Source of the DNA: Sulfurimonas sp.
GTDB lineage: Bacteria > Campylobacterota > Campylobacteria > Campylobacterales > Sulfurimonadaceae
Reading direction: 5' to 3'
Assembly: GCF_028694605.1 (NCBI RefSeq)
Contig: NZ_JAQVKP010000012.1
Span: 1 to 64,000 of the forward strand
Length of the DNA stretch: 64,000 nt
The notes beneath the pieces were generated by a model, which was given only the letters and a program-made list of their open reading frames with translations, did no database searches and was not told the DNA's origin. This document shows positions 1 to 64,000 of this stretch, piece by piece. Within the stretch, counting starts at the first letter, position 1; each line of letters starts with the position of its first letter. Both the position numbers and the translations under genes were made by a program.

Positions 1-159
1 TTTGATTGATGTTTTGTATTATTTTTGTGGTAAAAAATTATAACATTTACATGATTTCAAAAGGCTTTTTAAAATTTAAATTAGCTTAAATTATTGGTTG
101 TTTGCGGGAATCTGCAAGTGGCTCTAATAATTTTATTTTTGTAACCATTCATAAAATCT

Positions 160-888
160 CTATTTTTTAAATAATTGTCTAATTTTTTTCAAATTGTTTA
201 GTTTTTCTATACTCGTCTGAATAATCTCTTTTGCTCTGTTTGCTATATCTAAATACTCATCACCTTGAGGTTCTATCTTTTCAAGTTCAGCATAGTACAA
301 ATCTTCATTAAGAGAATCTAAACTTTCACTCAATTTATCTAAATCTTCATAGCTTATAAATCGAGATTCTACCAAGTCTTTTAAAATATCCTTATTTTTT
401 GAGATGGCAACCGCTAAATCAAAAATATCTCTTGTTAAATTGTCCTCTTTTCTCCACTTGACCTTTTTAGCGATTATATCTTCTACACTCTCATAGTACA
501 GCTCAAAATCAAGCGGTATTACTGTGTTTAAAATAGGTCTGTTTATAATTGCTTCATTGAGTAAAAAATCCACTTTTATATCGTCTTTGGTTTTTAATTG
601 CACATGATTATTCATACCGTCAAATCTGTACTCAGTTTGGTCAAACAGCGTTGTCTCATCTATATACCACTTAGGATTTAAAAAATCAAAAACTTGGGCT
701 TCCGTTACAAAAATATCTATATCAAAAGATTTTCTATGATTAAAATGAAACATTGCCAACGCAGTCCCGCCGCCAAATACCCACCAGTTTTTAAGAGTGA
801 CTTGATTCTCAATACCTTGTATCAATTCATGGTAAACTTTATTTAGTGCCTCTATCTGTATTTTAAAGTTCTTCAAATAGCCACTCAT
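160..888 (-). CDS. Nucleotidyltransferase, AbiEii/AbiGii-toxin-like family
   Basis: ORF with WWVFGGGTALAMFHFNHRKSFDIDIFV (GG..TALA..H.R.S.DID.F pattern) and downstream IIAKKVKWR...RDIFDLA, typical of AbiEii-type NTases. Confidence 0.8.
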   Translation of the reverse strand: MSGYLKNFKIQIEALNKVYHELIQGIENQVTLKNWWVFGGGTALAMFHFNHRKSFDIDIFVTEAQVFDFLNPKWYIDETTLFDQTEYRFDGMNNHVQLKTKDDIKVDFLLNEAIINRPILNTVIPLDFELYYESVEDIIAKKVKWRKEDNLTRDIFDLAVAISKNKDILKDLVESRFISYEDLDKLSESLDSLNEDLYYAELEKIEPQGDEYLDIANRAKEIIQTSIEKLNNLKKIRQLFKK

Positions 889-1435
889 ACTCTTTTATTG
901 CCTTTGCGTTGAACTGATCTAAATAATACTCATATACTCTTTTTATTGCCTTTTTCTTAATACCGTAAAGCTTACAGTACTTAACAACATCTTCATAAGA
1001 GACTTCTCTAAAAAGCGTTGCTATTGCATAGTTGTATTGTTTATCTATTTTAGTTCTTGTAAATATTTCATACAGGTCATTAACTCTATAGTGCATATTC
1101 TTATCACTTATAGAGTTATTGATAGTAGCCAATATCCACTTGGCACTATTTAGCTTCATCTCCTCTTCATTTATTACTTCAAAAGGCTTAATGTCAAAAT
1201 ACCCTTCTTTGTCATTTGCAAGGTCATACTCTAACTGTTTCATTAAAATAAACTCAGGTTTTAGATTGAAAAACTTTGCAAATTTTTTAGCTGTATGGAT
1301 GGTAAAACCTCTTTTGTGTTGATAGAGTTCACTTATGGTTTTTTTACCAATATCAAGCGACTCGCACAATTTATCTTGAGTGATTTTATTTGGATTGATA
1401 TATTTTTCTTTTATAAAGTCTATCGGTGCTATCAT
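863..1435 (-). CDS. HigA-like HTH protein with C-terminal extension; putative antitoxin partner of the NTase
   Basis: N-terminus ITQDKLCESLDIGKKTISELYQHKRGFTIHTAKKFAKFFNLKPEFILMKQLEYDL resembles HigA/VapI XRE antitoxins; overlaps the downstream NTase ORF by 26 bp. Confidence 0.75.
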   Translation of the reverse strand: MIAPIDFIKEKYINPNKITQDKLCESLDIGKKTISELYQHKRGFTIHTAKKFAKFFNLKPEFILMKQLEYDLANDKEGYFDIKPFEVINEEEMKLNSAKWILATINNSISDKNMHYRVNDLYEIFTRTKIDKQYNYAIATLFREVSYEDVVKYCKLYGIKKKAIKRVYEYYLDQFNAKAIKEYEWLFEEL

Positions 1436-1470
1436 AAAGTTATCCCACTACGATAATAAATATTACTTAA

Positions 1471-1495
1471 AATATTATCATATATAGATAATATT
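1471..1495. promoter_or_regulatory. Candidate operator: AATATTATC-N7-GATAATATT palindrome upstream of the HTH/NTase operon
   Basis: Perfect 9-bp inverted repeat with 7-nt spacer, 36 nt upstream of the HTH start; a further GATAATA half-site at 1452-1458. Confidence 0.5.
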
Positions 1496-1640
1496 GTCAA
1501 CTTTATGTGTAGTTATGTATAAATTTTGATGCTCTTGTAGCAGTTAGCCGTGGGCTTTTAGAATACAAAAAGAAAATTACGATAAGGGATTTGAGTAAAT
1601 AAAGATTATTTTTCAAAATAACTAATTTAATAAATAGATA

Positions 1641-1667
1641 AAAGCCTCTTTAATAGAGGCTTTTTTT
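1641..1667 (-). terminator. Intrinsic terminator downstream of purH
   Basis: aagcctc-tttaata-gaggctt hairpin flanked by A/T tracts immediately after the purH stop. Confidence 0.7.
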
Positions 1668-1671
1668 AGAT

Positions 1672-3207
1672 TTAGTGCAAAAAGTGTCTAACTCCTGAGA
1701 AGTATAAGCTCATACCATACTCATTGGCAGCAGCGATAACCTCATCGTCTCTTATGCTTCCGCCCGGTTCTATGACACTTTTTACGCCTGCTGCGGCAGC
1801 TGCGTCTATGCTATCACGGAATGGGAAGAATGCTTCGCTTGCAAGTGCTGCACCTGCTACATCAAGCCCCATCTCTTTTGCTTTTTTAAGTGCGCATTGA
1901 CTCGCATCTACACGGCTAGTCATTCCCATGCCCACAGCCACCATAGCAGAATTTTTTACATAAACGACACAGTTTGATTTTGTAAGAGATGCTACTTTAT
2001 ACGCAATCTCCATATCTTTCTTCTCCTGAGCGGTTGCTTCTCTTGTAGTCATAAGTTTTGCATTTTTAACTTCATCGTCACTTACTTTGTCGGCGTCTTG
2101 ATATACAAATCCACCGTCTATATGTTTAAAGTCTTTTTCATCGTTTGCCAAAACAAGCTTGTCACAACCCATTTCAAAGAGCTTGATGCGTTTTTTGCTC
2201 TCAAAAACTTCTAGCGCTTCCTCTGTAAAACGCCCTGCAATGATAACCTCTAAAAAAATCTCATTCATCTTTAGTGCCAACTCTTTTGTTACAACACCGT
2301 TTACCGCCACAACACCGCCAAACGCCGATACAGGGTCACATTTTAGAGCTTCAACATAAGCATCCACAAGATTGTCACGGATAGCAAATCCGCAAGGATT
2401 TCCATGCTTTGTTATACAGATAGCATTTTCGCTTCCAAAAGCAGAGGCAATTTTGACCGCACCGCTTAGGTCGTTTAGGTTGTTAAAACTCGCTTCGCCT
2501 TTTAGGGTTTTAAAGTTGTTTGTATAGTGTTTGTCAAATTCGTACAAAGCGCCGTTTTGATGAGGATTTTCGCCATAACGGGTATTCATCACTTTATTTC
2601 CGACTATAAACTGTTTTTCGCCAAAGCCGCCGTTGAAACGCTTGTTCATATAGTTTGCTATCATAGAGTCATAAGCCGCCGTATGCTCGTAAGCTTTTAT
2701 CATTAAGCCTCTTCTAAACTCCAGCGTATTTTTCTCATTCTCTATCGCATCTATAACTTTTGCATAGTCATTTGCATCGGTAACTATCATAACACTGTCA
2801 AAGTTTTTTGCAGCCGAGCGAACCATAGCAGGTCCGCCGATGTCGATGTTTTCTATAATCTCTTCAAAATCATCAGTTTTTTCGATTGTAGCTTTAAACG
2901 GATAGAGATTTACACAAACAAGGTCAATCGCCTCTACCCCAAGCTCTTTTGCCTGATCTAAATGCGACTGCTTGTCACGGCGATGCAAAATTCCGCCATG
3001 CACAAACGGGTTTAGAGTTTTTACGCGACCTTCAAAACACTCTGGAAACTTTGTAACCTCATCTATCTCAATAGCTTTGATGCCGTTTTCAACAAGTATC
3101 TTGTATGTTCCACCCGTGGAGATGATTTCAAAACCGTTTTTTACCAAAGATGTGCAAAACTCAACCACACCGCTCTTATCGCTTACGCTTACCAACGCTC
3201 TTTTCAT
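1672..3207 (-). CDS. purH: Bifunctional AICAR formyltransferase/IMP cyclohydrolase
   Basis: 511-aa [21 protein letters not shown]...STGGTYKIL...[12 protein letters not shown], full PurH architecture. Confidence 0.97.
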
Positions 3208-3322
3208 GAAAATTTCCTAAAAAAATAAATTGACGAATTTTATCTCAATTGAGATTAGAAGATGGTAAACTTAAAAAAATGAAATGAGAGGTGGCTTATG
3301 AAGTTTTTAAGATGGAAGAATT

Positions 3323-5287
3323 TTAAACGATAGTATCTGTCGGTTCTCCAAAATAATAGCCTTGTGAAAAATCCACTTCGAGTTCTTGAACTTTTTGAAA
3401 AACATTTTTAGAGTGTACAAACTCGGCTATGGTTTTAATCCCCATATTTTTAGCAAAATTTACGATTGTTTTCGTAATCATTTGAGAATTACCGTCTATA
3501 TCTACGCCCTTTATCATTGAGCCATCTATCTTTATGTAGTCAACTTTGAGTTTCATAAGATAATCAAAATTTGAGTATCCTGTTCCAAAATCATCTATCG
3601 CTATTCTTACTCCGTATTTTTTAACATTGTCTATAAATTCCAAAACCTGCTCAAAATTTTCTATGCCTTCGGACTCTATTATCTCAAAGACTATTTTTTC
3701 GCCTATTGAACTCTCTTTTAGTCTATCTATAATAAATTTATTTACTTCTTTATTCAAAATATCTTCGACAGAGATATTTATGGATACCGAATATGGTAAA
3801 TTTTGGAATTTTTGGAATGTTTTTTCAACTATTATTTTTGTAAGCTGATGATAAAGTTTATTTTTCTTGGCTAATTCTAAAAAATGAACAGGCGAAATAT
3901 ATACCCCATTAGCGTCAATCATTCTTATCAATGCCTCATACTTCACTATCTCTTGTGTTTTACAATCTACTATAGGTTGAAAAATCGGTACTATTCTGTC
4001 TTCTTCTATCGCTTTTTTTAAGCGTTTTGTCCAGTCAAAGTTTTTTTCGTACTCTTTTGCCATATACATAGTTTTTTCATCATACACCAAAAAGTCTTTT
4101 TTGTTTTTCTTTGCAATTTTTAGCGCAATATCCGCATTTTCAAGCAATGTCTCATAGCCATAGGAGATGCCGAATGTTGCGCTTAAGCTTACCTCGCTGT
4201 TGCCGTCGATTTTAAAACTTTTTTGTGAAATTTTTTCACTTAACACAGACGCAAATATCTTAAACACTTCTATATCCATAGCTTTGTCGCACAGATATGA
4301 AAACTCATCTGAATGAAGCCTGTACAACGCATTGCCACCAAACATATTTTCCTTTAAAAACTCGGCAAAATCTTTAAGAATAGAATCACCCGCTTCATTT
4401 CCGTATAAATCGTTTATCTCCTGAAAAGAGTCTATATTTATAATCATCAAAAATGAGTTTTTCTTCTCTTCCAGTCTTTCGGTTAATCGTCTTCTATTTT
4501 CCAATCCCGTTAAACTGTCATAATAAAATTGATGTTCGATTGAGTCTAGCATAGTATTAAAAACATCTTTTATGGAGTCTATCTCCTCTATGTTATCATT
4601 TACTTCTACTCTTTTTTTCATATCATGCGACTTTGTTATGCTTTGAATGACATTTGAAAAATTTTTGATTGGCTTAATAATATACTGGTTAAACTCGATA
4701 AATACGGCTATAAAAACCACAAGTGAAAATATAGTGATAAATATAATAAAAAAGTTTATCATCTCATCTAGCGATATTTTTAGATTGACTACTGGGTACG
4801 ATATATCTATAATACCAAGTACATCGTTCTCTTTGGCATTTGTATGGCATCTAAGGCAATCCTGTTTTGCCGTAACGGGATAGTAGTATCTTATAAAATT
4901 TGAATTGGATATATTCAATATCTCTTCGCCGTTCATAGCTTTTTGTATATCAAGATTTGTACCGATAGCCCGCCTGTCCTTTTCTATAACGCCAAAAATT
5001 TCCGATACCGTCTCCGTTCTGTAAACATCAACTTTCATAGACGGATCTACACGGTTTAATCTGATAATAATTTCTCTTAAATCCTCTTTATTCCATCCCT
5101 TTTGCATAGCGGAGTATAAACTTTCAAAAACCAACATACTAGTTTTTTTTGCATCCACATGCGCAAGACTGGATATTGCATTTTTTTTCATATACTCACC
5201 GTATATAAAGGCGGATATAAGAGTAAAAACAAGTGTTATCAACATGATTTTTGCAGTTATTCTGGTATATGTTGTTTTATTGTTCAT
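3323..5287 (-). CDS. Membrane sensor with CxxCH heme-type motif, degenerate GGDEF and EAL domains
   Basis: TM near N-terminus; DCLRCHTNAKENDVLGIIDISYPV; second TM then HAMP-like region; YRLHSDEF in place of GGDEF; YEALIRM, IDDFGTGYSNF and FSQGYYFGEP of EAL. Confidence 0.88.
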   Translation of the reverse strand: MNNKTTYTRITAKIMLITLVFTLISAFIYGEYMKKNAISSLAHVDAKKTSMLVFESLYSAMQKGWNKEDLREIIIRLNRVDPSMKVDVYRTETVSEIFGVIEKDRRAIGTNLDIQKAMNGEEILNISNSNFIRYYYPVTAKQDCLRCHTNAKENDVLGIIDISYPVVNLKISLDEMINFFIIFITIFSLVVFIAVFIEFNQYIIKPIKNFSNVIQSITKSHDMKKRVEVNDNIEEIDSIKDVFNTMLDSIEHQFYYDSLTGLENRRRLTERLEEKKNSFLMIINIDSFQEINDLYGNEAGDSILKDFAEFLKENMFGGNALYRLHSDEFSYLCDKAMDIEVFKIFASVLSEKISQKSFKIDGNSEVSLSATFGISYGYETLLENADIALKIAKKNKKDFLVYDEKTMYMAKEYEKNFDWTKRLKKAIEEDRIVPIFQPIVDCKTQEIVKYEALIRMIDANGVYISPVHFLELAKKNKLYHQLTKIIVEKTFQKFQNLPYSVSINISVEDILNKEVNKFIIDRLKESSIGEKIVFEIIESEGIENFEQVLEFIDNVKKYGVRIAIDDFGTGYSNFDYLMKLKVDYIKIDGSMIKGVDIDGNSQMITKTIVNFAKNMGIKTIAEFVHSKNVFQKVQELEVDFSQGYYFGEPTDTIV

Positions 5288-5464
5288 AACTGCGCTAAAG
5301 CCTTTTTATAGTAGTTGTCTTAAAGTAATATGAAAAAATATATATCGCGTATTATACTTAAAAAAATTTTAAACTTTGTTTTAATACTATTTTTTAAAAT
5401 AAAGTTCCGCAAAAACTCTAATATGGTGTTTTTTATTAAAATATCTATTTTATAAGGTTGATAA

Positions 5465-6154
5465 ATGAGCAGTAAAGTAATTTCTCTTCAAATCGGTAAA
5501 GTAAAAGCGTACGGTAAAAAAGAGTCTAAAGATTTTTTGGGTAAATACTGGGAAAGCGGCTCTTTTAAAGAGCCTACACTTGAGAGACTCTGGGCTGGCA
5601 AACTAGGTCTAAGCGGCGATGAAGTGGCCGACAAAGTACATCATGGCGGAGAGGAGAAAGCCATTTTTGCCAATAGTTACGAAAATTACAATGAGTGGAG
5701 TGAGTTTTTAGGCAAGGAGATACCTTTTGGTGCGCTTGCTGAAAATCTCACTATCTCAGGACTTCATGAAAGCAGTGTATGTTTAGGCGACATCCACAAA
5801 ATCAGCGAGGTCATACTCCAAGTCTCACAACCTAGAAAACCATGCTGGAAGATATCAAAACGGTGGAACAACAAAAAATTTACTCATGAGATTTACGCAA
5901 CGGGACTTACAGGCTGGTACTATCGTGTTCTTGAAGAAGGGTTTATAAAAGCAGGTGATGAAATTGTTGTTCTCCCGCACGAGGAGGAGCGTATCTCGAT
6001 TCTTGATGCAAATATGGCTTTTGCCAACCCCATCATGCATAGAGAAATTTTGGAAAAAATCTTAACTATCCCCTCTATTGCTCCGTCTTACAGAACAAGC
6101 ATAGAGAAGAGAATTGAGGGAGAATTTTCACTTGAGTATATGAGAGTAGATTAG
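5465..6154 (+). CDS. MOSC domain protein (YiiM-like)
   Basis: [31 protein letters not shown]...[13 protein letters not shown]...QPRKPCWK. Confidence 0.85.
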
Positions 6155-8367
6155 ATATCTCTCTCGATTACTCTTTTAAATGTGTTAAAGTAGTTGTCTT
6201 GAAGCTCACTCATGCTCATCTCAACATTATTGATTTTGATTTTATCTCCGCCTACAGTTCCGATTTTTTGACAAAACATTTGACCTCCGCTTAATGATTC
6301 AAATGAAGCAGCATCTTCTTGTCTTACCTCTACGATAGCACGGCTCATAGTCTCAGAGAAGATGTCTCTCTCGTCTTCAACCAACATTCTTGCACTACAT
6401 CCAAGACCGCTTACCGCCGCCATTTTTGCCAATGCTATAGCAACACCGCCGCTGCTTGCATCTTTAGCGCATCTAAGCAGCCCTCTTTTGTTTGCCTCAA
6501 TAACCAAATCCCAAAGATAAAGCTCTTTTTCGTAGTCAACTTCAGGAAGTTTTCCGGCAACCGTACCGCAAATCTCTTTCATGTAAAGAGAACCGCCAAA
6601 CTCACTTGCACTCTCTCCTACAAGATAAATAGAATTTCCCTCTTCTTGAAAACTTGACATCAAAACTTTGTTTGCGTCATCGTTTACGCCAACCGTTGCG
6701 ATAGATGGAGTTGGGAAAACAGATACACCGTTTGTCTCATTGTAAAGCGAAACATTGCCGCCGATAACAGGAGTACTCAGTGCCGCACAAGCCTCTTTGA
6801 TACCCAAACAGCTCTCGCCGAACTGCCACATAACCTCAGGATTTTCTGGGTTTCCAAAGTTAAGACAATCAGTAATCGCCAAAGGTCTGGCCCCGCTCAT
6901 AGCAACATTTCTACCGCTCTCGATAACCGCTGCCGCCGCTCCGCCTTTTGGGTCTATGTAGCAGTAACGGACATTACAGTCAGCCGACATTGCAAGTGCT
7001 TTGCCGTTCTCTTTTACACGGATAACGGAAGCGTCAAGCATACCGCCTTTTTTGATGGTATTCGTCTGCACCATTGAGTCATACTGAGTATATATCCATG
7101 ATTTATCAACCACTTCCATAGACTTCGTAAGTCTCTCAAATGCCTCTTGGTTTGATACGCGAGGAAAATCGTTGATAGTAACATCTGCAATTTTGTCTAA
7201 GTATGCAGGGCGAACCATCGGGCGTTTAAGAACAGGTGCTTCTTCGCTTACAGGATTTACAGGAACTTCCGCTACTTTTTCTCCATGCCAGAAAAGCTCC
7301 ATGTTTCCGGTGTTCGTTACCTCACCGATAACCGCAGCATCCAAATCCCACTTCTCAAATATCTTGATGATTTCGGCTTCGCTTCCCTTTTTCGCACAAA
7401 GAAGCATTCTCTCTTGAGATTCGCTTAACATAAAGTCGTATGGCTGCATACCTTCTTCACGGGCAGGAACTCTATCTAAATGCATAATCATGCCGCTTCC
7501 GCTACGTCCTGCCATCTCGAATGAACTGGAAGTAAGCCCCGCCGCACCCATATCTTGGATACCTACGACATGGTCAGTTTTAAATAGCTCTAAACAAGCT
7601 TCTAGCAGAAGTTTTTCCGTAAAAGGATCTCCTACTTGAACAGTCGGACGAAGAGATTTTGACTCTTCAGTGAAACTATCCGAACTCATAACAGCTCCGC
7701 CAAGACCGTCACGACCGGTTTTTGCGCCTACATAAATAACAGGGTTTCCTATACCGTCAGCTCTGCCGTAAAATATCTCATCACTTTTTGCAAGTCCCAG
7801 CGTAAAAGCATTTACCAAAATATTACCGTTATAGCACTCGTCAAAACTTGTCTCTCCGCCGATTGTCGGAACTCCCATACAGTTTCCGTAACCGCCGATA
7901 CCCGCTACAACACCGCGGACAAGGTATCTTTGATGAGCTGAGACTTTATCGTCGTTTAAAACATTTCCAAATCTAAGAGCATTTAAGTTTGCAATAGGTC
8001 TGGCACCCATAGTAAATACATCACGCATGATTCCGCCTACACCCGTTGCAGCCCCTTGGTACGGTTCTATAAAGCTTGGGTGGTTATGCGACTCCATCTT
8101 AAATACCGCTGCATAGCCGTCTCCTATGTCTATAACACCCGCATTTTCACCCGGACCTTGAATAACCCACGGAGCTTTTGTCGGAAATCCGCTTAAGTGA
8201 ACTTTTGAAGATTTATAGCTACAGTGTTCGCTCCACATTGCGGAAAAAATCCCAATCTCAACAAGATTAGGCTCACGCCCTAAAATCTGCTTAATATGCG
8301 CATAATCATCGCTTGAAAGCTTATGTGATGCAAGTACTTTTTCAATGTTTTCTAGTTGTTGGCTCAC
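6151..8367 (-). CDS. purL: Phosphoribosylformylglycinamidine synthase II
   Basis: 738-aa [15 protein letters not shown]...[22 protein letters not shown]... Confidence 0.97.
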
Positions 8368-8441
8368 GGGGAATCCTAAAAATTTGGTTTTTAAGCGGTG
8401 ATTATATCCAATGTGAGGTAAAAAGAGTTTTAAGGGTACCT

Positions 8442-8966
8442 CTAATGAAAAGAGAAGTGCTCTTTGGTGCGGATATTTTTTTTGAGCGAAAAGATATTTT
8501 TGTAGAAAATCTCTAAAATTTCATACTCTTTTTTTCCGTTTGGAAGCTGTAGCTTAAACTGATCATCTGCCTCTTTGCCAAGAAGCGCACGGGCAAGCGG
8601 GGAGTGTATGCTTATAAGCCCGTTTTCCGGCTCAGACTCTAAAACACCGCAAATCGTATAACACTCCTCTTCATCGGTTTCAATGTTGCAGATGCGTACG
8701 CTGCTTCCAAAACTAACCCGCTCATGAGAGAGGCGGGACGGGTCGATGATTTGAGCTTTTTGTATCAGTGAGTTGAGATAAAAAAGCCTTTTGTCAATGT
8801 GGCGAAGCTTCTCTTTTGCCGCTTGATAGTCCGCATTTTCGCTTCTGTCTCCCAAAGCCGCCGCAACAAGTTTTTCATGTGCAACTTTTGGCTTTTCCAC
8901 TTCAAGCAAAAACTTAAACTCCCCCACTAACATATCATATCCCTCAACACTCATAGGCTCTTGCAA
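8442..8966 (-). CDS. GreA/GreB-family transcription elongation factor (GreB-like coiled coil)
   Basis: [37 protein letters not shown]. Confidence 0.85.
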
Positions 8967-8978
8967 ACATCTACCTCT

Positions 8979-9305
8979 TTATGCGTTAAACCCTACTATG
9001 TAGTAGGTGTTTTTATTGTCTAGTTTTTCAACTTTTACTTTATATTTTTCGCTGAAATGCTTAACTTTTTCATGCGCTTCCTGCGCCATCTCAGGGGATG
9101 GAGTGTCTATTTTGATTTTAAAGCAGTCATTTGAATTTGACATTGCGACATAAGCGTCATCCACTCTTAAGTGGTCGTTTAAGTCCATGATATGTTTTTG
9201 TATTTTCTCATACCCTTGTGTATTTTCTTCAATCTTCTCAAGTTGTTTAAGTAACGCCTCATTTGGCACATACCCTAACTGAACCAGAACTGCTTCTCTT
9301 TGCAT
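8979..9305 (-). CDS. Hypothetical protein
   Basis: 108-aa ORF just upstream of the greA/B-like gene on the same strand; no recognised domain. Confidence 0.6.
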   Translation of the reverse strand: MQREAVLVQLGYVPNEALLKQLEKIEENTQGYEKIQKHIMDLNDHLRVDDAYVAMSNSNDCFKIKIDTPSPEMAQEAHEKVKHFSEKYKVKVEKLDNKNTYYIVGFNA

Positions 9306-9427
9306 AGATTTTTCCTTTTTACAATTTTGTCGGTATATGGTAACGATATTTTGTAAATATTCAGTGCTTTTTTATAAACATAAATGTATCATCAAATCAA
9401 ATTTTTAGCTACAAAAGAGAGCATTAC

Positions 9428-10225
9428 ATGACCGAAGAGATACTAAAAAAAATCAAACAGCTCCCCCCGCTTCCGGAGTCTGCAATGCAGATAGAGGCGG
9501 TTTATCAGGACCCAGACAGTACGTTTAATGATATGGTAAAGATTTTAGAAAAAGATCCTCTCTTAACTGCCGACATTTTAAAAGCTGCCAACTCTCCGCT
9601 CTATGGATTTAGCCGTGAAATCAACACTATCAACCAAGCAGTAGGTCTTTTTGGGATGGGAACGGTACGCGGTTTTGCACTTGCCAGTATCGTGAAGAAG
9701 AGCTTTACGCTTGATTTTTCTGCGTATGGCATCACTAATGACATGTTCTCGGCGCTCTCTAAAAAACAGCATGCACTTGTTACTTCATGGTGTCTGAGAA
9801 AAGAGGCAAAACTTTTGGGCATTCTCTCTCCTGCAGCGTTTTTGGTTGAGATTGGCAAAGTTTTGATAGCTCAACAGATTATGGCAGACAAAACACAAGA
9901 GAAGTTCAAAGAAGCACTTGCAACTCTTGAGAGTGTTGAAGAAGCGGAGAGAGAAGTTGCTGGCGTTGACACACCTGAAGTAAGCGGGACCATCTTTGAG
10001 CATTGGAGATTTGAATCAGGACTTGTTGAGACTATCCGCCACTGCGGCGATCCGGAAAAAGCCAAAGAAGATGTGCAAAAAGCAGCAAAAATCTTACAGG
10101 TTGTCCGCACAGCAGTCCCTATCAACGGTGTCATAACAGAGCAGAGTGTCGCTGCGGCAAAAGAACTTATTATCAAATACAGTCTTGATATGGAAAGTTT
10201 TGAAAAAGCTCTTGAAAATATGTAA
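9428..10225 (+). CDS. HDOD domain protein
   Basis: LPPLPESAMQIEAVYQDPDSTFNDMVKILEKDPLLTADILKAANSPLYGFSREINTINQAVGLFG. Confidence 0.88.
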   Translation: MTEEILKKIKQLPPLPESAMQIEAVYQDPDSTFNDMVKILEKDPLLTADILKAANSPLYGFSREINTINQAVGLFGMGTVRGFALASIVKKSFTLDFSAYGITNDMFSALSKKQHALVTSWCLRKEAKLLGILSPAAFLVEIGKVLIAQQIMADKTQEKFKEALATLESVEEAEREVAGVDTPEVSGTIFEHWRFESGLVETIRHCGDPEKAKEDVQKAAKILQVVRTAVPINGVITEQSVAAAKELIIKYSLDMESFEKALENM

Positions 10226-10230
10226 GCGTT

Positions 10231-12177
10231 GTGATGAAGTCCCTTCTTATTAGACTTACCCACGGGCTTGATGAGCAAGACATCGCCAAAGATGAGCTAG
10301 AGTATGTTAACGACTTTTTTGCAAAAGAGTACATCACAAAAAAAGATACTCTTTACAAGTTCAACTCAAAGTACCGTGCCGGAACACTTGGGCTTATCCA
10401 AAACGGCACTGCATATCTCAATGTCATCGGCGAGTATGTTCATGACCTTTATATCGAAGATGTCGAGAGCACAAAAGCAACTGAAGGTGATCTTGTTATC
10501 GTTCAGAGACTTCTTGGCAAACGCGGTACTCCGAGTGGAAAAATAGTTGAGATAGTAGGACGTGCGCAAACTTACAGTGTCGCTTATATCGTCGTAAAAG
10601 AGGGACGAAAATCTTTAGTTGACTTAAAAACTGATTTTCCAATCGGTATTGAGATAAGCCCGCAAGAGCTAAACTCCTATAACCAAGGCGATGTTTTTAA
10701 GATTAACAATCAAGACTTAACCATCATGGAGTGTCTTGGAAACATAAAAGACCCTCTGATAGATGAGAAGATTGTCCTTGCACAGTTTAACAAACATGAC
10801 GCTTTTAGCGAAGAAGTGCTTGAACTCTCACGCTCGTTCAAAGAGGTTGATGCTTCACTCTACCCAAAAAGAGTTGACTTAAGAAAGCTTCCGTTTTGCA
10901 CCATCGACCCAGTTACTGCAAAAGATTTTGACGATGCTATCTGCTACGATGAAGAAACAACCACACTTTATGTCGCTATAGCCGATGTAAGCGAGTATGT
11001 CACCCCTTTTGGAGCTATCGATAACGAGGCGATTTACAGAAGCTTTTCCATCTATCTACCGCACCGTTCCATCCCTATGCTGCCACGAGAACTTAGCGAA
11101 ACACTCTGTTCATTGCAGCCGCATAAAGACAGACTTGCTTATGTTTTTGAGATGAAACTTGACCTCGGCACGCTTGAGGTAAGCAGTTCAAAAGTGTATG
11201 AAGCCATTATCCATTCACAAAGAAGATTTAACTATGAAGAGATAGATGCTTATTTTGAGGGTGCATTGCAGCCCAAAAACGTATCTGAGGAGATTATCTT
11301 TGCCTCGATTGACAAACTTAGAGTTATCACAGATGCACTAAGAGAGAAGAGGCTTAAAGTCGGCTATAACTTTCGCTCCCATGAACTTGAGATGTTCATC
11401 GACGAGCAGACCAATATCGTAAGCACTACATATGCAGAAGAAACTCCGTCTCATGCGCTTATAGAAGATTGTATGCTGCTAGCCAACAAGGAAGCGGCAA
11501 AGAGATTTAAAAAAGGTATTTTTCGTATCCACGAACCGCCAAGCCAGATGAAACTGCAAAATCTCTACCAAGAATTGGCTGGAATCGGCATGTTTATAGA
11601 TATCAAAAAATCGCTAAAAGAGACGATTGAGCAGATGCAAAAACAAGCGGCTGAAATGGGAATCTCAAGTGAGGTGGACACGCTTATCATCCAGTCTCAG
11701 ATGCAGGCACGCTATGCACCGATAAATGCAGGACATTTTGGGCTTGGATTTGAAGAATATACACACTTCACTTCGCCCATCAGACGCTACTCCGACCTTA
11801 TCGTACATAGGCTTTTAAAAGCTATCGCAAACAAAGACACTGAGCAAGGCTCCTATGTGCTTAGAAACATAGAATCACTCTGCATGAGTGTAAGCGAAAA
11901 AGAGAGGGAAGCCGCAACGGTGGAAGTGGAGTTTATGGCACGCAAATTTGCACGCTGGGCAAACGAGCATCTTGGTGAGGTTTTTCAAGCAAGAGTAACT
12001 GCAACCGACCCATTTTTTAAAGCAGAGCTTCACGACACGCTTCAAGGGGCAAGATTTCTCATCATCCATTCCATGAATGCCACTCTTTTTGATGACGTAA
12101 AGGTGAGAATCGACAAAGTAGATATTGCAAAAGCAAAGATTTATGGCTCTGTTGTTGCCATTATAGAAAAAGATTAA
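10231..12177 (+). CDS. rnr: Ribonuclease R / VacB family exoribonuclease
   Basis: TIDPVTAKDFDDAICYDEETTTLYVAIADVSEYV...YTHFTSPIRRYSDLIVHRLL. Confidence 0.95.
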   Translation: MMKSLLIRLTHGLDEQDIAKDELEYVNDFFAKEYITKKDTLYKFNSKYRAGTLGLIQNGTAYLNVIGEYVHDLYIEDVESTKATEGDLVIVQRLLGKRGTPSGKIVEIVGRAQTYSVAYIVVKEGRKSLVDLKTDFPIGIEISPQELNSYNQGDVFKINNQDLTIMECLGNIKDPLIDEKIVLAQFNKHDAFSEEVLELSRSFKEVDASLYPKRVDLRKLPFCTIDPVTAKDFDDAICYDEETTTLYVAIADVSEYVTPFGAIDNEAIYRSFSIYLPHRSIPMLPRELSETLCSLQPHKDRLAYVFEMKLDLGTLEVSSSKVYEAIIHSQRRFNYEEIDAYFEGALQPKNVSEEIIFASIDKLRVITDALREKRLKVGYNFRSHELEMFIDEQTNIVSTTYAEETPSHALIEDCMLLANKEAAKRFKKGIFRIHEPPSQMKLQNLYQELAGIGMFIDIKKSLKETIEQMQKQAAEMGISSEVDTLIIQSQMQARYAPINAGHFGLGFEEYTHFTSPIRRYSDLIVHRLLKAIANKDTEQGSYVLRNIESLCMSVSEKEREAATVEVEFMARKFARWANEHLGEVFQARVTATDPFFKAELHDTLQGARFLIIHSMNATLFDDVKVRIDKVDIAKAKIYGSVVAIIEKD

Positions 12178-12187
12178 GTCCTTCATC

Positions 12188-13150
12188 ATGTACAAAAACG
12201 AGTTAGACAACTACATAAAAAACAAGAAGCTCTCCAACAGTTTCATCCTCTTTGGAGAAAGTAGTTTTCTTATCGACAGATACACCGAGATACTCTCAAA
12301 CCGTGAGGGTGCTTCCATGCTCAAACTCTACTTTGATGAGTATGACTTTAGCGTGGCAAAAGCACACCTCTCACAAGCTTCACTCTTTGGAGACCAAAAT
12401 GTGCTTATCATCAAAAGCGAGAAAAAAATACCAAAAAAAGAGTTAGATACACTTTTTGAGCAATGTGAAAAAAATTCCGACAACATTTTTGTCTATGCCT
12501 ACTATGGAAGCGACTACACAGCCTACGCAAAACCGCCCGCAAATACAAAAACAATGTGCGTAAGATTTTTTCATCCAAACCATACGGAAGCGCTTGCAAC
12601 TCTTGCTCAAATCGCTCGTGAAAGTAGTGTTGCCATAGACAAAGAGGGGCTTAATCACCTACTAAATATCCACAGTGGCGACATAGGACTCTCATGCAAT
12701 GAGATAGAAAAACTAAGCATCTACGATAAGCCCATCACTACCAAAGATATAGATGCACTAATTTTTGGGCTTGCAGAGGTAAGCATTGATGATTTTATCA
12801 AAAAAGTTTTAGGCAAGAAAGATTTCAAAAGTGACTTGGAGAGCCTTTTAGGACATGGTGAAGATGAGATTCGCATCCTAACGGCTCTTACATCCTACCT
12901 TACCCAGCTCTACATGTTTAACATCTACATACGTCTAAACGGCGCACCAAACGCCATAGAGATACTCGGCTATAACGCTCCAAAGTTTGCAGTAGATGAA
13001 AAAGCCGCTGCCTCACTTAAGATAAAACCACCGCTATACTACAAACTCCATGAGCTTCTTTTGGAAGCCGAACTCAAGATGAAAAGCTCACATGTTGACA
13101 AAAACGCTATATTGCTATCTACACTCCTTAGATTTGTTAAGTTGTTGTAG
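12188..13150 (+). CDS. holA: DNA polymerase III delta subunit
   Basis: 320-aa ORF with HolA-like organisation (FGESSFLIDRYTEIL...IFGLAEVSIDDFIKKVLG). Confidence 0.8.
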   Translation: MYKNELDNYIKNKKLSNSFILFGESSFLIDRYTEILSNREGASMLKLYFDEYDFSVAKAHLSQASLFGDQNVLIIKSEKKIPKKELDTLFEQCEKNSDNIFVYAYYGSDYTAYAKPPANTKTMCVRFFHPNHTEALATLAQIARESSVAIDKEGLNHLLNIHSGDIGLSCNEIEKLSIYDKPITTKDIDALIFGLAEVSIDDFIKKVLGKKDFKSDLESLLGHGEDEIRILTALTSYLTQLYMFNIYIRLNGAPNAIEILGYNAPKFAVDEKAAASLKIKPPLYYKLHELLLEAELKMKSSHVDKNAILLSTLLRFVKLL

Positions 13151-13176
13151 AAAATAACAAGAAAAAAAACTTGTAC

Positions 13177-13740
13177 TCAATAATTTTGAAGTTCATATCG
13201 TACATTTCTTCCGCTTGTGCCTTCAATTTGCTGAATACACCCATACTCAAGCAAGAGAGCCATATCTCTTATAGCCGTAGCTTTACTTACCTTTGTAATA
13301 GATATATATTTTTTTGTACTAATACCGCCTTCAAAATTTTCATTTCCCACATCAAGAATTTTGTTTAAAACTTTAATTTGTCGTTCATTAAGCGGAAATT
13401 GGCGATATCTATCCCAAAATTTAGTTTTTTGCACCAAATATTCTATATTTTTTAGAGCCATCACAATAGCATTTTTTAATATTTGTAAATGCCAAATAAG
13501 CCAAGGAGTAATATCGAATGTTTTATTTATAAAAAGATTTGTAGTTTTATCCAAAATATCATAATAGCCTTTTCTATCATTATTGATAGCCGTAGATATT
13601 GAATATAGTTTAAAGTTTGTAACCTTTGTATTTTTGGAAAGTAGATAATCCGTAATTGCTCTTGATATCCTTCCATTTCCATCATCATAAGGATGGATAG
13701 ATACAAACCACAGATGTGCTATTGCACTTTTAATGTATAT
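13177..13740 (-). pseudogene. 5'-truncated Fic family gene (Fic core plus C-terminal winged HTH)
   Basis: Manual translation upstream of the tracked ORF: IYIKSAIAHLWFVSIHPYDDGNGRISRAITDYLLSKNTKVTNFKLYSISTAINNDRKGYYDILDKTTN..., i.e. intact HPxxDGNGR motif; stop codons upstream in frame and no ATG/GTG/TTG before the core. Confidence 0.8.
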
Positions 13741-13835
13741 ATCACTTAACGATATTTATATCGCCAAGTAAAGTTCGCCTTGAATCTAAACCTTTGAAAT
13801 GTTGTTAGCTATGAGATTATTTGTCGTCTATTACT

Positions 13836-13860
13836 TAAAGTAAGTGACCAAGCACATCAT
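13836..13860 (+). repeat. Direct repeat copy 1 (taaagtaagtgaccaagcacatcat)
   Basis: Exact 25-bp match to 14690-14714. Confidence 0.9.
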
Positions 13861-13962
13861 GCATAACACAACTCTATATGTTTCATATCTGCATACGAAT
13901 TTTTCATTGACAAAAAAACCTTAAAAAAGCTATAATAATTAAAAAGACAACAAGGTGATGAT

Positions 13963-14256
13963 ATGACAACAATAGTAGGCATAAGAGATATTGCAAGAAA
14001 TATAGATATGCTGCAAGAATATAACTATATTGACATAGAAGATAAAAAAACGCATGAGTATAAAGGGCTTCTTCTCTCACCTGCATATGCCAAAGAGTTT
14101 AAAGAGTATCTTGAAAAAAAATCACAACAAGAAAAAGAAGATAAACTAAAAAGATTAAAAAAATACGCAGGTAAGGGAACAATCGAGAACAAATATAATA
14201 ACTTGTCTTCAAAAGAAATCAAAGAGACTCTCTCAAAGGAGAAGCTAGGTGAGTAA
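13963..14256 (+). CDS. Putative antitoxin of PIN-domain toxin
   Basis: 97-aa charged ORF overlapping the PIN ORF by 8 bp; aaggtgatgat SD-like sequence and TATAAT upstream. Confidence 0.65.
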   Translation: MTTIVGIRDIARNIDMLQEYNYIDIEDKKTHEYKGLLLSPAYAKEFKEYLEKKSQQEKEDKLKRLKKYAGKGTIENKYNNLSSKEIKETLSKEKLGE

Positions 14257-14662
14257 AAAAATATTCCTTGATACAAATGTTGTAGCAGATATCATAGATG
14301 CAAAAAGAGAAAATCACACCAAAGCTATGAAGCTTATGGAAAAAACAGTTAATGATAACTATGTTGTATGTATAAGCGAAGATATGCTTACTACACTATT
14401 TTATATATCAAAAAATAAAAAAGAGACCTTAGAGTTTTTTCAAAATGTTATTTTTATAGATTGGGAAATTTTAAACTTTACAAAAGATATACTGCAAAAT
14501 GGGGTAGAACTCTCTTTGCAAAACGCTCTTGACTTAGAAGATGTACTGCAATGCCTTTGTGCAAAACAGAGCGGATGTGAAACTATAGTTACAAATGACA
14601 ACAAATTTTATAACTGCGGGATAGAGGTAAAATCTTACGATTATTTAATTTATGGTGCTTAG
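14249..14662 (+). CDS. PIN-domain (VapC-like) toxin
   Basis: MSKKIFLDTNVVADIID...CISEDMLTT...DLEDVLQCLCAKQSGCETIVTNDNKF: acidic PIN residues present. Confidence 0.85.
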   Translation: MSKKIFLDTNVVADIIDAKRENHTKAMKLMEKTVNDNYVVCISEDMLTTLFYISKNKKETLEFFQNVIFIDWEILNFTKDILQNGVELSLQNALDLEDVLQCLCAKQSGCETIVTNDNKFYNCGIEVKSYDYLIYGA

Positions 14663-14689
14663 ATTTGTATGTTTGTGAAAGAACTTACA

Positions 14690-14714
14690 TAAAGTAAGTG
14701 ACCAAGCACATCAT
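14690..14714 (+). repeat. Direct repeat copy 2 (taaagtaagtgaccaagcacatcat)
   Basis: Exact 25-bp match to 13836-13860. Confidence 0.9.
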
Positions 14715-14743
14715 CCGAAGATGAGTGCTAGAAATTAAAAAAA

Positions 14744-15808
<1,065 letters not shown>

Positions 15809-15882
15809 TTAAAAAATTTTCGGCATTATACTCAAATAAAGCAAAAACTTTTATAATACCGCTAAAAAACAGAGGCGTATTT

Positions 15883-16506
15883 GTGAAAAAATTTAATCTT
15901 TTTAAGGAAATTATTGTTACGGACAAAAAGGAGCTTCTTGAAGCTCTTAACAGTGACAAAACTTTTGGATTAAGAGTTGACGGTTCTGTCTGTTATGAGC
16001 CTTTTGGCGTTCGTGATGCTCTTGTTTTTAGCGGTATCGTCCAGACAAAAAACTCTCTTGAAGAGGCGTTTGGCAAAAACTATCAGGTTGTAGAAGATGA
16101 AGAGCGTGTGCTTGTAAAAGCGTTTTCAAACTGGCAGGAAATCATTGGGTTTAACAAAGCAAGGGCAACATACGATGACACAACCGCCGATGGAGTGGAT
16201 GAGTTTGCAACCAAAGAAATGGAAAAGATAGGGTGGCATGCAACGGAGTTTAACATCAGCTATAGAACGCTTGTAGAGGTTTTAGAGCAGGAGTGTGGCG
16301 GTACGCTTTTGTGCATTGAGTATGAAGAACCTTACAGATTTAGCGGGCTTGGGTTTGTGGATGATTTGGATGAGGCGAGAGATGTTTTATTTGCATTTTG
16401 TAAAAAAGAAATCGAGAGGCTTATCGCAACCGATGATGACTTTAAAAAAGAGAACCTAAGCGATGACGAGCAAGAGGCGGCTGAGTTTTTTGGTGTAGCA
16501 CTTTAA
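15883..16506 (+). CDS. Hypothetical protein
   Basis: 207-aa ORF, coding-like composition, no recognised domain. Confidence 0.65.
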   Translation: MKKFNLFKEIIVTDKKELLEALNSDKTFGLRVDGSVCYEPFGVRDALVFSGIVQTKNSLEEAFGKNYQVVEDEERVLVKAFSNWQEIIGFNKARATYDDTTADGVDEFATKEMEKIGWHATEFNISYRTLVEVLEQECGGTLLCIEYEEPYRFSGLGFVDDLDEARDVLFAFCKKEIERLIATDDDFKKENLSDDEQEAAEFFGVAL

Positions 16507-16515
16507 TGCTACACC
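16492..16515. terminator. Hairpin spanning convergent stop codons
   Basis: ggtgtagca-ctttaa-tgctacacc; encoded in the last codons of both converging genes. Confidence 0.5.
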
Positions 16516-19500
16516 GTCTTCTCTTTTGTCAGTTTTGAAACCAATATGTAAAAAAGCGGTATAAAAACTATCGCTAAAAATGTGGCTGAGAGCATTCCGC
16601 CTACAACTCCCGTACCGATAGAGTGTCTGCTTGCGGCTCCTGCTCCGCTGCTGATAGCCAGAGGAATAACGCCCAGAGTAAAGGCAAGCGAGGTCATGAT
16701 AATAGGGCGCAGACGAATCTTTGCGGCTTGTAAAACCGCTTCGACTAGCTCCATACCCTGCGCTCTTTTTTGCATAGCAAACTCAACGATAAGAATCGCA
16801 TTTTTGGCACTAAGCCCTGCTAGGACAAGGATACCTACCTGAAAGTAGATGTCATTTTCAAATCCTCGTATACTGTTTGCCACGACTGCACCAAAGACGC
16901 CAAAAGGTACCGCCAAAATGACCGATAGAGGCATGAGCCATCGCTCATACTGCGCTGCTAGAATGAGATACAAAAAGATGATTCCAAAGAGAAACGCCAT
17001 ATTTCCCGCACTGCTTATCTGCTTCTCCTGATACGCCGTACCAATCCAGCTGATGGCATACCCATGCGGCAATACTTCGGCTGAAACCTCTTCCATAGCT
17101 CTTAGCGCATCGCCTGAACTATATCCCATCTTTGCCTGACCTGCTATTTTTGCAGCGCTAAAGAGGTTAAATCTTTCTACCAAATCCGCACCAACACTCT
17201 GCTTAAGCGTTACAAAAGAGCTAAGAGGAAGCATCTCCCCTTTGCTGCTCCTGACATAAATCTTCTCCAAATCCTCGGGGCTTTTTCTAAATGATGTATC
17301 GGCTTGCATATTTACCATATAGGTTCTGCCAAGAAGATTGAAGTCGTTTACATAAAAACTTCCAAAAGTTGCATTGAGCGTTTGGTATATATGGTCAATC
17401 TCAACGCCCTTAGCTTTTGCTTTTGCAGTATCGACACTCATTTTATACTTCGGAACTGCCGTATTTAGCGTTGTTCTGACTCCGGCAAGTTCCGGTCTTG
17501 CGTTTGCTTTTTGGATAATTTCATTTACATACTTTTGCAGCTCTTGCATGTCGGTACCGTTTTTATTTTGAACATAAAGCTCAAACCCGCCTGCAACTCC
17601 CATACCCATGATAGGCGGAGGAACAACGCCAAAAGAGAACCCTTCGCTTGTTGCAAATAGTTTTTTGCTCATCTGTGCGGCGATTTGTCCCGCATGCTGC
17701 TCGGGTCTTGTTCGCTCATCCCATGGCTGTAGTTTTAAGATGGTAGCTGCCGCATTTGTTCTTTGTGCAAATGTGACAAAATCCAGTCCCGCAAATTGAA
17801 CTATATTTTTTATGCTCTCTTTGTCTTTAGAGGCGATATTGTAAATCTCCTCGGTCAGCTTATCCGTTCTGCTAAGAGAAGAGCCGGGAGGGTTGTAGCT
17901 AAATACAAAAACCGTTCCTTTGTCCTCTGATGGCACAAGCCCCGTTTTTAGATGAACAAACATATCGTAAGTTACATAGATAAGTCCACCAAAAAGAAGC
18001 AGGCTTAAAAATGCGTATCTGATAGTAAGTCTTACCGCCGCCGTGTAGCCTTTGGTCATAAAATCAAATGCGCTGTTGAACCATTTGAAAAAGTATTTTG
18101 GCTCATTGTGTGTCGGTTTTAACATCACGGCACAAAGTGAAGGAGTAAGCGTGAGTGCCACAAACCCAGAAATAGCCAAAGAGATAACAATGGTTACGGC
18201 AAACTGTCTGTACATCTCGCCACTTAATCCGCCCAAAAATGCAACGGGAATAAAGACGGCAGATAGCACCAAAACGATAGCCACAAGCGCACCTGAAACC
18301 TCCTGCATCGCTTTGAGTGAGGCATCAAGCGGAGAAAGTCCCTCTTTGATGTGTCTCTCGACATTTTCTATAACGATAATCGCATCATCCACTACGATTC
18401 CGATGGCAAGAACAAGCCCAAAAAGCGTAAGCAGGTTGATGCTAAAACCAAGCATGTACATTCCCGCAAATGCCCCGACAATGGAGACTGGAACGGCTAA
18501 AACAGGGATAAGCGTCGCACGCCAATTTTGTAAAAAGAGAAATATGATAAGAATAACCAAAACTATAGCTTCGATAAAAGTTTTGACAACCTCATTTATA
18601 GAAATCTCGACAAAATCGGTAATATCATAGGGAATCACATACTTCACATCATCCACAAAACTCTCGCTGATAGCTGCGATAACCTTTTTTACCTCTTTTG
18701 CCGTCTCAAGCGCATTCGCACCGCTTTGCAAAAAGAGGGCGACTGGCACTGCGGGAGCGTTGTTGAGTTTATTTTTCATCTCATAGCTCTGCGAACCAAG
18801 CTCTACAGTCGCCACATCTTTGAGTTTGAGCGAACTTCCGTCTTCATTTGCTTTTATAATGATGTTTGAAAACTGTAAGGGTTCGGCAAATCTCTCAGGT
18901 GTCTCAATAGTGTAAGTAAACATCTCATTACCTGCAACCGGCTCTGAAGCGAGCTTTCCTGCGGCGTACTGCTCATTTTGTTTGCGCACTGCGTCTATAA
19001 GGTCGCTCACTGTAAGTGAATATTTTTTTAGCTTAAGCGGGTCTATCCAGATGCGCATGGAGTAATCTTTTGCCCCAAATATCACGACATCACCGATACC
19101 TTTGACCCTTTTTAGACTGTCCACGACATTCATAAGCGCATAGTTGGAGAGAAAAGTGACATCTCTTGTCTGATTTGGCGAGTTTAGGATGATGACTTGA
19201 AGCATGTCGGGCGACTTTTCATTGACCCGCACGCCTTGTCTCTTTACCTGTTCGGGAAGTCTTGCAAGTGCAGCCTGTACACGGTTGTTTACATCTATCT
19301 TTGCATCATCGGGATTTGTTCCGACTTTAAAAAAGATACTGATGCTAAGTGAGCCGTTATCCGCTGCAAGAGAGTTCATGTAGAGCATATCTTTTGCGCC
19401 GTTTATCTGCTCTTCAAGAGGGGCTGCTACCGTTTTTGAGATAGTCTCTGCACTTGCTCCTTGGTAAGATGTGGAGACGACGATTTGCGGCGGGATAACC

Positions 19501-19613
19501 CTTGGGTACTCACTGATAGGCAAGGAGCGCATAGAGATAACGCCCGCCAAAACGATGATAATGGCAATAACGGAAGCAAAAACGGGTCGTTTTATAAAAA
19601 ATGCGCTAAACAT
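16509..19613 (-). CDS. RND efflux pump inner-membrane transporter (HAE1/AcrB-like)
   Basis: 1034 aa; FFIKRPVFASVIAIIIVLAGVISMRSLPISEYPRVIPPQIVVSTSYQGASAETI. Confidence 0.95.
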   Translation of the reverse strand: MFSAFFIKRPVFASVIAIIIVLAGVISMRSLPISEYPRVIPPQIVVSTSYQGASAETISKTVAAPLEEQINGAKDMLYMNSLAADNGSLSISIFFKVGTNPDDAKIDVNNRVQAALARLPEQVKRQGVRVNEKSPDMLQVIILNSPNQTRDVTFLSNYALMNVVDSLKRVKGIGDVVIFGAKDYSMRIWIDPLKLKKYSLTVSDLIDAVRKQNEQYAAGKLASEPVAGNEMFTYTIETPERFAEPLQFSNIIIKANEDGSSLKLKDVATVELGSQSYEMKNKLNNAPAVPVALFLQSGANALETAKEVKKVIAAISESFVDDVKYVIPYDITDFVEISINEVVKTFIEAIVLVILIIFLFLQNWRATLIPVLAVPVSIVGAFAGMYMLGFSINLLTLFGLVLAIGIVVDDAIIVIENVERHIKEGLSPLDASLKAMQEVSGALVAIVLVLSAVFIPVAFLGGLSGEMYRQFAVTIVISLAISGFVALTLTPSLCAVMLKPTHNEPKYFFKWFNSAFDFMTKGYTAAVRLTIRYAFLSLLLFGGLIYVTYDMFVHLKTGLVPSEDKGTVFVFSYNPPGSSLSRTDKLTEEIYNIASKDKESIKNIVQFAGLDFVTFAQRTNAAATILKLQPWDERTRPEQHAGQIAAQMSKKLFATSEGFSFGVVPPPIMGMGVAGGFELYVQNKNGTDMQELQKYVNEIIQKANARPELAGVRTTLNTAVPKYKMSVDTAKAKAKGVEIDHIYQTLNATFGSFYVNDFNLLGRTYMVNMQADTSFRKSPEDLEKIYVRSSKGEMLPLSSFVTLKQSVGADLVERFNLFSAAKIAGQAKMGYSSGDALRAMEEVSAEVLPHGYAISWIGTAYQEKQISSAGNMAFLFGIIFLYLILAAQYERWLMPLSVILAVPFGVFGAVVANSIRGFENDIYFQVGILVLAGLSAKNAILIVEFAMQKRAQGMELVEAVLQAAKIRLRPIIMTSLAFTLGVIPLAISSGAGAASRHSIGTGVVGGMLSATFLAIVFIPLFYILVSKLTKEKTV

Positions 19614-19614
19614 T

Positions 19615-20712
19615 TTACTGACCCTCTGCGATAGTAACTTTGCTGTTTGGTCTCAGTTTTGCTATGTTGCCGACAACAACTTTTTCACCCTCTTTTATGC
19701 CGCTCTCAACCATCGCCAAACCGTCTTGAACATTGGCGATTTTGAGCGGGCGCATCATGGCAACACCATCTTGTACAACGTAGGCAACAGTGGCATCAGG
19801 TGTTTTTATAAGTGCATTTTGCGGTATTTTTGCCACACTCTCATAGCTGAATCCGCCTAAAAGCACATTGGCATAAGCCCCGACTGAGAGTTCTCTCTCT
19901 TGGTTGTCAAAAATCGCTCTTACCAAAAGCGTATCTGTTTGCAAATCAAGTTTTGGTGCTACAAAATCAACAACCCCCTCATACTTTTTTGCCCCGATTT
20001 GAAGTGAGACTTTTTTACCGCCCTTTATCTCTGAAGCATACTTCATGGCATCACTGCTTGGCAGTGAAAACTCTGCATAAACCTTATGCAGTGCCGTCAC
20101 TGTGGTAAGCTTTGCATTTTGGGTCTCTGCATCTATGTATGTCCCCTCATCGCTGCTGCTCATTCCCACAATCCCGTTAAAAGGGGCTTTGATGGTTGTA
20201 TAGCTGTAATTCAGCTCTTTGTTTGCAAGAGCGGCTTTTGCTTTTTGCACCTCTGCTTTTGCGTTGTCATGCGCATAAAAAAGTGCATCCCGCTGCTGCT
20301 CGCTAATGGCACTGTTTGCAAAAAGATACTCTGCCCTCTTCCAGTCTCGGGCTGCTTTGCTGTAGTCCGCTTCTGCTTTAAGAAGTGCTGCTTTTGCTTC
20401 ATCAAGGGCTGCTTTATACTCCCCTTTTTGTATCTCGTAAAGCACATCGCCTTTTTTGACAAGCGTACCCTCTTTAAAGTTTTCTCTCTCAAGCACCCCG
20501 CTTACACGGGCAACCACCGCAACCTCTGCAAAAGGCTTTAACACCGCCGAGTAGCTCTTGGAAAAATCCGCTCTCCCAAACTTTACCTCATGCACTTTTA
20601 CGGGCAAAGGGGGCATCTGTGCCGCCTGTTGCGCCGCCTGAGGCTCTTTTTTTTGTTCATTACAACCCATAAAAAGCAGAGAAACAACCGCCAATAATGT
20701 TAAATTTTTCAT
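19615..20712 (-). CDS. RND efflux periplasmic adaptor (membrane fusion protein)
   Basis: Lipoprotein signal LLFMGCNEQ; VARVSGVLERENFKEGTLVKKGDVLYEI...YTTIKAPFNGIVG. Confidence 0.93.
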   Translation of the reverse strand: MKNLTLLAVVSLLFMGCNEQKKEPQAAQQAAQMPPLPVKVHEVKFGRADFSKSYSAVLKPFAEVAVVARVSGVLERENFKEGTLVKKGDVLYEIQKGEYKAALDEAKAALLKAEADYSKAARDWKRAEYLFANSAISEQQRDALFYAHDNAKAEVQKAKAALANKELNYSYTTIKAPFNGIVGMSSSDEGTYIDAETQNAKLTTVTALHKVYAEFSLPSSDAMKYASEIKGGKKVSLQIGAKKYEGVVDFVAPKLDLQTDTLLVRAIFDNQERELSVGAYANVLLGGFSYESVAKIPQNALIKTPDATVAYVVQDGVAMMRPLKIANVQDGLAMVESGIKEGEKVVVGNIAKLRPNSKVTIAEGQ

Positions 20713-21939
20713 CTATAAAAACTCCTTTATATCTTTTCCGCTGTAGTAGATCAGCTCCGCTTTTTTGATTTGCAAATCATTCATTGCTCTCTCGTATCCT
20801 CTTGAGGCATCGTACTTCTCGCTAAGCGCCAAAAGATATGCAACATTGTCAATCGTGCCGTTTTGGTACTTAAACTTGATAAGTTCATAAGTAGCAGAAG
20901 CCGCTTCCAGCGTCGCTTTTGCCGCTTCAACTTTCACCGTTGCAATCTCCAGCGACTTTTTTGCAAGTCTGTAGTCAACATCTGCTTTGTGTTTTTCATG
21001 TTCAATCAATGATTTTTTACTCAAATACTCCTGAAATTTTGACTGGTACGCCTGTGTGCGTGAACCAAAATCAAAGATATTCCATGCGACATTGAGTGTG
21101 GCAATATTTTGCGTATCTGCTAAAGAGTTTGCCGGTTTTTGGTCAAAATAGTAGTCCGAGTAGCTCAAAGTATCTTCAAAATAGAGCGTTGGCATATTTT
21201 GGCTCTTTAGGACATTTGCGCTAAATAGTACGGATAAAGCTTCATCTTCAAGTGCCTGAATCTCGGCAGGCAAAAGCGCTGTATCTTCCTGCGGCAGACG
21301 CACAAGAGAGCCTTTTTGGATGGAAGAGACCTTTTGAGTAGTGTAGTACTCTAGCGTGTGGAGGATTTTTTGGCTCTCAAGCTCTATCTCCTGAAGCGCC
21401 ACAAGTGCATTTTTTGTGCGAGAATCGACTTTTGCAACCTCATCTTTGGTGACGGAACCGGCCTCATAAAAAAGCTGTAGTCTTTTGAATTCTGCTTTAA
21501 GCTGTTCAATCTCCCGAAGCGTTGCAGTTTTATCGGCTTCCAGCGAGAGATACTCGAAGTAGAGCCTTGCAACATCCAAAGAGATATCATTCTTGAGCGC
21601 TTCAACACTTTTTTTGCTTGAAGCAACAGTGGACTCAAGCTGCCCATAAACACTCTCTTTTTTACCGCCGTCATAGATGACATACTTTAAACTCGCTTGA
21701 GCTTTCAAAGAGTTTTGCGCAAGTGTCGGCGTTTCATCATAAACATTTTGGTAAGTTCCAAGTATGTCAAGAGTCGGCAAATAGCCGCTTTTACTGCTCT
21801 CATACGCCTTTTCTTTGGACGCTACCACATGTAGAGCAGAAGCAACTGCTCTGTTTTTTTGCGAAACATCAATAAGCTCTTGGAGCGATGATGCGTAGAG
21901 AAATATCGGTGTAAAAAGTATCGGAAAAAAAAGTCTCAA
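20713..21939 (-). CDS. TolC-family outer membrane efflux protein
   Basis: Signal peptide; repeated coiled-coil OEP pattern; operon with RND and MFP genes. Confidence 0.9.
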   Translation of the reverse strand: MRLFFPILFTPIFLYASSLQELIDVSQKNRAVASALHVVASKEKAYESSKSGYLPTLDILGTYQNVYDETPTLAQNSLKAQASLKYVIYDGGKKESVYGQLESTVASSKKSVEALKNDISLDVARLYFEYLSLEADKTATLREIEQLKAEFKRLQLFYEAGSVTKDEVAKVDSRTKNALVALQEIELESQKILHTLEYYTTQKVSSIQKGSLVRLPQEDTALLPAEIQALEDEALSVLFSANVLKSQNMPTLYFEDTLSYSDYYFDQKPANSLADTQNIATLNVAWNIFDFGSRTQAYQSKFQEYLSKKSLIEHEKHKADVDYRLAKKSLEIATVKVEAAKATLEAASATYELIKFKYQNGTIDNVAYLLALSEKYDASRGYERAMNDLQIKKAELIYYSGKDIKEFL

Positions 21940-21988
21940 TCGGCACTCCTTTTATCTAAATTTTCACAATAGTATCAAAACAACTCTT

Positions 21989-22016
21989 AAATATATCTTG
22001 CTAGAAAGATATATTT
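21989..22016. promoter_or_regulatory. Candidate MarR operator in the divergent marR/RND intergenic region
   Basis: Perfect inverted repeat AAATATATCTT-N6-AAGATATATTT, overlapping a TTGCTA-N18-TATAAT promoter for the MarR gene. Confidence 0.6.
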
Positions 22017-22034
22017 TTCTGCTATAATTTTATT

Positions 22035-22532
22035 ATGAAAACAAATAGAGTGCACACTGACCTCATCACCAACTTTTACGACAAAGTGGCTTCCAAAGAA
22101 CTTCCCGATGTTTTTTTGATGACTTTTCCGATTGCGGTTATCCAAAAAACCATATTTTCTCATGCAGAGAGCTTTTTAAAAGAGAAGTTTGACCTCTTAA
22201 ACTCCGAAGTGGATGTTTTAGCCTCACTCTATACACACGGCAAAGTGCTCTCTCCTACTCAGCTTTATGATTTGACCATCTTCTCATCAGGCGGAATGAC
22301 AAAAGTACTAAAAAGACTTCAAGAGAGAGGGCTTGTATATAGAAAAGAGGATGAAAACGACAAAAGATGTATGTTAGTCTGCCTTACACAAAGCGGAGAA
22401 GAGCTTGTTTTAAAATCTCTCAACGAAATCTCCAAAGAGTGCAGCAAATATTTTGAAACATTCACTCAAGAGGAGAGAGAGCTGTTTAGCACGCTTTTAA
22501 AAAAGGTACTTTTAAATATCAATAGGTTTTAG
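22035..22532 (+). CDS. MarR-family transcriptional regulator
   Basis: SPTQLYDLTIFSSGGMTKVLKRLQERGLVYRKEDENDKRCMLVCLTQSGEEL. Confidence 0.9.
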   Translation: MKTNRVHTDLITNFYDKVASKELPDVFLMTFPIAVIQKTIFSHAESFLKEKFDLLNSEVDVLASLYTHGKVLSPTQLYDLTIFSSGGMTKVLKRLQERGLVYRKEDENDKRCMLVCLTQSGEELVLKSLNEISKECSKYFETFTQEERELFSTLLKKVLLNINRF

Positions 22533-22686
22533 TATTTGTAGCGTTTGATATGCAAAAAATTACAGCGCTAGCTTCCATCTTTATAATATTTTGATTTTTT
22601 TGAAAGATTATTGATAACTTATTGACATCTTCTTAACTATAATGTGCAAATCATACCTCTAAAAATTAAAACTAAAAGATGCAAAA

Positions 22687-22767
22687 ATGTCAACAATGGA
22701 TATTACCATGTTAGCGATATTGGGAATTTTAACGATTCTCGTACTTATAAAGCTGCCTAATGCCTAA
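22687..22767 (+). CDS. 26-aa hydrophobic microprotein, KdpF-like in size and topology
   Basis: Manual translation MSTMDITMLAILGILTILVLIKLPNA; stop overlaps the next ATG (TAATG). Confidence 0.55.
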   Translation: MSTMDITMLAILGILTILVLIKLPNA

Positions 22768-23798
22768 TGAAAAGCCTAAGCTTTAACCATAATATCTCTG
22801 CCTATATCTTAAAAGCGGTAGGTATTTTACTTCTTATAACACTCATAAGCCATCTTTTGCGTGAGCATCTCGACATAATCAACATTGCTCTTATTCATAT
22901 TATCCCCGTTATTATCGTGGCAATTCACGGAAACATAAAAGCAACTATTTTTATAACCCTCTTAAGTGTAATTTTCTTAAACTTTCTCTACATTCCGCCT
23001 CTTTATAGCTTCAATGTCCACAACGAACTCTATATATGGAGCTTTCTTATTTTTGCCATTGTCGGATGGATTATCACTGTTCAAGCCAAAAATCTCTCCA
23101 TGCAGACAAAACAAAACGAGATGAGAGAAAACTTGCTCAACATCATTTCACACGACCTAAGAACACCTCTCTCAACCATCATAGGAACGACAAATCTTCT
23201 CCTCTCAAGCAACAATATGGACAAAGAGAACATTAAAAACTTGCTTGAAGATGTAAATTACGCCTCTTTACGCATGAAAAGATTGATTACAAACATCTTA
23301 GACAGCACAAGACTATCAAGTAAAAATATAACTCTTAAATTAGACTGGTGCGATTTTGAAGATTTGGTAGGTGTCGCCATAGATGAGTTTTCAGACAAAC
23401 AAAAAGATGAACTGCTTGAGATACAAATCGACAATCTTCCTCTTTACTGGGGTGATAATATCTTGCTCAAACAACTCATCATCAATCTTTTAGACAATGC
23501 CTTTAAATACTCTAAAAGCAACACAAAAGTAACACTTAAAATATTTTCAACAAACAATAGCGTAAAGATAGAGGTATTTAACCAAAGCAACTATATTGAT
23601 GAGGCAAAACTAAAAAATATTTTTGATAAATTTTATCGGCTTGAAGATACAAACGATATCTCAGGCAGCGGCATCGGTCTCTCAATCTGCAAAAGTATAG
23701 TGGGGCTTCATGGCGGAAGTATAAAAGCATCTGCCATAAATGACGGTATTCTCGTTGAAGCAAAACTGCCCATAGTGAAAAAGGCTGCCTTAATATGA
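22767..23798 (+). CDS. KdpD-like sensor histidine kinase lacking the N-terminal KdpD/Usp domains
   Basis: DUF4118-like four-TM region then ENLLNIISHDLRTPLSTIIGTTNLLL and GSGIGLSICKSIVGLHGG. Confidence 0.88.
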   Translation: MKSLSFNHNISAYILKAVGILLLITLISHLLREHLDIINIALIHIIPVIIVAIHGNIKATIFITLLSVIFLNFLYIPPLYSFNVHNELYIWSFLIFAIVGWIITVQAKNLSMQTKQNEMRENLLNIISHDLRTPLSTIIGTTNLLLSSNNMDKENIKNLLEDVNYASLRMKRLITNILDSTRLSSKNITLKLDWCDFEDLVGVAIDEFSDKQKDELLEIQIDNLPLYWGDNILLKQLIINLLDNAFKYSKSNTKVTLKIFSTNNSVKIEVFNQSNYIDEAKLKNIFDKFYRLEDTNDISGSGIGLSICKSIVGLHGGSIKASAINDGILVEAKLPIVKKAALI

Positions 23799-24484
23799 AA
23801 AACTATCTTATTCAAATCATAGAAGATGACCCATCGGTAAAAAAACTGCTTGAAATTACTTTTAGAGAGTATGAGTTTAACCACATCTCGTGTGACAGCA
23901 AGAAAAATGCAATGATACTCTTTTTAAGCCATAATCCTGATTTGCTTATAGTTGATCTTGGTCTGAGTGACGGAGACGGCAAGGAATTTATAAAACAAGT
24001 ACGCGAAATCTCTAAAGTTCCAATAGTTGTTTTAAGCGCCAGACACGATGAAAAAGAGATTATCCTAGCCCTAGACGCAGGAGCAGATGACTACATCACA
24101 AAACCGTTTTCCGTCAATGAACTTTTAGCCAGAATCAGGGCAAACTTAAGACGTACTACGAATGATACTGCTATATCCAGTAAAATTGTTTGCGGAGAAA
24201 TTGAAATAGACCTCGCTGCGAGAAATATCCTTTTTAAAAAAGAACAGTTAAAACTTACCCCTATAGAGTATGAACTGCTCAAATATTTTCTACTAAACAC
24301 AAACAAAACGCTCACACATCAGCAAATACTGAAAGAAGTTTGGGGCGTGGGATACCAAAATGAAATGCAGTATCTCAGAACATATATCAATACGCTACGA
24401 AAAAAGATAGAGCAAAACAGCACAAGACCAAACTACATCAAAACAGAATCCGGCATCGGATATAGATTTTGTTGTAACGGATAA
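23795..24484 (+). CDS. OmpR/KdpE-family response regulator
   Basis: IEDDPSVKKLLEITF...LDAGADDYITKPFSVNELLARIRANLRR and C-terminal winged HTH. Confidence 0.92.
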   Translation: MKNYLIQIIEDDPSVKKLLEITFREYEFNHISCDSKKNAMILFLSHNPDLLIVDLGLSDGDGKEFIKQVREISKVPIVVLSARHDEKEIILALDAGADDYITKPFSVNELLARIRANLRRTTNDTAISSKIVCGEIEIDLAARNILFKKEQLKLTPIEYELLKYFLLNTNKTLTHQQILKEVWGVGYQNEMQYLRTYINTLRKKIEQNSTRPNYIKTESGIGYRFCCNG

Positions 24485-24493
24485 AAGGTTTTC

Positions 24494-25822
24494 ATGCAAA
24501 CCCAAGATGTAAAAATAATTTTTATGAGTTTTGTTATTCTCATCGGCATAGGAGCTTTTTTGCTGATGCTTCCTTTTGCGCACAACGGCGGACTCACTGT
24601 CATAGATGCACTCTTTACTGCCACCTCTGCGGTATGCGTAACAGGACTTATCGTCAAAGACACACCTGTTGATTTTACAAGTTTCGGGCATGCTGTCATC
24701 CTTTTGCTTATCCAAATCGGCGGTTTGGGCTACATGACGGCAGTTACCTTTTTGGCAATAATGCGTCGTAAAAAACTTGGATACCGTGACCGCCTAATCC
24801 TCAAAGAGTCGCTTAACTATCCGGGGATGAGCGGGATTTTTCGCTTTTTGAAAATTGTTTTTGCAAGCATATTTATTATAGAGTTAAGCGGTGCAGTTGT
24901 CTTGTCGCTACGCTTTTTAGTTGATATGCCGCTCGGCGATGCTCTGTGGTATGGGTTTTTTCACTCTATCTCAGCGTTTAACAATGCGGGGTTTTCACTC
25001 TTTAGCGACAATATGATGGGATTTCGCAATGACTTTGTTATCAACGTTACTATTCCGCTTTTGATTATCATTGGCGGGCTTGGCTATCTTGTACTCTTGG
25101 AACTCTACAACTACCAAAAAAAGTCACTTATGCGCCTCTCTACACATACAAAGCTTGTCTTATGGACATCCGGATTACTTATCATTACCGGTATGGCGAT
25201 TATTCTCTCATTAGAGTGGAACAACCAAAATTCTATGGGCGGCATGAGCATTTGGGAAAAAATCATGGCTGCATGGTTTGCATCGGTAAACTATAGAACG
25301 GCGGGGTTTAACACTCTGGATTTTTCTACATTTAGTGACTCGGACCTATTTTTTGGCACTGTTTTTATGGTGACAGGCGGAAGCCCGGGCGGGACTGCGG
25401 GCGGGATTAAAACGACTGTTTTGGCACTTTCCATCATAGGAGTTTGGTTTACTCTTCGCGGGCAAAGCAACCCTCATATATTTAAGAGAAGTCTCTCAAT
25501 GTATCAAATCAACAAAGCATACGCAATTATCTTTGTTGCCTCATTTTACCTGCTAATCTCGACTATTATCTTAAACGAAAGCGAAAATCTCCATTTTGTC
25601 AGAACGCTCTTTGAGACCTGTTCTGCCTTTGCCACGGTAGGCGTATCTACCGGCAATGGCGGTGTTTTGAGTTACAGTGCACTCTTTAGTGACTTAGGGA
25701 AACTCAATATTATTTTTCTTATGCTTATGGGAAGAATAGGCGTTTTTGCATTTACTATCGTTATAGTCGGCAAAGCAATACAAACAAGAATAAAATACGC
25801 AGAAGCAAAGGTGATTATATGA
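24494..25822 (+). CDS. TrkH/KtrB-family potassium transporter subunit
   Basis: ATSAVCVTGLIVKDTPVDFTSFGHAVILLLIQIGGLGYMT...VTGGSPGGTAGGIKTT. Confidence 0.93.
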   Translation: MQTQDVKIIFMSFVILIGIGAFLLMLPFAHNGGLTVIDALFTATSAVCVTGLIVKDTPVDFTSFGHAVILLLIQIGGLGYMTAVTFLAIMRRKKLGYRDRLILKESLNYPGMSGIFRFLKIVFASIFIIELSGAVVLSLRFLVDMPLGDALWYGFFHSISAFNNAGFSLFSDNMMGFRNDFVINVTIPLLIIIGGLGYLVLLELYNYQKKSLMRLSTHTKLVLWTSGLLIITGMAIILSLEWNNQNSMGGMSIWEKIMAAWFASVNYRTAGFNTLDFSTFSDSDLFFGTVFMVTGGSPGGTAGGIKTTVLALSIIGVWFTLRGQSNPHIFKRSLSMYQINKAYAIIFVASFYLLISTIILNESENLHFVRTLFETCSAFATVGVSTGNGGVLSYSALFSDLGKLNIIFLMLMGRIGVFAFTIVIVGKAIQTRIKYAEAKVII

Positions 25823-26466
25823 CATACGTAGTTATAGGACTTGGAAAATTCGGACACCATGTGGCCAAAGGGTTGGCACAACAAGGCGAGGTTGTTATCG
25901 CTATTGACAATGACGAGGAGAAGATAAAAGATATAAGCGAATTTGTTCAAGATGCCATAGTGCTTGACTCATCCGACCCAAAAGCGCTTGGCGAGGCAGG
26001 TATTGCCGATACGGATGTCGCCATTGTGAGTATAGGAGAAAATCTTGAAGCAAGTATTTTAACCGTTATGGCACTTAAAGAGCTGAAAATTCCAACAGTT
26101 ATAGCAAAAGCCATCACACAGGTACATGGACAGATTCTCTCAAAACTGGGTGCCGCAAAAGTAATCTATCCCGAGATGGAATCTGCCAAAAAGCTTGTCA
26201 AAAAAATTGTGAAAAATGTTCATTATGAGACTATCGATCTCTCTATCACGATGAAACTGGCAAAAATGACAGTTCCGTCATTCTGGGTCGGAACTTCTAT
26301 ACTCTCTCCGCTCTTCAAAGAGGAGTTTGATGTCAAACCAATTGCATACAAACATCAAGGCGAGTGGTACACCTCTTTTGAAAACAACGATATTCTTGAA
26401 GCAGGGGATATTTTAGTTGTCTTAGGAAATAGCAATAACATAGAAGCACTCAGCAAGAAAATATAG
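25819..26466 (+). CDS. TrkA/KtrA potassium uptake regulatory subunit (RCK)
   Basis: MTYVVIGLGKFGHHVAKGLAQQGEVVIAIDNDEEKI; RCK_N plus RCK_C. Confidence 0.93.
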   Translation: MTYVVIGLGKFGHHVAKGLAQQGEVVIAIDNDEEKIKDISEFVQDAIVLDSSDPKALGEAGIADTDVAIVSIGENLEASILTVMALKELKIPTVIAKAITQVHGQILSKLGAAKVIYPEMESAKKLVKKIVKNVHYETIDLSITMKLAKMTVPSFWVGTSILSPLFKEEFDVKPIAYKHQGEWYTSFENNDILEAGDILVVLGNSNNIEALSKKI

Positions 26467-26471
26467 TAAAC

Positions 26472-26551
26472 TTCTTGCAAAACTAAAAACTAAATGAACA
26501 ATTCTACAGCGAAGCGAAGCCTTAGTGAACGTGTTTTTAGTTTTGCAAGAA
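26472..26551. repeat. 80-bp element with perfect 19-bp inverted repeat (long hairpin) between convergent trkA and ruvX
   Basis: TTCTTGCAAAACTAAAAAC at 26472-26490 and its exact reverse complement at 26533-26551; 42-nt loop. Confidence 0.85.
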
Positions 26552-26559
26552 ATCTAATT

Positions 26560-26964
26560 CTATTTTTTTGCTAAAAACCTCTGCAAGATAATCATAGCGG
26601 CAATTGAGTCTATACGTCCGTCACGGATATATCTTATCTCACCACGCATCATACACTCTGCCTCAAGGGATGAGTTACTCTCATCCTGATAAAAAATCTC
26701 GCCCTTAAAAGCAACAAGATTCATAAAGTGAGCCACGCGGCGTCTCATTTCGTCTTCAGAGCTTCCACCCATCGGTATGCCCACTACAACGGCGTCAACT
26801 TCCCACTCATCAAGAACTTTTTTTACATCTCTTGCGGCTTGATCTCTGTTTTTTCTCTCTACTGCTTTTAGAGGAGTTACCAAATCTTTATGTGCGCTGT
26901 AGGCAAGCCCTACCCTTTTTAAGCCCAAATCAATAGCTATATACTTCACTATTTTCCCAAACAA
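26560..26964 (-). CDS. ruvX: Putative pre-16S rRNA nuclease / Holliday junction resolvase-like
   Basis: IAIDLGLKRVGLAYS...VVGIPMGGSSEDEM...DESNSS. Confidence 0.92.
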   Translation of the reverse strand: MFGKIVKYIAIDLGLKRVGLAYSAHKDLVTPLKAVERKNRDQAARDVKKVLDEWEVDAVVVGIPMGGSSEDEMRRRVAHFMNLVAFKGEIFYQDESNSSLEAECMMRGEIRYIRDGRIDSIAAMIILQRFLAKK

Positions 26965-28289
26965 AAACTGCCAAACATCTTCTCAAGCATCTCATCATTT
27001 TCAAAAGGTCTTGTGATTGAGGCTATCTCTTTTATGGCTTCATTAAGGCAAAAGGAGAAGATTTCAAGCTCCTGTTCTTGCAGCGGTATAAACGCTTCTT
27101 CTATATTTTCAAGTGTCTTTTCAACTGCCGACACTTGTCGTTGTGAGATAAGCATCATCTCCTCAGAGCTGTTTGCCTCATTCATGATACATTCTAAAGC
27201 TTTGACAAGCGCATCAACGCTCTCTTTTGAGTTGAGCTCCATATCAAAGCTTATATCTCTATGCGAAAATTTCGGCTCTAAATCTATCTTGTTTTTTACA
27301 TACAAAACGTGCTTATTTCCAGCCTCTGATTTTATAAGAGATACTATCTGCTCATCTTCGGCATCTGCGACTCTTGAGCCATCAAATAGCGCTACAACAA
27401 TGTCACTCTCTTTTATGGCTTCAAGTGAACGTTCAATTCCGATACGTTCTATCTCATCATTCGCCTCACGTATCCCTGCGGTGTCAACTATACGGATAAG
27501 ATGCGTACCGATCTTCACCTGTTCTTCTATGGTATCTCGCGTCGTTCCTGCGATGTCGCTGACAATCGCACGGTTATAATTTAGCAGCGCATTTAAGAGT
27601 GAACTCTTCCCGACATTTGGTTTTCCCACAATCGCCACACGAAAACCCTGCATCAGCCCCTCTCTTGCCATGCTGGCAAGAAGTGTTTTTTGAAGTGAAT
27701 TTTGAAGCTCACTCAGTTTTGCCTTGATTTGCAAAACCAAATCATCAGGCAAATCCTCTTCCGCATAGTCGATGCTTACCTCCGAGTAAGCAAGGATATG
27801 GATAAGCGCATCACGAATACCCTCTACGAACTCCTTAAGCTCGCCTTTCATTTGCTTTGCAAGTATCCGTGCCGCATCTTCGCTTTTTGCTTCGATAAGC
27901 CCTGCAATCGCCTCCGCTTCACTTAAGTCAATACGACCGTTGAAAAAAGCCCTTTTTGAAAACTCCCCTGCCTCTGCAAGTCTTGCACCATAAAAGAGTG
28001 TTGATTTTAAAATGCTCTGCGCAACTATAAAACCGCCGTGACACTGGATTTCAACTACATCTTCGGCGGTAAAAGAAAAAGGTGCTTGAAAGTAGATAAC
28101 AATGACCTCATCTATAAGCTCATCATCACCACTATAGATATTTGTTAAAGTTGCATATCTTGGGGAAAAAGTCTGTTTGCGGGTAAGTTTTTTGGCAATC
28201 TCCAAAGCCCTATCACCGCTAATGCGGATGATGGCGATAGAGCCTATGCCGTTAGCGGTTGCAACGGCACTTATAGTATCTTCATTCAT
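26949..28289 (-). CDS. mnmE: tRNA-modifying GTPase MnmE
   Basis: DTISAVATANGIGSIAIIRISGDRAL...VGKPNVGKSSLLNALLNYNRAIVSDIAGTTRDTIEE; C-terminal CLGK. Confidence 0.97.
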   Translation of the reverse strand: MNEDTISAVATANGIGSIAIIRISGDRALEIAKKLTRKQTFSPRYATLTNIYSGDDELIDEVIVIYFQAPFSFTAEDVVEIQCHGGFIVAQSILKSTLFYGARLAEAGEFSKRAFFNGRIDLSEAEAIAGLIEAKSEDAARILAKQMKGELKEFVEGIRDALIHILAYSEVSIDYAEEDLPDDLVLQIKAKLSELQNSLQKTLLASMAREGLMQGFRVAIVGKPNVGKSSLLNALLNYNRAIVSDIAGTTRDTIEEQVKIGTHLIRIVDTAGIREANDEIERIGIERSLEAIKESDIVVALFDGSRVADAEDEQIVSLIKSEAGNKHVLYVKNKIDLEPKFSHRDISFDMELNSKESVDALVKALECIMNEANSSEEMMLISQRQVSAVEKTLENIEEAFIPLQEQELEIFSFCLNEAIKEIASITRPFENDEMLEKMFGSFCLGK

Positions 28290-28292
28290 CTC

Positions 28293-29237
28293 TTAATTGT
28301 GGTAGTCATTGATGATGATAAATTTGAGTCCATCACGAGTAGAGCGAACAGCTACATACTTGTTTGGATATTTCTCACGAAGCTCTTTAAGCGCAATTTG
28401 AATCAAAACACCATCAAGTATTTTTGTCTGTGCACGCCCATCCCTATCAATATTTTCGCAAACAGTGACAAGATATCTTGCGATAGACTCCTCTTGATTT
28501 TTCAAAAACTCTGCTATCTCCAAACGAAGCTGCAACTGGTACTTGGTATTAATCCAGTTAAAAATCATATATGAGAGCGCCTTGTAGCGATACCCCTCTT
28601 TTCCGATTAGAAGCGCTGCATCATCACCCTTAAACTCTATAAGAAGCGTGTTTGCATCATGCGCACTAACCTCTATTTTATCGATTTTAAAGCATGTTAG
28701 GGCAAAGAGTTCATTTATCTCTTTAGAAACGGCAGAAGCAACTTCGTAAGCGCTGATTTTCCCCTCTTGTTCCTCCTCGCAAAATACATCCTCTTCATCA
28801 TAATCAGCAGTATAGTTAATCCCTGCCATATCATAATCATCATCCTCTTGCGTACTAACAAAAGATTCAGGCATGATTGTGTCATTTACTATATTGTGTT
28901 TTGGTGCCGTAAACTCTTTTTTAGGTTTATATTCACTCTTTTGTTGAGGCTTAAACTCTTTTTTTATTGGCTGTTCAGGCTCTTTTAGTTTTTCTTGCAT
29001 AGGGGCAGGCGGAATTTTTGTCTCTTCTATTTTTTGTGACGTGGCAACTGTTTGAGGCGGGAGATTTTCTTTGCTCTTTTTTGCCGCTACTATGATTGCA
29101 CTCTTTTTAAAAAATCCCATAAACCCATTGCTTGGAACCTGAACAATCTCAATCGCCAACTCACTGGCAGAACATCCAAGAGCTGAAGCGGCATCTTTAC
29201 ATGCCTGCTCCAGAGTGGTTGATTCTATCTTAATCAT
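28293..29237 (-). CDS. Jag/KhpB RNA-binding protein (Jag_N, KH, R3H); tracked ORF extends to 29264
   Basis: IESTTLEQACKDAASALGCSASELAIEIVQVPSNGFMGFFKKSAIIVA; KH-type LLIGKEGYRYKALSYMI; gene context. Confidence 0.9.
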   Translation of the reverse strand: MIKIESTTLEQACKDAASALGCSASELAIEIVQVPSNGFMGFFKKSAIIVAAKKSKENLPPQTVATSQKIEETKIPPAPMQEKLKEPEQPIKKEFKPQQKSEYKPKKEFTAPKHNIVNDTIMPESFVSTQEDDDYDMAGINYTADYDEEDVFCEEEQEGKISAYEVASAVSKEINELFALTCFKIDKIEVSAHDANTLLIEFKGDDAALLIGKEGYRYKALSYMIFNWINTKYQLQLRLEIAEFLKNQEESIARYLVTVCENIDRDGRAQTKILDGVLIQIALKELREKYPNKYVAVRSTRDGLKFIIINDYHN

Positions 29238-30858
29238 TCTCTTTCTCCACATGTTTTTGGGCATGTTTATGTGCGGCTATAGCAGCATCTTTTGCATTTT
29301 TGAACTGCTGATTGACTATAAACTGCTGAGCGATAGAGAAAAGGTTGTTGACAAACCAGTAAAGAACCAAACCTGATGGGAAAGTTACAAAGAAAAATGT
29401 AAAAATAACCGGCAAATATTTAAAAATCTTCTCTTGAATCGGATCCGTAAAGTTGCTCGGTGTAAGTTTTTGCTGGTAGTACATAGACGCACCCATTAAA
29501 ATAGGCAAGATAAAAGTTCCGTCCATTCTTGAAAGGTCACTTACCCAGAACATCCACGGCGCACCCTGAAGTTCCACTGCATTTAAAAGAACGCGGTAAA
29601 TCGCAAAAAAGACCGGAATCTGCAGAAGCATAGGAAGACATCCGCCAAGAGGATTTGCTCCGTGTTTTTTATACATATCCATAACAGCCGCATTCATACG
29701 CTGAGGGTCGCCTTTATATTTTGCTTGAAGTTCTTTGATTTGCGGTGCGATGTCTTTCATCTTCTGCATCGAAACCATACCTTTGTACGTCAAAGGATAA
29801 AGAATCACTCTGATGATAAGCGTAAGCCCTATAATCGACCAACCCCAATTTCCAAAGATACCGTGCAGCCACATAAGAAGCTGAAACAACGGTTTAGAAG
29901 CAAATGTAAACCACCCATACTCAATCGCATTTATCAAAACAGGATTAATCGCGTGGAGAGTTTTGTACTCTTTTTGCCCTATATAGCCGCTAAAGTTCAT
30001 ATTTTGCAGTGCTTCAAAGTAAAGAACAGGATTACTCTCTTTGTCTCTCTCTACGATTATGTTGGTATCTTTAGCAAATCCATACATAATGCTTGCAGAG
30101 TATTGATCAAAAGCAGAGATTAGCTCTACCCCCGAAAATGTCTTACGCCCTTGTGCATCACCATCTTCAATGATAGTAACTATCTGGTCGTCAGTATAAA
30201 CCATTGCACCCGAAACCGTCATCATCTGCTCAGTGATTTGCGGTCGTTGCCCTAAATAGATAAAATATTTTTTATCTTCAGAGAGTGCAACTTTGACATC
30301 ATAATGCCCATCATCATAAAAAGTAATCTCTTTTGTCACCGTAAGTGTTGAGAGCTTTTGCGTAAGAGTCACCTTTTGAGGTTCACCCTCTAGTGTTATT
30401 GCAGACTTATCTGCGGTATATGGAGTTTTTAGAGCTTCTTCATTGAGATTCTCATCCAAAAATCTGATAAAAAGAGGCTTGGTTCCATTTGCCGGTATAA
30501 GCTCGGCATGCTTGTCGTTTTTATCGTTGTATTTGTCTTGAAGCAACGTTTTTGACGCTACTCTTCCCAGTGTGTCCATTTTTAAAACAAACTTACTATT
30601 GTTCAGTGTTACTAACGTACTTAAATCATTTGCCGCTATCTTTTCACTGGCGGAGACTGCATGTCCTGCCGCTTCCTCAGCTTTGAGAGTTGGAGTTTGG
30701 GTTGCTGTTTGCGCACTCTTTGCGTTTTGAGTTGCTACCAGTGCTGCCTCTTGTTGCTCCGGTGGAAAAATTGCTGTATATGCTATAAAAAACACAAACG
30801 ATAGCAATACGGCTACTATTAATCTCTGATTTGGTGTCATTTTGTCGAACACGGTCAC
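29230..30858 (-). CDS. yidC: Membrane protein insertase YidC
   Basis: NQRLIVAVLLSFVFFIAYTAIF...GGCLPMLLQIPVFFAIYRVL. Confidence 0.97.
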   Translation of the reverse strand: MTVFDKMTPNQRLIVAVLLSFVFFIAYTAIFPPEQQEAALVATQNAKSAQTATQTPTLKAEEAAGHAVSASEKIAANDLSTLVTLNNSKFVLKMDTLGRVASKTLLQDKYNDKNDKHAELIPANGTKPLFIRFLDENLNEEALKTPYTADKSAITLEGEPQKVTLTQKLSTLTVTKEITFYDDGHYDVKVALSEDKKYFIYLGQRPQITEQMMTVSGAMVYTDDQIVTIIEDGDAQGRKTFSGVELISAFDQYSASIMYGFAKDTNIIVERDKESNPVLYFEALQNMNFSGYIGQKEYKTLHAINPVLINAIEYGWFTFASKPLFQLLMWLHGIFGNWGWSIIGLTLIIRVILYPLTYKGMVSMQKMKDIAPQIKELQAKYKGDPQRMNAAVMDMYKKHGANPLGGCLPMLLQIPVFFAIYRVLLNAVELQGAPWMFWVSDLSRMDGTFILPILMGASMYYQQKLTPSNFTDPIQEKIFKYLPVIFTFFFVTFPSGLVLYWFVNNLFSIAQQFIVNQQFKNAKDAAIAAHKHAQKHVEKEND

Positions 30859-31181
30859 CCTTTATATGAAAAATTTTTTATGATATAAAAACGGTTTTTT
30901 TTATTTGGAACCAACCAATATTTTATAGCATCAACCCCAAGTTTTGCGGGTTTTAAAGAGAGCTTATCAAGCAATGGATAGTCTATACCGCCCTCAAAGA
31001 GTTGATTGCAACGCAGTATTCTAGTAAAAGTGTGGTAAAAAGCACTTGAAATGGAGTTATTTTCAAAATGAATTCTTGCATATTGGCTACAAGATGGGTA
31101 ATATCTGCAACTGCCATAGCCAATGAGAGTAAAAAACTTCTGATAAAGCCATAATAATTTCAGCAAAAATGCTCTAACCAT
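30855..31181 (-). CDS. yidD: Membrane protein insertion efficiency factor YidD
   Basis: GYGSCRYYPSCSQYA...FEGGIDYPLL; located between rnpA and yidC. Confidence 0.93.
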   Translation of the reverse strand: MVRAFLLKLLWLYQKFFTLIGYGSCRYYPSCSQYARIHFENNSISSAFYHTFTRILRCNQLFEGGIDYPLLDKLSLKPAKLGVDAIKYWLVPNKKNRFYIIKNFSYKG

Positions 31182-31527
31182 TTGCGCTCTTTTTAAAAGT
31201 ATTCAAGCGATTTAAAACTTTTTCAAAATCCGATTTGAGTTTTTCATGAGTTGTTTCATTAATGGCTTGCTTGGCTACAAAGATATATGTGCCATCTTCA
31301 AGCATAGAAGAGTAAGTGATAAACAGAGCCCGAAGTCTTCTTTTTGCTCTGTTTCTCTGTACGGCGTTGCCAATTTTTTTAGTAGCCGTAAACCCAACTT
31401 TTTTAGTGTTGGCTGCGGGGAGAAAAAACAGTACAACACTGCTTGTATGTGCATCCTTCCCTTTTCTATAGATATACTGAAACTCGCGATGCAGTTTCAG
31501 CGTATAGAAATTTCCTAAACTGACAAT
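31174..31527 (-). CDS. rnpA: Ribonuclease P protein component; probable non-canonical start (ATT at 31527, or another near-cognate codon)
   Basis: Manual translation: ...[66 protein letters not shown]...[10 protein letters not shown]...[13 protein letters not shown]; between rpmH and yidD; absent from the ORF track. Confidence 0.9.
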
Positions 31528-31649
31528 TTTTTACGACCTTTTGCACGACGACGGTTAAGTACACGACGACCGTTTTTTGTTGCCATTCTTGCTCTGAAAC
31601 CGTGAGTTGACTTTCTCGGCTTACCATGAGGCTGGTATGTTCTTTTCAT
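31515..31649 (-). CDS. rpmH: 50S ribosomal protein L34
   Basis: Manual translation [44 protein letters not shown] (44 aa). Confidence 0.98.
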
Positions 31650-31699
31650 GACATATCCTTCTTTAAAATTAAGTCCGAAACTATATATGAAAGTTACTT

Positions 31700-31745
31700 A
31701 AAGAGCGGTTAAGTTTTCTATTTTTCAAACTGCCAACCGCTCTTT
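31700..31745 (-). terminator. Hairpin downstream of clpB
   Basis: aaagagcggtt...aaccgctcttt perfect 11-bp inverted repeat, 24-nt loop. Confidence 0.55.
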
Positions 31746-31754
31746 TGTAACCTC

Positions 31755-34331
31755 TTAAGAGATTTTTACTTCTATTTCACCGTCTTTATAATCAAACTCT
31801 ACATAAGAACCCTCAACAACCCTGCCCTCTAAAATCAGCTCCGCAAGTCTATCCTCAACAATCTCATAAAGAGCACGCTTAAGCGGTCTTGCGCCATAGA
31901 TAGGGTCAAACCCTGCTTCTGCGATATAGGCTTTTGCATTTTGACTTAACGCTATATGGATATCTCTTCCCGCCACTTTTTTAGCGATTTCACTAAAGAA
32001 AATATCAACGATTCCGACTATCTGTTCACGACCCAGAGCATTAAAGATAACAATATCATCCAAACGGTTTAAAAATTCCGGCTTAAACGATTTTTTAAGC
32101 TCACCCAAAACCATCTCTTGAAGCGCATCTGAATTTGGATTTTCTATAATCTTTTGGCTTGCAATATTTGAAGTTAAAATGATGATAGTATTTGTAAAGT
32201 CAACCGTCACCCCTTTGTTATCCGTCAATCTTCCATCATCAAGCACCTGCAATAGGATATTGAAAACATCCGGATGCGCCTTTTCCACCTCATCAAACAA
32301 GATGACACTGTAAGGCTTTCTTCTTACCGCTTCCGTGAGCTGTCCGCCCTCTTCATACCCCACATATCCGGGTGCTGCACCGACAAGGCGTGAAACTGAG
32401 TGTTTTTCCATATACTCGCTCATGTCTATTCGCACCATAGCATCGGGAGAGTCAAATAAAAACTTTGCCAAAGTCTTCGCCGTCTGTGTTTTTCCGACAC
32501 CCGTAGGTCCTAAAAAGAGAAAACTTCCAATCGGAGAGTTACCGCTAGACAGCCCCGCTTTGTTTCTCTTTATGGCACGAGCAACCGCATGCGTCGCCTT
32601 GCTCTGTCCCACAACCTCTTTGTTAAGCTCCTCTTCGACATTTAAAATCTTGTCTTTGTCTGCTTGGAGCATCTTTTTTACGGGTATGCCCGTCCATCTT
32701 GAGATGATAGAAGCTATAGACTCTTCATCAACACTGTTTTTAAGAAGCGTACCCTCTTTTTGCATTCTTGCCCAGTTTTCTGTTACCTTCTTCTCCTCAG
32801 CTTGAAGCTGTGGTATCTGCCCATACTCTATCTCTGCGGCTTTGTTGAACTCAGAAGCATTTTTTGCGATATTTGCCTCTCTTTTTTTTGCTTCTATCTC
32901 ATTTTTTATGCTTGAAATCTTTCCAAAGACCTCTTTTTCATAGGCAAACTGAGACTCCAGACTTCTTACTCTCTCCTCAACATCTGCCAACTCTTTTTTT
33001 ATCTCTTCAAGTCGTTTTGTATTTGCAGCGGATTCTTCCATCTTAAGAGCTTCCTCTTCAACACGCAACTCCGACCTTTTTACTTTTGCGCTGCTTAGCG
33101 CATGGGGTTCAGACTCAATCTGCATTTTCAGTTCTGCGGCAGCTTCGTCTATAAGGTCGATAGCTTTATCCGGCAAAAATCTATCTGCTATGTATCTATC
33201 CGAGAGTTTTGCCGCCGCAACAAGCGCGCTGTCTGTAATGGTAACATTATGGTGCGTTTCAAGCCTCTCTTTTATACCGCGTAAAATCTGGAGCGACTGA
33301 TTGACTGTCGGTTCATCAAGGTTAATCGGCAAAAAGCGTCTCTGGAGCGCCATATCTTTTTCAAAATACTTTCTATACTCCTTGAGCGTTGTCGCCCCGA
33401 TAGTATGAAGCTCTCCGCGAGCAAGTGCAGGTTTTAGGATATTTGCCGCATCCATACTCCCCTCACTAGCCCCCGCTCCGACTATAGTGTGAATCTCATC
33501 TATAAAGAGTATGATATTTCCGCTCTTTTTGACCTCATCTACTACGGATTTAAGTCTGTCTTCAAACTCGCCTCTATACTTTGCACCCGCTATGAGTGCA
33601 CTCATATCAAGTGCAATTACCTTTTTATTTTGAAGTGACGTTGGTACTTTGCCATCGCTGATTCTTTGTGCAAGACCCTCAACAAGCGCAGTTTTTCCAA
33701 CTCCAGGTTCACCGAGCAACATTGGGTTGTTTTTTGTTTTACGAATCAAAATCTGCATCATGCGTGTAATCTCTTCATCACGCCCTATCACAGGAGCAAG
33801 CTTACCTTCTCTTGCTTCTGCCGTCAAATCAATTCCATATTTTTTCAAAGACTCCAATGTCTCATCAGAGCTTTGCGACTCTATCTTTGCACCGCCGCGG
33901 GCTGCTTCAATATTTTTAGCAAACTCTGAAACATCAAGATATTTTTTAAAGAGAGTAAAAAACGGCTCATTTTTGATATTTGCCAACAGATACGTATCGA
34001 CCGCCAAAAAAGAGTCTCCGTTTTTCGTCATCAAACCTATACCGTTTTCAAGTGTCTGAACAAAATTTCTTGAGATTCTGATGTTCTCTTTTGAGAGAGA
34101 AGATGCTTTTGGAAGTTTTTCACTTAAACTTTTTACATCAAGCTCAATCGCAACCTTGTTAATGTTCATCTTGTTAAATATCTGGTTAAGTACAGAGTTG
34201 GAGTTTGTAAGCTGCGCCCACAAAAAATGTATCGGCTCTACTTCCTGATTTTTGTTATGCAAAGCAAGCGAAACTGCCGACTCAATGGATTCACTCATGT
34301 TGTTTGTCAATTTTTCAAATATATTATTCAT
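31755..34331 (-). CDS. clpB: ATP-dependent chaperone ClpB
   Basis: 858 aa, two AAA modules ([33 protein letters not shown]) with coiled-coil middle domain. Confidence 0.97.
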
Positions 34332-34475
34332 ACTCTTTATCCTCGTATCTAAAAGTTGGAAAAATTATAGCAAGTTGAGTGACTTCTTGTCAAGTCTTTT
34401 TAGTCTAACTGTATTAAACTTACTTTTAATTTGATTTGTATTATAATTCCAAAAAAATTTTACAAGGAGATTTCT

Positions 34476-35153
34476 ATGCCAACTATCCTTGACACCATCA
34501 TCAACCGCTCCTCCAAAAGAGCATATCTGCCAAGACCTGTACCGCTTGATATCCAAGAAAAAATCTTAGAAGCCGCTGCCATGACACCAAGCGGAGCAAA
34601 TATGCAGCCATGGATAACCTATGCGGTAAGCAATCAAGAGATTTTAAAAAAAATCGGTGATGCTATCATTCAAAAAATGCAAAGCGGTGTAGCACACGAG
34701 CAGTTTATCCAATACTATCCGCTTAATTGGAAACCTATCTATAAAAAAAGAAGACTTGAGACAGGCGTGGGTCTTTATGAACTTATGGGTGTAGAGAGAA
34801 AAGATATAGAAAAAAGAACGCAGATGTGGCATGATAACTTTCGATGGTTTGGCGCACAAACAGTTTTTTTCGTCTTCACCGACAAGGCGATGATAGAGGG
34901 AGCACAAGGAGCGTTAATCGATTGCGGCGCATATATGCAAAGCATTATGTTAGCAGCGAGAGTCTTTGGCATAGAGAGCTGCCCGCAAGGCTCAACGACA
35001 GAGTTTGGCAAGGTAATCGCAGAGGTACTAGATGCACCCCAAAACTTAGCCCTGCTCTATAGCGTTGTTCTGGGATACGAAGACAAAGATGCCAAAATCA
35101 ATACTTACAGACCATCGAGAGTTCCGCTGAGCGAAAGTGTTGTTTTTCTTTAG
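34476..35153 (+). CDS. Nitroreductase family protein (tracked ORF starts 34431)
   Basis: IINRSSKRAYLPRPVPLDIQEKILEAAAMTPSGANMQPW. Confidence 0.88.
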   Translation: MPTILDTIINRSSKRAYLPRPVPLDIQEKILEAAAMTPSGANMQPWITYAVSNQEILKKIGDAIIQKMQSGVAHEQFIQYYPLNWKPIYKKRRLETGVGLYELMGVERKDIEKRTQMWHDNFRWFGAQTVFFVFTDKAMIEGAQGALIDCGAYMQSIMLAARVFGIESCPQGSTTEFGKVIAEVLDAPQNLALLYSVVLGYEDKDAKINTYRPSRVPLSESVVFL

Positions 35154-35162
35154 GATTCTTGC

Positions 35163-35188
35163 AAAAGAAGTCTAAAGAAGACTTTTTT
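35163..35188. terminator. Bidirectional terminator candidate between convergent genes
   Basis: aaaagaagtct-aaaga-agactttttt hairpin with T tract. Confidence 0.5.
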
Positions 35189-36026
35189 GCCTGTAGCGTG
35201 CAAGCATACTCTCATTGCCGCTTACACCTCCGCTATGAATGTACAAAATTTCTTCTTGTGTTTGCTCTAAGAGTGCCATCCACATAGATGGTGCATAAAT
35301 CAAATCAAACTCTACTCCGGTGCCTAAAAGTTTTTGTTGTATCTCTAAAAACTCTCTGTATGGCTTTGCAAAATGGTACTTCTTTCTTGGCTCTAGTATG
35401 ATTAGATTTTTTGGGAGCGGATGCAAAGCACTCATCTGTTTTTTAAGATATTCACTGTCTCCAACACAAGGAGTGGTGTAAACTCTGTACTCCGGCAAAC
35501 TAAGTGCCAAAAAAAGAGCAGTTGTCCCTGTTCCTGATGGCGTAGCCAGAGACATAACATCCAAACCGCTCTCTCTTATCTCTTTTGCCAAAACCTCAAG
35601 TCCGAGTTTTGCTTCTTCTACTGCTCCCCCTTGATCAATGACAAACATTCTCTCATCCATACTCAAACGCACGGAAGCAACAAAATCTTTGTAGTAGTAC
35701 TCTTCTATCTCCACATGCTCCATGCCAAGTTTTTTTGCATTAAAAAAGTTACCGCAATTTTCATTTTTCTGTGTATCGCTAAGAGGTTTGGTGTAGTATG
35801 TAAAGTGCCAGCTTTTCTTCTTGCACATTGCGGCAATTGCAAGCATTGCATTTGATTGTGTACCGCCGTAAGAGATAATTTTGTCAAGTTTGTCTGATTG
35901 GGTTTGTAAAAGTGCGTGAAGTTTGCGGAATTTGTTTCCTGCCAAAAAAGGGTCTGCCAAATCATCCCTTTTGACATAAAAACTCCTCCCATCCAAAGAG
36001 ATTTCAGTGACGGGAGTGTTATACAT
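35172..36026 (-). CDS. PLP-dependent ACC deaminase / D-cysteine desulfhydrase family protein
   Basis: FYVKRDDLADPFLAGNKFRKLHALL...SYGGTQSNAMLAIAAMC. Confidence 0.85.
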   Translation of the reverse strand: MYNTPVTEISLDGRSFYVKRDDLADPFLAGNKFRKLHALLQTQSDKLDKIISYGGTQSNAMLAIAAMCKKKSWHFTYYTKPLSDTQKNENCGNFFNAKKLGMEHVEIEEYYYKDFVASVRLSMDERMFVIDQGGAVEEAKLGLEVLAKEIRESGLDVMSLATPSGTGTTALFLALSLPEYRVYTTPCVGDSEYLKKQMSALHPLPKNLIILEPRKKYHFAKPYREFLEIQQKLLGTGVEFDLIYAPSMWMALLEQTQEEILYIHSGGVSGNESMLARYRQKSLL

Positions 36027-36032
36027 ATAGAT

Positions 36033-36863
36033 TTACTTGATTTGTGCTTTTTGCTCTAGTTCTTTCATTTTTGCAAGCATAACGGTTTTTGCTTTTTCCA
36101 TCTTTAGTCTCTGCTCAATAAAAGGCTTCACTTCAGCAAAAGTTTTTGCTTTCTTTGCTTTTTTATCTTCTATATAGATGACGTGGTATCCAAACTGTGT
36201 CTTTACAGGCTCCATAGTCATCTCTTTTGGCTTCATTGCAAATGCTTTATCATTAAACTCCGGAACCATTTGACCTGACATAAAATAACCTAAATCACCG
36301 CCTTGTGCAGCACTTGCACAAGTTGACTTTGCCTTTGCTATTTCCATAAACTTATTTTTAAGAGCATCACCCTTAAGCGGCTTAAGTTCTGCAATAATAT
36401 TTTTCGCATCTCCCTCTTTTTCTACAAGTATGTGGCGTGCATTAACACTTTCGTTTTCAACAAACTCTTCTTTATTGGCATCATAGTATTTTTTTAAATC
36501 TTCATTTGAAATAGCAATCTTGTCTATCTCTTTTTTCTGCCACACCTGAATCGCTATCTCTTTTTCAATTCTTTGTGTTACTTCTTTATATTTATCTTTA
36601 TATTCAGCAGAGTTCAGTATTCCACTTTTTTTTGCATCATCATAAACCAGCTCTTTTGCAACCAACTGTTCAAGCACCTGTTTTCTAAATTCTGCCTGCT
36701 TTTCAGCCGGAACTTGATTAAATCTCCCCTGTGTTGCCGCCATAAGTTCCTTATCCACATCTTGCTGTGTGATAGCCGTTCCATTAACCGTTACTAGTGT
36801 TTGCGCCATTGACATTGATGTCATAAGAGCTAAAGACAATACTATTTTTGTTGCTGATTTCAT
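36033..36863 (-). CDS. PpiC-type periplasmic peptidyl-prolyl isomerase (tracked ORF extends to 36914)
   Basis: Signal peptide MKSATKIVLSLALMTSMSMAQ; NARHILVEKEGDAKNIIAEL...AQGGDLGYFMSGQMVPEFNDKAF...TQFGYHVIYIEDKK. Confidence 0.92.
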   Translation of the reverse strand: MKSATKIVLSLALMTSMSMAQTLVTVNGTAITQQDVDKELMAATQGRFNQVPAEKQAEFRKQVLEQLVAKELVYDDAKKSGILNSAEYKDKYKEVTQRIEKEIAIQVWQKKEIDKIAISNEDLKKYYDANKEEFVENESVNARHILVEKEGDAKNIIAELKPLKGDALKNKFMEIAKAKSTCASAAQGGDLGYFMSGQMVPEFNDKAFAMKPKEMTMEPVKTQFGYHVIYIEDKKAKKAKTFAEVKPFIEQRLKMEKAKTVMLAKMKELEQKAQIK

Positions 36864-36958
36864 TAAACTTCCCCGATGATACTCTAAAATTAAAAAATTG
36901 TAGTTTGTTAACACTAATGATTATTAAACAAAACAGTTTTCTTTGTATAATTTGCCCT

Positions 36959-37603
36959 ATGAAAAAAGCAAACAGAGAAGAAATCAAACAAATTCATCAA
37001 CTTTTTATCCAAAACTATAGTGATGCAGTAACTGAACTAACCTATAAAAACAGTTACGAACTAGTTATAGCCGTCATACTCTCCGCACAATGCACCGATA
37101 AAAGAGTCAACCTTATAACTCCAGCTCTTTTTGAAAAATACCCAAACCCAAAAGCACTTTCCCTTGCAGATATCGAAGATGTAAAATCTCTTATAAACAG
37201 TTGCTCATTTTTTAACAACAAAGCAAAAAATATCATTGAAATGGCAAAAAGAGTTGTTGAAACATACGGCGGCGAGATACCAATGGATGAAAAAGAGCTT
37301 GTCACCCTTGCAGGCGTTGGACAAAAAACAGCAAATGTAGTTATGATAGAGTACATGGGAGCAAATCTAATGGCAGTTGATACACACGTTTTTCGTGTCT
37401 CACACAGACTTGGACTAAGTAACGATAAAACAGCAATAGCTACTGAAGCAACGCTTGTTAAGAAGTTTAAAAACAACCTGAGGATACTTCATCAAGGGAT
37501 AGTTCTTTTTGGACGCTACATCTGCAAAGCAAAAAACCCAAAATGCGATGAGTGTTTTTTAACTCAGTACTGTAAAACAAAAGAGAGTTTTAAAGTTGGA
37601 TAA
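36959..37603 (+). CDS. nth: Endonuclease III (tracked ORF starts 36848)
   Basis: ILSAQCTDKRVNLITPALFEKYP...LAGVGQKTANVV...VDTHVFRVSHRLGL and 4Fe-4S cysteines C-x6-C-x2-C-x5-C. Confidence 0.96.
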   Translation: MKKANREEIKQIHQLFIQNYSDAVTELTYKNSYELVIAVILSAQCTDKRVNLITPALFEKYPNPKALSLADIEDVKSLINSCSFFNNKAKNIIEMAKRVVETYGGEIPMDEKELVTLAGVGQKTANVVMIEYMGANLMAVDTHVFRVSHRLGLSNDKTAIATEATLVKKFKNNLRILHQGIVLFGRYICKAKNPKCDECFLTQYCKTKESFKVG

Positions 37604-37634
37604 AAGTTGGATTAGTATTTGCTTGAAGCAGTTT

Positions 37635-37877
37635 ATGACAAAATATATACTTCTCTCATCAGTGCTTTTTATACTCTCGGGATGCTTCAACAAGCATGGC
37701 ATTTCACTCCAGTATTACAGTGATTGCAAAGAGTACTACGACCTCCAAGGCTACTACCATAAAGAGTGCGGCAAAGATGACATCGTTACATACAAAGAGA
37801 TACGCACAAAAACAGGAGAGCTTGTCGATACCGTTATAGGCAAAGAGGAAGAAAAACCAAAAGGGAACGTTTGGTAA
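37635..37877 (+). CDS. Small lipoprotein, hypothetical (tracked ORF starts 37596)
   Basis: MTKYILLSSVLFILSGC lipobox, 80 aa. Confidence 0.65.
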   Translation: MTKYILLSSVLFILSGCFNKHGISLQYYSDCKEYYDLQGYYHKECGKDDIVTYKEIRTKTGELVDTVIGKEEEKPKGNVW

Positions 37878-37880
37878 CTT

Positions 37881-38588
37881 TTATTTTATAGCTATAAAGG
37901 TGGCAAAATTTGCCCAGCGGAAGATTGCTTCACAGTGTGAAAACCCGCAGTTTTTGACCATTTTAATGTTTTCATCCTCGCTGTAAGGCACCAAAACATT
38001 CTCCAAAGCTTCCCTTTTTTGCATTATCTCGTACTCCGAGTAACCCTGCTCTTTTTTAAAATCATAGTAGCACTCGATCAAATCTTTGTTTAGTTTGGGA
38101 TGATGGCTTATCACTTTTTCGCTAAAGATAAAAAGTCCATCTTTTTTTAAAGAAGCTGCTATCTTTTTTACAAGTTCCTCACGAATAAGGGGGCGGACAA
38201 ACTGCAAAGTATAGTTACTTATAAAGAGTTGGGCCTCTTTATAGTCATACTCCAAAATATCGGCATTTTTCAACTCTATATCTGCATTAAACGCTTCGCA
38301 CTTCTTTCTCGCCTGTTCCAGCATCGCTTCAGAGTTATCTAGCCCAATAAGCTCTGCTTTGCATTGTAGCTTTTTGCTGATGTTTATAAGCATCGTGGCG
38401 GTAGAACAGCCCAAATCATAGGCAATACCGCCATTTTGAAGTGCTTTGAGAGCAAAAAACTGCGTAATTTTTTGGGACTCTTTATAAAACGGCACGCTTC
38501 GTTGCAGCATGTCGTCAAAAACCGCTGCAACCTCTGCATCAAATTCAAACTGTTTTTTTATAGGTTTTGCAAAGACCTTGTCATTCAT
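37881..38588 (-). CDS. cmoA: Carboxy-S-adenosyl-L-methionine synthase CmoA
   Basis: [31 protein letters not shown]...[13 protein letters not shown]...[15 protein letters not shown]. Confidence 0.92.
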
Positions 38589-38594
38589 AGATGA

Positions 38595-39668
38595 TTAATT
38601 CTTACCGATTGCGTTTAAATCGCTAAACGCCTCTTCTACTCTTTTTACAAGTGTTTTTTGACCGTCTCTTAGCCATTTTCTAGGGTCATAATAGTTTTTG
38701 TTAGGTTTATCTTCACCCTCAGGGTTTCCGATTTGACCTTGAAGATAGGCTCTGTTTTTCTCATAATAATCTTTCACACCGACCCATGTCGCCCACTGTG
38801 TGTCCGTGTCAATGTTCATCTTGATTACACCGTAACTGATTGCTTCACGAATCTCTTCAAGCGTTGAGCCTGAACCGCCATGGAAAACAAAATTTACCGG
38901 TTTGTCGGCAGTGGAAAATTTTTCTTGGATATATTTTTGAGAGTTATCAAGTATCTTTGGAGTAAGCACGACATTACCCGGTTTGTAAACACCGTGCACA
39001 TTTCCAAACGATGCTGCAATTGTAAAGTTTGGAGAAACTTCACTTAACTCTTTATAAGCGTATGCAACATCTTCGGGCTGAGTGTAAAGAAGAGAATTGT
39101 CAACACTAGAATTATCCACGCCATCCTCTTCTCCGCCTGTTACGCCAAGCTCTATCTCTATGCTCATGCCGATTTTACTCATTCTTTGGAGATATTTTTT
39201 ACAAATTGCCACATTCTCTTCCAAGCTTTCCTCGGATAAATCCAGCATATGAGAAGAGTAGAGTGGCTTGCCATGTGTTTTATAGTGGGTTTCACCTGCA
39301 TCAAGCAGTGCATCTATCCATGGAAGAAGCTTTTTAGCAGCATGGTCTGTGTGTAAAATAACAGGGATACCGTATGCCTCTGCCATCATATGAACATGGA
39401 TAGCACCGGAAATAGCGCCCGCAACAGCAGCTCTCTCACCCTCGTTGCTAAGCCCCTTACCTGCATAGTACGCTGCTCCGCCGTTGCTAAACTGGATTAT
39501 CACGGGAGATTTTACTTTTGCAGCAGCTTCCAAAACGCCATTAACGGAGTCTGTTCCAACAACATTTATAGCAGGAAGAGCAAAACCGTTCTCTTTTGCA
39601 TACTGATAAACTTTTTGTACATCATCACCAAATAACACACCCGCTTTTACGATATCTAAAATGCCCAT
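38595..39668 (-). CDS. fbaA: Class II fructose-bisphosphate aldolase
   Basis: FALPAINVVGTDSVNGVLEAAAKVKSPVIIQFSNGGAAYYAGKGL...VILHTDHAAKKLLPW...VFHGGSGS. Confidence 0.96.
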   Translation of the reverse strand: MGILDIVKAGVLFGDDVQKVYQYAKENGFALPAINVVGTDSVNGVLEAAAKVKSPVIIQFSNGGAAYYAGKGLSNEGERAAVAGAISGAIHVHMMAEAYGIPVILHTDHAAKKLLPWIDALLDAGETHYKTHGKPLYSSHMLDLSEESLEENVAICKKYLQRMSKIGMSIEIELGVTGGEEDGVDNSSVDNSLLYTQPEDVAYAYKELSEVSPNFTIAASFGNVHGVYKPGNVVLTPKILDNSQKYIQEKFSTADKPVNFVFHGGSGSTLEEIREAISYGVIKMNIDTDTQWATWVGVKDYYEKNRAYLQGQIGNPEGEDKPNKNYYDPRKWLRDGQKTLVKRVEEAFSDLNAIGKN

Positions 39669-39780
39669 CTTTTAAACTCTTTTTATAAAATTTGTCTCAA
39701 ATTATAATACAGGGTTTATTTAACTGACCTTTTGAAAAATTTTTTATGCTAGAATAACACAAAAACTTCGGGGCTTTTTT

Positions 39781-40467
39781 ATGAAACTATCTGTTGATGA
39801 GTACTGCAAACGTTTTAAAATGTCCAAAGAGATGGTTTACGCCAAAATAAGAGCAAAAAAACTAGACTACGTTGTTGAAGAATCCCAAACTTTCATAATT
39901 GTCCCCGCAGCTTTAAAAGAAGGGAAAAAAACAGATCTATCAGAAAAAACTCAGCTACAAAATATTCCCTCAGCAAAGCCAAAAACAACCGTTGCAACTG
40001 TTTTGGCACTTTTTCAAAAAGAGAACAATTACCTTAAAAATAGGATTGTTCAGCTTGAGAGCAAAATCGACAAGCTTATCGACGATAAAGAGCAAATGTT
40101 GCGCAGTGAGAGAGATAAGATAGAGCAAATCTATAGCTCAAAAGATGAACAGCTTAAAAACATACTGACACTTGTAAATAAAAAAATGCGCTTTGAACAG
40201 GAAAAAGATTTGTTGCATGAGGCGCATAAAATAGAAAACTATGAACATCAAGGTGAAGCAGAGGTTGTTCGTGATACAAATTCTAATGCAGGTTTTGTTG
40301 AGCTAAAAGAGTATCTTCGCACACTCCCTATCAGGTCATCTCAGAGGAAAGCTATAAAAAAACGTTTCTTGGCTGCCTATGACAATGACACAAGGGTTAT
40401 CCACAAAAACGGACAGCTCTACCTTGACTTTTCAAAATACGACTATAGTGATTTGCTTGCTTACTAA
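39781..40467 (+). CDS. Hypothetical protein: MerR/excisionase-like N-terminus with coiled coil
   Basis: SVDEYCKRFKMSKEMVYAKIRAKKLDYVVEESQTFIIVP then long charged heptad region. Confidence 0.6.
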   Translation: MKLSVDEYCKRFKMSKEMVYAKIRAKKLDYVVEESQTFIIVPAALKEGKKTDLSEKTQLQNIPSAKPKTTVATVLALFQKENNYLKNRIVQLESKIDKLIDDKEQMLRSERDKIEQIYSSKDEQLKNILTLVNKKMRFEQEKDLLHEAHKIENYEHQGEAEVVRDTNSNAGFVELKEYLRTLPIRSSQRKAIKKRFLAAYDNDTRVIHKNGQLYLDFSKYDYSDLLAY

Positions 40468-42118
40468 AAAATTTAAAACAAAAAATATCGTTACCACTAT
40501 CGAAAAATTTGCGTTAGAAAACAACTGTTCGCCGTTGGAGTTCTCTTTTGCTATCAATGAGATTGAGACTTATATCAAAAGTACGTCAGATGATACTTTT
40601 AAAATTTACAACGAAGACTCTCTTAACTACTATGACAATCCCCAAAAAATGGTTAATGAGCATCTTAGAATCAAGCAGATTTATACAATTACCGTAAAAC
40701 AAGCGCCTAAACAAATCATAAAACTCAACTATTCAATCGATTTTTCGCCAAATAATGCACACCCTGCTCTTGTTTTGCATCCTGAATCACAAATTCCATA
40801 CACTAAGTACCAGCCAAAGGAGATTTTTCTTCTTCTTTTTAAAGAGTTCAACAACATCAAAGCCGCAAACGGGATTTTAATCAACCTTTTTGATGAGGAG
40901 ATGAAAGAGAAACTAAAAACATTTGTCAAATATCTCTACGCCGGCAAATTTGTCAAAAAAGTAAAAATACCGCTTTTTAAAGGCATCGACCCAGAAATAA
41001 GAAGAAGCAGCAAACTACTCATGCGCTTTTTAGAAAAAGAGTCTCACCTTCAAGTAATTGAAGTTGTAGAAGATGAGATACTTGTTGAGTACATCAAACC
41101 CGTTTTTGGGAAAAACGGATTTAACGCTTTTGGTGATATTATTGATAACGCTTCTTTAAAAAATGTTGATGACCTAAAATGCAAGATAGACGCAAAAGGC
41201 ATTGAAATCATAGAGAACAGCGATCGAAAAATTTATAGAAGCAAAGTTAAGGGTTACGTTCATTTTGATACACAAAATTTCTACATAGACAACAAGATAA
41301 AGATGCAGTCACTCTCCCGCATTCAAGAACGCGTAGCAAAAGATGAAGCAAACAATATCGAAGTTATCATCGCACAGCATGACACTTCACTTGACTCACT
41401 TGGAGAAGGGGTAGAACTCATCTCCGAGGCTATCCATATACATGGGCATGTGGGTGCTAAATCAAGCTTAAGGGCAGTCAATCTTACAATAGACGGTGCA
41501 ACACACAAAGACTCTGTCCAAGAGGCTAAATTTGCATTTATTAACAGACATAAAGGCAAACTTAGATGCCATAGTGCAAAAATAAAACTCCTTGAAGGAG
41601 GAGAGATTCATGCTACCAATGTAGAAGTAGAAAATTCTCTAGGCGGGGCTATTTATGCAGAAAATATCACAATCTCTCATGTTAAAAGTAATCTCAAAGT
41701 ATATGCATCCAACTCTATTACCGTTAAACTTGTAGGCGGAGAAGACAATCTCTTTAAAATCAACTACAAAGAGATTTCCACACTCAAAAGCAAATACAAC
41801 CATATAGCTAGAGAGATAGATGATTTCAAATACAAACTTGAAGGTGCAAAAAAACACTCGCCTGCAAAAATTCAGCTTTATAAAGAAAAAATTGATACAC
41901 TCAAAGCCACACAAGAGCATATCATCAATAGTGCAATGCATGCAAAAATAACAGTACAAGAGCCTTTTAGGGGTATGAACACCATTGTTTTCACCATTGC
42001 AAATGATGAAGATATTCTCTTTAAAACAGAAGCTATGTCTTATGACCCTTTCTACCTTATCGCATCAGAAAACTCAATAACACTTCATCCAACGAACAAA
42101 AAAATCTCCATAGAATAA
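40448..42118 (+). CDS. FapA/DUF342-family polymer-forming protein; likely GTG start overlapping the upstream gene
   Basis: VEYIKPVFGKNGFNAFGDII...GYVHFD...EGVELISEAIHIHGHVGAKSSLRAVNLTIDGATHKDSVQEAKFAFINRHKGKLRCHSAKIKLLEGGEIHATNVEVENSLGGAIYAENITI, then coiled coil. Confidence 0.8.
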   Translation: MICLLTKKFKTKNIVTTIEKFALENNCSPLEFSFAINEIETYIKSTSDDTFKIYNEDSLNYYDNPQKMVNEHLRIKQIYTITVKQAPKQIIKLNYSIDFSPNNAHPALVLHPESQIPYTKYQPKEIFLLLFKEFNNIKAANGILINLFDEEMKEKLKTFVKYLYAGKFVKKVKIPLFKGIDPEIRRSSKLLMRFLEKESHLQVIEVVEDEILVEYIKPVFGKNGFNAFGDIIDNASLKNVDDLKCKIDAKGIEIIENSDRKIYRSKVKGYVHFDTQNFYIDNKIKMQSLSRIQERVAKDEANNIEVIIAQHDTSLDSLGEGVELISEAIHIHGHVGAKSSLRAVNLTIDGATHKDSVQEAKFAFINRHKGKLRCHSAKIKLLEGGEIHATNVEVENSLGGAIYAENITISHVKSNLKVYASNSITVKLVGGEDNLFKINYKEISTLKSKYNHIAREIDDFKYKLEGAKKHSPAKIQLYKEKIDTLKATQEHIINSAMHAKITVQEPFRGMNTIVFTIANDEDILFKTEAMSYDPFYLIASENSITLHPTNKKISIE

Positions 42119-42333
42119 CATTTTTTTAAATCTCCGCTTCTGCTATTTTTTTCATTTATAGGTTATTTTCATATAAAAAAGATACGTATTTCCGTGTTTT
42201 TAGTAGCATATAAATTATATTAATACTGTATTTATTTATATTATATCATTAATAATTTATATTTTAAAATTTATTACGTGCTTATAAATAAATAAAATGT
42301 ATATTTAAGTATTTATTCTGTATTATTTTCTTT

Positions 42334-42573
42334 ATGCAAATTAATGATCTGTTTAATATTCTTCACAACTCTATTGAGTCTCAAAACAATGGGAAAAAGA
42401 TTTCCCTCAAAGAGATGGCCGATTCACTAGGGATTCCCATGAGAACGTACCAAGATTGGAAACTTGGGCGTGCAAAGCCACAAGCTGCTATTACTGTTAT
42501 ACAGATGCTTGGAAGACTTGAAGACGAAGAGATTATTAGAGCTGTAAGAAAAATCAATAAGCTGAAGGATTAA
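42334..42573 (+). CDS. Small HTH (XRE-like) protein
   Basis: ISLKEMADSLGIPMRTYQDWKLGRAKPQAAITVIQMLGRL. Confidence 0.7.
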   Translation: MQINDLFNILHNSIESQNNGKKISLKEMADSLGIPMRTYQDWKLGRAKPQAAITVIQMLGRLEDEEIIRAVRKINKLKD

Positions 42574-42577
42574 ACGA

Positions 42578-42814
42578 ATGAGCGCACTGACACAACAAGA
42601 AAGAGATGGCTTAGAAGATGTTTTTTTGTCTATACATACGACAAGTGAAAAAAGATACCAAAAAGTAAAAGAATTATCGTCTTTAATTATAGCTGCCGAC
42701 ATAAGCAGCGTTGCATCAAAAGTACTCAAACATGCGAAAATCGGACTTAAAAAGAGAAAAACGTTATATTTTTTCTCATTTTTTAACAAAAAGAAGAAAT
42801 CTTTAAGCAAATAA
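42578..42814 (+). CDS. Hypothetical small protein
   Basis: 78-aa ORF 5 bp after the HTH gene. Confidence 0.5.
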   Translation: MSALTQQERDGLEDVFLSIHTTSEKRYQKVKELSSLIIAADISSVASKVLKHAKIGLKKRKTLYFFSFFNKKKKSLSK

Positions 42815-42911
42815 ACTATAAAGTGTCTATAGCTGAATTACTTGACTGGAAAATCTTGTTTTTATAGTTTTAGTAGTTTCGGAAAATCTTTATAAATTCA
42901 AGGGTAGATTT

Positions 42912-43196
42912 ATGAATAAAGCTCAATTCGTTGAACTAGTGCAAGCAAGTGGCAATTACAAAACCAAGGTTGAAGCTGAGGCAGCTATCAAAGCTTTTAC
43001 AGAGGCGGTTGCAACTGCTTTAGTAAAAAAAGAGGATGTTTCTCTTGTAGGATTTGGTAGTTTTAGCGCTTCATTACAAAAAGGTAAAAGTGGTAAGGTT
43101 CCTGGCACAAGCAAGAGCTATACTACAAAAGATAAAATGGTTCCAAAATTCAAAGCAGGCAAAGGTTTAAAAGACCGCGTTTCTGCTGGCAAATAA
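42912..43196 (+). CDS. HU family DNA-binding protein
   Basis: MNKAQFVELVQASGNYKTKVEAEAAIKAFTEAVATALVKKEDVSLVGFGSFSASLQKGKSGKVPGTSKSYTTKDKMVPKFKAGKGLKD. Confidence 0.95.
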   Translation: MNKAQFVELVQASGNYKTKVEAEAAIKAFTEAVATALVKKEDVSLVGFGSFSASLQKGKSGKVPGTSKSYTTKDKMVPKFKAGKGLKDRVSAGK

Positions 43197-43202
43197 TCTT
43201 CT

Positions 43203-43227
43203 TTTGTCGCAATTTTTTTGCGACAAA
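43203..43227. terminator. Hairpin downstream of HU gene
   Basis: tttgtcgcaa-ttttt-ttgcgacaaa perfect 10-bp stem. Confidence 0.65.
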
Positions 43228-43319
43228 TCTTACTCACTGATATTTTCCTCTCTCTTTCAATTTTAAATTTTGCAAAATAAAGTTACAATGTGATTACAAA
43301 ATTGCTTCATGGAGAGAAG

Positions 43320-43862
43320 ATGAAAAAAATCATGCTTGTTTTATTGATGTTATTGTCAATAAATCTATATGCAAATGAAAATAATCCTCACGTTGTCTTA
43401 GAAACTACGCAGGGTGCTATTGAAATTGAACTTTACCCTCAGGTTGCCCCATTAGCTGTTGAAAACTTTCTCACGCATGCAAAAAATGGGTATTATAATG
43501 GTTTAACATTTCACAGAATCATTAAAAATTTTATGATTCAAGGCGGGGACCCTACAGGAAGCGGACGTGGAGGAGAGAGTATCTGGAACAAGCCTTTTAA
43601 AGATGAGTTTACAGATAAGCTCTTTGAACGCGGAGGAGTTCTTGCTATGGCAAATTCCGGTCCTCATACAAACGGAAGCCAGTTTTTCATAACAACAAAA
43701 CCTGCTCCTTGGCTCAATGGAAGACATACTATTTTTGGACAAGTGACTCCGCAAACACTTTATGTTGTACAAAAACTTGAAAATGTTCCTACCTCAGGGC
43801 AAAGAGGCGGAGACAGACCGCTTGAGACACAAAAAATCATCAGTGTTACTGTTAAAAAGTAG
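43320..43862 (+). CDS. Cyclophilin-type peptidyl-prolyl isomerase with signal peptide (tracked ORF starts 43290)
   Basis: VVLETTQGAIEIELYPQVAPLAVENFLTHAKNGYYNGLTFHRIIKNFMIQGGDPTGSGRGGESIW. Confidence 0.95.
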   Translation: MKKIMLVLLMLLSINLYANENNPHVVLETTQGAIEIELYPQVAPLAVENFLTHAKNGYYNGLTFHRIIKNFMIQGGDPTGSGRGGESIWNKPFKDEFTDKLFERGGVLAMANSGPHTNGSQFFITTKPAPWLNGRHTIFGQVTPQTLYVVQKLENVPTSGQRGGDRPLETQKIISVTVKK

Positions 43863-43922
43863 GTTTTTTCATGAACTTATCAGCAATCCCTCGACATACA
43901 AAAAACAGATAAAAGGCGTTTT

Positions 43923-45572
43923 ATGGAATTTCAAACAATTGACAAACTGCAAAAAAAGGCTTTAAAAAAGAGTTCAACAGATTTTACAAGATTGGGTTTT
44001 GCACTCTTTTTTATGATAGGAGTTTTAACCTTTACCTTTTTAAGCAACGGTGGTATCTCAAATAACATGTTCCTTGCTGTTGCCGCTCTGATTGGTGCAT
44101 ATATGGCGATGAACATCGGAGCAAACGATGTTGCTAATAACGTCGGACCTGCCGTAGGCTCCAAAGCAATGACAATGGCTACGGCAATTATTATTGCAGC
44201 CATTTTTGAAGCATCAGGTGCGCTTATAGCAGGCGGAGAAGTCGTAAAAACTATCAAAAACGGAATTATCGATATATCTGCCTTTGGCGGCAATCCAGAC
44301 CAATTTATCTGGGCAATGATGGCGGCTCTTTTAGCTGCAGCCTTGTGGCTTAACTTTGCAACAATGATGAAAGCTCCTGTTTCCACAACACACTCTATAG
44401 TTGGAGCCGTTATGGGGGCAGGAATAGCAGCTGCCGGTTTTAACATCGTCAACTGGGGGACAATGAGTGAGATTGTTGCTTCTTGGATTATCTCGCCGGT
44501 TTTAGGGGGCGTTGTTGCCGCCGCTTTTCTTTATGCCATCAAAAAATCCATTATATTTAAAAAAGACAAAGTTGAAGCAGCAAAAAAATATGTTCCTATT
44601 TTTGTTTCATTAATGGCACTGGCATTTGTTACATATATTATTCTTAAGGGAATGAAGCAAATATGGTCAAAAACCATAGAATTGCTTAACATCCTACCCC
44701 TAGTTTCACTCGAAGTTACAAAAAAGCCTTCTTTTGCAACTGCTTTCATTATCGCTTTAATTTTTGCTGTTTTTGTCTATTTTTTCATTAAAAAAAGAAT
44801 TAGCTCCAACACAACAACTTTGGAGAACACAAAAGCTTCCGTCAATACTCTCTTTACCATCCCGCTTATTTTTGCAGCTGCTCTTCTAAGCTTTGCGCAC
44901 GGCGCAAATGACGTTGCAAACGCTATCGGACCATTAGCTGCTATTAATGATGCCGTTGTTAACAAAGGTGTAGCATCAAGCGCTTCAATTCCTCTATGGG
45001 TTATGAGTGTTGGAGCGTTTGGTATAGCTATTGGACTCACGCTTTATGGTCCTCAGCTTATAAAAACAGTCGGAAGTGAAATCACGGAACTAGACCAGAT
45101 ACGGGCTTTTTCTATTGCTATGTCGGCCTCAGTTACAGTTATCATTGCATCACAAATGGGTCTTCCTGTCAGTTCGACACACATAGCCATCGGCGGTGTA
45201 TTTGGCGTAGGTTTTTTAAGAGAGTGGCTACACATCAAAGATGAGAATAATCATACGCTTGAGGAAGATATCCTTGCTATTCAAGATGAAGAGTTGACAA
45301 AAAATGCGTATAAATCAGAACTAAAGACCCTCCAAGAAAAAAGCGATAAAACACAGGCTGACTATGTAAGAATTGTTACGCTTTACAAGATGATTGAAAA
45401 TGAGAAAAAAATTATCAAATCAACGAAAAAGAGTATCAAAAAAGCAAAAAAAGTTCAGTATGTCCGTAGGGATGCCATCAAAAAAATTGTAGCAGCATGG
45501 CTTATAACGGTACCTGTAGCTGCCATTCTTGCAGGTATCCTTTACTTTACAATCAAAGGCATTATGATATAA
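43923..45572 (+). CDS. Inorganic phosphate transporter, PiT family
   Basis: GANDVANNVGPAVGSKAMT...APVSTTHSIVGAVMGAG...HGANDVANAIGPLAA...LPVSSTHIAIGGVFGVG. Confidence 0.95.
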   Translation: MEFQTIDKLQKKALKKSSTDFTRLGFALFFMIGVLTFTFLSNGGISNNMFLAVAALIGAYMAMNIGANDVANNVGPAVGSKAMTMATAIIIAAIFEASGALIAGGEVVKTIKNGIIDISAFGGNPDQFIWAMMAALLAAALWLNFATMMKAPVSTTHSIVGAVMGAGIAAAGFNIVNWGTMSEIVASWIISPVLGGVVAAAFLYAIKKSIIFKKDKVEAAKKYVPIFVSLMALAFVTYIILKGMKQIWSKTIELLNILPLVSLEVTKKPSFATAFIIALIFAVFVYFFIKKRISSNTTTLENTKASVNTLFTIPLIFAAALLSFAHGANDVANAIGPLAAINDAVVNKGVASSASIPLWVMSVGAFGIAIGLTLYGPQLIKTVGSEITELDQIRAFSIAMSASVTVIIASQMGLPVSSTHIAIGGVFGVGFLREWLHIKDENNHTLEEDILAIQDEELTKNAYKSELKTLQEKSDKTQADYVRIVTLYKMIENEKKIIKSTKKSIKKAKKVQYVRRDAIKKIVAAWLITVPVAAILAGILYFTIKGIMI

Positions 45573-45596
45573 ATTGAGCATATAAATGCTCAATTT
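45571..45596. terminator. Bidirectional terminator between PiT and nosL-like genes
   Basis: aaattgagcat-ataa-atgctcaattt perfect 11-bp stem. Confidence 0.7.
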
Positions 45597-45598
45597 TG

Positions 45599-46090
45599 CT
45601 AGTTAAAGTCTTTTTTTGCAACTTCAAGTGCTTGATAAAAATCTAAAATCTCGCCGCCATGCTCTTTTTGAAACAACTCAGCTTTCTCCTTTGTGGCAAA
45701 AGCATATTTACTTATCCTGCTCATTGTTCCTTTAACGCTGCTGCCGACAACATAATACGCCTTTGTGGCATCAATAAACTTAAGTGTTGCGATATCTACA
45801 ACAAGAGGATTTTTAAGAGAAACTCCATCATAGAGATGATCTTGCAAACAATGAATTGAGCAGTATTGATATGTTTTTCCATCTAAAGAAGCACTATGAT
45901 TTGTTTTATAATATTTTGGCAAATTCATACCACAACGAGGACAGGACTCTCTATCTTTTGAATCTTGCAATAAAACAGCCTCTTTTTCTGTAACACTCTG
46001 AAACATTCCGTTCTTAGTTGCAACACCGCTTTGAACACCACAGCCAACTAAAAACACTGCACTTAGCGATAAAATAATTTTTTTATACAT
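45599..46090 (-). CDS. NosL-like lipoprotein
   Basis: Lipobox LVGCGVQSG; CPRCGMNLPKYYKTNHSASLDGKTYQYCSIHCLQDHL. Confidence 0.85.
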   Translation of the reverse strand: MYKKIILSLSAVFLVGCGVQSGVATKNGMFQSVTEKEAVLLQDSKDRESCPRCGMNLPKYYKTNHSASLDGKTYQYCSIHCLQDHLYDGVSLKNPLVVDIATLKFIDATKAYYVVGSSVKGTMSRISKYAFATKEKAELFQKEHGGEILDFYQALEVAKKDFN

Positions 46091-46101
46091 ATATAATCTC
46101 C

Positions 46102-46190
46102 TTTAGGGCACCTCTAAAAATTCTAACCACCTTCAGCGATAGAGCCAAGTTCACAATCAAGGCGGTTAGAATTTTTAGAGATGCCCTTTA
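46102..46190. mobile_element. MITE-like element: 81 bp with 28-bp imperfect terminal inverted repeats, flanked by TTTA on both sides
   Basis: GGGCACCTCTAAAAATTCTAACCACCTT (46106-46133) versus the reverse complement of 46159-46186 (GGGCATCTCTAAAAATTCTAACCGCCTT): 26/28 identical; TTTA at 46102-46105 and 46187-46190. Confidence 0.6.
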
Positions 46191-46233
46191 ATAAAATATT
46201 AGCTAGAAATGATTACTATAGTGTTAAAAAATT

Positions 46234-46746
46234 ATGAAATTGGAATTGAATATGAAAAGTAAAATTATGGGTTACACAAAAGAGATTCTTATCTTTATTG
46301 TATTACTTGCCATTTTTGCAAATATAGTGAGTTTTTTTAGAAGCAGTCATATAAGTAGCGACTCTTTAAATATAAACAGCGTATCACTACTGGGTCAAAA
46401 AACCTACATTTTGTCTGACGAAAAACCAATTATGCTCTACTTTTGGGCAAGTTGGTGCCCTATATGTAAAGTACAATCTCCAAATATCCAAACAATCTCA
46501 AAAGAGTATCAAGTAATCACCGTTGCCGTAAAATCAGGATATGACAAACAAATAGAAGAGTATATTAAAAAGCACATTTTAGATTTTAGAGTCATAAACG
46601 ATTTTGATGGCTCACTGGCAGATAAATTTGGAATTTCTGTATTTCCGACTACTTTGATATACGACAAAGAGAGAGACTATTTTTATGGCGATGTAGGATA
46701 TACATCAACTCTTGGTCTTTGGCTTAGAATGTGGTGGGTAGAGTAA
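46234..46746 (+). CDS. Membrane-anchored thioredoxin-like protein (TlpA/ScsD type)
   Basis: N-terminal TM; PIMLYFWASWCPICKVQSPNIQTIS; FPTTLIYD. Confidence 0.88.
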   Translation: MKLELNMKSKIMGYTKEILIFIVLLAIFANIVSFFRSSHISSDSLNINSVSLLGQKTYILSDEKPIMLYFWASWCPICKVQSPNIQTISKEYQVITVAVKSGYDKQIEEYIKKHILDFRVINDFDGSLADKFGISVFPTTLIYDKERDYFYGDVGYTSTLGLWLRMWWVE

Positions 46747-46783
46747 CAGGGTGGGCGCATTACCCACTCTGTTTGAAGCTTTA

Positions 46784-49700
46784 CTACTTATTAATCTGTA
46801 CAACGTATGCTTTATCAGAAAGAGGAACCCATGGACGTTTGATATGCTTCGGACGGCGAAGTGTAGAGTTTTCATCCAGACCTCTCGTCAAAGTATCTCT
46901 CCATCCTTGATATACTTTGAAGTTGTTATCATAATTCACTTGAATATCGCCTATCTTATCACCGGCTTGAGCAGGTTCTAAGATAACTTTTTGGTGCCAA
47001 CAGTGCATACCTGAAATTGGATCTGGATGCGGTGCTGCTACAGCATTCTGCCATGAACCGCTTAAGCCATCCCACCAGATATTTCCACTGTCTCTGTTGT
47101 AATCCGCAAATCTCTCTGATTTAAACGGTTTAATACCTTCAACGTATTTTAGCTTGCCATTTTTGCCGTCCATTTGAAGCTCTGCGGTCGGCACACCAAA
47201 GCTGTTGATTCCTGCCGTCCCACTGTAATCTTCAATCTTAATTTGTGCGCCATTCTTTCCTGCATTCTCCGGAGAATGAGCCAAAAATTTAGAGTCGTTC
47301 ATATTTCTCTTTACTGGCTGAGAATCCACTTTGCCATCTGTAATACCATTTGGAATCGTTACTGCATTTACAAGTTTCCAGCGACCGCCATGATGTGAAC
47401 ATGCCAATGTTCCCGGAAGAACTCCCTCGGTAGGCACTGCCATCGCAACAAAATAACCTGACTCCAACCCTGTTAAGCTATCCACAATTCTAACACGGAT
47501 TGCATCACCGCGCTTAAATCCTTGTCTTTTTGCATCCACTGTATTTATCCAAATAGGATCGTGGTTTTGAGAGATTTCCATCAAGTGCTTGCTGTTTGCA
47601 GAACGTGTATGAATATTGTACGGCAGACGGAAAACGGTATTTAATGCATAAGAGTTTTTCTCTGTCATAAAAGAGTGATTTACATGCGAAACAATGTGAA
47701 CCATCTCTTTTTTCTCCTCTTCGCTTCTCGGATAGAACGGAATAGCATATTCAGGCCACTTCCAATCATCGGCAAGCCACTCACAGAAGAAGTCAAGTTT
47801 TTTATCAAGAGTTGCAAAACCTTCCATTTTCTTACCATCGACAACAATACCTATAGATGTTTTCTTGCCATGAGATTCAGCTGTCATAACACCTGTTCTC
47901 TTGTTAATTGTAACGTCGTTCTTGTTGTATTTATGACCATGAGAAATATAGTTCTCGCCGTCATCTTTTATTTCACGCTCTTGTGCCGAATAGATATGGT
48001 TTTCTTCCATCCATGCACCGTAATCCCTCATATACTCATATACTGGGTACTCTGAGTTTTTATATCTCTCATCGCCCGTAGCAGTTGCTTTTAGGTTTGG
48101 CAGGTTATCACCGAATGCCGCATCGTACCACTCAGCGATTGTAACCGGCTTGCCAGGATTCTTTTTAGATTCCCACATTTTTCTGATGCCTAGCTCACCC
48201 GTAGGGTCAACATAATTAACACATAAATCAATCCAGAACTCATTCTCTTCCCATACTTCACCTAGACCTGCTTTTATGTGTGCTTCCAATGTTGCACGGT
48301 TTGGATTATTTGGTTTCCATCCGGCTTTTTCAAGTGCCACTCTCATAACCGGCTGACGGAAAGATGTCCAACGTGCAGGCATTGTAGCTTCAGAGTGCTG
48401 ATCGTGTCTTTCCCCCGCCAAACCAACAGGCAAGATATAGTCAACATACCAGTTAGTCTCAGACCACACCGGAGAGAGGTTAAATGTAAGTTCCATCTTA
48501 GATTCGTTTTTCAGTGTATCAATCCATCTAAATCCATCCGGATTAATCCAAACAGGGTTATACATACGAGGAATCCATACTGCCAGCTTTTGAGGAACAT
48601 TCAACCCCTTTGCTATCCATTTTTCCTGCCATTTGGTATCTGCCAAAAGGTGAGGAAGAAGATAAGACAACTCATATGTCGAAATTGGCCACTCCGGCGG
48701 CCACGAAAGCTCATTATAGACATCTACTTTTGGAACATTAGACCCGCGTACTCCTTGACCTACCGTCGCGCTACCGCCTTTTCCTGCAACTGAAATAACA
48801 TGCCAGTGGTGGAAAAACGTACCGCCCTCAGGTCCAATAGCGCCACGAAGCGCGAGCGGCAGATATCCAGAGCGCCCGCTCATCCATCCGCCACGGTTTC
48901 CTGCTGCTGTTGCTCTCCAGAAATATGTAGATATAGCGGTTCCTGCCCATATAAACATATCATAAAGTTTTTCAAGCTTATACGCAGGAACATGTGTCTC
49001 TTTTACGGCAAAATCAAGCGTATAAGGAGAATAAAGCTCTTTTAAAACTTCAATGAAAGAATCAAAATCATTACCATTTGGAACTTTTGAGATATAACCT
49101 TTACTAACCATAAACTCCAAATATTTTTTATTATCTAAGAATACTTCCCAATTCAACCACTTTCTAACAAATTCTTTATCAACTTTGTTTTCATTTAAGA
49201 TTCTGTTTGTCAAATAAAGATAAATTACCGGCTCCGTCCCAGGCCATGTAGCAATCCAAAGATCGGCCATACCTGCAGAGTTTGAAAGACGAGGGTCCAT
49301 TACAACCAGCTTAGCACCCTTTGCTCTAGCTTCAGCTATAAATGCAGCCGACTGCGCAAAGTAGTGCCCAGCATCTGCCGCATGTGACGAGTTAAGGAAG
49401 AGAAGCTTTGCATTAGCCCAGTCAGGAGATATTCTGTCATCATTCGCCCACTGAATCGTAGGAGTACGCCCGCCGGAACTACAAATATTTGTATGCGAGT
49501 TTGTACAATCCTGACCTAAAGTGTACCAGATTTGAGGTGTAAAACCATTCTCGTTTGGACGACCAACGTGGTACATAACTGATTTTTTGGATAGCTCATC
49601 ACCGACCTTAATGGTATCATGCATCTTTTTACCGATAGTAGTCATAGCTTCATCCCATGTTGTACGAATCCACTTTCCTTCCCCTCTAGCAGAACCAGGT

Positions 49701-50224
49701 GCACGTTTTAACGGGAATGCTATACGATCGGGATCATACATTTGAGATTGCACTGCATAACCTTTTGCACAATTACGTCCGCGTGAAGCCGGATGAAACG
49801 GGTTACCCATGTATTTTTTAACCATAAATGTTTTTTTATCAATCCATGCAGTAAGTCCGCACGAAGCTTCACAGTTAGAGCATGCGGTTGGTACAATCAT
49901 ATAGTCATTTACTTCTATACCATCAGGATTAGATGAACTTCTTACGCCGTGACGATTAATCCCGCCTCTTTTCCAGTCATCTCCGTCTAACTCTTTAAAA
50001 TCATTCCATTCACTCATCGGAGGATAAAATGACAAAGAATCCGGAGTATTTGTAAACTTACTATCTTTAACAGATTCGGCAACCGCATCCGTTGTAAATA
50101 CACCCTTTGCTATTGTGGCACCTGCAACCGTAAATGCAGCACCTTTTAAAAACGTTCTTCTACTTTCTAAATACATTAATATTCTCCCTAACTCATTGGT
50201 AATAATTGTGGAATCATTAGCCAT
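46784..50224 (-). CDS. Tat-exported molybdopterin oxidoreductase catalytic subunit (PsrA/TtrA/SreA-like); true start may be internal near MYLESRRTFLKG
   Basis: SRRTFLKGAAFTVAGA Tat signal; CSNCEASC...GRNCAKGYAVQSQMYDPDRIAFPLKR; DCTNSHTNICSSGG with candidate Cys Mo ligand; 1146 aa. Confidence 0.9.
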   Translation of the reverse strand: MANDSTIITNELGRILMYLESRRTFLKGAAFTVAGATIAKGVFTTDAVAESVKDSKFTNTPDSLSFYPPMSEWNDFKELDGDDWKRGGINRHGVRSSSNPDGIEVNDYMIVPTACSNCEASCGLTAWIDKKTFMVKKYMGNPFHPASRGRNCAKGYAVQSQMYDPDRIAFPLKRAPGSARGEGKWIRTTWDEAMTTIGKKMHDTIKVGDELSKKSVMYHVGRPNENGFTPQIWYTLGQDCTNSHTNICSSGGRTPTIQWANDDRISPDWANAKLLFLNSSHAADAGHYFAQSAAFIAEARAKGAKLVVMDPRLSNSAGMADLWIATWPGTEPVIYLYLTNRILNENKVDKEFVRKWLNWEVFLDNKKYLEFMVSKGYISKVPNGNDFDSFIEVLKELYSPYTLDFAVKETHVPAYKLEKLYDMFIWAGTAISTYFWRATAAGNRGGWMSGRSGYLPLALRGAIGPEGGTFFHHWHVISVAGKGGSATVGQGVRGSNVPKVDVYNELSWPPEWPISTYELSYLLPHLLADTKWQEKWIAKGLNVPQKLAVWIPRMYNPVWINPDGFRWIDTLKNESKMELTFNLSPVWSETNWYVDYILPVGLAGERHDQHSEATMPARWTSFRQPVMRVALEKAGWKPNNPNRATLEAHIKAGLGEVWEENEFWIDLCVNYVDPTGELGIRKMWESKKNPGKPVTIAEWYDAAFGDNLPNLKATATGDERYKNSEYPVYEYMRDYGAWMEENHIYSAQEREIKDDGENYISHGHKYNKNDVTINKRTGVMTAESHGKKTSIGIVVDGKKMEGFATLDKKLDFFCEWLADDWKWPEYAIPFYPRSEEEKKEMVHIVSHVNHSFMTEKNSYALNTVFRLPYNIHTRSANSKHLMEISQNHDPIWINTVDAKRQGFKRGDAIRVRIVDSLTGLESGYFVAMAVPTEGVLPGTLACSHHGGRWKLVNAVTIPNGITDGKVDSQPVKRNMNDSKFLAHSPENAGKNGAQIKIEDYSGTAGINSFGVPTAELQMDGKNGKLKYVEGIKPFKSERFADYNRDSGNIWWDGLSGSWQNAVAAPHPDPISGMHCWHQKVILEPAQAGDKIGDIQVNYDNNFKVYQGWRDTLTRGLDENSTLRRPKHIKRPWVPLSDKAYVVQINK

Positions 50225-51087
50225 ACATGTTTAACAACCGCCAAACCGACTAATGCTAAAATCGCTGCAAGTTTCAGAATAGACTCTGATTTGCCGACTC
50301 TGCTTAACACCACTAACATCATTGGTAAAATATATGTCATCCATTGACCAACCCAGAACATAACTGCGTACGGTCCATTATTTTTAACATATCCAATCGT
50401 TGCAGCTATCTCTTCTGCTTTCATTGGTCCAAAGATATACTCTGACATATAGATGATAAATGCCATAAGTGCACTTAATCCAAGAATGATTCCTAGGAGA
50501 TTCTTTGCCTCATCGCCAAGCTTATTGCCGCCAAGCAAAAGCATAAATGCAGAACCTGCAAGAAGTGCTGCTAAAATCATTTGGGCTGATTCAGCCGGCA
50601 TTTGCCACAGTTCACGTGCAGTACACTGCGCCATAAGAGAAGCCGTGTAAAGAGTTACCGGTATAGCTAAAATCGTCGTCCATAAAAGCACTTTATCAAA
50701 AGTTTCACCGTCCTTCTTCCATGCCAAATATCCTAAAAGCGTTAAAAGACCCAAGAAAGTTGAAGCCATAACAGAGCCGATTGCAATAGCAGATGTCCAA
50801 TTTGAATAGACAAATATATGCCACATTCTAAAAGGCTGATGCAAATCGGCAAGCGTGAATAGCAAGAAAATATTAATAAAGACGAATGCCGCTATTGATG
50901 CAGGAAGTCTAAGTTTGCCTGCTTGTTCAGGATACATTCTTAAAAGCACAAAAAGCATAAAAATCACACCTGTACCGATACTCTTTGCCCACATATTTAC
51001 TGTTACTAACCATGGCCATACTATCCCCGGCAATGCCACATCCAGTGTTACGACAGCGTTCGTTGCTGATAAAATTTCATGTGCCAT
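50188..51087 (-). CDS. NrfD/PsrC-like membrane anchor subunit
   Basis: Multi-TM protein (WPWLVTVNMWAKSIGTGVIFML...) between Mo subunit and FeS subunit. Confidence 0.85.
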   Translation of the reverse strand: MAHEILSATNAVVTLDVALPGIVWPWLVTVNMWAKSIGTGVIFMLFVLLRMYPEQAGKLRLPASIAAFVFINIFLLFTLADLHQPFRMWHIFVYSNWTSAIAIGSVMASTFLGLLTLLGYLAWKKDGETFDKVLLWTTILAIPVTLYTASLMAQCTARELWQMPAESAQMILAALLAGSAFMLLLGGNKLGDEAKNLLGIILGLSALMAFIIYMSEYIFGPMKAEEIAATIGYVKNNGPYAVMFWVGQWMTYILPMMLVVLSRVGKSESILKLAAILALVGLAVVKHVWLMIPQLLPMS

Positions 51088-51725
51088 TAGTGGTGCCCTC
51101 CTACTGGAAGTGTTGTGATGTTATTAAATAGATTGTGACCATTTTCTCTTCTTGAAGCAAGAGGGTTAAGCGTTATATTGCCTCCGCCTACATAGAAATG
51201 ATGAGGATTTGTTCCCTTCTCCGGCTTACGAACCTGAACACTGCCTTGATTTTTTTGAATATATTTAGAGATATTTGATGTCGGATCCTCTAAATCTCCA
51301 AATATGTTTGCCTGAACCGGACATGCAACAACACAAGCAGGCATCATGGATGATGCAACCCTATGTGCACAATATGTACACTTGTCTGCAGTTTGTGTCT
51401 GAGGGTCGATATAAATCGCTCCGTACGGACATGCCATAACACAACCGGCACACCCGATACAGCGCTCTTTATCTATATTAACAATACCATTCTCCAAGTA
51501 ATGAAGTGCACTTACAGGACAAATTCTCTCACAAGGTGCATTTTCACAGTGGTTACATCGAAGAGGAGTAAACGTCCTCTTTGTTTCAGGAAATGTCCCC
51601 ACATCTACATATTTTACACGAAGTCTCCATGTACTCAGCGGAACTTCATTTTCCACTTTACATGCGATTTCGCACCCCTTACATCCCATACACAAATGCA
51701 AGTCAACTAGGAAGCCCAATTGCAT
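51087..51725 (-). CDS. 4Fe-4S ferredoxin-type electron transfer subunit (PsrB-like)
   Basis: LCMGCKGCEIACKVEN...CNHCENAPCERICP...RCIGCAGCVMACPYGA...CTYC...ACVVACP. Confidence 0.93.
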   Translation of the reverse strand: MQLGFLVDLHLCMGCKGCEIACKVENEVPLSTWRLRVKYVDVGTFPETKRTFTPLRCNHCENAPCERICPVSALHYLENGIVNIDKERCIGCAGCVMACPYGAIYIDPQTQTADKCTYCAHRVASSMMPACVVACPVQANIFGDLEDPTSNISKYIQKNQGSVQVRKPEKGTNPHHFYVGGGNITLNPLASRRENGHNLFNNITTLPVGGHH

Positions 51726-51872
51726 ATACTCTCCTTCTTTTAAGCCTTTTTAGACAAATATTAAGATTTATAACAACAGTTAATCTTTCATAAAAGAAAC
51801 CCTTATTTTAGTCCTAAACAAGGGCTTCTACTGCAACAATACTACCTACATAAACCTTAAAATAGTTATAAA

Positions 51873-51894
51873 ATTATCACAATTTTGTGATAAT
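51873..51894. promoter_or_regulatory. 22-bp palindrome ATTATCACAATTTTGTGATAAT between hisD and the Mo-oxidoreductase operon
   Basis: Perfect 10-bp inverted repeat, 2-nt centre; could be a regulator site or a hisD terminator stem. Confidence 0.4.
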
Positions 51895-51932
51895 AGTGTA
51901 ATAATTTTTTATTATGTGCATATTTGAAATTT

Positions 51933-53225
51933 TTATTTATCTACTCTTACTCTGACTGATTGTTCATGAGCGCTAAGACCTTCAATATTTGCAATCAACG
52001 CACACTCTTCTCCTATCTCATTTATAGCTCTTTTGCTAAATGAGATAATAGAGCTTTTTTTCATAAAATTTTCAACTCCCAGCGGGGAATAGAATTTGGC
52101 AGTTCCGCCTGTCGGCAGAGTGTGATTTGGACCTGCCATATAGTCTCCGATAGCTTCAGGTGTGTTATGCCCCAGAAAAATGGCTCCCGCATGCTTGATA
52201 AGGGGAAGCAGTTCAAAAGGAGAAAGCGTTGCTACTTCTAAATGTTCCGGTGCAATCTGGTTCATCAAATCAATCGCTTCTTGCATCGTATCTGTAACAA
52301 TTATTGCTCCGCGCTCCTCTATGGATTTTCTTGCAATCTCTTGACGCGGGAGTTTTTGTAGCCAAACTTCAAGCTCAATTTTTACCGCATCTGCCAATGC
52401 CTGTGACGGGGTAATCAAGATAGAACTTGCCATCTCGTCATGCTCCGCTTGGGAGAGCATATCTATCGCCATGTGCGAAGGATTTGCACTATCGTCTGCA
52501 AGGATTCCTATCTCGCTTGGTCCTGCTATCATGTCAATGTTAACATCTCCAAAAACCATCTTTTTTGCTGTTGCGACAAAAATATTTCCCGGACCCGTAA
52601 TAACATCTACTTTTGGGATAGTCTCTGTGCCATACGCCATAGCCGCAATCGCACTTGCTCCTCCAACCTTATAAACTTCGCTCACACCGCACAAGTGGCA
52701 TGCCGCAAGAAGAAGCTCATTTGGCTCATTCTCGGGCGTAGGCGTACAGACAACTATCTTCTCAACTCCTGCAACCTGTGCAGGGATAACGTTCATAAGA
52801 AGCGAAGACGGATATGCTGCCTTTCCGCCCGGGATGTAGAGCCCTGCGCTATCGACCGGTGTGACTCTTTGACCTAAAATCGTTCCGTTTGGTTCGTCAT
52901 CAAACCAAGATCTAGGCTTCTGTTTTTCATGATAAGCTTTGATTCTCTCATAAGACAGATGCAAAGCAGTTTTGAGTTGTGCATCAAGGTTGCCATAAGC
53001 CTTGCTCATAGACTCCGTTGTAATTTTAAGGTCATCATCACTTTTTGGAGTCCACTTGTCGAATTTTGCTATATGCTCTTTGAGCGCTTGATTTTTATTT
53101 TCTCTGATTTGGTTTATGATATTTCCGACTATTGCACTAACATGAGCTATGTCCATTTTGCCGCGTCCGAGGAGCTCTTCAAACTCGGCTTTAAAATTAC
53201 TGTTTTTTGAATTTGTAAAAATCAT
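51933..53225 (-). CDS. hisD: Histidinol dehydrogenase
   Basis: GTILGQRVTPVDSAGLYIPGGKAAYPSSLLMNVIPAQVAGV...TGPGNIFVATAKKMVFGDVNIDMIAGPSEI. Confidence 0.97.
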   Translation of the reverse strand: MIFTNSKNSNFKAEFEELLGRGKMDIAHVSAIVGNIINQIRENKNQALKEHIAKFDKWTPKSDDDLKITTESMSKAYGNLDAQLKTALHLSYERIKAYHEKQKPRSWFDDEPNGTILGQRVTPVDSAGLYIPGGKAAYPSSLLMNVIPAQVAGVEKIVVCTPTPENEPNELLLAACHLCGVSEVYKVGGASAIAAMAYGTETIPKVDVITGPGNIFVATAKKMVFGDVNIDMIAGPSEIGILADDSANPSHMAIDMLSQAEHDEMASSILITPSQALADAVKIELEVWLQKLPRQEIARKSIEERGAIIVTDTMQEAIDLMNQIAPEHLEVATLSPFELLPLIKHAGAIFLGHNTPEAIGDYMAGPNHTLPTGGTAKFYSPLGVENFMKKSSIISFSKRAINEIGEECALIANIEGLSAHEQSVRVRVDK

Positions 53226-53228
53226 TCT

Positions 53229-53645
53229 CTACTTTTTTCCTTTCTTAAACTCTTCTTTGACTATTTCTAATGCTTTGAGAAAATTTTCTGCATCAATAGC
53301 TCCCATAAGCGGTTGAAACATCGGTTCTTGGCTCGGATACAAAAACCAGATAGCAGGAGTACCGGGTTGCCATAGCTCACGAGGCATATAGTCATTTTCA
53401 TCACTATAGGAGATGATTGTGACAAAGTTTTTATTGAGTTCTTCAACCACTCTTTTGTCTTTAAAGGTCGTTTCATCTAAAATAACACAATATTTACATG
53501 AGTGCCTTGACGAGACAAAAAGTACGGGTTTTGAAACAGCTTGTGCATTTTTAATCCCGTCGTGATAATCTTTCGCCCACTTTATTTCAGCGGCCGTGAG
53601 ATTTATAAAAATCCCAAAAAGAAGAAAAAGAAAAAATTTACGCAT
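53229..53645 (-). CDS. Thioredoxin-fold periplasmic protein
   Basis: Signal peptide; KPVLFVSSRHSCKYCVILDETTFKDKRVVEELNKNFV. Confidence 0.75.
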   Translation of the reverse strand: MRKFFLFLLFGIFINLTAAEIKWAKDYHDGIKNAQAVSKPVLFVSSRHSCKYCVILDETTFKDKRVVEELNKNFVTIISYSDENDYMPRELWQPGTPAIWFLYPSQEPMFQPLMGAIDAENFLKALEIVKEEFKKGKK

Positions 53646-54153
53646 CTTGTTTTACCTTTAGTAGAAGTTCTTTCGCGCACTCCAGTGCACTTTTATCTGT
53701 TACATCAATTATAATATCCGCAACTGCCGCATATTGTGGCAAACGTTCATTATAGAGCTCTTTCGCCTTTTTAAGGTTACTTAGAAGTGGACGTTTTTTA
53801 AGTTTTTTTGCCGCATTCGGGTGGTTTTTTATCCGCTTAATAATCTTGTCAAATGGGGAATCTAAAAAGACAACTGTTCCTATCTCTTTAAGATTTTCCT
53901 GTCTGTAAAAACCGCCTCCGGTAGAAATAAGCGTGTTGGTGACGCTTGTTTGCAGCCACTCTGCCACCTTTTTCTCAAGTGCCCTAAAGTAAGGTTCACC
54001 CTCCTCTTCAAATATCTTCTTTATTGTTCTGTTTTCCATACTCTCTATGAGATCATCCGTATCCACAGAGAGATACTCAGAAATCTTAATCACCTCGCGA
54101 GCAACGCTTCCTTTTCCGACACCCATAAAACCTATTAAAATTATATTTTTCAC
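53638..54153 (-). CDS. aroK: Shikimate kinase
   Basis: IILIGFMGVGKGSVAREVI...SVDTDDLIE...ISTGGGFYR. Confidence 0.92.
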   Translation of the reverse strand: MKNIILIGFMGVGKGSVAREVIKISEYLSVDTDDLIESMENRTIKKIFEEEGEPYFRALEKKVAEWLQTSVTNTLISTGGGFYRQENLKEIGTVVFLDSPFDKIIKRIKNHPNAAKKLKKRPLLSNLKKAKELYNERLPQYAAVADIIIDVTDKSALECAKELLLKVKQDA

Positions 54154-54158
54154 TTTTG

Positions 54159-55454
54159 CTATTCCGCTTTCATTGTAAACATACTCATATCAAAATCAGG
54201 TTTCGTCTTTATGGTTTTGTAATAAATCAAAACAGCAGAGATGATATTGAACTCTAATAGTACCATACTGACAATAAAGGTAAGTGCAAAAAATCCCAAA
54301 AACTGCGAAACAAAAAAAGATAATGCAAAACCAATCAAAGAGAAGATAAAAAGAGCAAATTGCCATTTTGTTGCTTTTTTATTTATCATATCATTCATTG
54401 TCGGAATGGACATATACCCTTTTGCATTTAAATGAAACCAGACCAGAAACGGGACTATTTTGTATAGCATACCGGACATAACAGAGAAGATAAAACCGCC
54501 TCCTACTAAAATAGAGACAAAAACAGTGTACTTTTCGTCAAAAAAATCATTTACCACCCATGCAACGGTACCTACCGTCATAAACACGGCTGCGCTCTTC
54601 CAATACCAAATTGTGATATCGCTTACTTTTCTACGCCTAGCACTCACTTTTAACCAAGCCATAATAGCAAACACCATAAAAAGGGATGCGATTATGGATT
54701 TTGCGGCTATTGCGTATGAATCCGCAAAAAGATTCAAAATCAACCAAAGCACGAGACCAGCAACAGCGATAAGCACGGCAAATCTTTGAAAAAAAGGCTC
54801 AAATTTCGGTGCGACATAAAACATGGGCAAGATATGAAAAGCAACACCGACAATCAAAATACCGGCAAATCCAAAAATTGCCCAAACGCTATGGATATTG
54901 GCAAAGAGAAGATGGGATGCTCCAATTTTTCCAATCCCGTAAGATGCCAAAAGATGCACTCCCAAGAGAGTAATCAAAAGAGCGAATATGAGACTTGTTA
55001 TCATTGCTCTTATACTCGCATTGATATGAACAACTGTTCTAAATGCAAATAACATAGCAGTTATAAGGAGCAAAAATCCTCCTCCCAAAAGCAGCGATGC
55101 GATTAAAAGTAACTTTTGGAGTTCAAACCATAATCCAAAAACCATTCCAAGCGTACCTGCCAAAAGAAGGATGTAGGAGAGCTTGGAAACTTTATCTACA
55201 TTTGAGATTTTTACCCCTGCTAGTACGGGCAGCATCTGCACAAGTGCGCCAAACATGACAAAACAAAAAAAACCTATGGTAATGGCATGAGTAACAGCTA
55301 TAGCTTGGGGAGCAAAACGGCTTGAGAGTGCAGCAGCGTCACTAAAAAAAATAAAAAAACCTGCCAAGATAGCAAAAATCGGTGCTGTTGCAAAAAACCT
55401 TAGCGGTGCAGTTATCGGCGGTGCTTGATCAACCGACAATCCGTCAAAATCCAT
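54159..55454 (-). CDS. Polytopic membrane protein, NnrS / heme-copper-oxidase-subunit-I-like
   Basis: About 12 predicted TM stretches with conserved-looking His: AVTHAITIGFF, NIHSVWAIFGFAG, GVAFHILPMFYVAP, VPFLVWFHL. Confidence 0.65.
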   Translation of the reverse strand: MDFDGLSVDQAPPITAPLRFFATAPIFAILAGFFIFFSDAAALSSRFAPQAIAVTHAITIGFFCFVMFGALVQMLPVLAGVKISNVDKVSKLSYILLLAGTLGMVFGLWFELQKLLLIASLLLGGGFLLLITAMLFAFRTVVHINASIRAMITSLIFALLITLLGVHLLASYGIGKIGASHLLFANIHSVWAIFGFAGILIVGVAFHILPMFYVAPKFEPFFQRFAVLIAVAGLVLWLILNLFADSYAIAAKSIIASLFMVFAIMAWLKVSARRRKVSDITIWYWKSAAVFMTVGTVAWVVNDFFDEKYTVFVSILVGGGFIFSVMSGMLYKIVPFLVWFHLNAKGYMSIPTMNDMINKKATKWQFALFIFSLIGFALSFFVSQFLGFFALTFIVSMVLLEFNIISAVLIYYKTIKTKPDFDMSMFTMKAE

Positions 55455-55471
55455 TATCCGTCCCCTATACC

Positions 55472-55912
55472 CTACTCGACTATCATCGATTGCATCATAT
55501 CCACAATGCGGTCTGCATCAGCGCTTAGGTGTTGCTGTGCCATAGTGTAGAGCATCTGTTCTTCTTTCATGTTGTGCTGTTGCATCAAAATCATCAACGT
55601 TTCGCTATTGCCAAAAAACTTATCCTTATCCTTCGACTCCATGGCTTTGCCCATCTCTGCCAAAAGATTTCTCATCTGTGCATGCTCATGTCTCATAATC
55701 GCAGTAGGACCCTGTGTCATGCCTGTTTTTTGCTCAAATTCCAAAAACATAACGCGCTCTTCCATTTGAAAGTGTCTCTCTGTCGCTTTTGCAAATTCTT
55801 CATACGCTTCCTTTGCATTTTCTATCGATTTTGCCGCCTCATCCTCCATTTTTGCGAAAAGTTCATCACAACGTCCATGATCTTCAGTTAAAAATCCCTT
55901 TATTGTACTCAT
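55472..55912 (-). CDS. Hemerythrin HHE domain protein
   Basis: LTEDHGRCDELF...ERHFQMEERVMFLEFE...MRHEHAQMRNLL...QQHNMKEEQMLYTM. Confidence 0.9.
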   Translation of the reverse strand: MSTIKGFLTEDHGRCDELFAKMEDEAAKSIENAKEAYEEFAKATERHFQMEERVMFLEFEQKTGMTQGPTAIMRHEHAQMRNLLAEMGKAMESKDKDKFFGNSETLMILMQQHNMKEEQMLYTMAQQHLSADADRIVDMMQSMIVE

Positions 55913-56011
55913 ACTTAATACCTCAATTATTTAATTTTAGGTATTATAATTGTCATTATCTTAATTTAAAGAGCTTTTTACTATAATACGCGCTTTAATT
56001 TTACAGGACAA

Positions 56012-57331
56012 ATGATGAAAAACAAAAAACTTATTACGCTGGGTTTTGCCTCTGTTACAGTCGCTCTGGCTCTACTTTTTTCAACCAATCTTTTTGCCGC
56101 AACAGCAAAAAAAGAGCAGACAAAAGAGGCGTCTAGACTTGAAGCTTTAGCGAAATTTACAAAAGTCCTCAGTATTGTCGAGCAGTACAACGTTGACAAC
56201 GTAACGATTGAAGAGCTTATGGATAAAGCACTTCAGGGCATGATGAGCAATCTTGATGCGCATTCTAACTATCTCTCTCAAAAAGATTATAAAGATTTAA
56301 AAATCCAAACAAACGGTGAGTTTGGCGGTCTTGGTATTACTGTAGGCGTAAAAGACGGAGCGCTTACCGTTATTGCTCCGATAGAGGGTACGCCTGCGGA
56401 CAAAGCCGGTATAAAAGCCGGTGACATCATCTTAAAAATCAACGAAAAATCTACTCTTAACATGACTATTGATGAAGCTGTCTCTATTATGAGAGGAAAA
56501 GTAGGCACGAAAATTGAACTTACCATCGTCCGTGAGGGTGAGACAAAACCTCTTGCTATAAGTATCACAAGAGCCATTATCACTATAGAGTCGGTATATG
56601 CAAAAACTATCGGAGACAATATTCAGTATATCCGCGTCACAAACTTTGATAAAAAAGTTGTAAATGATGTCTCTAAAGCAATCAAACAAAAAAAAGCAAC
56701 GACAAAAGGAATCGTTCTTGATTTGAGAAACAACCCTGGGGGGCTTCTCGATCAAGCAGTTGGGCTTGTGGACATATTTGTCGATAAGGGAGACATTGTC
56801 TCACAAAAGGGCAAAAACAAAGCTGATGATGAAGTTTACACGGCAAAAGCGATTAACACCCTTACTAATGTCCCTCTTGTTGTCCTTGTCAATGGCGGAA
56901 GTGCTAGTGCCAGCGAAATCGTAAGCGGCGCACTTCAAGACCATAAAAGAGCGGTTGTCGTCGGTCAAAATACATTTGGAAAAGGAAGCGTTCAGGTCGT
57001 TTTACCGATAAATGAAGAAGAGGCAATCAAACTTACGGTAGCAAGATACTATCTGCCAAGCGGAAGAACTATTCAGGCTGTCGGCGTTAAGCCCGATATT
57101 GAGGTTTTGCCGGGTGAAGTAAAAACTAGCAAAAATGAGTTTGCATTAAAAGAAGCCGACCTCAAAAAACATTTGACCGAAGAGTTGGAAAAAGTAAACG
57201 GCACACAAGAGGAGAAAGGAGATAAAGTTGATACAAAACACATTATCTCCGATGAGATGATACAAAAAGACATTCAGCTTAAAGTGGGAACCGATATCAT
57301 CAAAGCTTTAATTATCACAAAAGGAGTATAA
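56012..57331 (+). CDS. S41 family C-terminal processing peptidase (PDZ)
   Basis: [36 protein letters not shown]...[39 protein letters not shown]. Confidence 0.96.
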
Positions 57332-57333
57332 CC

Positions 57334-58047
57334 ATGGAAAAAAGAGAGTTGATTTACGAAGGAAAAGCAAAAAAACTTTTTACGACTGATGATGCAAATT
57401 TGCTTATCTCAGAGTTCAAAGATGATTTAACTGCGTTTAACGGAGAGAAAAAGTCAAGCGAAGCAGGCAAAGGCGCACTGAACAATAAAATCTCTACAGA
57501 ACTTTTCAAGCTCTTGGCTGAAGATGGCATTCCAACACACTTTGTCAAGATGCTTGATGACAATCACATGCTCCACAAAAGAACAGATGTTATTCTCATC
57601 GAAGTAATCGTTCGCAACATTGCAACGGGGAGTTTGAGTAAAAATCTTGGAATTAAAGACGGTACGGTACTTCCTTTTACGCTCGTTGAGTTTGACTACA
57701 AAAATGATGCACTAGGCGATCCAAAACTAAACGACCAACACGCACTTATCTTAGGGCTTGTAAAGTATCAAGATGAACTTGACAAACTCCGCCGTATGGC
57801 AAGAGAGATAAATGATATCCTAAAGCCGTACTTTGCAGCAAAAGGTCTCAATCTTGTTGACTTTAAACTTGAATTTGGGAAAGATAGCAGCGGCAATATC
57901 ATTTTGATTGATGAAATCAGCCCTGATAACTGCCGTTTTTGGGATATGCAAAGCGGTGAAAAAATGGATAAAGACAGATTTCGCCAAGGTTTGGGCGGGT
58001 TGAAGATGGCGTATGAAGAAGTTTTAAACAGAATATTAAGCAAATAA
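57334..58047 (+). CDS. purC: SAICAR synthetase
   Basis: [35 protein letters not shown]. Confidence 0.97.
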
Positions 58048-58062
58048 AAAAAAGGTGATATC

Positions 58063-58305
58063 ATGAAAGCGATAGTTAATGTATTTTTAAAAGCAGGTGT
58101 ATTGGATTCTCAGGGAAAAGCGGTGCATCATGCTCTTGAATCCATCCACTTCAGCAACGTAGAGGATGTACGTGTCGGCAAACAGATTATTCTTAAGATA
58201 AATGAAAGCGATGAGAAAAAAGCTATGGCAGATGTTACAAAAATGTGCGAAGAGCTTCTTGCAAATACAGTTATAGAAGACTATACAATCGAGATTATCA
58301 AATGA
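58063..58305 (+). CDS. purS: FGAM synthase subunit PurS
   Basis: 80-aa PurS-type protein between purC and purQ. Confidence 0.93.
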   Translation: MKAIVNVFLKAGVLDSQGKAVHHALESIHFSNVEDVRVGKQIILKINESDEKKAMADVTKMCEELLANTVIEDYTIEIIK

Positions 58306-58976
58306 AAGTAACGATATTACAGTTTCCAGGTACTAACTGTGAGTACGATACAGAGCATGCTTTTAAATCCTTAGGCGCAAAAACAGAGATTTTATGGCAT
58401 AAATCCGAGGTTGTGCCGGAAGATACCGATTTGCTAGTAGTAGCAGGCGGATTCAGCTATGGCGACTACTTAAGAAGCGGCGCTATCGCAAAGTTTAGTC
58501 CTGTCATGAAAGCTGTGACGAAATATGCAAACAAAGGTGGAAAAGTTTTAGGTATATGTAACGGTTTTCAAGTACTAACGGAAGCAGGTCTCCTACCGGG
58601 TGCACTTAAGAGAAATGAGAGCCTGCACTTTCTCTCAAAGCACCATCACCTTAAAGTCGTGAACAATGACAATGTTTTTTTAAAAGAACTAAATAGCGGT
58701 GATGTTGTCAATGTTCCCATAGCTCATCATGACGGAAACTACTACATAGATGAAAATGGTTTAAAAGAGCTTTATGCAAACAACCAGGTTCTTCTAAAGT
58801 ATTGTGATGCAGAGGGTAAAGAGAAAAATCCAAACGGAAGCGTTGATGCGATTGCCGGTGTTTGCAACAAAGAAAAGAATGTCTTTGGGCTTATGCCTCA
58901 TCCCGAGAGAGCAATGGAAGCAATATTAGGAAGCAGTGACGGCGTCAAAATGCTTCAAGGGTTTTTACAAGCGTGA
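58302..58976 (+). CDS. purQ: FGAM synthase subunit PurQ (tracked ORF starts 58245)
   Basis: MKVTILQFPGTNCEYDTEHAF...VVAGGFSYGDYLRSGAIA...GICNGFQVLTE; ATGA overlap with purS. Confidence 0.96.
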   Translation: MKVTILQFPGTNCEYDTEHAFKSLGAKTEILWHKSEVVPEDTDLLVVAGGFSYGDYLRSGAIAKFSPVMKAVTKYANKGGKVLGICNGFQVLTEAGLLPGALKRNESLHFLSKHHHLKVVNNDNVFLKELNSGDVVNVPIAHHDGNYYIDENGLKELYANNQVLLKYCDAEGKEKNPNGSVDAIAGVCNKEKNVFGLMPHPERAMEAILGSSDGVKMLQGFLQA

Positions 58977-60091
58977 TTAAACTCCTCTTTATATGGCTTT
59001 TTTGCTCAAGCTTGGTATTTGCCAATGCTAATGTTTCAGGGGATGGGGCAAATGCTGATGTTCCCTATGAAGAGGCTATTGAAGAGGCATCTAAAGCTCT
59101 CTATCTTAACTTTGAAAAGATTCCTCAAAGAGTTCTTAAAGGGGAAGTTTTTCCCATAACTATTAAAACTCTTTGTGTTATTCAAGACTTTGATGATATC
59201 CAGTATAAACTCTCAAATATGCAAGGGCTTAAAATGCTCGGCGATACACCCTCAAGAGTTAAAGATGCAAAATACTACTATGATACTTTTTACTTTATAG
59301 CAACCTCACAAAATGCAAAACTTCCTGATTTTGAAGCAACTCTCATTCATACAAGTAAGAAAAACTACCAAAGTACGCAACTTAGCGGAGAAACTTTAAA
59401 TGTTATCTCCCTTAACCCAAAAAGCGATTTCTCCAATATAATTGCAAACTCTTTTGAGATAGTAGAGTATAAAACAACAAGCTATGATGCAACACACAAC
59501 ATTGTTGTTTTTGTTGCCACTGCACAAAATTGTGATATTTCTGCTTTAAAGCTAGGCGGTGTTTATAAACAGGGGATTGAGTCTGTTACAAACTCTTTTA
59601 CGGATGCTAAGATTACCTATTATGCCATAATCGGCAAAAGCGTCCAAACACTCTCTTTTTCCTATTTTAATCTTATAAAAAATAGATTTATTTTTGTCAA
59701 CATACCCATTATAGTCAATGATGACAGCGTTACAACACAAAGTGATTTAAAACCAAAAGATCAATCAAATGAGATTCTAAAAATGGGAGCTGCCGCGATA
59801 GTGGCTTTTGTTGCCTTTATTATTATTTTGTGGAGAAGAAAGTATATCTACCTTGTTTTTATAGCACTTCCGCTTGCCTACATCCTCTCTATCGCTCTCC
59901 CATCAAAAGAGGTTTGTATCAAAGAGGGTTCTGCAATCTATCTGCTTCCGATGTCCAATGGAACTATTTTTGAGCAAGCTCCCAAAGAGTACCATCTCCA
60001 AAAAGAGGCAGAAGTAAAAGGTTGGACAAAAGTGCAGCTTCAAGACCAAAAAATAGGCTGGGTAAAAAATGAAGATTTTTGCTCAAATTAG
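58973..60091 (+). CDS. Exported membrane-anchored protein with C-terminal SH3-like region
   Basis: Signal peptide, TM pair near C-terminus (VAFVAFIIILWRRKYIYLVFIALPLAYILSIAL), GSAIYLLPMSNGTIFEQ...GWTKVQLQDQKIGWVKNEDF. Confidence 0.65.
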   Translation: MIKLLFIWLFCSSLVFANANVSGDGANADVPYEEAIEEASKALYLNFEKIPQRVLKGEVFPITIKTLCVIQDFDDIQYKLSNMQGLKMLGDTPSRVKDAKYYYDTFYFIATSQNAKLPDFEATLIHTSKKNYQSTQLSGETLNVISLNPKSDFSNIIANSFEIVEYKTTSYDATHNIVVFVATAQNCDISALKLGGVYKQGIESVTNSFTDAKITYYAIIGKSVQTLSFSYFNLIKNRFIFVNIPIIVNDDSVTTQSDLKPKDQSNEILKMGAAAIVAFVAFIIILWRRKYIYLVFIALPLAYILSIALPSKEVCIKEGSAIYLLPMSNGTIFEQAPKEYHLQKEAEVKGWTKVQLQDQKIGWVKNEDFCSN

Positions 60092-60767
60092 CTGGCTCTA
60101 CGCAACCATCATTATAGCCATATCGCTTGGCTTGATGATTTTTACATTTTACATTCTCCCAAAACCATACAGCAGAAAATTAGCCGCATGGCTTATCCGA
60201 CTTAGCACTTTTTTCTCTACAGAGGTAATTGGCAAAGAGGATCCAAAAGCACAAATCTTTTTAATGAACCATCAAAGCGATTTAGATATTGCCGTGATGG
60301 AAACTATCACACCTAGAGACATTGCATGGGTGGCAAAAAAAGAACTTTTTGATATCCCTTTTTTCGGTTTGGCACTAAAATTTCCAAAAGATATCGCCGT
60401 TGAAAGAGAAAGTAAAACATCACTTATAAAACTTCTCAAAGATGCAAAAAAAGTTGTCAGTACAAACAGAGCCATTGCAATGTTTCCTGAAGGTACCCGC
60501 TCTGCCACCGGAACGATGCTCCCTTTTAAATCGGGTGCAAAAATGGTAGCTGATGCAAACTCCCTTATAGTGCAACCTGTCGTTCTAATAGAAACCGCAA
60601 AACACTACAACACAAAAAAATTTCTATATAAACCCGGAAGAATCAAAGTGGTATTTTTAGAATCGTTTGTGGCAGATAAAAACGATAGCGAGTGGCTGAA
60701 TAACTTAAGAATCAAGATGCAGAAGGTCTATAACGATGAGCTGGCAAACCATCCTCGCCATAGGTAG
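60069..60767 (+). CDS. plsC: 1-acyl-sn-glycerol-3-phosphate acyltransferase
   Basis: FLMNHQSDLDIAVMETITPRDIAWVAKKELFDIPFFGLALKF...MFPEGTRSATGTMLPFKSGA. Confidence 0.93.
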   Translation: MKIFAQISWLYATIIIAISLGLMIFTFYILPKPYSRKLAAWLIRLSTFFSTEVIGKEDPKAQIFLMNHQSDLDIAVMETITPRDIAWVAKKELFDIPFFGLALKFPKDIAVERESKTSLIKLLKDAKKVVSTNRAIAMFPEGTRSATGTMLPFKSGAKMVADANSLIVQPVVLIETAKHYNTKKFLYKPGRIKVVFLESFVADKNDSEWLNNLRIKMQKVYNDELANHPRHR

Positions 60768-61125
60768 CGGCGGTTTTATCGGGGCGGTGCTGCGTGCCTA
60801 TCTAAACGGGGTAATTTCACACAGAATGCCCCATGATTTACCTTTTGGAACGCTTGGGGTAAATCTGGGCGGCAGTTTTGTAATGGGCGTACTTATCGCC
60901 TACTTTATGCACACAACCTTTTTTTCACTCCATGTTAAATCTTTTCTCACAACCGGCATTTTGGGCGGACTTACAACCTACTCTACATTTGCCATTGAGA
61001 GTTTTTTACTCCTTAACAGCGGGCAAATCGCTCTCGCACTTGCAAATATCTCACTTAATGCCTTTGGTTCTATTTTTATGGCAGGAAGCGGTTTTTATAT
61101 CGTAAAGCTTTTTTTCAAAGCATAA
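60736..61125 (+). CDS. crcB: Fluoride efflux transporter CrcB
   Basis: GGFIGAVLRAYLNG...PFGTLGVNLGGSFVMGVL...TTGILGGLTTYSTFAIE. Confidence 0.93.
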   Translation: MSWQTILAIGSGGFIGAVLRAYLNGVISHRMPHDLPFGTLGVNLGGSFVMGVLIAYFMHTTFFSLHVKSFLTTGILGGLTTYSTFAIESFLLLNSGQIALALANISLNAFGSIFMAGSGFYIVKLFFKA

Positions 61126-61678
61126 TTATCTCATCCGCGCACCACTTAGCCAAATCCAAATCATGCGTGATGAGCAGCATTCCCATGTCGTCCAAATGGT
61201 GCACAAGCATCCGCATTACATCAAGTTGGATAACATTGTCAAGTGCGGAGGTTGGCTCATCGAGCAAAAGAAGTTCCGGCTTCATAAGCATTGCACGCAA
61301 AATGGAAGCACGCTGGAGTTGTCCGCCTGAGAGTTCATGGGGAAGTTTAAAAAGCAACTCACGCTCAAGTTTGACGCTTGTAAGATAAAACTCTAAATCA
61401 TCAAGTTTTGCCACATCTTTTATCTGATTTAAAAGCGTATAGCTAGGATGAAAAGAACTGTATGGGTCTTGAAATACCTCTGAGCAAACGGAGTGTTTAA
61501 TCTCTCCGCTGAGGGGTTTTAAGTTGCCAAGAATAAGTTCAAAAATAGTGCTTTTCCCTGCTCCACTCTCGCCTACTATCGCTTTTATCTCCCCTTTTTT
61601 TAATGAAAACGAGAGGTTTTCAAAAAGCATAGACTCTTTTTTATATCCAAAAGAGAGATTCTTTACCTCTAAAACCAT
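61115..61678 (-). CDS. Orphan, short ABC transporter ATP-binding protein
   Basis: AIVGESGAGKSTIFELILG...LSGGQLQRASILRAMLMKPELLLLDEPTSALD; 187 aa, no permease gene adjacent. Confidence 0.88.
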   Translation of the reverse strand: MVLEVKNLSFGYKKESMLFENLSFSLKKGEIKAIVGESGAGKSTIFELILGNLKPLSGEIKHSVCSEVFQDPYSSFHPSYTLLNQIKDVAKLDDLEFYLTSVKLERELLFKLPHELSGGQLQRASILRAMLMKPELLLLDEPTSALDNVIQLDVMRMLVHHLDDMGMLLITHDLDLAKWCADEIIML

Positions 61679-61684
61679 AGATAT

Positions 61685-62377
61685 TTAGCTATTGCTTTGT
61701 GCAGGATATAGCTTTTCAAGCTCTTCATAAAGTTCTGCCGGTGCGATATCGCTGTTTTGTTCCAAAACTCTCTGCATAACCACATTATCCTCTTCGCCAT
61801 TCCAGACCTTAATGTAAGAACCATCTTTGTAGCCATGGTCTTGTCTAAACTGGTTAAGGATGTTTTTACCTACATAGAGCTTATAGAGTGTCTCAAGATC
61901 AAGAGCGCTCATCACAACCAAGTCAAAAAAATCATTGACCAATTTTTCTAAACTGAACTCATTTTTCAAGAGTGACTCAAGCATGATGGCTTCGATTTTT
62001 TCCATAATCTCATTTTCATTGGCAAAGAGACTATTTTTGACAATAATCTTCTCAAAACTCTTTGCATCAGCAAGGGAAGATGCGATTGCACCGATACCGC
62101 TTTGTGCATGTTGCGCATCCAGTTCTATAGCCAAACTCATTATAAAGTGCCAAACATCAACAACTTCTATCTGCAAGTTTGCCCAATTGGCCTCTTTGTC
62201 GATGTTCTTCCAATGCTTCCAAGAAAAACTATCTATCATCTCGGCACACTCCATGTAGATACAACGCTTCCAGTTGATAACCTTGTTGTTTTTTGTAATC
62301 CCGCTTGTCCATTTGTCGCCATTTGTAGCCTTGTTTAAATCGGCTTGCAGCTGTAGCATAAGTGATATTTTGTCCAT
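61685..62377 (-). CDS. dut: Dimeric dUTPase
   Basis: KRCIYMECAEMIDSFSWKHWKNIDKEANWANLQIEVVDVWHFIMSLAIE. Confidence 0.9.
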   Translation of the reverse strand: MDKISLMLQLQADLNKATNGDKWTSGITKNNKVINWKRCIYMECAEMIDSFSWKHWKNIDKEANWANLQIEVVDVWHFIMSLAIELDAQHAQSGIGAIASSLADAKSFEKIIVKNSLFANENEIMEKIEAIMLESLLKNEFSLEKLVNDFFDLVVMSALDLETLYKLYVGKNILNQFRQDHGYKDGSYIKVWNGEEDNVVMQRVLEQNSDIAPAELYEELEKLYPAQSNS

Positions 62378-62449
62378 ATTTTCTCTCTCAAATTTAATTC
62401 GCCTATTGTACCGAATATGCTAAAATAGCGCACTTAAATTGAGAGCTGT

Positions 62450-62623
62450 ATGAAAAGAATTGACTGTAGAAAATGCGAATACTATTTTGTCACATGGGAA
62501 GCCGCAAGACCACATGGATGCAAGGCGTATGGGTTTAAATCGCCGCAAATCCCATCTTTAGTTGTCTTTCAAAGTAGCAGGAGTGAGTGCGCTATATTCA
62601 AAGAGAAAAGTTCGTCCAAATAA
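62450..62623 (+). CDS. Small cysteine-containing protein, 57 aa, absent from the ORF track
   Basis: Manual translation MKRIDCRKCEYYFVTWEAARPHGCKAYGFKSPQIPSLVVFQSSRSECAIFKEKSSSK*; ends within the 3' end of the opposite-strand gene. Confidence 0.7.
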   Translation: MKRIDCRKCEYYFVTWEAARPHGCKAYGFKSPQIPSLVVFQSSRSECAIFKEKSSSK

Positions 62624-63023
62624 GTTTTTTGCCAAATCCAAGAGTGTTGTCGGTGAATTTGAAATAGTTGATTTTTATCTGCCAAAGTTTTGGGTTCATG
62701 GCAAGTGCGTAAGGGAAATTTTTAAAGTATAACTTTTTTAAACTCTCATCTTCCAATGGCAAAAACTCGCCTCTGAACTGAACTCCCTCTATCTTACCCA
62801 CGATTTTTGTCTCTAAAACCACCGTTCCGGCTATTTTTGGATTAATTGTTATATTTTTTATATGTGTTGTCTCATCACTGCTTGCTACGACAAAAGAGAT
62901 TTGTTGGGCATCGTAAGCGTAAAATAGGTTGCATGCACTAAGCTCGCTGTCGTCTATAGTAGCAAGTGTAAGTACATGATGTTTTTGTAAAAAGGAGTCT
63001 ATTTTTTTTAAATCATTTAACAT
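62598..63023 (-). CDS. Pyridoxamine 5'-phosphate oxidase-like flavin-binding family protein
   Basis: FLQKHHVLTLATIDDSELSACNLFYAYDAQQISFVVASSDETTHIKNITINPKIAGTVV. Confidence 0.75.
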   Translation of the reverse strand: MLNDLKKIDSFLQKHHVLTLATIDDSELSACNLFYAYDAQQISFVVASSDETTHIKNITINPKIAGTVVLETKIVGKIEGVQFRGEFLPLEDESLKKLYFKNFPYALAMNPKLWQIKINYFKFTDNTLGFGKKLIWTNFSL

Positions 63024-63249
63024 TGAAATTCTTATAAAGACGCTTTTCTAAATCTTCCAAAGAGTTAATCTCTCTTTTAGATAGCATCAGCCGTGCAGTA
63101 TCATCATTAGCCATTGTCTCAAACATCTCTTTTGGAGAAGTCATCTTATAGTGGCTCTTGAGAAAATCGAGCAAGACTTCAAAGTTATCACTTTTTTTCT
63201 CGCTGGATTGCTTAAAAAATTTAAAATCGTTCCAATCTATCTCAATCAC
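63013..63249 (-). CDS. Hypothetical small protein
   Basis: 78-aa ORF overlapping both neighbours in a compact operon. Confidence 0.55.
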   Translation of the reverse strand: MIEIDWNDFKFFKQSSEKKSDNFEVLLDFLKSHYKMTSPKEMFETMANDDTARLMLSKREINSLEDLEKRLYKNFNVK

Positions 63250-64000
63250 TTTTTCTTCCTATGCTTTGCAATGCTTTTTGCAGGTTTTCTATTATTTGTG
63301 CCATTTTAGCAGATGAGAGAGCAAAGTTCAACCTCATAAAACCGCTTCCCTCTCTGCCAAAACTTATCCCTGCACTAAGCCCAAGCTTTGCATCTTTTAC
63401 AAAAAACTCTCTTAGCTCTTTATCCTTTAAAAGCATACCTCTACAATCAAGCCAGGCGAGATAAGTTCCCTCAATCGGAGTTATTTTTATAAAATGCGGA
63501 TATTGATCACACAACTCTTTTAATAGAAGAAAATTTTTATAAAGATGGATTTTAAGCTCTTCAAGCCACTCTTTACCATCTTTATATGCCGCTTCAAAGG
63601 CTATATGCGAGAGTGAGCTTCCAAATGCAAAATGTCTTTTATCGTACACCTTTTTAAATTTAGCTCTTAACTCATCATTTGTTATGGCAACCGTGCTTAT
63701 GGCAAACCCTGCCATGTTAAATGTTTTTCCTACGCCTATGGCGGTTATGGTTATATCTCTTGCTTTATCGTTTAGCGATGCAAATGGTATATGAATATTT
63801 GGAGCATAAACTAAATCGGAGTGTATTTCGTCACTAAAAACTATGATGTTATGTTTTAGGCAAATCTCTAAAATCTCTTCTAGCTCCTCTCTTCTCCAAA
63901 CTCGCCCTACAGGATTGTGCGGAGAACAAAGAAGCAGAAGTTTTGTTTTTTCATCTATTTTTGACTTTAAATCTTCTATATCAAACGAGTAAGTTCCATC
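63242..64000 (-). CDS. MalY/PatB-type PLP-dependent aminotransferase/C-S lyase, truncated by window edge
   Basis: Reverse translation continues past the tracked start: LLLLCSPHNPVGRVWRREELEEILEICLKHNIIVFSDEIHSDLVY...ITAIGVGKTFNMAGFAISTVAITN. Confidence 0.9.
   Translation of the reverse strand, partial: DGTYSFDIEDLKSKIDEKTKLLLLCSPHNPVGRVWRREELEEILEICLKHNIIVFSDEIHSDLVYAPNIHIPFASLNDKARDITITAIGVGKTFNMAGFAISTVAITNDELRAKFKKVYDKRHFAFGSSLSHIAFEAAYKDGKEWLEELKIHLYKNFLLLKELCDQYPHFIKITPIEGTYLAWLDCRGMLLKDKELREFFVKDAKLGLSAGISFGREGSGFMRLNFALSSAKMAQIIENLQKALQSIGRKSD

Follow-up and report, generated by a model that had tools for sequence, protein, structure and literature searches.

A HigA-type helix-turn-helix protein with a new C-terminal domain, paired with an AbiEii-type nucleotidyltransferase in Sulfurimonas, as a probable toxin-antitoxin module

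The gene pair and its nucleotidyltransferase

The locus opens a contig of 90.5 kb from Sulfurimonas sp., and the window analysed here is the whole stretch of its first 64,000 nucleotides; position 1 is the contig end, and the other flank of the module is hidden. The first-pass annotation had described two overlapping minus-strand open reading frames, a helix-turn-helix (HTH) gene followed by a nucleotidyltransferase (NTase) gene, and both are present where it placed them. The genes and the parts of the upstream product are as follows.

863-1435, minus strand: proposed antitoxin and autorepressor gene, an open reading frame of 190 aa with an ATG start, encoding a HigA-type HTH and a new C-terminal domain (CTD)
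1214-1426, minus strand: HigA/Cro-C1 helix-turn-helix, residues 4-74 (TIGR02607, HTH_19/HTH_26/HTH_3; Foldseek)
866-1180, minus strand: new all-helical CTD, residues 86-190, the proposed NTase neutraliser (no library match; AlphaFold2; NTase linkage)
1091-1120, minus strand: CTD signature loop, N106-x-S108-I109-x5-H115 (alignments of 27 and 34 sequences)
863-888, minus strand: gene overlap of 26 bp, HTH gene first and NTase gene second
160-888, minus strand: AbiEii/DUF1814 NTase gene, the proposed toxin, 242 aa with an ATG start

Translational coupling across the overlap is expected. The NTase belongs to the AbiEii/DUF1814 family, as it exceeded the Pfam gathering score for AbiEii PF08843 (E=5.5e-14; 53 bits, cut-off 22.5), matched the PADLOC AbiEii model (E=3e-10) and carries motifs I-IV (hGG...DhD, a third acidic residue, the motif III lysine and +DxxD). 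The stretches GGGTALA...HRKSFDIDIF, KKVKWR and RDIFDL quoted in the first-pass annotation are all present in the sequence, and the motifs map to the following positions.

715-774, minus strand: motifs I/II, G39-G-G-T-A-L ... R52-K-S54-F-D56-I-D58 (sequence and invariance)
568-570, minus strand: third acidic residue D107 in IKVDFLL (invariant in 9 homologues)
463-468, minus strand: motif III lysines K141/K142 in IIAKKVKWR (invariant in 9 homologues)
418-432, minus strand: motif IV R153-D154-x-x-D157 (RDIFD), the +DxxD pentad (invariant; motif definition PMC3985639)

Residues G39-G40-G41, R52, S54, D56, D58, D107, K141/K142, R153, D154 and D157 are invariant in nine homologues, indicating that no motif with a known part in AbiEii/MenT activity has been lost. 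Intactness does not by itself imply toxicity, since none could be detected for MenT2 of M. tuberculosis (PMC10435456). S54 occupies the MenT phosphoacceptor position, two residues ahead of the first metal-binding Asp (D56), and S54-F55-D56 is invariant in the nine homologues; the MenT residues compared were T39/D41/D43 of MenT1 and R76/S78 of MenT3 (PMC11375011, PMC10435456). JHP933 of H. pylori, an AbiEii-fold NTase (4O8S/4OK0; PMC4125220), belongs to the same superfamily and comes from the same bacterial order, but its third acidic residue is reported as Glu113 (PMC4125220), against Asp here. An identification of our NTase with JHP933 was rejected, as phmmer with a Helicobacter-like member of the NTase subfamily did not find JHP933.

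The DNA-binding head and the C-terminal domain

The N-terminus appears to be of HigA type, as proposed earlier. The protein scored 42.2 bits against TIGR02607, just below the equivalog cut-off of 47.7, and the top PDB matches to the predicted fold of the head were HigA structures (Foldseek, E=1.2e-3 upward). The AlphaFold2 model of the full protein, built on the aligned family, reached a pLDDT of 93.9. In a first sample of 249 genomes of the order, seven relatives matched along both HTH and CTD with 60-71% identity, one being truncated where its contig stops, and the same full-protein search returned stand-alone relatives of the C-terminal part only. Plasmid and phage matches to the HTH protein were set aside; they mainly covered the HTH, and the plasmid ones were mostly annotated as ordinary HigA.

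About 110 unrecognised residues had been assigned to the C-terminus in the first-pass annotation. This part indeed went unrecognised in every library that we tried, but it comprises about 100 residues beginning at about residue 86-92, and residues 75-85 form a linker. Sequence searches with the CTD matched nothing in Pfam, NCBIfam, PADLOC or PDB. Modelled alone with the aligned family as input, the CTD was predicted by AlphaFold2 to form six helices (pLDDT 94.7, pTM 0.85), and Foldseek with this predicted model found no relative in the PDB (best E=1.1) and no match among viral models. Weak family matches to BetR (E=0.048), Vezatin, DUF5085, Cmr7 and others were discarded as near chance, scattered and limited to few members. 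The matches of the CTD profile to potassium-channel and other PDB entries had E>0.1 and were rejected too. CTD matches in a GTPase-like ORF of ~571 aa (L143, E about 5e-5) and its relatives, with no NTase nearby, were judged to be chance. No CTD was confirmed in viral contigs, a weak negative obtained with one short peptide pattern as the query.

Profile matches to the CTD were found in 41 of 397 genomes of the phylum, a few of them weak and judged to be chance or distant relatives. In a one-genome-per-species collection, the domain occurred in Sulfurimonas, Sulfuricurvum, Arcobacter, Helicobacter cetorum, a Campylobacter, Sulfurospirillaceae and two Desulfobacterales MAGs. Three architectures were observed, nearly always ahead of the NTase gene: proteins of about 190 aa in which the CTD follows a HigA-HTH, proteins of about 127-147 aa in which it follows another short HTH (PSTLxDW...), and the CTD alone (about 79-95 aa). 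N106, S108, I109, H115 and Y136 are invariant across all of them in the alignments of 27 and 34 sequences, and most of these residues fall in one interhelical loop. The CTD thus forms the conserved core of a protein family whose members come from Campylobacterota and from a few MAGs of Desulfobacterota. The hybrid suggested in the first-pass annotation is half right, since the CTD is an independent partner domain, found by itself and with a second kind of HTH too, and the HigA part contributes no more than the DNA-binding/operator portion.

Small proteins are likewise encoded ahead of more distant NTases (L135-L137, L139-L142, L147, L151). Comparison of distant partners with the CTD by hhalign gave E=1.9e-8 (L135-L138, L140-L142), 9e-8 (L151) and 6e-5 (L139/L147), against a minimum of E=0.045 for column-shuffled controls. 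The CTD family is therefore wider than the profile first showed.

Linkage, promoter sites and genomic context

All close homologues of the NTase in the 397 genomes of the phylum (28/28, E<1e-80) directly follow a CTD gene with which they share the strand, and 28 of the 36 CTD matches at E<1e-8 in these genomes adjoin an NTase. The two reading frames overlap by 4-53 bp in 36/37 non-redundant pairs, and this repetition of order and overlap places the pairing far beyond chance. The distance matrices of CTD and NTase are correlated (r=0.94, Mantel p=0.0002), a value inflated by common descent, and the linkage is owed partly to the shared ancestry of related pairs. Hence the co-occurrence of the two genes, proposed earlier as a check, was found to be conserved across genomes, and the lack of linkage that was to speak against the module did not appear.

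Among the eight remaining CTD matches, two are followed by a Zeta-type gene (the first copy in G083, and G076) and four were read and are without NTase (the second copy in G083, G291, G294 and G376; the count excludes G257 and G399). Since solitary CTD genes exist, the CTD is not strictly tied to the NTase; those at L056, L057, L059 and L145 are candidates for stand-alone antitoxins (anti-addiction) or remnants. At L039, a gene pair of minimal-nucleotidyltransferase/HEPN-like type (409-1057, plus strand) was observed directly upstream of a HigA-type CTD module, placing two NTase-containing modules side by side. In Helicobacter-like genomes (L047-L050), the NTase that accompanies a CTD-only protein has a C-terminal tail (...DNSNEYTPTPKRRR in L050; L047 2724-3251, minus strand) that matches CtkA residues 299-325 (3akj, phmmer E=8e-7), and in L047 a Fic-like ORF beside the NTase carries a near-identical tail. 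A common C-terminal targeting or export tail on adjoining genes of a mobile region is possible in L047-L050.

The Zeta-type neighbours raise the question of whether the CTD acts on more than one toxin. A Zeta_toxin gene directly follows a CTD-only gene at L021, L044 and L065 (G083, G076 and one Sulfurimonas MAG), where no NTase takes that place; the arrangement thus recurs in two genera and a further MAG (Pfam E=3.8e-21, 2.7e-19). It could make the CTD a general-purpose antitoxin domain against unrelated NTP-using toxins, AbiEii NTases and Zeta kinases alike, a reading that we hold to be improbable. Equally doubtful is its mechanistic form, in which a modular CTD would join different heads and neutralise at least two toxin families, AbiEii and (at a few loci) Zeta, through one shared mode of action on their nucleotide-binding sites. 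Related Zeta genes with a downstream ORF of 61-72 aa, as also seen after the Zeta gene in G083 and G076, are in most of their genomes unaccompanied by a CTD (L124-L130), so that Zeta seems to have a partner of its own, and we regard the Zeta gene as an unlikely true partner of the CTD. Furthermore, the G083 CTD before Zeta is nearly identical to the G057 CTD before an NTase, as expected if recombination replaced the NTase; replacement of the NTase by a second module is a simpler reading than dual specificity. As an observation in its own right, the Zeta_toxin relative with its conserved 61-72-aa downstream ORF is repeated in Campylobacterota, usually without an upstream CTD (L021, L044, L065, L123-L134), and this small ORF is a candidate for an antitoxin gene, in an unusual order relative to the toxin gene.

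Upstream of the HTH gene, a promoter and two operator-like sites were identified, and the stretch downstream of purH is variable within the genus.

1472-1500, minus strand: sigma-70-type promoter, TTGACA (1495-1500), 17 bp, TAATAT (1472-1477), matching at 10/12 positions
1475-1491: operator-like site O1, TTATC-N7-GATAA, between -35 and -10 and overlapping -10
1440-1456: operator-like site O2, TTATC-N7-GATAA, 35 bp away from O1 and lying past -10, ahead of the start codon
1500-1672 (and L159-L164): stretch downstream of purH, a site variable in the genus, holding HtpX/DnaJ, a restriction-type gene or the module

Promoter-like sites are overall not enriched in this AT-rich stretch, and most relatives have the same promoter layout. 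O1 and O2 are the only exact copies of TTATC-N7-GATAA in the 64 kb, with 0.10 expected for a pattern that was chosen after the first repeat had been seen. The repeat is present at the promoter in 13/13 HigA-type loci examined, though the flanks differ, and it is paired 34-35 bp apart in 12 of them; one locus has a single copy with one mismatch. Loci with the other HTH are without the TTATC-N7-GATAA pair, and CGA-N3-TCG abuts the -10 box in 9/11 of their main group. Neither site was found at the CTD-only loci (n=12). The type of site follows the DNA-binding head, a pattern that autoregulation through the head would predict, and we infer that the HTH head autoregulates the operon via conserved, architecture-specific sites.

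The module is patchily distributed within the genus. Near relatives whose purH is 93-96% identical carry no module at this site; behind their purH lie genes for an HtpX-like protease and DnaJ, or other cargo such as a restriction-type gene. The site beside purH thus varies between genomes, and the module looks acquired. CTD-NTase modules have integrases and further mobile or defence genes in their vicinity, and this neighbourhood together with the patchy distribution fits a mobile module. The role in phage defence raised by the first-pass annotation has so far gained no support, given that the short-pattern search of viral contigs yielded no CTD and that PADLOC calls the NTase only. PADLOC found no complete catalogued defence system; it reported AbiEii alone, with no AbiEi or other partner.

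These data bear on whether the HTH protein does no more than regulate transcription of a nucleotidyltransferase that is non-toxic and benefits its host. The operator-like sites at the promoter agree with such a role, and the toxicity of the NTase is itself putative. However, the conserved and co-evolving part of the protein is the CTD, which is also found without a DNA-binding domain and without the site, and both the patchy distribution and the nearness to integrases and mobile or defence genes suit a mobile module; regulation alone is thus unlikely to be the whole function.

Relation to known systems and proposed mode of action

The small domain DUF6922 (PF21956) resembles the CTD in its setting, since it occurs alone or on an XRE HTH and its gene overlaps that of an AbiEii-family NTase, and the partner protein might accordingly belong to the DUF6922 family. 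The same layout is seen in Desulfobacterota-type genomes (L154, L156). Membership is improbable, however: no member tested had a Pfam match to DUF6922, none of 150 Campylobacterota genomes contained it, and no sequence or profile similarity to the CTD was detected. The hhalign comparison (probability 0.4%, E=0.16) fell within the column-shuffled controls, a weak negative with only six DUF6922 sequences; because it gave no support, the partner is not recognisably DUF6922. In a Desulfobacterales sample (L156 776-1917, minus strand), an XRE-type HTH fused to DUF6922 was observed whose gene overlaps an AbiEii-like NTase gene; its partner domain is apparently unrelated.

The closest known layout is that of AbiE (PMC3985639), which shares an AbiEii/DUF1814 NTase with motifs I-IV, an antitoxin gene in first place, overlapping genes, two inverted repeats over the promoter (putative sites here) and a two-domain antitoxin with a DNA-binding head and a neutralising tail (a role that the tail here would share). 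All this would suit an ordinary AbiE system whose AbiEi had diverged past sequence recognition. We disfavour this reading strongly, since the N-terminus here is a HigA Cro/C1 HTH and not a winged helix, the Pfam and PADLOC AbiEi models match neither the protein nor 13 CTDs, and the modelled CTD is all-helical, finds no AbiEi or other structure in the PDB, and also occurs alone or on another HTH. Pfam, PADLOC and fold searches likewise found no AbiEi (winged HTH with an AbiEi C-terminal domain) at the locus, and the ordinary AbiEi C-terminal fold that the first-pass annotation had named as counter-evidence did not emerge. Dy et al. 2014 name the pairs COG5340-COG2253 and COG4861-COG4849 (PMC3985639), of which COG4861 was compared through Pfam and PADLOC only; within the open-access literature, the part of Makarova et al. 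2009 consulted (PMC2701414) does not list an Xre-AbiEii pair.

HigBA has in common with the locus the HigA-type HTH fold and inverted repeats at the promoter, but here no HigB/RelE-fold toxin gene was found within 1-1700, the protein has an extra CTD of about 100 aa, and the partner is an NTase. A decayed HigBA, with an orphan HigA left beside an NTase gene by chance, would account for the head and the missing HigB, but it is refuted in practice by the conserved linkage, as several genera and families of the order retain the whole 190-aa protein, the NTase overlap and the operator-like sites.

The MenAT1 and MenAT3 systems of M. tuberculosis (PMC10435456, PMC11375011) share an AbiEii-homologous NTase, with Ser54 at the position of MenT1 T39 and MenT3 S78, and pair unrelated antitoxins with the same toxin fold; MenA1 is short, like the CTD-only form. 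They differ in that the CTD shows no similarity to MenA1 (8AN5) or MenA3 by PDB sequence searches and Foldseek, MenA3, which has no solved structure, being compared through its AbiEi relatives only. MenT1, MenT3 and MenT4 are tRNA nucleotidyltransferase toxins with antitoxins from unrelated families (PMC10435456, PMC11375011). MenA1 binds its toxin. With MenA1 as with MenA3, the toxin reportedly comes to phosphorylate itself on a Ser/Thr that precedes its first metal-binding Asp by two residues (PMC10435456, PMC11375011).

Thus the module is best read as one whose toxin and layout resemble AbiE/MenAT but whose antitoxin would be of a new family, and it is likely a bicistronic toxin-antitoxin system with an AbiEii/MenT-type toxin and a HigA-HTH autorepressing antitoxin whose CTD would neutralise by toxin binding. 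The under-described toxin-antitoxin-type pair suspected in the first-pass annotation, with its HigA-like head, new CTD and AbiEii-type partner, is upheld at the sequence level, and its linkage is conserved across genomes. In the proposed mechanism, the NTase would most likely, by analogy with its family, attach nucleotides to tRNA acceptor ends and stop translation. The HigA-type HTH may bind the two TTATC-N7-GATAA operators across the promoter and repress the operon, as their conserved, architecture-specific occurrence suggests, and the CTD would bind the NTase toxin and keep it inactive, a role to which the tight linkage, the co-evolution and the stand-alone copies point. Neutralisation by direct binding is assigned to the CTD, with autorepression added by the HTH, because the CTD is the only part always present and forms the whole partner in CTD-only loci. 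Its likeliest point of action would be the active-site loop of the NTase, where it may block the loop or push Ser54 into the bound nucleotide for self-phosphorylation, as in MenA1/MenT1 and MenA3/MenT3.

AbiEii/MenT-type nucleotidyltransferases are widespread toxins, and how one fold is controlled by unrelated antitoxins is an open question. To this the CTD adds an antitoxin family, presumptive in function, for which searches of Pfam, NCBIfam, PADLOC and PDB detected no homologue. The stand-alone CTD of ~83 residues should suit direct structural work by its small size, and since each head is naturally present or absent together with its matching operator-like site, neutralisation is separable from autoregulation and both are testable. 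Annotation tools could recognise pairs that are now seen as a lone AbiEii gene and a hypothetical protein, those of Helicobacter and Arcobacter included.
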